Below are positions 1 to 33,881 of a DNA stretch of 33,881 bases, one piece after another. Each line of letters begins with the position of its first letter. The first letter of the stretch is position 1. Below the pieces are notes generated by a model, which worked only from the letters and a program-made list of their open reading frames with translations, was not told where the DNA came from and searched no databases. The stretch is from Chloroflexota bacterium (lineage in GTDB: Bacteria; Chloroflexota; Dormibacteria; CF-121). Position numbers and translations under genes: made by a program. The stretch is from contig VBEE01000046.1 in NCBI GenBank assembly GCA_005881715.1, positions 501-34,381 of the forward strand, read 5' to 3'.

Positions 1-1323
1 CAGTTTCGGCCCGCCATCCTTAGAGACCCGCGACAACTCGCCACCCTCGGAGGCCTGATGCTCGGGCTGTTGGTCGTCGCCAAGGTGTTCGTGCCGATCA
101 ATCCCAACGCGCAGTACCTGGTGCCGATGGCCGCAGTGCCGCTGCTTGTTGCCGCCCTGATGGACACCGGGCTGGGGATCATCGTGGCGCTGGCGGTCGG
201 ATTGCTGACCGGCATCATCGCCGACAACGTGCTCCCACTGACTCTGGTGGGATTCCTGGGCGGGGCGATCGGGTCAATCTACGTTCACCGCCTCGAGCGC
301 CTCGGCCAGTGGGTCACGGCCGGCATCCTGGTTGCGGGCGCGCAGTTCGTCACCCTGGTTTCGCTCTCGCTGATCGAGCGGCATCAATCGCTCGATGAGA
401 TCCTGGCCATCGGCTCACTCACCCTGATCAGCGGCCTCGTCTCGGCATTGATCGCGGCCGGCTCGCTCACCTTCCTCGGCGAGATCACCCGCGTCATCAC
501 GCCCATGAAGCTGTTGGAATTGATGACCCCCAACAACCCACTCCTGAAGCGATTGATGGTGAGTGCCCCCGGCACGTACAACCACTCGATCGTCGCCGCT
601 AACCTGGCCGAGGCTGCTGCCGAGGCGGTGGGCGCCAACCCCGTCCTGACGAGAGTGGGCTGCTACTTCCACGACATTGGAAAGATTCGCCGGCCGCACT
701 TCTTCGTCGAGAACCAGGCGGACATCGGCAATATCCACGAGAACCTCTCGCCGACGACCAGTTCCGACATCCTGAACGCACACGTGACAGAGGGCGTTGA
801 GCTCCTCAAGCAGTACCACTTCCCGACCACGATCCGGGAGATCGTCCAGCAGCACCAGGGGACGACGGTCAAGCGTTTCTTCTACCGGCAGGCCCTGGAA
901 CAGGGCCTCGAGGTCAGGGAGGAAGACTTCCGTTACCCCGGGCCGCGGCCTCGGACGAAGGAAGCGGCGATCGTGATGATCGCCGACACCGTCGAGGCGT
1001 CGGCTCGGACCCTAAAGGATCGCAGTACGGAAGGTATCAGGGACCACGTCCACCGCATGGTCCAGGGGTTTACTCGGGACGGCCAGCTCGACGAATGCGA
1101 CCTCTCGTTCCGCGACCTCCGTCTGGTGGAAGAGGCCATGGCCAATATGGTGGTCAGCATCTATCACGCGCGGATCGAGTACCCGGCGGCCATCGCCGAA
1201 ACCTCGAAGGCCGGGGCCGGGGTCGACACGACCGGCGGCGGCCATGACGGAACCCTCGACGCGGACGATAAGACCATTCCCCTGCCGCGACCGTCCGCCC
1301 AGGCACGACCCAGTACGTCGTAG
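1..1323 (+). CDS. 7TM-HD family (PgpH/YqfF-like) putative c-di-AMP phosphodiesterase, 5' truncated by window edge
   Basis: Multiple TM helices followed by an HD domain with CYFHDIGKI; frame is open to window base 1; lies upstream of ybeY/dgkA as in many Gram-positives. Confidence 0.85.
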   Translation, partial: QFRPAILRDPRQLATLGGLMLGLLVVAKVFVPINPNAQYLVPMAAVPLLVAALMDTGLGIIVALAVGLLTGIIADNVLPLTLVGFLGGAIGSIYVHRLERLGQWVTAGILVAGAQFVTLVSLSLIERHQSLDEILAIGSLTLISGLVSALIAAGSLTFLGEITRVITPMKLLELMTPNNPLLKRLMVSAPGTYNHSIVAANLAEAAAEAVGANPVLTRVGCYFHDIGKIRRPHFFVENQADIGNIHENLSPTTSSDILNAHVTEGVELLKQYHFPTTIREIVQQHQGTTVKRFFYRQALEQGLEVREEDFRYPGPRPRTKEAAIVMIADTVEASARTLKDRSTEGIRDHVHRMVQGFTRDGQLDECDLSFRDLRLVEEAMANMVVSIYHARIEYPAAIAETSKAGAGVDTTGGGHDGTLDADDKTIPLPRPSAQARPSTS

Positions 1324-1391
1324 ACGTATTCAAATCAGGGTCGCCACGGCTGGGGTGCAATGTTGAACCCCGGATTTTCGATATGTAGCTA

Positions 1392-1724
1392 GTGCCACTT
1401 TCGGGCTCGGTCATCGTGCTTGCCTACGTAGCGGCGGCCGCCGTGATCATCCCTGCCATCTCGATGATCGGTTTTGGTAAGGTTCCGCGCTTCCTCCGCC
1501 GGGGCATGGCGGCGACCAAGGCGCGGACGCGAATGGAAGGAACCGGCCTGCTCCTCATCGGAGCCTTCATCCTGGCCGACGCGCTGGCCGCCGATCTGGG
1601 CCGGCGCTCCACAGTCCCGCAGGATTGGATCCTGTTGGTCTGGGTCGTGCTGGCGGCGGGCCTGATCGGGATCCGTTACCTGGGTGGTCGCGTCGACCGC
1701 ACGTCCGGCAAGCCCTCCGCCTGA
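1392..1724 (+). CDS. Small hypothetical membrane protein
   Basis: GTG-start ORF, hydrophobic segments, fits between HD protein and ybeY. Confidence 0.55.
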   Translation: MPLSGSVIVLAYVAAAAVIIPAISMIGFGKVPRFLRRGMAATKARTRMEGTGLLLIGAFILADALAADLGRRSTVPQDWILLVWVVLAAGLIGIRYLGGRVDRTSGKPSA

Positions 1725-1748
1725 CGCCAGCCCGGTTAGGATAACCCC

Positions 1749-2210
1749 GTGCTCATCCAGATGAGCCGTTGGGGTCCCGCGTCACTGGCCTCGGGCGTGG
1801 ATCTGGACGGGCTCAAGACCCTGCTGCAGGCTGGCGCACGGATGGTTCAGCTACCCGACGAGACCGTGACGGTCGTGACCCTGACCGGGGATGAGCACCT
1901 GCGCGAGTACAACCGACGCTACCGGGGACTCGACGAGCCCACCGACGTGCTCGCCTTCGCGGCCCGGGAGAAGCCGTCGGACCAGCGATTCCAGGCACCG
2001 CCCGGGACGGAGGACTGGTTAGGCGACATCGTGATTTCGCTGCCGCGGGCCAGGCGGCAGGCACGCGAGGCGGGTCATCCGGTGAACGACGAGGTGCGCC
2101 TGCTCGCCGTGCACGGCTTCCTCCATCTGCTTGGCTACGACCACGCCGAACCGGCCGAGGAGCTCGCCATGACGGCGCTCACCACCCGTATCCTCGGATC
2201 CTCGCCATGA
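1749..2210 (+). CDS. ybeY: Endoribonuclease YbeY
   Basis: Metal-binding motif HGFLHLLGYDH; synteny with dgkA; GTG start 6 nt after TAGGAT. Confidence 0.93.
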   Translation: MLIQMSRWGPASLASGVDLDGLKTLLQAGARMVQLPDETVTVVTLTGDEHLREYNRRYRGLDEPTDVLAFAAREKPSDQRFQAPPGTEDWLGDIVISLPRARRQAREAGHPVNDEVRLLAVHGFLHLLGYDHAEPAEELAMTALTTRILGSSP

Positions 2211-2638
2211 CGCCTCGTTCCGACGCAGAGTTCGAAGCCGAGCGGATCGGCAGCCCCAGCCGCGCCCACCGCGTCGACCTGCGCCGAACGCTCTACAGTT
2301 TCCGCCACGCCGGTCGGGGATTTCGGTGGGCGCTCTCGTCGCAAGCGAATCTGCGTGTTCACTTCGTGGCCGCCGCGGTCGTCCTGATCGCGGCGCTGGT
2401 GCTGCGATTTTCCGTCATCGAGTTCGTCGGCCTTGTCATCTGTTTCACGGTGGTGGTCGCGGCCGAGCTCTTTAACACCACGCTGGAAGTGCTGATCGAT
2501 TACGCCTGGCCCGAGCACCACCCGATGATCGGGCGGGCCAAGGATGTCGCGGCTGCCGCTGTGCTGGTGGCGGCGGCCGGTGCGGCGATCGTCGGCATTC
2601 TGCTCTTCGCCCGGCACATCCTCCTCCACCTGTCGTGA
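2207..2638 (+). CDS. dgkA: Diacylglycerol/undecaprenol kinase family protein
   Basis: TM protein with AAELFNTTLEVLIDY motif typical of DgkA; ATGA overlap with ybeY. Confidence 0.88.
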   Translation: MTPRSDAEFEAERIGSPSRAHRVDLRRTLYSFRHAGRGFRWALSSQANLRVHFVAAAVVLIAALVLRFSVIEFVGLVICFTVVVAAELFNTTLEVLIDYAWPEHHPMIGRAKDVAAAAVLVAAAGAAIVGILLFARHILLHLS

Positions 2639-2985
2639 GCGCGGCGGACGTCGTGACGAGCGCGCTCGACGCGCTCAGGGCGCGCGATTGGGCAGCGTTC
2701 GCTCGGCGCTTGCACCCCGACGTGGTCCATCGAACCCCGGGGGTCCCGGAACCGATCCTGGGTCGCGACGCGTTCCTCCTCCTGAGCCAGCAGGCCGTGG
2801 CACGGACGCCCGACGTCACGTTCGAGGTGGAACGCCTGGTGAGCCAGGGCGAAACGGTGGTCGTGATCGGAGAGTGGACCTATACCGGTCCCCAGGGGAG
2901 AGTGCGCCAGCCGTCGGTCAGTGTGGTCGACCTGAAGGACGGAATGATCTGGCGAGACCTGGAGTACGTGGGCCTTCAGATCTGA
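2635..2985 (+). CDS. SnoaL/NTF2-like protein
   Basis: SnoaL-like pattern (ALRARDWAAFARRLHPDVVHRTPG...), GTGA overlap with dgkA. Confidence 0.75.
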   Translation: MSAADVVTSALDALRARDWAAFARRLHPDVVHRTPGVPEPILGRDAFLLLSQQAVARTPDVTFEVERLVSQGETVVVIGEWTYTGPQGRVRQPSVSVVDLKDGMIWRDLEYVGLQI

Positions 2986-3154
2986 ACGAAAGACCAGGGC
3001 GATCGTCATCCAGCAACCGCAGGCGCCCGCAGCGGCGCAGTTCAAAGACCTCGTGCAGGCCGTTGCCACCATCTGAGCGGTTCGCCGGCGTAACCCCGGT
3101 AAACTGAACGCTATCCGCGCCACTCCGTCTACCGTCGAACCACGCCGTCGCGCC

Positions 3155-4363
3155 GTGGTGCAGGTTTCCGCCCTCCAATACCCAGAATTCCGCCGCTATT
3201 TCGTTGGCCAGGCGGTATCCGTGGTCGGGACCTGGATGCAATCGGTGGCCGCCGCCTGGCTCGTGCTTCAGCTTTCCCACGACTCGGCGTTCGCGTTGGC
3301 AGTTTTCGGCGCCTTCAGCTACGGCCCGGTGCTGATCTTCGGGCTGTATGCGGGGACCGTTGTGGACCGTTTCTCGCATCGCGACGTTCTGCTCGTCACC
3401 CAGGCCGTGTCGCTGGCGGGCGCAGCGCTGTATGCCGTCCTCACCAGCACGCATGCCATCACGCTCCCCCTCGTCATGCTGCTCGCGGCCGCCCTCGGCG
3501 TGAACCAGGCCCTGTACTTTCCGGCCCGGCAGGCCACCGTTCTCGAGATGGTCGGTCGCGGTGAGCTGGCCAGTGCCGTCGCGCTCAACTCCACCGCCTT
3601 CAACCTGGCCCGCATTCTCGGTCCGGCCGTCGGCGGTCTCATCATCGCCACCTTCGGTGTGGCGGCCTGCTTCTGGCTGAACGCGGTGAGCTACCTCGGG
3701 GTGATCGTCGCATTGTTGACGGTGCGGCGCCGTCCGCGGACGGAGGGCCCGCCGCAAACCGCAGTGCAACTGATCGGCGAGGCGTTGCGGTACGTGGCGC
3801 GAACGCCATCCCTCGCCGGCCTCTTCTTGTTGCTGTTTGTCGCCGGAACATTTGGTGCCAACTTCAACCTGGTGTTGCCGCTGTTCACGCGGGTGGTGCT
3901 GCACGCCAACGCCGACACGCTCGGCTATCTCTTCGCGGCGCAAGGACTGGGGTCGCTGGTCGGCGCCCTGACCATGACCATCGCCGGCGGGTTTCTGCTC
4001 GAGCCCCGCCGGATCGTGATGGGCAGCCTGCTCTTCGCCGGCATGGAGCTGGTGTTCCTGGTGATGCCAGGCTTCGGCCAGGCGATTGTGCTCCTGCTCG
4101 TTATCGGATGGTCGTTTGCCGTCTATTCGATCAGCACGAACACCTTCGTGCAGGTCCGCTCGCCCGACCGGATGCAGGGCCGCATGGTCAGCCTGTACTC
4201 CATGCTGTTCATCGGCGTGACGCCGATCGGCAATATCTGGGCCGGTCTCGTCGCGCATCTGTTCGGGCCCTCGGCGGCGGTATGGATGGGTGGAGCGCTG
4301 ACGGGCGTCGCCGGCCTGACCGTCCTGGGCTATTTCCTGAGCCGCCGGCCTAGCCGCGGTTGA
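3155..4363 (+). CDS. MFS transporter (EntS/MFS_3-like)
   Basis: 12-TM-like ORF starting LQYPEFRRYFVGQAVSVVGTWMQSVAAAWLV, typical of the family. Confidence 0.88.
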   Translation: MVQVSALQYPEFRRYFVGQAVSVVGTWMQSVAAAWLVLQLSHDSAFALAVFGAFSYGPVLIFGLYAGTVVDRFSHRDVLLVTQAVSLAGAALYAVLTSTHAITLPLVMLLAAALGVNQALYFPARQATVLEMVGRGELASAVALNSTAFNLARILGPAVGGLIIATFGVAACFWLNAVSYLGVIVALLTVRRRPRTEGPPQTAVQLIGEALRYVARTPSLAGLFLLLFVAGTFGANFNLVLPLFTRVVLHANADTLGYLFAAQGLGSLVGALTMTIAGGFLLEPRRIVMGSLLFAGMELVFLVMPGFGQAIVLLLVIGWSFAVYSISTNTFVQVRSPDRMQGRMVSLYSMLFIGVTPIGNIWAGLVAHLFGPSAAVWMGGALTGVAGLTVLGYFLSRRPSRG

Positions 4364-4946
4364 ATTCGGTCATCGCGCGCTCGAGGCCATGCTCCACGGT
4401 GTATTCGACCGCGTCCGCGACCCGCCCCACCAGCTCGGGCAGCCGAGCCCGCTCGTCGTTGGTGAACGGGCTCAGCACGTAATCGACCGCGTCCCCGACC
4501 GGCCGGCCGACACCCACCCGGATCCGGGGGAATGTCTTGGTTCCGAACGACGTAATCACCGAGTCCAACCCGTGGTTGCCCGCGGAGCTGCCGCCGGTGC
4601 GAATCCGCAGCCGGCCAAAGGGAAGGTCGAGCTCATCATGGACAACAAGGACGCGCTCCAGTGGCACGTCATATTTGGTGCGGAGGGCCTTCGCCGCCTG
4701 GCCCGAGAGGTTCATCCAGGTCTGCGGCTTGGCGACCACGAGTTCGTGCGCACCGCTCCGGACGCGGCCGGTCAGCGATTTCGCGGCGCGGTCCGTCACC
4801 CGGCCGCCGTGCCGGCGGGCGAGTTCGTCGACCACCAGAAAGCCCACGTTGTGGCGGGACCGCTCGTATTCACCGCCCGGGTTGCCCAGGCCGATCACCA
4901 GCCAGCGGTCGACTGGCGCCGGCTGAGCCGGTTTTCGCCGAAACAT
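4350..4946 (-). CDS. pth: Peptidyl-tRNA hydrolase
   Basis: VIGLGNPGGEYERSRHNVGFLVVDELA, KPQTWMNLSG, VVHDELDLPFGRLRIRTGGSSAGNHGLDS motifs. Confidence 0.96.
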   Translation of the reverse strand: MFRRKPAQPAPVDRWLVIGLGNPGGEYERSRHNVGFLVVDELARRHGGRVTDRAAKSLTGRVRSGAHELVVAKPQTWMNLSGQAAKALRTKYDVPLERVLVVHDELDLPFGRLRIRTGGSSAGNHGLDSVITSFGTKTFPRIRVGVGRPVGDAVDYVLSPFTNDERARLPELVGRVADAVEYTVEHGLERAMTEFNRG

Positions 4947-5007
4947 CGCCCGTAGCGTAAATCACCAAAAGGCGGACTCCCTCTATTCCGTTGCACTTTC
5001 GCCAGCC

Positions 5008-6204
5008 GTGGGCTTCCTGCATCGGCCGTTGAGCCCTCGATCGATGCGCGCCATCCTCTGGGTGGCGGGCCTTATCGCGTTGCTCGTGGCCATCGTCGGC
5101 TGGGTCGGGCCGGCCGAGCCGTACCAGGCGCCCTGGGCCTGGATCAGCTTCATCGGCATGTGCATCGTCGACGACTTCCTGCTGGGCTCCAAGGACGATG
5201 CGCGCTGGGGCGAGCTCCCGAAAGTCGCGCTCCTGGCCGCGGTCATCGTATTCCGGCGTCACCCCGAAATTACCGTGCTGGTGGCGGTCACCGCTGCGCC
5301 GCTGGCGAGCCTGCTGAAGGGCCAGACTTGGCCCACCCAGGTGACGACCACCAGCCAATGGGTGCTCGCCGCGGTCTTCGGTGCGGGGACCTTCCGGCTC
5401 GTCGGCTTCGGCGACACCGCCCACTTTGTTGCCGCGACGGCGGCCGTCATGGTGGTCTATTACGCCCTGGGCCCGGTCCTCAGCGCGACGCTGGAAGCCG
5501 GCCTTGGCGGAACCCCGCTTCGCCGCGCGTTCGCCCGTCATCGCCGGCTGGCCATCTCGCTGGAATTTGCCGGCGTGCTGCTCGCGCTGGCGTGGCGCAC
5601 CCCGTTCATGGAGCCGGCCGCCTTGAAGGTTGCCGACGGCGCGCTCGTGACGGTCGCCGGAATCGTTCTCGGCTTTGTGCTGGGCGGACGATCCAGCCGC
5701 GTTTTCAAGGCCAGCCCTTCCCTGCCGGTGCGCCCGCTGTTGGGCGCGGGCGCCGTTCTGCTCCTGAGTCAACTGACGCCGTCTCCGCTTTCGTGGTTGC
5801 TGCCGCTCGCCCTGGCGATCGCGGCCGGGATCTGGGCGGCCTGGCGGCACGTCTACCCGGTCGTCTGTGGCGCCCTGGGCGCCTACTGCAACGAGCTGGT
5901 GCGGGCGGCGAATGGTGGGCGGATGCCGGTTGAAGGCCATGGCATGCTGTCGACCCTCGGGAACCGGACTGACACCTATGTCCTCAGCGGGCCGCACACA
6001 AACTTCGCCTGGCTGGACGACCGGTTCCAACTGCCTGCCCCGTTTCCCGGCATCGCCAGCGCCGGCGACATCCTGATCGCCGTCGGCATGGCGTGGTTCG
6101 TCGCGACCTTGATGTTGCGCCCCGTTCACCAGGCCGCGGCCGGTGATGCGGCGGCGGACGAGGACCTGGACGGCGCTTCCTCGGTGGACATCGCGGCCGC
6201 CTAA
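5008..6204 (+). CDS. Multi-TM protein with DUF5317-like C-terminal region
   Basis: About 10 hydrophobic segments; C-terminal CNELVRAANGGRMPV...DILIAVGMAWFV resembles DUF5317. Confidence 0.6.
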   Translation: MGFLHRPLSPRSMRAILWVAGLIALLVAIVGWVGPAEPYQAPWAWISFIGMCIVDDFLLGSKDDARWGELPKVALLAAVIVFRRHPEITVLVAVTAAPLASLLKGQTWPTQVTTTSQWVLAAVFGAGTFRLVGFGDTAHFVAATAAVMVVYYALGPVLSATLEAGLGGTPLRRAFARHRRLAISLEFAGVLLALAWRTPFMEPAALKVADGALVTVAGIVLGFVLGGRSSRVFKASPSLPVRPLLGAGAVLLLSQLTPSPLSWLLPLALAIAAGIWAAWRHVYPVVCGALGAYCNELVRAANGGRMPVEGHGMLSTLGNRTDTYVLSGPHTNFAWLDDRFQLPAPFPGIASAGDILIAVGMAWFVATLMLRPVHQAAAGDAAADEDLDGASSVDIAAA

Positions 6205-6296
6205 CGCCGAGGCGAGACCCGCGCTGGGTCGAGGCGGTGGCGTTGGGTCTCAAGGCCCTTGTGTGAAGCCGGCCCGCATGGTTCTTTGGTCCGGAC

Positions 6297-7157
6297 ATGC
6301 GGATCTGGCTGCTGCTCCTCGCCCTGCTCGCGCCGGCCGGCACCGCGGCGCACCTGCCGCTGACCGGAACCCCGCCCGGTCAGGTCGAGCTGTATGAGCT
6401 CACCCCGGCGCCGGCGGTGCCCGCCATCAGGGCCCGGGCGGCGATCCTGCTCGACCTCGACAGCGGGACCACCCTTTATGCGCGCGACGCGCAGGGGCGG
6501 TTCCCGCCGGCGAGTTTGACGAAGGTGGTGACGGTGCTCACCGCTCTCGACGTGCTCGGGCTGGACCAGGTCGTCACGGTCCCCGCCTCCATCAATCAGT
6601 TGCCCTGGGATTCGACCCGCATGGGACTGCGGGCCGGCGAGCGGCTGACGGTGCGCGAGCTGATGTACGGGGTTTTCCTCAACTCCGGGAACGACGCCGC
6701 CATCACGCTGTCAGAGGCGGCCATGCCGCGGACGGCCTTTATCGCCCGGATGAACGCCAAGGCTGCGGCGCTCGGGATGACTGACTCGCACTTCGTGAAC
6801 CCCATCGGCCTCGATGACGCCGGCCTGTACACGTCCGCCGCCGACCTGGCGAAAGCGGCCATCGCGCTGCGTTCCCGCTTCCCCGAGGTTGCGGCGATGG
6901 CCGCCGTGCCCGCGATCACGCTGCCGGCCAGCGCCATGCACCACGCGCTCAAGCTCTACAACCTCAACGAGCTGATCCGAACGTATCGGGGCGCGACCGG
7001 GCTCAAGACGGGCTGGACCGGACGAGCCGGCGGCTGCCTGATCGCCACCGCCACCCGCGACGGCCGGCATCTCTTGGCAGTCGTGATGGGCTCTCCGCGG
7101 GTCTTTGATGAGGTTGGTACGTTACTCGACTATGGCTTTGCGTCTCCGCCGGCGTAG
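6297..7157 (+). CDS. D-alanyl-D-alanine carboxypeptidase (S11 penicillin-binding protein)
   Basis: Signal peptide; SxxK motif PPASLTKV; SGN motif (LNSGNDAA); KTG motif (GLKTGWTGRAGGCLIATATRDG). Confidence 0.92.
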   Translation: MRIWLLLLALLAPAGTAAHLPLTGTPPGQVELYELTPAPAVPAIRARAAILLDLDSGTTLYARDAQGRFPPASLTKVVTVLTALDVLGLDQVVTVPASINQLPWDSTRMGLRAGERLTVRELMYGVFLNSGNDAAITLSEAAMPRTAFIARMNAKAAALGMTDSHFVNPIGLDDAGLYTSAADLAKAAIALRSRFPEVAAMAAVPAITLPASAMHHALKLYNLNELIRTYRGATGLKTGWTGRAGGCLIATATRDGRHLLAVVMGSPRVFDEVGTLLDYGFASPPA

Positions 7158-7557
7158 CACGATCTATTTCATCTTGCTGGCCGGGTTGCTGGCGATCATC
7201 TGGGCCAGCTATCAGAGCGTCAACCAGGCAACAGCGCCGGCCGGGAAACCGTTGGGCGACTTGCTGACCGCGCTGGACGCCGGACAGGTGGCGAGTGGCG
7301 TGTTCACGACCGATGGCGAACGCGTCGACTGGGTCGACAACCACGGGGGACGGTACCGGACCCTTCTTCCCGCCGGATATTCGACAACCCTGGTCGACAA
7401 GTTTCACGAAAGCCAGGTCGCGATCGACGTGACGCAATCACCCGCGTCGAGTGTGTGGCTGGCCGTGGTGCTGCCAAATGTCATTCTGTTTCTCGTCATC
7501 GGGGGGTTCCTCCTGTACGTGGTTCGACGGATGGGCGGACGAGCTCCTCGCGTTTGA
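7132..7557 (+). CDS. Orphan FtsH N-terminal (TM-ectodomain-TM) protein lacking the AAA and protease domains
   Basis: [16 protein letters not shown] and [15 protein letters not shown] are also present in the N-terminus of the full FtsH at 16792; ORF stops after the second TM helix. Confidence 0.85.
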   Translation: MALRLRRRSTIYFILLAGLLAIIWASYQSVNQATAPAGKPLGDLLTALDAGQVASGVFTTDGERVDWVDNHGGRYRTLLPAGYSTTLVDKFHESQVAIDVTQSPASSVWLAVVLPNVILFLVIGGFLLYVVRRMGGRAPRV

Positions 7558-7601
7558 TCACGGGCGCGCGATGGTAACCTAGCTCAGGCACGCCCCGGTT
7601 T

Positions 7602-7621
7602 TGCGCCGCGGGCGCATTTTT
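7602..7621 (+). terminator. Terminator-like hairpin in mfd leader
   Basis: TGCGCC-GCG-GGCGCA 6-bp perfect stem followed by TTTTT. Confidence 0.5.
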
Positions 7622-7637
7622 GCATGGCCGCCGTCTC

Positions 7638-10600
7638 GTGACCGACACCCTGCTCGAATTGATCGACCGCCTCCCGGCCCGTGGCCGGCTGGAGGCCTGG
7701 TGGAGCGCGCCCGCAGCGCGTCTTGACGCGCACGGCCTGCCTGCCAGCGCCCTGCCGGTGTTCGCGGCGTGGCTGGCCATCCGCGCCCGGCGGCCGGTCC
7801 TGGCCCTGGTGCCGGATCCGGAGGGATCCTTCCAGGAAGCCGGCGCCTGGTTCAGGGAGGATGTCCGGACTGTCGTTTTTCCCGCCGTTGAGACGCTCCC
7901 GTTTGATCGGCTCGCACCGGACGAGGAAACCGTGCGGCGACGGCTGGAGGCCCTCGATGCGGTGGCGTCCGGCGACCCGCTGGTCGCCTTCTCCTCCTGG
8001 ACCGCGATCACCCGGCCGACGCTGGGCGTAAAGGCCCTCCAGCAGTGGGGCTTCACGTTCACACCGGGCCAGACCTACACACTCGATGACCTGCTGCGCC
8101 GTCTGACCACGCTCGGCTACCGGCGCGAGCCCCTGGTGCAGGCCCGCGGTGAGTTCAGTCTTCGCGGCGGCATCCTGGACTGCTTCCCGCCGGGGCGGCG
8201 GCGCCCGCTTCGGGCGGAGTTCTTTGGTGACGAGCTCGAGTCCCTCCGCGAGTTCGACGTCGAAGGCCAGGGCTCGGTCGGCAGCGTCGCCGCCGCCCGG
8301 ATTCTGCCGGCAGCCGAGCTGATCCTGACTCCTGAGGCGGTGCATTCCGCCGACATCCCGCTTCGGGAGCTCGACTTCGGTACGGCCCTCCCCGAAGTCC
8401 GTGATCAGTGGCTGTCCGATATCGAGCGGGTTCGATCGGGCGCGTACTTCGACGGCATCGAGGGCTTCCAGGCCTACCTCGATCCCTCGCAGCCGACCCT
8501 CCTGGACCATCTGCCGGCCGGCACGTTGATCCTGGCCATCGACGCGCGACGATCGCTGGCCCAGGCCGAGCAGCGCGAAAAGGAGCTGGCCGAGCTCGTG
8601 GCGGTCGAAGTCGATCGCGGCGAGCTGCCCAAAGGGTTGCGGACGGGATTGGTCTCCCTCGCCACTCTGGGTCGAGCCGCCCAGGCCTGGCGCACCATCG
8701 ATGTGGCGCGGGGTGGCGGTGAGCTGGGGTCGATCGACCTCGGCTTCGAGGCGGTGGACGCCTACGCCGGCCGGATCGACGCCTTCTCCGATCGGGTGCG
8801 CAGCGACGCGCGGGAAAAGTCGCGCGTGTTGATCGTGACCCAGCAAGAGCCGCGCCTGCGGGAGCTGCTCGAGGACCGTGACGTCTACCCGGCCGGTGGT
8901 GTGTTCGTCTGGTCGCAGACGCCGCTGATGCCGGGGCTGGTCGTGCTCGGCAACCAGCCGGTCGCCCAGGGATTTCGGGTGACCTCGCAGCAGCTCGAGG
9001 TCTATGGCGACACCGACCTCTTCGGCGGGCTACGCCAGCGGGTTCGCCGCGGCGTGGTGCGGGCACGTACCGCGAGCTTTCAGCTGGAGTTCGAGCCCGG
9101 CGACCTGATCGTCCATGTCGATCACGGCATCGGACGGTTCGTCGGCATGCGCCTGATGGGGGAGGACGGTCAGGGGCGCGAATACATGCAGCTCGAGTAC
9201 GCCGAGGGCGACAAGCTGTACGTGCCGGTCGAGCACCTCGACCGCGTGCAGAAGTACGTCGGTGGCGGCGACGCGGCGCCCAAGCTGCAGCGGCTGGGCT
9301 CGGGGGAGTGGGATCGGGCCAAGCGCAAAGTCCGCGAATCGGTCGAGGAAGTCGCGCGCGATCTTCTGGATCTCTATTCGCGGCGCCAGCTCGTCGAGGG
9401 CCACGCCTTCTCCGAGGATGGCCCCTGGCAGCAGGAGCTCGAGCAATCGTTCCCCTATGACGAGACGCCCGACCAGATCCACGTCATGCAAGAGATCAAA
9501 GCCGACATGGAGGACTCGCGCCCGATGGACCGGCTGGTCTGCGGGGACGTGGGCTTTGGCAAAACGGAGCTGGCGGTGCGCGGCGCGTTCAAGGCGGTGA
9601 TGGACGGCAAGCAGGTGGCGATCCTCGTGCCCACCACCGTCCTCGCGCAACAGCACTTCCTGACCTTTGGCGAGCGCTTTCAGCCGTTCCCGGTGAAGGT
9701 GGACATGCTGTCGCGCTTTCGTTCGGACGCGGAGGCGGCCGACATCTTGCGGCGATTGCAGGTGGGCGAGATCGATGTGGTGATCGGGACCCACCGCCTG
9801 CTGCAAAAGGACGTTCGGTTCAAGGATCTCGGGCTCGTCATCCTCGACGAGGAGCAGCGCTTCGGCGTCATGCAGAAGGAGAAGCTCAAGCAACTGCGGG
9901 CGTCGGTAGATGTATTGTCGCTGTCCGCCACGCCGATCCCGCGCACGCTGCACATGTCGCTGGCGGGCATTCGCGATCTCTCCGTGATCCAGACTCCGCC
10001 GGAGGAGCGGCTACCGATCAAGACCTTCGTCACCGCCGACGATGACGACCTGATCAAAGAGGTCATCCAGCGCGAATTGCAGCGCGGCGGCCAGGTGTTT
10101 TACGTCTACAACCGGGTCCAGACGATCAAGAAGGCCGAGGAGCGCGTCAAGCGATTGGTGCCGCAGGCCCGCGTCGTGGTCGGCCATGGCCAGATGCCGG
10201 AGTCGACGCTCGCCGATGTCATGGTCAAGTTCGTCAAGGGCGAGGCGGACGTGCTGGTCTGCTCCACGATCATCGAGTCGGGTCTCGATATCCCCAATGC
10301 GAACACCATCATGGTGGTCGATGCCCACCGGATGGGCCTGGCGCAGCTCTACCAGCTGAGGGGCCGGGTCGGCCGCGCCGGGCAGCGGGCCTACGCCTAC
10401 TTCCTGTACAACCCGTTGAGGTCGCACACCGAGAACGCCGACAAGCGGCTCGATGTCATCTCCGAGCTGCATGACCTGGGGTCGGGCTTCAAGCTGGCGC
10501 TGAAGGATCTCGAGATCCGGGGCGCCGGCAATCTGCTTGGCACCGAGCAGCACGGCGCGATTGCCGCCGTCGGGCTCGAGCTCTACAACACGATGTTGCG

Positions 10601-11093
10601 CGAGGCGGTCGAATCGCAAAAAACCGGGACGCCGGTCGAGATGCCGGCCGGGCTGACGCTGGATCTTCCCGTCGAGCACTTCCTGCCACGCGAGTACGTG
10701 CCTGATGAGAAACTGCGGCTGCAGGTCTATCACGACCTGGCGGCGGTGGAGGACGAGCAGGGCCTGGAGGCGGCGGACCGCAATCTGGCTGACCGATTCG
10801 GCAAGCCGCCCGCGCCGGTTCGCAACCTTCTTTACGCGTTGCGCGTCAAGCTGATGGCCCGTGCGGCAGGCGTGGCCGCCATCGACACCGACGGCGACTG
10901 GCTGGTGATGCGCCTCCCGGCTGGCTGGAATGGCGACGAGCGCCGGTTGGAAGCGCAGTTCCGATCGATCCTCTATGTCCGGTTTGGCAAGGTGCGAATT
11001 TCCCTCACGCAGGCCGGGGCGCAATGGAAGGAGCGGTTGATCGACGTCCTGGGCGAGATCGAACGCCTGGGACGCGTCGCCATTGCCGTCTGA
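7638..11093 (+). CDS. mfd: Transcription-repair coupling factor Mfd
   Basis: CarD/RID-like region (GDLIVHVDHGIGRFVGMRL), helicase motifs DRLVCGDVGFGKTELAVRGAFKA, DEEQRFGV, LSATPIPRTL, QLRGRVGRA; TTG start at 7620 also possible. Confidence 0.96.
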   Translation: MTDTLLELIDRLPARGRLEAWWSAPAARLDAHGLPASALPVFAAWLAIRARRPVLALVPDPEGSFQEAGAWFREDVRTVVFPAVETLPFDRLAPDEETVRRRLEALDAVASGDPLVAFSSWTAITRPTLGVKALQQWGFTFTPGQTYTLDDLLRRLTTLGYRREPLVQARGEFSLRGGILDCFPPGRRRPLRAEFFGDELESLREFDVEGQGSVGSVAAARILPAAELILTPEAVHSADIPLRELDFGTALPEVRDQWLSDIERVRSGAYFDGIEGFQAYLDPSQPTLLDHLPAGTLILAIDARRSLAQAEQREKELAELVAVEVDRGELPKGLRTGLVSLATLGRAAQAWRTIDVARGGGELGSIDLGFEAVDAYAGRIDAFSDRVRSDAREKSRVLIVTQQEPRLRELLEDRDVYPAGGVFVWSQTPLMPGLVVLGNQPVAQGFRVTSQQLEVYGDTDLFGGLRQRVRRGVVRARTASFQLEFEPGDLIVHVDHGIGRFVGMRLMGEDGQGREYMQLEYAEGDKLYVPVEHLDRVQKYVGGGDAAPKLQRLGSGEWDRAKRKVRESVEEVARDLLDLYSRRQLVEGHAFSEDGPWQQELEQSFPYDETPDQIHVMQEIKADMEDSRPMDRLVCGDVGFGKTELAVRGAFKAVMDGKQVAILVPTTVLAQQHFLTFGERFQPFPVKVDMLSRFRSDAEAADILRRLQVGEIDVVIGTHRLLQKDVRFKDLGLVILDEEQRFGVMQKEKLKQLRASVDVLSLSATPIPRTLHMSLAGIRDLSVIQTPPEERLPIKTFVTADDDDLIKEVIQRELQRGGQVFYVYNRVQTIKKAEERVKRLVPQARVVVGHGQMPESTLADVMVKFVKGEADVLVCSTIIESGLDIPNANTIMVVDAHRMGLAQLYQLRGRVGRAGQRAYAYFLYNPLRSHTENADKRLDVISELHDLGSGFKLALKDLEIRGAGNLLGTEQHGAIAAVGLELYNTMLREAVESQKTGTPVEMPAGLTLDLPVEHFLPREYVPDEKLRLQVYHDLAAVEDEQGLEAADRNLADRFGKPPAPVRNLLYALRVKLMARAAGVAAIDTDGDWLVMRLPAGWNGDERRLEAQFRSILYVRFGKVRISLTQAGAQWKERLIDVLGEIERLGRVAIAV

Positions 11094-11115
11094 CCTGCAG
11101 CCGAGGAGAAGTAGC

Positions 11116-11514
11116 ATGAGGCGCGTGCCGCGCCAGGTCGTGACCACCGGTCGCAAGTGGGAGGCCATCGTGGGATACGCGCGCGCTGTGCGGGTTGGGC
11201 CGACCATCGAAATCTGCGGTTGTGCGCCGACGGCTACGGACGGGTCGACGGTGGGTGGCGCCGACGTCTACCAACAGACCCGCCAGTGCCTTCGCGTCAT
11301 CGGCGAGGCGCTTGCCGGCGTCGGTGCCGGCTTTGACGACGTGACCCGGACGCGAATCTTCACCACCGTGCCGCGACGCTGGCGGGAGATCGGCAAGGCG
11401 CACGGCGAAGTCTTCGGCGCCATCAAGCCGGTGACCTCGCTGGTGGGAGTCCGCGGCCTGATCGATCCCAAATGGTTGGTTGAGATCGAGGCCAGTGCCT
11501 ACCGGCTCGACTAG
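11116..11514 (+). CDS. RidA family protein
   Basis: GGADVYQQTRQCLRVIGEALAGVGAGFDDVTRTRIFTT pattern; SD-like GAGGAG upstream of ATG. Confidence 0.85.
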   Translation: MRRVPRQVVTTGRKWEAIVGYARAVRVGPTIEICGCAPTATDGSTVGGADVYQQTRQCLRVIGEALAGVGAGFDDVTRTRIFTTVPRRWREIGKAHGEVFGAIKPVTSLVGVRGLIDPKWLVEIEASAYRLD

Positions 11515-12715
11515 GCGGGCGCGGCGCACCGCGCTCTGGGGCATCATTGCGGCGGTCTTTCTCGTCGGAACCGGCGTCGGCTCCGTGCTGCCCATCTTGC
11601 CCCTGTTCCTTCGTGAGCGGGGCGGCTCCTACGCCATGGTCGGCGTCGTGGTGGGCGCGAACCTCGTGGCGCAGTTCATCGCGCAGTATCCGGCGGGCCG
11701 CCTCTCCGACCGGGTGGGCCGGGCGCCGCTGATGATCGGCGGTCTGGTGGTGGCCGGGGCGGCGATCGCGGCCTTCGCGCTGCCACTGTCGATCGGCTGG
11801 CTGATCGGGCTGCGCTTCATCCAGGGTTTGGGGGCCGCGGCGTTTCGACCGGGCGCGCGCGCCCTGGTGGCCGACCTGGTGCCCGAAGGCGAACGGGGGA
11901 TCGCGTATGGCTGGCTGTCAGGAGCGGACACGGCTGGCCTGATCTTTGGCCCGGCGCTGGGCGGCGTCCTGGCGGTATTCGGCCGCGCGGTCGTCTTCGA
12001 AGTGACCGGGCTCGCCATGCTGCTCGCCGCCGTGGTGGTGGCCTTTGCCCTCGATGTCCGGCGTCCGTCAAGCACCGCACCTCCGATCGCACGCGCTGCC
12101 ACTGTGGGCGACACGCGGCGAGTCGGCGCGGCGGCCGTGCGCGGATTGGTCATGCTGTCGATCGGGATCGGGTTCCTCTACGGCATCTACAACGTGGTGT
12201 GGAGTCTCTTCATGAAGACGATCGGCGCGACGGATTGGGAGGTGGGCCTGTCGTTTTCACTCTTCGCGCTGCCGCTTGTGCTCACCGCGCCGGTCGCCGG
12301 CTGGGCGGCAGACCGCGTCGATCGCCGGTGGCTGAGCGCGGGCTCGACCGCATCGACGGCGCTGATCGCGCCCATCTATCCCCTGTTGCACAGCGTCCCC
12401 GCGGTGATCGGCGTTGGCGTGGTCGAGGCATCAACGGCCGCCTTTGCGGAGCCGGCCATCAATGCGTACCTGATGAGCGCGGTAGCCGCGGATCAACGCG
12501 GGCGAGCCGCCGGCACGGTGGGGACGGCGGAGACGGCCGCCAAGGCGGCGGGTGCGCTGTTGGGCGGTGGACTCTTCGGCCTCGGGGTCTGGGTGCCCTT
12601 CGTCGTGTCGTCGGTCGCCGGGCTGGCGTTTATCCTCCTCGGAGTGCCCTGGCTGCGGGCCGCTGGGCGCGATGTGCGCGTGCGACCCGTGCTGGCGGTG
12701 GCCGGGCGTGGCTGA
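11480..12715 (+). CDS. MFS transporter
   Basis: 12-TM-like ORF with GRLSDRVGRAPLMIGG MFS motif A; start could also be GTG 11495. Confidence 0.88.
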   Translation: MRSRPVPTGSTRRARRTALWGIIAAVFLVGTGVGSVLPILPLFLRERGGSYAMVGVVVGANLVAQFIAQYPAGRLSDRVGRAPLMIGGLVVAGAAIAAFALPLSIGWLIGLRFIQGLGAAAFRPGARALVADLVPEGERGIAYGWLSGADTAGLIFGPALGGVLAVFGRAVVFEVTGLAMLLAAVVVAFALDVRRPSSTAPPIARAATVGDTRRVGAAAVRGLVMLSIGIGFLYGIYNVVWSLFMKTIGATDWEVGLSFSLFALPLVLTAPVAGWAADRVDRRWLSAGSTASTALIAPIYPLLHSVPAVIGVGVVEASTAAFAEPAINAYLMSAVAADQRGRAAGTVGTAETAAKAAGALLGGGLFGLGVWVPFVVSSVAGLAFILLGVPWLRAAGRDVRVRPVLAVAGRG

Positions 12716-13475
12716 CGACATCGAGCGGCTGGCAACCCTGGTTGATGTGGTCCGGCAACTCCGCTCGCCCCAGGGGTGCCCATGGGACCGCGAGCAGACG
12801 CACGCCTCGCTGCGGGCGACCTTGCTCGAGGAGGCCTATGAAGTGCTCGAAGCGATCGATGAGAAGTCGATCGTCAAGCTGCGAGAGGAGCTGGGCGATG
12901 TCCTGCTGCAGGTGCTGATGCAGGCCCTCATTGCCGACGAGGCCGGTGAGTTCACCCTGGGCGATGTCGCGGATGCGGTTCGTGAGAAACTGGTCCGGCG
13001 CCACCCGCATGTCTTTGGATCGACGGTGGTCAGTGGGTCCGACGAGGTGGTTCGCAACTGGGAGGCTCTCAAGGCCGTCGAGTACGGCAGGGAGTCGGCT
13101 CTCGACGGCGTACAGCGGTCGATGCCGGCATTGCAGTGGGCCTGGTCCCTGCAGCGGCGAGCGGCCAATGTCGGATTCGATTGGCGTGACGTCGAGGGCG
13201 CGCTCGACAAGGTGCGTGAGGAGCTCGACGAACTGCGACAGGCGCCCACGCCCGAGGCGCGCGAGGCCGAATTTGGCGACCTCCTGTTCACGATGGTCAA
13301 TGTCGCCCGGAAGCTTGGCATCAATCCGGAGGACGCCCTGCGCGGCACGACGGGGCGGTTTGAGGCGCGGTTTCGCATGATGGAGCAGCAGGCCCGCGCG
13401 GACGGGCGAGCCCTGCGGGATCTGCCGATCGAGGACCTGGACCAGTACTGGGAAGCCGCCAAGCGCAATCAGTGA
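12708..13475 (+). CDS. mazG: Nucleoside triphosphate pyrophosphohydrolase MazG
   Basis: LRSPQGCPWDREQTHASLRATLLEEAYEVLEAID...LREELGDVLLQVLMQA. Confidence 0.94.
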   Translation: MADDIERLATLVDVVRQLRSPQGCPWDREQTHASLRATLLEEAYEVLEAIDEKSIVKLREELGDVLLQVLMQALIADEAGEFTLGDVADAVREKLVRRHPHVFGSTVVSGSDEVVRNWEALKAVEYGRESALDGVQRSMPALQWAWSLQRRAANVGFDWRDVEGALDKVREELDELRQAPTPEAREAEFGDLLFTMVNVARKLGINPEDALRGTTGRFEARFRMMEQQARADGRALRDLPIEDLDQYWEAAKRNQ

Positions 13476-13496
13476 CGCCATTACCCGCTGGCGGCC

Positions 13497-13525
13497 TTGC
13501 CAACCCCGGTGACCCTGCCTATAAT
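13497..13525 (+). promoter_or_regulatory. Sigma70-type promoter upstream of ftsB-like gene
   Basis: TTGCCA - 17 nt - TATAAT. Confidence 0.75.
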
Positions 13526-13573
13526 CTGTCCGTTTCGGGCCGGCTTGATTAAACAACGAACCCAGATCACGTC

Positions 13574-14026
13574 TTGAGCACTTCCGAGCCAAAAGCCTCC
13601 CGCGCGAAGGTTCACCTCGCCGCGCCCGATCGCCTGATCTGGCTCGTCGTCGGCGGGATCGTTCTTTGGGGAGTGTGGGCGTTCGGATCGGAGCTGATGC
13701 TGAACCTTCGACTGAATCACGAGGTGCAATCACTGCGCCAGGGGAATGCGCAGCTGGCCGCCTCGAACGATCAGACCCAGAAGGAGCTGGCGGTGGGAGG
13801 TTCACCGTCGGCCATGGAGGAGGCCGCCCGCAAGGCTGGCTTCGCTCGGCCTGGCGAACAGGTTTATGTCATCGTTAAACCAAGTGGTTCGGCATCAGCG
13901 GTGGCGGCTGGGGGATCGACCCCACCGGGGAGTGGGCCAGCTGCCGCAGGGCGGCCTGGAGCCGGCAAGCGCGACGGCGGCGTGATCGGAGCAATCGAGG
14001 ATTTTTGGAGGAATCTATGGCATTAG
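13574..14026 (+). CDS. FtsB/DivIC-like septum formation initiator protein
   Basis: Single N-terminal TM, short coiled coil, then EEAARKAGFARPGEQVYVIVKP typical of FtsB/DivIC family. Confidence 0.8.
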   Translation: MSTSEPKASRAKVHLAAPDRLIWLVVGGIVLWGVWAFGSELMLNLRLNHEVQSLRQGNAQLAASNDQTQKELAVGGSPSAMEEAARKAGFARPGEQVYVIVKPSGSASAVAAGGSTPPGSGPAAAGRPGAGKRDGGVIGAIEDFWRNLWH

Positions 14027-14043
14027 GAGGGTCTGCGGGTTAG

Positions 14044-14478
14044 GTGGCAGTGACGCCTGGGACGGTGGTGGAAGGGACGGTCGTCGGGATTACGAACTTC
14101 GGGGCGTTTGTCCAGATCGAGGGAGCGGGGACGGGGCTGGTTCATATATCTGAGATCGCGAACGAGTATGTGCGCGATGTCAACAACCACGTCAAGATGA
14201 ACGACAAGGTCAAGGTCAAAGTCCTGAATGTGGACTCGACCAACGGAAAGATGGACCTCTCGCTGAAGCAGGCCGCGGTGCCGGATGGGCCGGCTGGGAT
14301 GTCGGCGCCGGTGCTGCCGCGCTCCTACCGTCGCGGCGGTCGCGGCAAGCGCGAGCTACCGGAGGGCGCCGACCCGGTGTTCGAGGAAAAGCTCTCCAAG
14401 TTTCTGAAGACCAGCGAAGAGCGCCTGCTCGACATCAAGCGGAACCTCGAAGCCAAACGGGGCGGCCGCTTCAAATAG
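14044..14478 (+). CDS. S1 RNA-binding domain protein
   Basis: GTVVEGTVVGITNFGAFVQIEGAGTGLVHISEIANEYVRDVNNHVKMNDKVKVKVLNVD. Confidence 0.9.
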   Translation: MAVTPGTVVEGTVVGITNFGAFVQIEGAGTGLVHISEIANEYVRDVNNHVKMNDKVKVKVLNVDSTNGKMDLSLKQAAVPDGPAGMSAPVLPRSYRRGGRGKRELPEGADPVFEEKLSKFLKTSEERLLDIKRNLEAKRGGRFK

Positions 14479-14494
14479 CGCGAGCCGCGCTCGC

Positions 14495-14524
14495 TTGACG
14501 GGGCCGTTGCGGCGCGCCTAGAAT
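14495..14524 (+). promoter_or_regulatory. Promoter of tRNA-fMet
   Basis: TTGACG - 18 nt - TAGAAT, about 29 nt before the tRNA. Confidence 0.7.
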
Positions 14525-14552
14525 TACCGTCTCGCCTCAATGAGAGGCTGCG

Positions 14553-14627
<75 letters not shown>

Positions 14628-14637
14628 AGCAACGAAG

Positions 14638-14670
14638 AGAAGAGGAGCCCGATGGCTCCTCTTCTTATTT
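14638..14670. terminator. Probably bidirectional intrinsic terminator between tRNA-fMet and methyltransferase
   Basis: 12-bp perfect stem AGAAGAGGAGCC-CGAT-GGCTCCTCTTCT followed by T-rich TATTT. Confidence 0.7.
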
Positions 14671-15426
14671 CCGGGCGCTGATGATCGCCCACTCCGATCG
14701 CTGCGACAGCGCGATCGTCCGGTCCTGCGCCAGCATCTCTTCCAGGCGCTGCAGACCGAGGCGGTACTCGAGGGGCGGCAGCATGGCGAGCGTCGAGATA
14801 TAGCGGCCGCGCACGCGGTCGACCACCTCGGCAATCTCCATCCGGCGCACCTCCTCGCGGACCTCGACCCGGATCCGGGCCAAACCGGCCCGGCGCAGTT
14901 CGTCGCTCAACACGTCGACGGCGGGAAATCGCGGCCGGTCGATGATGGCGATGCTCGGAAAGAAGGCGTTCAGATAGAACTCCTCGACGTGCCGCGGCGT
15001 GAAGGTCCAGATGCACAGCTGCCCGGCACGCTCGCCGGGACGCAGCACCCGCCGTGCTTCACCGAAGGCGCGCGTCCGCTGGCGCAGCAGATGGATCACC
15101 ATCACCATTACCACCAGTCCGGCGGTCCCGTCCGCGACCGGGAGTCGATAGGCGCTGCCCCGCACCCACTGCACGCGCCCGGCGACATCCTTGGCCCGCG
15201 CCACGTCGAGCATGCGAGCCTCGGTATCCACCCCCATCACGCGCGCCGGTGTCAATCCCGCCATTGGCAGCGTCAGGCGGCCCGTGCCACAACCAACCTC
15301 GACCACAAGATCGCCGGCGCCGACTGCCGCCTCCCGCAGCATCGCGTCGAGTCGCGCGCGATCGTCAGCGGACAGCGGGCGCAGCGCGTCGTAAGTGGGT
15401 GCAATTCTGGCAAATGATGGCGACAT
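14665..15426 (-). CDS. SAM-dependent methyltransferase
   Basis: Motif I VVEVGCGTGRLTLPMAGL, GVDTEARMLDVAR. Confidence 0.88.
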   Translation of the reverse strand: MSPSFARIAPTYDALRPLSADDRARLDAMLREAAVGAGDLVVEVGCGTGRLTLPMAGLTPARVMGVDTEARMLDVARAKDVAGRVQWVRGSAYRLPVADGTAGLVVMVMVIHLLRQRTRAFGEARRVLRPGERAGQLCIWTFTPRHVEEFYLNAFFPSIAIIDRPRFPAVDVLSDELRRAGLARIRVEVREEVRRMEIAEVVDRVRGRYISTLAMLPPLEYRLGLQRLEEMLAQDRTIALSQRSEWAIISARK

Positions 15427-15432
15427 CCTTGC

Positions 15433-15439
15433 TAAACTA
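15433..15439. promoter_or_regulatory. Symmetric bidirectional -10 element TAAACTA
   Basis: + strand TGC-TAAACT (extended -10) toward tRNA-Met; - strand TAGTTT followed by 7 nt and the methyltransferase ATG. Confidence 0.6.
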
Positions 15440-15451
15440 ACCGATGCTCTG

Positions 15452-15523
15452 GGCGGAGTAGCTCAGTGGTAGAGCAACCGGCCCATACCCGGTATGTCGC
15501 AAGTTCGATCCTTGCCTCCGCCA
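15452..15523 (+). tRNA. tRNA-Met (CAT), elongator-like, CCA not encoded
   Basis: Cloverleaf GGCGGAG TA GCTC-AGTGGTA-GAGC A ACCGG-CCCATAC-CCGGT ATGTC GCAAG-TTCGATC-CTTGC CTCCGCC A. Confidence 0.88.
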
Positions 15524-15528
15524 TTCCG

Positions 15529-16728
15529 ATGATGCTTCCCAGCCGCATCGCCGTCGCCATCAGTCTGCATCGCATCCTCGAGCCTGGCGAGCGTGTGGTG
15601 GTCGCGGTGTCGGGCGGACCCGACTCGCTGGCGCTGCTTTCCATCTTGCGCGAGATTCTTCCGGCACGGCCGCTTCATCTCACCGTCGCGCATTTCGACC
15701 ACGGCTGGCGGGCCGACAGCCAGGATGATCGCGACTTCGTCGCCTCGATGGCGGCGACGTGGGGCTTTGACTTCCATACCGCGCGCGCGCCGACCGGCAC
15801 CCCGCACACGGAAAACGCCGCCCGGACCGCGCGGTATGCCTTCCTCCGGCAGACGGCAACCGAGACGAACAGCACCGCCATCGCGCTCGGCCACACGCGG
15901 GATGACCAGGTGGAGACCCTCCTCCTCCACCTGCTTCGCGGCAGCGGTTCGCGCGGGCTCGGCGCGATGCGCCGGCGCGACGGCGACCTTGCCCGGCCGC
16001 TGCTCGACATCGCGCGGCACGACATCGAGGCCTACTTGAGCCGGCTCCATCTCACACCCCGCCGCGACGCGACCAACGCGGACCCGCGTTTCACCCGCAA
16101 CCGGCTGCGTCAGGCGCTCCTCCCGGCGATCGACGCCTTCGATCCGGCGGCGCGCGAGCTGCTGGCCCGCACCGCCGACATCCTCAGCGAGGAGGATCGC
16201 TTCCTCGACGCCCAGGTGGCGGGCCTTCCCGAGGACATTGCCAGGGACCGCGACGCCTTCGCCAAACTACCGCCGGCTCTCCAACGTCGCGCCATCCGCC
16301 GCCTCATTCCCGATGCCGGGTTCCGGGAGATCGAGGCCGCCCGCGCGGCGCGCAGTGATTCCCTCCCCCGCTTTGCGGGGGAGGGTCGGGGTGGGGGCAT
16401 TGTGACGGCCGTCACCTGCCGCTGCGATCCAGCAACGTTCAAGGCCCGCGACCAGGTCGCTCACCTCGACGCAGACCTCGTGCGGCTGCCCCTTACGGTC
16501 GCCACCCGTAAACCGGGAGACCGGATGCGTGCGCTCGGCCTCAAGGAGCCCAAGCGGCTGCAGGACATCCTGGTTGACGCCCATGTTCCGAGACAGGTCC
16601 GTGACAGCCTGCCGGTGGTCTCGGACAGCGAGGAAATCGTCTGGATTCCAGGCGTCACCGTGACCGAAAGCAAGCGCGTAACGTCGGCGACACGCCGCCA
16701 ACTCCATCTCGAAATCGTGCCTTCCTGA
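15529..16728 (+). CDS. tilS: tRNA(Ile)-lysidine synthase TilS
   Basis: PP-loop VAVSGGPDSLALLSIL, LGHTRDDQVETLLLHLLRGSGSRGL; C-terminal RKPGDRMRALGLKEPKRLQDILVDAHVPR. Confidence 0.95.
   Translation: MMLPSRIAVAISLHRILEPGERVVVAVSGGPDSLALLSILREILPARPLHLTVAHFDHGWRADSQDDRDFVASMAATWGFDFHTARAPTGTPHTENAARTARYAFLRQTATETNSTAIALGHTRDDQVETLLLHLLRGSGSRGLGAMRRRDGDLARPLLDIARHDIEAYLSRLHLTPRRDATNADPRFTRNRLRQALLPAIDAFDPAARELLARTADILSEEDRFLDAQVAGLPEDIARDRDAFAKLPPALQRRAIRRLIPDAGFREIEAARAARSDSLPRFAGEGRGGGIVTAVTCRCDPATFKARDQVAHLDADLVRLPLTVATRKPGDRMRALGLKEPKRLQDILVDAHVPRQVRDSLPVVSDSEEIVWIPGVTVTESKRVTSATRRQLHLEIVPS
16361..16385. repeat. Palindromic repeat element inserted in frame in tilS
   Basis: CCCTCCCCCGC-TTT-GCGGGGGAGGG, perfect 11-bp arms, followed by TCGGGGTGGGGG; translated as SLPRFAGEGRGGG. 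Confidence 0.75.
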
Positions 16729-16791
16729 ACTCGTTCTGCTTCGTGCCGACTAACAGGTTCCTTAAAAATCCGGTGTTAAGATAGCGTGGCC

Positions 16792-18831
<2,040 letters not shown>

Positions 18832-18920
18832 ACCGGCGTTCGCCGCTCGCGTAGGACGATCGGTTGCCGGCGCGTTATATTGGAAGCGACCGCTTGGATC
18901 ATGTGGACCGAGACGGAATC

Positions 18921-19754
18921 ATGCAGAAGCCGACCATCGCGATCATCGGACCCGGCCGTGCCGGTTCCGCGCTGGGGCGGGCACTCCGCTCGGCCGGCTA
19001 TCCCATCGCCGCCATCGGCGGCCGCAACCCGGATAACGTCCGCAACCTGGCTCAGGAGCTCGGCGCCCGCGCCTGCCAGAGCCCGGCCACGACGATCGAT
19101 CTTGCCGATCTGACCATCCTCGCCGTCCCCGATGACGTCATCCTGTCGCTGGCGACCGACATGGTCGACTCCCTCTGCTCCGCGGCGGGCAGGTCGGTTG
19201 TTCACCTGAGCGGAGCCCAGGACCGCGCCGCCCTGCGCCCTCTGGCGGAGCAGGCCGGCCTGCGAACGGGGGTCTTCCATCCCTTGCAAACCTTCCGCCG
19301 CGGCCCGCAGGCGGCAGAGAATGTGGCCGGTACCTACTTCGGGATCGACGCCGAGCCGCAGTTCCGCGATCAGCTGACGCAGCTCGCGCTGGGTATCGGC
19401 GGCCATCCCTTCGACCTCAGCGGCATCGACCGCGCGCTCTATCATGCCGCGGCCGTCTTCGCAGCGAACTATCCGACCACACTGCTCGCGGAAGCGATCG
19501 CGCTCGCCTCGCAGGCGGGGCTCGAGGCGGAGACGGCGCGACAGGGAATGACGACCTTGCTCGCGGGCGCCGTCAAAAATCTGGGCGAGCTCACGCCCGC
19601 CGAGGCGATCACCGGCCCGGCGTCGCGCGGCGACCAGGGCACGATCCAGCGACATCTCGATGCGCTGAAGAAGGATCCGGAGCTGCAACGGCTTTACCAA
19701 CTCCTCGCCGAGCGCACGAAACAGCTCAACCCCGACAAGGAGGCGGCCGCATGA
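18921..19754 (+). CDS. Rossmann-like + DUF2520 domain protein
   Basis: PTIAIIGPGRAGSALGRALRSAGYPIAAIGGRN...; upstream of panB/panC. Confidence 0.85.
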   Translation: MQKPTIAIIGPGRAGSALGRALRSAGYPIAAIGGRNPDNVRNLAQELGARACQSPATTIDLADLTILAVPDDVILSLATDMVDSLCSAAGRSVVHLSGAQDRAALRPLAEQAGLRTGVFHPLQTFRRGPQAAENVAGTYFGIDAEPQFRDQLTQLALGIGGHPFDLSGIDRALYHAAAVFAANYPTTLLAEAIALASQAGLEAETARQGMTTLLAGAVKNLGELTPAEAITGPASRGDQGTIQRHLDALKKDPELQRLYQLLAERTKQLNPDKEAAA

Positions 19755-20554
19755 CGACCAGCATCCGCGACTTGCGTAAATGGAAGACCGAAGGTAAGAC
19801 GTTCACGATGCTTACCGCCTACGACTACACGACCGCACGCTGGCTCGATCGCGCCGGCATCCCGGTGCTGCTGGTGGGTGACAGCCTCGGCATGACCATG
19901 CTCGGGTACCCCGACACGCTCAGCGTCACCATGGACGACATGATCCGCCACGCCAGCGCCGTCGTCCGTGGAGCGCCGAACGCGCTGGTGATCGGCGATC
20001 TGCCATTCATGGCGTATCACGCGTCGGCGGAAGACGCCATCCGCAACGCGGGCCGCTTTCTGCAGGAGGCGCGCGTCCAGGCGGTCAAGATGGAAGGCGG
20101 CGGGCGGGTCGTCGAGTACACGCGGCAGCTCGCTGCCATGGGTATCCCCGTGATGGCGCACCTCGGCCTGACGCCCACCTTTGTCAACCAGTTTGGCGGG
20201 TATCGGGTCCAGGGCCGCAGCGATGAGGCCGCGGAGCAGATCCTCAACGATGCGAAGGCCCTCGAAGAGGCGGGGGCGTTCGCCGTCGTACTGGAGGGCA
20301 TCCCAAGCGCCCTGGGCGAGCGGGTGACGAAGGCGCTGGCGATTCCCACGATCGGCATCGGCGCCGGGCCGCGCTGCGACGCCCAGGTGCTCGTCATTCA
20401 GGACGTCCTCGGACTGACGCCCGACCACGTCGCGAAATTTGTTCGCCAGTACGCCAAACTTGGCGAGGCGATCGAGGCCGCCGCTCGCGAGTTCGACCAG
20501 GACGTGCGGACCGGCGCCTTCCCCACCCCTGAGCACGAGTACTCCGCCCGCTAA
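19751..20554 (+). CDS. panB: 3-methyl-2-oxobutanoate hydroxymethyltransferase
   Basis: TMLTAYDYTTARWLDRAGIPVLLVGDSLGMTMLGY, VKMEGGG, PTIGIGAGPRCDAQVLVIQDVLGL. Confidence 0.96.
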   Translation: MTTSIRDLRKWKTEGKTFTMLTAYDYTTARWLDRAGIPVLLVGDSLGMTMLGYPDTLSVTMDDMIRHASAVVRGAPNALVIGDLPFMAYHASAEDAIRNAGRFLQEARVQAVKMEGGGRVVEYTRQLAAMGIPVMAHLGLTPTFVNQFGGYRVQGRSDEAAEQILNDAKALEEAGAFAVVLEGIPSALGERVTKALAIPTIGIGAGPRCDAQVLVIQDVLGLTPDHVAKFVRQYAKLGEAIEAAAREFDQDVRTGAFPTPEHEYSAR

Positions 20555-20576
20555 ACCGCTCCTCATCGAGTCGGCG

Positions 20577-21410
20577 ATGGCCATGCAGGAGCAGGCGATC
20601 GCCTGGCGTCAGGCCGGCGAGGATATTGGCTTCGTCCCCACGATGGGCGCGCTCCACGCGGGGCACGAGCGGCTGGTGACGCGTGCCCGGCGGGAGAACC
20701 AGCGCGTGATCGTCAGCATCTTCGTCAACCCAACCCAGTTCGGGCCCAATGAAGACTTCGCCAGCTATCCCCGTTCCTTCGAGGCGGATCGTGCTCGGCT
20801 GGAGGCGCTCGGCGTGGACGCAATCTTCAATCCGTCAGTCGACCAGATCTATCCGTCCAGCTTCAAGACCCGGGTCGATCCCGGGCCGCTCGCCGAGCTG
20901 CTGGAGGGAAAAAGCCGGCCGGGCCACTTCGCCGGCGTGCTCACGGTCGTGCTCAAGCTCTTCCAGCTGACCCAGCCGAAGCGCGCCTATTTCGGCCAGA
21001 AGGACTTCCAGCAGGTGGTCCTGGTGCGCCAGCTGGTTCGCGACTTCGCGCTCCCGGTCCGGATCGTGGCGGTGCCCACCGTTCGTGAGCCGGACGGCCT
21101 GGCGATCAGCTCGCGCAACGCCTACCTTGGGCCGCCGCAGCGGGCCGTGGCGCCTTCGATCCACAATGCGCTGGACGGAGCGTCCAATGCGTTCGGCGCC
21201 GGTGTGACCGACCCCGCCGAATTGGAGGCGATCGTGCGGCACCTCCTCGACGGTACGCCTGGCGTGGCGATCGACTATGTGGCGGTGGTCGACGATACCA
21301 CGCTCCGTCGCCCGGTCCGGACCATTGCGGGCAATGTTTTGGCGGTCGCTGTTAAACTTGGACCAATCAGATTGATCGACAACGTCGTTTTAGGAGCAGA
21401 GCGCCTCTGA
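20577..21410 (+). CDS. panC: Pantothenate synthetase
   Basis: GFVPTMGALHAGHERLV, IVSIFVNPTQFGPNEDFASYPR, SSRNAYL; exact start uncertain (possibly about 20529). Confidence 0.95.
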   Translation: MAMQEQAIAWRQAGEDIGFVPTMGALHAGHERLVTRARRENQRVIVSIFVNPTQFGPNEDFASYPRSFEADRARLEALGVDAIFNPSVDQIYPSSFKTRVDPGPLAELLEGKSRPGHFAGVLTVVLKLFQLTQPKRAYFGQKDFQQVVLVRQLVRDFALPVRIVAVPTVREPDGLAISSRNAYLGPPQRAVAPSIHNALDGASNAFGAGVTDPAELEAIVRHLLDGTPGVAIDYVAVVDDTTLRRPVRTIAGNVLAVAVKLGPIRLIDNVVLGAERL

Positions 21411-21475
21411 GTTCAGTCCGGCGCTCGAAAGCGAAGGGGCGCGCAACAACTTCAAAGGTCAAGGCGAAGCCGTCC

Positions 21476-22660
21476 GTGAAATCGGCACGCCCGAAGTCGG
21501 CGGAGCCCGCCCGCAAGGGGTCCTCGGTCGCCCGGAAAACGGCGGTCGCCACCCGATCGGCCTCGAAGCCGGCCGCCCAGCGCAGCCAGCCCGCCCCCCC
21601 GCCAACCCCCCTGCCGCCTCCGCCGGTGGTTGCCCAGCCAGCGCCGGTCCAGCCGCCCCTGGCGCCGGGCGTGCCCATCATGCCCTTCCCCCGGCCGACC
21701 ATCCTTGGCCTGGGGTCGCCCTGGCGGACCGCCGGGCGCCCGCCCGGGATGCCCCCGCGTCCCAGCCCGCCGCCCCACCCGCCGGCGGCCCAACCGCGGC
21801 CGGCCGCCGTCCCGGTCGTCACCATGAAATTCCCGATGAGTGCGGTCGACAAGCTGATCAAGGAGGCGCTGGCCGAGGACGTCGGTGACGGCGACCTGAC
21901 GAGCGAATCACTCTTTCCTGGAAAGGTGAAGGCGCGCGGCAAGCTGATTGCCAACGAAGAAGGCGTCCTCGCTGGGCTGCCAATCTTCAAGCGGGTTTTC
22001 GAGCTGGTCGACAAGAACATCACGTTCGAGCCGCGTGCCACCGACGGCATGGCGTTGGCCGGTGGCCAGCTGGTCGCCCGGATCTCGGGGCCCGCGGTCA
22101 GCGTCCTGCGAGCCGAGCGCACCGCGCTGAACTTCCTGCAACTGCTGTCCGGGATCGCCTCCCAGACCGCGAAGTTTGCCAACGCCGTCAAGGGGACCAA
22201 GACGCGCATCCTCGACACCCGTCGCACAACCCCGGGCCTGCGGTTCCTGGAAAAGTACGCGGTCGAGGTCGGCGGCGGCGTCAGCGTGCAGAAGGGGCTG
22301 GCCGATCGGCTGGTCGTGACCGAATCGCACCTGGCGCTCAGCGAGGGTGTCCCGAACATCGTCAGGCAGCTGCGCAAGGCACACCCGGGCAAGCGGATCG
22401 AGCTCACCGTGACGAACATGCAGGAGCTCGACCAGGCGTTGATGTCGAAGGTCAATGTGCTCTTGCTGGAGAACTTCCCTCCGGGCCAGGTTCGGCAGGC
22501 GATCGCGCTGGTGCAGGGGCGTGCCAAGGTGGAGATCACCGGCAAGGTCGGTCTTGACAACGCGCGAGCCTATGCCCTCGCCGGCGTCGACTACATCTCG
22601 GTCAGCCAGCTGACGCAATCCGTGAAGGCGTTCGACTTCAGTTTCCGCGTCACGCGATGA
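21476..22660 (+). CDS. nadC: Nicotinate-nucleotide pyrophosphorylase (carboxylating) with possible basic/proline-rich N-terminal extension; canonical domain starts about 21824
   Basis: LAEDVGDGDLTSESLF, RTALNFLQLLSGIASQTAKFANAVKGTKTRILDTRRTTPGLR; upstream frame stays open. Confidence 0.92.
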   Translation: MKSARPKSAEPARKGSSVARKTAVATRSASKPAAQRSQPAPPPTPLPPPPVVAQPAPVQPPLAPGVPIMPFPRPTILGLGSPWRTAGRPPGMPPRPSPPPHPPAAQPRPAAVPVVTMKFPMSAVDKLIKEALAEDVGDGDLTSESLFPGKVKARGKLIANEEGVLAGLPIFKRVFELVDKNITFEPRATDGMALAGGQLVARISGPAVSVLRAERTALNFLQLLSGIASQTAKFANAVKGTKTRILDTRRTTPGLRFLEKYAVEVGGGVSVQKGLADRLVVTESHLALSEGVPNIVRQLRKAHPGKRIELTVTNMQELDQALMSKVNVLLLENFPPGQVRQAIALVQGRAKVEITGKVGLDNARAYALAGVDYISVSQLTQSVKAFDFSFRVTR

Positions 22661-23121
22661 GCGAACCTGAGATTCGTGAGTTGTACCGCCGTCTGCTGGA
22701 CGGCTGGAACCGCCGCGACGGCGCGGCCTTTGCGGCGCCATTCGCCGAGGATGGCGACGTGGTCGGATTCGACGGCAGCCAGATCTCGGGTCGCGCCCGG
22801 ATTGCCGCGGAGATGGAGCGCATCTTCAACGACCATGCGACCGGTACCTACGTCGGCAAAGTCCAGGGCGTGCGGATGCTCGGTCCTCAAACCGCGGTCG
22901 TGCGGGCGGTGGCGGGGGTCATTCCGGCGGGGCACGCAGACCTTGATCCCAAACTCAATTCCGTGCAAGCGCTCGTCGCCGAGCAATCTGATGGCCGGTG
23001 GCAGATCGTCCTTTACCAGAACACGCCGGCGCAGTTCCACGGCCGCCCGGACCTGGCCGAGAGCCTGACGAGCGAGCTGCGAAGCCGGTTAGTGGTAGAC
23101 GGGGGCCGCGACCGGCGCTAG
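22657..23121 (+). CDS. SnoaL/DUF4440-like (SgcJ family) protein
   Basis: ELYRRLLDGWNRRDGAAFAAPFAEDGDVVGFDGSQISGRARIAAEM; ATGA overlap with nadC. Confidence 0.85.
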   Translation: MSEPEIRELYRRLLDGWNRRDGAAFAAPFAEDGDVVGFDGSQISGRARIAAEMERIFNDHATGTYVGKVQGVRMLGPQTAVVRAVAGVIPAGHADLDPKLNSVQALVAEQSDGRWQIVLYQNTPAQFHGRPDLAESLTSELRSRLVVDGGRDRR

Positions 23122-23958
23122 TTCGGGCAGCGGGCGGCGTTTGCGCCGGGTGTCCAGGATTTCACAGGCGAATCGATATCCCTCGTGCAGGTAGAAGTCG
23201 GTGGCGCTGAAATCCATGGAGTGGCGTAAGAAGCCGGCGTCGGGCCGCAGGTGGATGATCTCGACCGACCGCCCCATCTGCTTGATCGTCCAGCGAGTCC
23301 GGTGCTGGGCGGCGATCTGGAACGTATGGTCGACGATGGCGTTCATCGATCCCAGCGGTGCGGGCAGCCGCCCTGCATAGCCGGAGTCCAATACGTAAAT
23401 CCGCCGGGCTCCCAGCTCGATGGCGGTGTCGAGCCCGGTCGGATCGACCAGCCCGCCGTCCACGTGTTGCCTCCCCTCGATGATCACCGGCGGGAAGACG
23501 CCGGGGATTGCCGACGACGCCAGCACCGCCGGTCCGAGCGGACCGTGCGAGAACACCGCCTTCGTTCCCAGCGTCAGGTCGATGGCGACAGTGTGGAGCG
23601 GCACCGCCAGGTCTTCGAAGTTGTGCACTTGCAGGTGCCGGGCAACGAACCGGGACAGCCCGCCGCCTTCATAGAGCGACGGTTTGCGCCGCACCATGTT
23701 CCGGGCGGCCCGCCACCAGACGATGTCGAGCGTGCGGCGCGTCACCTGGCGCCAGACTTCCTCCAGCTTCTTTACCCACTCCAGGTCGGGGCGGTGGGCA
23801 AGCCAGGCACCGTTCCAAGCGCCGATCGACACCCCCACCACGAAGTCCGGCGTGATGTCCCGCTCGATCAGGGCCCGCAGCATGCCGACCTGGACGGCCC
23901 CGCGCGCCCCACCCCCCGAAATCGCAAACGCGGTCCTGTCCCGCCGCAAGTGCAGCAT
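23089..23958 (-). CDS. Patatin-like phospholipase
   Basis: GGGARGAVQVGML oxyanion motif, GVSIGAWNG (GxSxG), DGG motif (HVDGGLVDPTG). Confidence 0.92.
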   Translation of the reverse strand: MLHLRRDRTAFAISGGGARGAVQVGMLRALIERDITPDFVVGVSIGAWNGAWLAHRPDLEWVKKLEEVWRQVTRRTLDIVWWRAARNMVRRKPSLYEGGGLSRFVARHLQVHNFEDLAVPLHTVAIDLTLGTKAVFSHGPLGPAVLASSAIPGVFPPVIIEGRQHVDGGLVDPTGLDTAIELGARRIYVLDSGYAGRLPAPLGSMNAIVDHTFQIAAQHRTRWTIKQMGRSVEIIHLRPDAGFLRHSMDFSATDFYLHEGYRFACEILDTRRKRRPLPELAPVAAPVYH

Positions 23959-23967
23959 GCCCAGTTT

Positions 23968-23974
23968 TAGTTTA
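23968..23974. promoter_or_regulatory. Symmetric -10 element TAGTTTA
   Basis: - strand TAAACT placed 10 nt before the patatin ATG; + strand TAGTTT toward rpsA. Confidence 0.45.
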
Positions 23975-24055
23975 TGCAAGCATTGGACGCTACGTCTATT
24001 CCTGACTTCACATTCGACCTTCACGCGCGCGCGGAGAGCGCATCATGCTGCTTGC

Positions 24056-24061
24056 TATACT
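24056..24061 (+). promoter_or_regulatory. Extended -10 upstream of rpsA
   Basis: TTGC-TATACT (TGn extended -10). Confidence 0.55.
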
Positions 24062-24136
24062 TCGGTGTGACTCGCGCTCCTGCCTACAACCTGACGACCA
24101 ACGAGTTCCAATAACACAAGGTGGTGGCCTACTGGA

Positions 24137-25363
24137 TTGTCTGAATTCGAGCTTTCTCAGGACTCGTCCGACTCGCAGAACGGAAGCGCAGCGACGATGG
24201 AGGAGTTCCTCAATCAGGAGGAAGCTTCTAACAAGCGCCTAGCCCACGGCGACATCATCGACGGCGTCGTCGTCCGGGTCGATCCCGATGAGGTCCTGGT
24301 CGATGTCGGCTCGAAATCCGAAGGGGTAATCTCCAGCCGGGAGCTGGGCACCCGCGAGGCCGGGACCCCCGACCTGCATTCCGGTGACCGGATCAAGGTC
24401 TTCGTCCTCCAGCCTGAGAATGAGGACGGCAACGTCGTCCTCTCGTTGCGTCGGGCGCGCGCGGAGTCGGTCTGGGTCAAGGCGCAGGAGCAGCAGGTGT
24501 CCGGCGAGATGATGGATGCCGAGGTGCGCGAGCAGAATAAGGGCGGGCTGATCGTGAACATCCTGGGCCTGCGCGGCTTCCTGCCCACCTCTCAGGTCTC
24601 CCGCACCTACAGCGCGAACCTGCAGGAGCTGGTCGGGCAGCGGATCGGCGTCAAGATCCTCGAGGTCAACCGCAAGCGCAACCGGCTGATCGTCAGCCAG
24701 AAAGCCGCCTTCGACGAGGACCGCGCCCGCCAGCGTGGTGAGCTGTTCGAAAAACTCAAGGTCGGCGATGAGATCGAGGGCAAGGTGTCGGGCCTGACCA
24801 CTTACGGCGCCTTCGTCAATCTGGGCGCCGCCGACGGCCTGATCCATATCTCCGAGCTCTCCTGGGACCGGGTGGCGAATGTCGCCGACGTCCTCCAGGT
24901 CGGCCAGGACATCCGGGTCAAGGTCATCAAGCTGGATCCGGATACGTCGCGCATTTCCCTCAGCCTGCGGCAGCTCGGTCAGGACCCCTGGGATCACATC
25001 GAGAAGCGGTTTCCGCCCGGCGCCATCGTGGAAGGCGAGGTGACCAAGATCAAGAAGTACGGGGCCTTTCTCCAGATCGGCGACGGCATCGAGGGTCTGT
25101 TGCACATCTCGGAGCTCGCCTGGGAGCACGTCGAGCACACCGAAGATGTGGTCCAGGTCGGCCAGAAACTACGGGTCCGCGTGTTGCAGGCGGATCGGAG
25201 CCGCCGGCGGATCAGTCTCTCGCTCAAGCAGGCCGAGGAACCCGCCGACGGTGGCCGCCCCGAGGCTGGAGACGTGTCCGATTATCCGGGCGAGATCGAG
25301 CGGGTGCCGGAGAGTGAGCGCGCGCCCGTCTACGCCGAGGTCAGCGCAGCCCCGCAAGAATAG
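24137..25363 (+). CDS. rpsA: 30S ribosomal protein S1 (four S1 domains)
   Basis: Repeated S1 domains including GAFVNLGAADGLIHISELSWDRV and GAFLQIGDGIEGLLHISELAWEHV. Confidence 0.93.
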   Translation: MSEFELSQDSSDSQNGSAATMEEFLNQEEASNKRLAHGDIIDGVVVRVDPDEVLVDVGSKSEGVISSRELGTREAGTPDLHSGDRIKVFVLQPENEDGNVVLSLRRARAESVWVKAQEQQVSGEMMDAEVREQNKGGLIVNILGLRGFLPTSQVSRTYSANLQELVGQRIGVKILEVNRKRNRLIVSQKAAFDEDRARQRGELFEKLKVGDEIEGKVSGLTTYGAFVNLGAADGLIHISELSWDRVANVADVLQVGQDIRVKVIKLDPDTSRISLSLRQLGQDPWDHIEKRFPPGAIVEGEVTKIKKYGAFLQIGDGIEGLLHISELAWEHVEHTEDVVQVGQKLRVRVLQADRSRRRISLSLKQAEEPADGGRPEAGDVSDYPGEIERVPESERAPVYAEVSAAPQE

Positions 25364-25430
25364 CGGCAATCGGCAGTCGCCACGCTAAGGGATTATTAGA
25401 GTCTGGCGCGTATTCACGCCGAATTTGCGC

Positions 25431-25582
25431 TATGCTTCCGAGAACGATTGTTTAGGCATACCCGCGGAGTGGTAACTCCCTAACGTCTCAGCAGGCGGGC
25501 CGTCCCGCAGTTCGAGTGCGAAAGTCTTGCGAGAATCCGGGTATCGTAATAACTAGCAGACAAGTCAGTCGGAGGATTTTGG
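25431..25582 (+). promoter_or_regulatory. clpC promoter (TATGCT) and long leader with several potential helices
   Basis: ATACCCG(25458-25464)/CGGGTAT(25538-25544) enclosing GGAGT-GGTA-ACTCC and GCGGG-CCGT-CCCGC hairpins; SD GGAGG at 25571. Confidence 0.45.
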
Positions 25583-28077
25583 TTGTACCCCTTTGAACGA
25601 TTTACGGAGCGAGCGAAGAAGGTCCTGACGCTGGCCCAGGAAGAGGCCGAGCGCTCGCACCATTCCTATATCGGCACCGAGCACCTGCTGCTCGGATTGC
25701 TGCGCGAGGGCGAAGGCCTCGCCGCCAAGGTGCTCAACAACCTCGGCGTCGAGATCAACAAGGTCCGCGCCACCATCGAGTCGGTGCTGGGGCGTAACGA
25801 ACGCATCATCATCCAGCAGATCATCCCCACCTCCCGGGTGAAGAAGGTCATCGAGATCTCCTTCGAGGAAGCCCGTCGGATGGGCAACAACTACGTCGGC
25901 ACCGAGCACCTGTTGCTCGGGCTGCTGATCGAGGGCGAGGGCATCGCCGCTCACGTGCTCGAAGACCTGGGCGCGAACCTGGAGAAGGTCCGCGGCGAGA
26001 TCGATCGGTTGCTCCACGAGAGCGGCCTCGATGAGGAAGCGACCCAGAGCAAGAAGCCGTCCAAGACACCGCTGCTCGACCAGTTCTGCCGCGACCTCAC
26101 CGACCTGGCCGCCAAGAACACGCTCGACCCCGTGATCGGTCGCGAGACGGAGATCGAGCGGGTGGTGCAGATCCTGTCGCGCCGGACGAAGAACAACCCG
26201 GCGCTGATCGGGGAGCCCGGCGTCGGCAAGACGGCGATCGCGGAGGGCCTCGCCCAGCAGATCGTCCTCGGCAACATCCCGGAGTCGCTACGCGGCAAGC
26301 GAGTGCTGACGCTCGACATGGGTGCACTGGTCGCCGGCACCAAGTACCGCGGCGAGTTCGAGGAGCGCTTGAAGAAGATCCTGGACGAGATCCGGTCCAG
26401 CCGGGAGGTCGTGCTCTTCATCGATGAGCTGCATACCCTGGTCGGCGCCGGCGCCGCCGAAGGCGCGATCGACGCGGCCAACATCCTCAAGCCCGCGCTC
26501 GCCCGCGGCGAGATCCAGTGCATCGGTGCCACCACCCTGAACGAGTACCGCAAGTACATCGAGAAGGACGCCGCCCTCGAGCGGCGCTTCCAGCCCGTCT
26601 TCGTCGACGAGCCGTCGCTCATCGAGACGATCTCCATCCTGCACGGCGTCAAGGCCCTCTACGAGAAGCACCACCGGGTCAAGGTCACCGACAAGGCGAT
26701 CAAGGCGGCCGCCGAGCTGTCGGTCCGCTACGTATCTGACCGCTCCTTGCCGGACAAGGCCATCGATCTGATGGACGAGGCGTCGGCGCGCGTCCGCATG
26801 AAGTTGACGACGACGCCGCCGGAACTGAAGACGATGCAGAAGGAGATCCGCGAGCTCCAGATCAAGAAGGAAGAGGCGATCGCCAATCAGGACTACGAAA
26901 CGGCGGCCTCCTTCCGGGACAAGGAGAAGAAGCTCAAGGATAAATACGTCAAGGAAGAGATGGAGTGGCGCGACAAACTTGGCGCCACCGTCCCCGAAGT
27001 GGACGAGGAGAACATCGCCGAGATCGTCAGCTCCTGGACCGGCGTGCCGGTGTCGCGCCTCGTCGAGGAGGAGACCACCCGACTGATGCGGATGGAGGAG
27101 GACATCCACGCCCGTCGGCACGCGCCGGCCTCAAGGACACGAAGCGGCCGATCGGCTCGTTCATCTTCCTCGGGCCGACCGGCGTCGGCAAGACGGAATT
27201 AGCCCGACAGTTGGCCCGCTTCCTCTTCGACAACGAGGAGGCGATCGTCCGCCTCGACATGTCGGAGTTCATGGAGCGCCACACGACGGCGCGGCTGGTC
27301 GGTTCACCGCCCGGCTACGTCGGCTACGACGAAGGCGGCCAGCTGACCGAGGCGATCCGCCGGCGGCCCTATTCCGTGGTGCTGTTCGACGAGATCGAGA
27401 AGGCGCACCCGGAAGTCTTCAACATGCTGTTGCAGATCCTGGAGGATGGCCGGCTGGCGGATGCGAAAGGCAAGCAGGTCAACTTCGCCAACACGATCGT
27501 GATCATGACCTCGAACATCGGCGTGACGAATCTTCAGCAGGCGACCACCTCCATGGGCTTCCAGCCGTCGATGCCGAGTACCTCACAGGAAGAGAAAGAG
27601 CACGGCAAGATGCGCGAGAAGATCATGGACGAGCTCAAGAAGACCTTCCGTCCCGAGTTCCTCAACCGCGTCGATGCCGTAGTGGTCTTCAAGGCGCTCT
27701 CCCCGGCGGAGATGCGGCAGATCGTCGATCTGCTGGTCTTCAAGGTGGCGCAGCGACTCGAGGAGCACGAAATGAAGCTCGAGGGCACCGCCGAGGCCAA
27801 GGACTACCTGGGCAAGGAGGGTTACGACCGGATCTACGGCGCCCGCCCGCTGCGGCGCGTGATCCAGCGCCTGATCGAAGACCCGTTGTCCGAGACGCTG
27901 CTGACCACCAAGTTCAGCGCCGGCGACTCCGTGCTGGTCGAAATGGTCGATGGCCAGATCAAGCTGACGCCGAGCCAGAAGCCGCGCGAGCCAAAGGCCG
28001 AAAAGCCGGAGAAGCCCGAAAAGCCGGAGAAGCCGCCCAAGGAGCCGGTCGCCGGCAAGGGTAAGGGCGAAAGCTAG
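25583..28077 (+). pseudogene. clpC: ATP-dependent Clp protease ATP-binding subunit ClpC, reading frame disrupted near 27112-27122
   Basis: ORF 25583-27202 holds N-domain repeats, D1 ([19 protein letters not shown]) and coiled coil; ORF 26965-28077 holds D2 ([19 protein letters not shown]). Conserved V-I-G-Q...R-R linker between them is missing. Confidence 0.88.
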
Positions 28078-28090
28078 GACTCAAAGACGA

Positions 28091-28124
28091 AAAACCGCCG
28101 GAATCGGTCCGGCGGTTTTCTTTT
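28091..28124 (+). terminator. Intrinsic terminator after clpC
   Basis: AAAACCGCCGGA-ATCGG-TCCGGCGGTTTT 12-bp stem followed by CTTTT. Confidence 0.92.
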
Positions 28125-28138
28125 CACCGCCAACGGCC

Positions 28139-28144
28139 TATAGT
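28139..28144 (+). promoter_or_regulatory. Candidate -10 (TATAGT) of SnoaL pair
   Basis: TATAGT just downstream of the clpC terminator. Confidence 0.4.
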
Positions 28145-28211
28145 CGGGCCTGAGGAGCGGTCATCCCGGCCACGGGCCGGATCGAGCCCAATGGGCTCAA
28201 GGAGGTCGAAC

Positions 28212-28625
28212 ATGGCAGAAGCCGGTACGAAGCTCAGCCTCGACCAGAAGATTCAGACAATTCGCGACGGATTCGAGGCGTTCAAACGCGGCGATCTCAA
28301 GGCAGTTGCTGAGCTGTTCACCGATGATGCGGTCTGGCACGGCCGCGGGAGCACGAAGTTTGGCGGCGACTTCAAGGGCAAGGACGCCGTTATGGGCAAT
28401 ATGGCCCAGTTCGCGCAGACCTTCCAGGACATTCGCCTGGACATCCACGACATACTCGCGAACGACAAGCACGTAGTCGCGCTGGTCAACAGTTCGGTCA
28501 AGCGAGATGGGAAGACCTACCCTGACCAGCAGACCTTCGTGTTCCATCTGAACGACCGGGGCAAGACCACCGAAACCTGGGTTGCCAGTGATACGGAACA
28601 GCTCAAGAAGAGCCTCGAAAGCTGA
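28212..28625 (+). CDS. SnoaL/NTF2-like protein (paralogue 1 of tandem pair)
   Basis: MAEAGTKLSLDQKIQTIRDGFEAFKRGDLKAVAELFTDDAVWHGRG; SD AAGGAGG. Confidence 0.88.
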   Translation: MAEAGTKLSLDQKIQTIRDGFEAFKRGDLKAVAELFTDDAVWHGRGSTKFGGDFKGKDAVMGNMAQFAQTFQDIRLDIHDILANDKHVVALVNSSVKRDGKTYPDQQTFVFHLNDRGKTTETWVASDTEQLKKSLES

Positions 28626-28639
28626 GGCAGGAGGAAAGT

Positions 28640-29035
28640 ATGGCGGACGCCGGAACCAAACTGACACCCCAACAGAAGATCGAGATGGCCCGCAAGGCAA
28701 TCGAAGGGACGAGCCGCGGCGAGGTCAATCCTGAAGGATTCTCCGGGAATGCGGTCATGCGTGGCTCGCTGATGGGGGAGATCAGAGGCCGAGACGCGGT
28801 GGTCGCGGCGCTGAAGAAGGTGCCGGCAATGTTCGAGGAATTCCGGCAAGAGCCACATGCGATCCTGGCGGACAACGAGCACGTCGTGGCGCTCATCAAC
28901 CTGAAGGTCAAGTCCCGCGGGAAAACCGTGGAAGCGCAGCAGGTGATGGTCGTCCACACCAACGATGAGGGCCAGGTGACAGAGCTCTGGGCCATGATCG
29001 AGCCCGAGGCTCTTAAGCAAATCCAGCCCCGCTAG
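28640..29035 (+). CDS. SnoaL/NTF2-like protein (paralogue 2 of tandem pair)
   Basis: MADAGTKLTPQQKIEMARKAIEG... paralogous to the preceding gene; SD-like AGGAGGAAAGT. Confidence 0.82.
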   Translation: MADAGTKLTPQQKIEMARKAIEGTSRGEVNPEGFSGNAVMRGSLMGEIRGRDAVVAALKKVPAMFEEFRQEPHAILADNEHVVALINLKVKSRGKTVEAQQVMVVHTNDEGQVTELWAMIEPEALKQIQPR

Positions 29036-29050
29036 CACGTCTGACGGAAG

Positions 29051-29079
29051 ACCCGCCGGTCGTTGCCGGCGGGTTTTTT
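29051..29079 (+). terminator. Intrinsic terminator after SnoaL pair
   Basis: ACCCGCCGG-TCGTTG-CCGGCGGGT followed by TTTTT. Confidence 0.92.
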
Positions 29080-29128
29080 GTTGCATAACCGTCACGGAAG
29101 TTCGGGCGGCCACGCCCGATATCACTAC

Positions 29129-29641
29129 ATGGCGGTCTGCAAGACCTGCGGCTGCGCAATCCCCCTCGGCAGCAGGAGCTGCGACATGTGCGCGGTCACC
29201 GGCGCGGTCGCCCCGGCCCAGCAACCGCAGGTGCGTTCCGCCCTTCCTGCCGAAATCCAGAAGGCGCAAAAACGGGTCAGACACGCCTGGCAATTCATCG
29301 CGTTCATTGGCGCCCTCTCGGTTGTCGCCGGCACTGTCGCCGAGCTGGCCAACGTCGACCTGCTACAGAACTACTTCGATTGGTACTCGGTGGCCGAGGG
29401 TGCGATCTTTCTCGTCCTCGCCTATTTCGTCCGGCGGGGCTCATTGATTGCGCTCGGAATCGCCATCGGCCTCTATGCGCTCGATACGGCGGCGTTGCTC
29501 GCAACCGGACACTTCGGCATCATTCGGATCTTGATCCTGCTCTTCCTGCTGCGCTCGCTCGGCTCGGCGAACCTGCTGCGGCAACATCGAAAGGCGCTGG
29601 CCCAGCAACCGACGGCACAGGACCAGCCCCGCGCCGCGTAG
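29129..29641 (+). CDS. Zinc-ribbon-like membrane protein
   Basis: N-terminal CKTCGCAIPLGSRSCDMC, then about 4 hydrophobic segments. Confidence 0.7.
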   Translation: MAVCKTCGCAIPLGSRSCDMCAVTGAVAPAQQPQVRSALPAEIQKAQKRVRHAWQFIAFIGALSVVAGTVAELANVDLLQNYFDWYSVAEGAIFLVLAYFVRRGSLIALGIAIGLYALDTAALLATGHFGIIRILILLFLLRSLGSANLLRQHRKALAQQPTAQDQPRAA

Positions 29642-29646
29642 TTGCG

Positions 29647-31215
29647 CTAGCCGCCGCCGACGATATCCACGAGCGTGTCCGGCAGTCCGAACCAGGCGCG
29701 CAGCGTGGGGCCGCTGATTTCCACGCTTTTGCTGCTCCCGCGAACCCGAACGCCGACCAGTCTGCCGGATGGATCCTTCTGTAGCACGTCGATGCCCAGC
29801 AGGCGATCACCGATATCCCTCCCGTTATCGCGGAGGACGGTGGCCGCTCCGCTGGCCGTAAACGGTCCGACCTGCCAGGAGGGGCCGCGGTCGAAGGCAT
29901 CGCTGATCCCGGTCAGGTAGCCGAGATGAGAGCGGAGCTGCGGGCCGTTGTCCCATCCGACGAATCGGAACTCACTGCTCTCGGTATGCCCGCCGTCGGA
30001 GGCCATGTAGAAGGCGGTGATGAGTTGCCCCTGATAGGTCAGCACCTGGCCGCGGCTTCCATCAACCGCCGCATTCGACTCCTCCCGCTGGTCGGTCAAT
30101 CCGCTGTACGCCTGATCGGACTCGCTCGCCCGGAGATCGAAGTCGCCACCCTGGCCAAGCTTCCGAATCGCGAAGGTGCGTGCCGCGATGGCCTGCGCTT
30201 TTAATGCCTCGACTCCCCAGTAGGGCGGCATCTCGGCCGGCACCACGCCCTTGAGATAGTCCTCCATTGGCAAAACGTTGAGCGGGAGGACGCGTCCCGC
30301 GCCCTTCGGAATGATCTGCAGCAGGCCGGCATAGCGGCGCTGCTCGGCACCAGGGCGAAAATCGCCTCCCATGATCTGCATGATGTTCGTCCGGATGCCC
30401 GCGGCGCTGGCCGTGCGAATGGCGAGTGGGTGGCCAATCACGACGGGTGCGCCGCGCGAGCCGTCGGCAGCCAGGGTAAAGACCTCGGGCTGACCTGACG
30501 CGCCGGCGTCGAAGCCGAGGCTCGAGCCCGCGGCGACCTGCAGCTGCGGCAGGCCGTCCACCGTCAGCGGCCCTGCCACAAACGGTAGTGGGCCGAACAG
30601 CCGCGGCCAGGGTCGTGCCAGGTCGATGGGCTCGTCCGTCAACGCGATCCGGACCAGCCCCGTGGTGTCGCGATTCTCGATCCGGGTTCCCGCGTAGTAG
30701 GCCGCGAGGATCTTGCGGTAGTCCTGGCCGGCGGCGGCGCGGCCGCGCGCGCCCCACTGACTCATCCCCAGGCCATGCCCGTTGCCGCGACCCTTGAACA
30801 AGAAGCCGGCCAAGTGGAACGCGGTTCGCTCGCCGATGGCGAGCTTGCTGCCGTGCGTCTCGAGCTCAGTCGTCAGCGTGAAGTCGCCGACCGCGGTTGG
30901 GGCCAACGTGACGAGCGTCAAGGGAACGCTTGCACCGGCAGCCACCGGCTGCCCGAGCTGCCGCGTATCCTCGGCCGCGATCTTGCCATCCGCCCGCTTC
31001 CAGACCAGGTGAACCGGGTCGGCAGCCGTCCACGCGCTGGTGGTGTCGTTGCGCACCTGCAACTCCAGGCGCACGATGCCGTTCATCGGTGGGTCGTGCG
31101 GGACGACCGTGCCGGAGACCAGCGTGGCGGTGCCGGCGGCACTGACAGGTCCGACCGATCCGAGCGAGGCGGCCACGAGTGCGCCCATCAGCAGCACGAG
31201 GCGTCGCGAGCGCAC
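29647..31215 (-). CDS. SpoIID/LytB domain protein (secreted)
   Basis: Signal peptide; GRGNGHGLGMSQWGARGRAAAGQDYRKILAAYYAGTRI; LPMEDYLKGVVPAEMPPYWGVEALKAQAIAARTFAI; SDGGHTESSE. Confidence 0.9.
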   Translation of the reverse strand: MRSRRLVLLMGALVAASLGSVGPVSAAGTATLVSGTVVPHDPPMNGIVRLELQVRNDTTSAWTAADPVHLVWKRADGKIAAEDTRQLGQPVAAGASVPLTLVTLAPTAVGDFTLTTELETHGSKLAIGERTAFHLAGFLFKGRGNGHGLGMSQWGARGRAAAGQDYRKILAAYYAGTRIENRDTTGLVRIALTDEPIDLARPWPRLFGPLPFVAGPLTVDGLPQLQVAAGSSLGFDAGASGQPEVFTLAADGSRGAPVVIGHPLAIRTASAAGIRTNIMQIMGGDFRPGAEQRRYAGLLQIIPKGAGRVLPLNVLPMEDYLKGVVPAEMPPYWGVEALKAQAIAARTFAIRKLGQGGDFDLRASESDQAYSGLTDQREESNAAVDGSRGQVLTYQGQLITAFYMASDGGHTESSEFRFVGWDNGPQLRSHLGYLTGISDAFDRGPSWQVGPFTASGAATVLRDNGRDIGDRLLGIDVLQKDPSGRLVGVRVRGSSKSVEISGPTLRAWFGLPDTLVDIVGGG

Positions 31216-31220
31216 CTTGC

Positions 31221-31227
31221 TAGTATC
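31221..31227. promoter_or_regulatory. Near-symmetric bidirectional -10 (TAGTATC)
   Basis: + strand TGC-TAGTAT, 7 nt, ATG(31234); - strand GATACT, 6 nt, GTG(31215). Confidence 0.6.
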
Positions 31228-31233
31228 CAAAAA

Positions 31234-32760
31234 ATGGTCGTTCGCGCCACCTGCGCGGCCGGGCTGGCGCTAACGCTGCTCGCGAGCTCCTGCACCCCTG
31301 CCACGCCGGCGCCGTCGGGATCGTCCCGCCCGAGCGGCGGAGCCAGCCATCTGCAGCCGATCGAGGCCGAAGACGCACAGACGCTCCATCCGGCCCTGAT
31401 CGACGACCCGACGTCGCTCGCGATCGGCAGCGAAATCTTCCAGGGCCTGACCCGACTCGACCAGAACCAGCGGCCGGTCCCCTCGCTCGCCGATCACTGG
31501 GAGATCAGCGACGCGGGCCGGACGTACACCTTCCACCTGCGCAGCGCGCAGTACCAATCGGGCGCCACCGTTCAGGCACAGGATGCGCTCACCGCCTGGA
31601 CACGTGCGCTCGCGCCTGGAACCGCCAGCCCCCTGACAATTTTCTTCTCGCCACTGGGCGTTCGCTACCCCGGCGATTCGCTGAGCGCACTACAGGTCGT
31701 CGATAGCAAAACGCTGCGGTTGCGTTTGCCCCAGCCGAACAGCGAGCTGCTCACGCTGCTGGCTCTGCCGCCCTACTGGCTCGCCGATCCGAAACAACCA
31801 TCGTCGGGCAGCGGCCCTTACCGCCTCGACCGATGGGACCACGGTCGCGCGCTGCATCTCTCCGCGTTCGACGGCTACTGGGGTGCCCGGCCCTCGGTTC
31901 GCAAGGTGGACATCGAGATCGAGCCCGACAATGCCAAGCGGCTCGATCGTTTTACCAGCGGCGCCGCCGACGTCGCCCATGGCTTTACCGGGCCCCAGCT
32001 GCTCGCCTTCGCCCGAGACCCGGCCCACACGGCGGAGCTCCACAAGGTCCCCACCGCGCGGACGACCTGGCTCGGCTTCAACACCAGTGCCGGCAGCGGC
32101 TACGGCCCACCGGATCGATTGGCGATAGCGCAAGCGATCGATCGATCGCGACTGACCGACCTGGCACTGTTTGGCTCGATGCTGGCAGCGCCGGCCACGG
32201 ATTTCCTGCCGCCGGGTGTGCCGGGACACCTCAATCGCCAGCTTCCTGGACACGACCCGGTGGCCGCCCGGGCAGCGCTCGACCAGGCATCCTTCCCGCG
32301 AACGATCGATCTCTACTTCTCGACGAATGCGACCGTCGGCCGAGTCGCAGCCGATCTGCAGGACCAGATCAGCAGTGCGACCGGGCGCAGCGTCGTGCTG
32401 CATCCGATCGGTGATTTCTTCAACCAGGCCGCGCTCGACAAGCTGCCATTCTTCATCGATACGTGGAGCGCCGACGTCCCGTATCCCTCGGACATCCTGG
32501 AGAACGTGCTGCGGGCGAACGCCCAGTTCAACAACCTGCGCCTGTTCGACCCGGAGATAGAACGTGGGCTCGACCAGGGTCGGGCGGCGGCAAGTTGGGA
32601 AGCCGCGCTGGCCGCCTACCAGCAGGCGGAGGGGGTCGCGGTCACCCAGAACCGAGTGATCCCGCTCTACAGCGGCGTCGAGCCGTACCTGGTCAAGCCC
32701 GGCTTGCACATCACCTTCATCGGCGGCACGATCGCCTACCGCTGGGAGGAAGTTCGCTAG
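31234..32760 (+). CDS. ABC transporter substrate-binding lipoprotein, family 5 (peptide/nickel-type)
   Basis: Lipobox LLASSC; EDAQTLHPALIDDPTSLAIGSEIFQGLTRLDQNQRPVPSLADHWEISDAGRTYTFHLR. Confidence 0.92.
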   Translation: MVVRATCAAGLALTLLASSCTPATPAPSGSSRPSGGASHLQPIEAEDAQTLHPALIDDPTSLAIGSEIFQGLTRLDQNQRPVPSLADHWEISDAGRTYTFHLRSAQYQSGATVQAQDALTAWTRALAPGTASPLTIFFSPLGVRYPGDSLSALQVVDSKTLRLRLPQPNSELLTLLALPPYWLADPKQPSSGSGPYRLDRWDHGRALHLSAFDGYWGARPSVRKVDIEIEPDNAKRLDRFTSGAADVAHGFTGPQLLAFARDPAHTAELHKVPTARTTWLGFNTSAGSGYGPPDRLAIAQAIDRSRLTDLALFGSMLAAPATDFLPPGVPGHLNRQLPGHDPVAARAALDQASFPRTIDLYFSTNATVGRVAADLQDQISSATGRSVVLHPIGDFFNQAALDKLPFFIDTWSADVPYPSDILENVLRANAQFNNLRLFDPEIERGLDQGRAAASWEAALAAYQQAEGVAVTQNRVIPLYSGVEPYLVKPGLHITFIGGTIAYRWEEVR

Positions 32761-32770
32761 CATCGATTCT

Positions 32771-33572
32771 ATGGGCGACCGCAGCACGCACCGGGCGCGG
32801 GTCCTCCGCTACGGTGCGGAGGCTGGTGCTCGGGTCGAGGACCAGCTCGCCGCGGAGGAGCCCCTCGAAATTCGAGTAGGCGGGGCGCCGCTGACCGTGA
32901 TGATGCGGACGCCCGGTCACGAGCGCGATCTGGCGCTGGGCTTTCTCTTCGGTGAAGGCATCATCCAAGCCGGCGGCGACGTGGAGGCAATCCGCGTGTT
33001 GCCCAACGGCGAGCATCCTGACCTGGAAAACATCATCGAGGCCCGGCGTCGACCAGCGATGGCAGCGCAATTTTCTCTCTGCCTCGAGCTGCGGCCTCTG
33101 CGGGGTCAGCACCATCGAGGCCATCCACCAGGCTGCGCCGCCGCTGGCGGACGACGACGTCCGCCTCGACCCGGAGGTGATCTACGGGCTGGACGCTCGG
33201 CTCCGAGCCGAGCAGGCAATCTTCGCTCGGACCGGCGGGCTCCATGCCGCCGGCCTCTTCACCCTGGACGGGGAGCCGGTGGTGGTCCGGGAAGACATTG
33301 GCCGGCACAACGCGGTCGACAAGGTGATCGGCCACGCACTCGACCGGGGGCTGATCCCACTCGAGCGCCACATCCTGATGGTCAGCGGCCGCACCTCCTT
33401 CGAGATCGTCCAGAAGACGTTGCAGGCCCGGATCCCGGTGCTGGTGGCGGTTTCGGCGCCGTCGAGCCTGGCTCGGGACCTGGCCCAGGCTTCGAACCAG
33501 ACCCTGATCGGCTTCCTTCGCGGCCGAAGCCTCAACGTCTATAGCGGCCGCCAGCGCCTTCGCACGGGATAG
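32771..33572 (+). pseudogene. fdhD: FdhD sulfurtransferase, frame-disrupted near 33041-33050
   Basis: N-terminal half (EEPLEIRVGGAPLTVMMRTPGHERDLALGFLFGEGII) in frame of 32771; CxxC region SSCGLCG and C-terminal half (REDIGRHNAVDKVIGHALD) in the frame of 32952. Confidence 0.88.
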
Positions 33573-33605
33573 ATTAGAAGTACCGATCAATACGGAGGTT
33601 CCAGC

Positions 33606-33767
33606 GTGGCACGCGAGAAGCAGCGGGCGGCGGCGCGAAAGAACATCAAGAAGGCGGCAGCGGCGGCGAAGAAAAAGCGCACTATAGCCCACCTGCCGAA
33701 GAAAACCCGGACCGCGTTGGGCAAGCAGGCGAACAAGGTCAAGCGCCAGAAGGCCGCGAAGTCCTAG
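33606..33767 (+). CDS. 53-aa lysine/alanine-rich basic protein
   Basis: VAREKQRAAARKNIKKAAAAAKKKRTIAHLPKKTRTALGKQANKVKRQKAAKS with SD GGAGG upstream; too short for the supplied ORF track. Confidence 0.65.
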   Translation: MAREKQRAAARKNIKKAAAAAKKKRTIAHLPKKTRTALGKQANKVKRQKAAKS

Positions 33768-33881
33768 CCGACGAGCTCCGGCATCACCTTCTCGACGAAT
33801 TCATCGAGGCGTCCCTTTCCCTCGGACGGCCACTCCGCGATCAGGTAGGCGAATCCGGCTTCCCGTAGATGCGCGGCTCGG
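33764..33881 (-). CDS. C-terminal fragment of probable luciferase-like (LLM) oxidoreductase, truncated by window edge
   Basis: RAAHLREAGFAYLIAEWPSEGKGRLDEFVEKVMPELVG-stop. Confidence 0.6.
   Translation of the reverse strand, partial: RAAHLREAGFAYLIAEWPSEGKGRLDEFVEKVMPELVG

Follow-up and report, generated by a model that had tools for sequence, protein, structure and literature searches.

The N-terminal module of FtsH (PF06480), in which an ectodomain is placed between two transmembrane (TM) helices, is represented by structures such as 2MUY, 4V0B and 4M8A, and the role of this ectodomain is still poorly understood because it has been studied as part of the protease. Assembly of the module does not depend on the remainder of the enzyme, since the periplasmic and TM part of Escherichia coli FtsH, having lost the cytosolic domain, was still found to be hexameric by cryo-EM (PMC13097134); that fragment is a degradation product formed during purification. 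Loss of a catalytic activity among FtsH paralogues is exemplified by the chloroplast FtsHi and Ycf2–FtsHi pseudoproteases, and FtsHi proteins, despite the loss of the zinc site, keep the AAA+ motor. Small membrane-associated proteins are in turn known as FtsH inhibitors, including lambda CIII and Bacillus SpoVM, two short amphipathic helices without relationship to FtsH (PMC1838920). No published description of a gene encoding the FtsH_ext module alone was found in the literature searched, the coverage of which was partial.

The window analysed here, a stretch of 33,881 nucleotides from a metagenome-assembled genome (MAG) of Chloroflexota (G000), contains such a gene, hereafter called the orphan, which is a real, lineage-restricted FtsH paralogue. 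It resembles the FtsH N-terminal module in its fold, in the TM–ectodomain–TM order and in the predicted N-in/C-in topology, and displays clear sequence homology to the FtsH of its own genome; it differs from FtsH in being a separate gene devoid of AAA+ and M41 domains, in its relaxed TM helices and in a set of conserved ectodomain residues of its own. In contrast to the FtsHi proteins, with which it shares the loss of catalytic activity, the orphan lacks the motor as well as the protease. It could be likened to CIII and SpoVM as a small membrane-associated protein, as one of its possible roles would require, but it is 141 residues long, derived from FtsH and composed of two TM helices and a folded ectodomain. 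The E. coli hexamer is the closest parallel for assembly of an N-terminal module lacking the cytosolic domain, although in the present case the module is encoded as such by a gene. The relevant features of the window are the following.

6297–7157, + strand: S11 D-Ala-D-Ala carboxypeptidase (PBP), 286 residues, the upstream overlapping gene (Peptidase_S11, E 5e-51).
7132–7157, + strand: 26 nt overlap between the orphan and the carboxypeptidase gene, the orphan ATG being embedded in the PBP D-Y-G codons.
7132–7557, + strand: the orphan, a headless FtsH paralogue of 141 residues, comprising TM1, the FtsH_ext ectodomain, TM2 and a short basic tail (ORF, Pfam, BLASTP, orthologues).
7159–7215, + strand: TM1, residues 10–28 (AF2 helix 3–31; relaxed constraint among orthologues).
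7246–7425, + strand: ectodomain core, residues 39–98, the most constrained part (omega; FtsH periplasmic-domain fold).
7453–7524, + strand: TM2, residues 108–131, with the LPN..L...IGGF motif kept (comparison with orthologues and FtsH, AF2).
7525–7554, + strand: short cytoplasmic tail of 10 residues, ending where FtsH continues into the AAA domain.
7638–11093, + strand: mfd, the downstream gene, with an inferred GTG start at 7638 (sequence, Pfam).
16786–18831, + strand: full-length FtsH, after tilS; the FtsH lineage is the source of the paralogue (Pfam, tree).

The open reading frame of the orphan extends from the ATG at 7132 to a stop codon at 7555–7557, the TTG at 7105 given by the ORF finder being a mechanical start. 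The first-pass annotation had described this frame as homologous to only the TM–ectodomain–TM part of FtsH, with TM1 identical, TM2 nearly so and the ectodomain strongly diverged, and this description was borne out. The BLASTP match to the FtsH of the window (44% identity over 133 residues, 112 bits, E 6e-34) spans FtsH residues 1–130 only; the two proteins are identical over a 16-residue stretch of TM1 and over the first 15 residues of TM2, and 20 of the 76 aligned ectodomain residues are common to both. FtsH_ext is the sole Pfam domain detected, with a score (23.2 bits) just below the cut-off of 25.5 bits, which the full-length FtsH encoded in this genome barely exceeds (25.9 bits). The orthologues from G004 and G005 score above this cut-off (35.3 and 39.3 bits, respectively), that from G002 scores below it (20.9 bits) and that from G013 gave no hit at E 0.01. 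By its profile matches and its fold, the orphan belongs to the FtsH_ext domain family (PF06480). It is not an FtsH protease (TIGR01241/M41): Pfam detected FtsH_ext and no AAA+ ATPase domain (Walker A/B), no M41 zinc protease domain was found with Pfam or NCBIfam, and the score against the NCBIfam FtsH_fam model was 12.2 bits versus a cut-off of 600. Between the orphan and mfd, no remnant of an AAA or M41 domain was found.

The AF2 model of the orphan (mean pLDDT 77, pTM 0.48, from an alignment of 34 sequences) consists of a long TM1 helix, an ectodomain with a helix–strand–strand–strand–helix–strand arrangement and a long TM2 helix. Its best matches among solved structures are the FtsH periplasmic domains 2muy (r.m.s.d. 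of 1.4 Å over 68 columns, E 3e-6), 4v0b and 4m8a, as well as FtsH in complexes; the orphan alignment profile gave no match when searched against PDB sequences. Since each TM helix is bordered by arginines at its inner end, the topology should be that of FtsH, with both termini in the cytoplasm.

The full-length FtsH of the window has a peculiarity of its own, a 38-residue tandem duplication in the AAA lid region (17809–18036). The two 114 nt copies differ at 13 positions and encode identical protein segments, and the FtsH genes of relatives read at this region have one copy; the duplication is either real or the product of a strain-mixed assembly.

The search for related genes covered 61 genomes and then 110 genomes of the class, and orphan-type matches were confined to the Chloroflexota genus of the window. 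Intact copies are present in five genomes (G000, which is that of the window, G002, G013, G004 and G005), always between the PBP and mfd genes; the other four are 50–70% identical to the window copy, and every one stops just past TM2. That all of these genomes are fragmented MAGs, and that the other short FtsH_ext frames inspected in the class and the phylum turned out to be contig ends or genes disrupted by runs of N or breaks in frame, might suggest that the orphan is itself an FtsH cut short by truncation or frameshift, or an artefact of assembly. However, the five intact orthologues come from separate assemblies, lie on contigs of their own and have the same ends, and no AAA sequence was found downstream of any of them, so that a broken gene or sequencing error was rejected and its probability is negligible.

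Elsewhere, no other credible FtsH_ext-only gene was found among the 110 genomes of the class, nor among the top matches listed for 251 genomes of the phylum. The short FtsH_ext frames in G132, G021, G055 and G051 are contig-end truncations, and those in G000 (C14 and C27) and G119 belong to FtsH genes in which runs of N or breaks in frame occur. The window genome has at least two more FtsH paralogues (L129 and L130, on C14 and C27), both broken in this manner. A phage origin of the orphan was also considered and rejected, as no match was found in viral contigs.

All orphans form one clade (support 100/99) grouped with the FtsH of the family, and therefore descend from a single partial duplication. 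In a tree built from six proteins of the region, G013, which carries the orphan, is the deepest-branching member of the genus; the simplest history is for this reason the presence of the gene in the ancestor of the genus followed by several independent losses, the single origin being most simply placed before the sampled members diverged. G004, which also carries the gene, is placed among relatives that lack it, a position that would require either many losses or a transfer. The gene is missing or broken at nine of the 14 resolved loci, a count that leaves aside the unresolved locus of G001. It is absent from G008, the closest relative, and from G006, G003, G009, G010, G011 and G012, and damaged copies were found at the same PBP–mfd locus in G014 and G007. 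The G007 remnant retains only about 20 N-terminal codons. In G014 (L004, G014:C89), TM2 is deleted and the frame altered, with TM1 kept and the ectodomain intact (omega of 0.21 against G002, NG86), which could represent either early decay or a form with one TM helix. The damaged copies and the clean losses elsewhere indicate that the function of the orphan is dispensable.

Such a record of absence and damage is what a functionless duplicate in decay would leave behind. Against this explanation, which is highly unlikely, stand the open frames kept at 50–70% identity in five lineages with an omega of 0.21 (codon model), the invariance of 23 of the 60 ectodomain core residues and the retention of the start codon. 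The first-pass annotation had proposed a search of related genomes for AAA-less FtsH_ext proteins at this locus, and had named absence from relatives or decayed frames as signs of a recent truncated copy; in the five intact lineages, the window included, the orphan instead persists under purifying selection.

The distribution of this selection along the protein was assessed by comparing regional omega values of the orphan and of FtsH from the same five genomes in 60 bootstrap pairs, the estimates being limited by the five sequences, the short regions and the high dS. For the ectodomain core (residues 39–98), the bootstrap median was 0.13 (0.07–0.22) in the orphan versus 0.28 in FtsH, and was lower in the orphan in all 60 pairs. 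The TM helices displayed the reverse, with an omega of 0.19 in the orphan versus 0.056 in FtsH, higher in 60 of 60 pairs, corresponding to a three to four times weaker constraint. Over the entire ectodomain (residues 29–107) the two proteins did not differ (0.22 in both), and the contrast is therefore located in the core; within the orphan, the core omega was below that of the TM helices in 83% of the bootstrap pairs, which is a trend only. Invariant positions follow the same pattern, amounting to five of 19 in TM1 and 11 of 24 in TM2 of the orphan versus 15 of 19 and 22 of 24 in FtsH, and to 23 of 60 versus 22 of 60 in the ectodomain core, though the orphans diverge more overall. Leu41, Arg64, Arg76 and Leu87 are fixed in the orphan only (Thr, Glu, Lys and Ile in FtsH), as are Asp89, Lys90 and His92 in the second helix. 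From these patterns we infer that the ectodomain is the working part of the orphan.

These results also bear on the idea that the orphan could act as a dominant-negative or adaptor subunit of FtsH, co-assembling through its TM helices and N-domain and giving rise to hexamers that are short of motor and protease subunits or have an altered docking surface. The fold and topology of the FtsH N-module are compatible with this role, as are the hexameric state of the FtsH periplasmic domain and TM region in published structures and models (PMC13097134, PMC8943139) and the near-identity of the TM helices in the window and in G002, where TM1 shares 16 and 15 of 19 residues, respectively, with that of the resident FtsH. 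However, TM1 identity drops to 12, 11 and 8 of 19 in G013, G005 and G004, residues fixed in TM1, TM2 and the linker of FtsH vary freely in the orphan, and the ectodomain is merely 25–37% identical to that of the FtsH of the same genome across the five genomes. The earlier argument that retained TM faces and a changed sensor domain pointed to insertion into FtsH is reversed across the orthologues; it describes one genome, since in the relatives the TM helices drift and the ectodomain core is held. Mixed FtsH hexamers are the main rival, somewhat unlikely and less favoured because of the relaxed constraint on the TM helices.

The orphan occupies a conserved neighbourhood, pth–DUF5317–PBP–(orphan)–(methyltransferase)–mfd–RidA … tilS–ftsH, the order of which is kept wherever contigs permit; in G017, from the sister genus, DUF5317 directly precedes mfd and both PBP and the orphan are lacking. 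In G003, G009, G011 and G012, a small SAM-methyltransferase gene (PF13649, TPMT/TehB-like; for example L088:4993-5583) follows the carboxypeptidase gene at the PBP–mfd site; in G010, a gap of this gene's size lies at the same position. In G004, the orphan is followed by the methyltransferase gene (L096) with overlapping stop and start codons.

The overlap with the carboxypeptidase gene, already recorded in the first-pass annotation and 26 nt long, links the orphan to a cell-wall enzyme gene and in this respect supports the cell-envelope link suggested there. The orphan ATG arises within the PBP codons GAC TAT GGC, which encode Asp-Tyr-Gly of the conserved LDYGF motif. The Tyr codon of this motif reads TAT at each of the seven loci with an orphan or its remnant and in none of the seven without, six of which have TAC and one TTC in place of the Tyr codon; such a split would arise by chance once in 3432 if the loci were independent and, as they are related, its real strength is less. 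This codon usage suggests that the orphan genuinely starts at the ATG at 7132 and that its translation follows on from that of the carboxypeptidase, to which it is most likely to be coupled given the position of its start codon inside the last codons of the upstream gene. In G004 there is an alternative internal ATG past the PBP stop codon, from which the orphan may start, and coupling would not necessarily be universal. The promoter of its own predicted earlier for the orphan was not confirmed: scanning the + strand from 5900 to 8000 gave no sigma-70-like site, and the orphan starts within the upstream gene.

The possibility that the orphan substitutes for a lost membrane anchor of the carboxypeptidase was examined and is unsupported. 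The enzyme persists in genomes without the orphan, and its paralogues likewise terminate at LDYGF or shortly beyond it and have no C-terminal anchor either; nothing therefore indicates that the enzyme needs a tether.

Downstream, mfd starts about 80 nt past the orphan stop codon, and its leader (7572–7641) has a distinctive arrangement. An extended −10-like element, TGGTAACCT, at 7572–7580 is followed by a terminator-like hairpin with a T-run (7591–7621) and by a five-codon mini-ORF (ATG at 7624, TGA at 7639–7641), the stop codon of which overlaps the mfd GTG start. The hairpin is kept in ten of ten aligned leaders, including that of the sister-genus G017, as are the position and length of the mini-ORF and its stop/start overlap, while the codons of the mini-ORF vary (MAAVS, MVRNR, MAAIS, MFTEK); the genome has a single instance of this pattern. 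It possibly reflects attenuation or translational coupling of mfd.

The explanation that best accommodates these observations, to which we give a probability of roughly 45%, is that the orphan is a motor-less FtsH N-module serving as a membrane-tethered, non-catalytic envelope adaptor that holds or senses an extracytoplasmic partner and is probably co-translated with the DD-carboxypeptidase. In such an adaptor, TM1 would enter the membrane from the cytoplasm, the FtsH_ext domain would lie outside it, and TM2 would lead back to the short basic tail, with neither ATPase nor protease attached. The gene lies between a secreted DD-carboxypeptidase gene and mfd, with translation presumably coupled to the former; this co-translated enzyme, SPFH (HflK/C-type) proteins and the ectodomains of FtsH itself are candidate partners of the FtsH_ext fold. 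As the gene has been lost again and again, its function is likely to be conditional. Because the E. coli fragment is hexameric, the N-module can assemble without the motor, and self-assembly or mixed assembly of the orphan is plausible (PMC13097134).

A related alternative is a self-assembling motor-less ring that would vie with FtsH for SPFH/HflKC-type partners without touching FtsH. The ability of the N-module to be hexameric on its own, the selection acting on the ectodomain and the presence of SPFH genes in each of the 18 genomes searched are consistent with this role; on the other hand, SPFH–FtsH binding in Chloroflexota is an assumption and loss of the orphan does not coincide with loss of SPFH genes, which makes a competing ring distinctly unlikely. 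Returning to the envelope adaptor, its most far-reaching form, in which the orphan would link peptidoglycan trimming to FtsH-type membrane quality control and be the first ATPase-less, FtsH-derived stand-alone gene, is unlikely.

The shifted constraint and the embedded start codon are more interesting than the decoy role originally proposed. A natural gene that consists of this module alone and is selected for its ectodomain separates the function of the ectodomain from proteolysis and makes it testable. Entry of the orphan into FtsH hexamers would make it a host-encoded regulator built from the N-terminus of the enzyme itself, and an interaction with the carboxypeptidase or with SPFH proteins would give a clue to what the FtsH ectodomain recognises.
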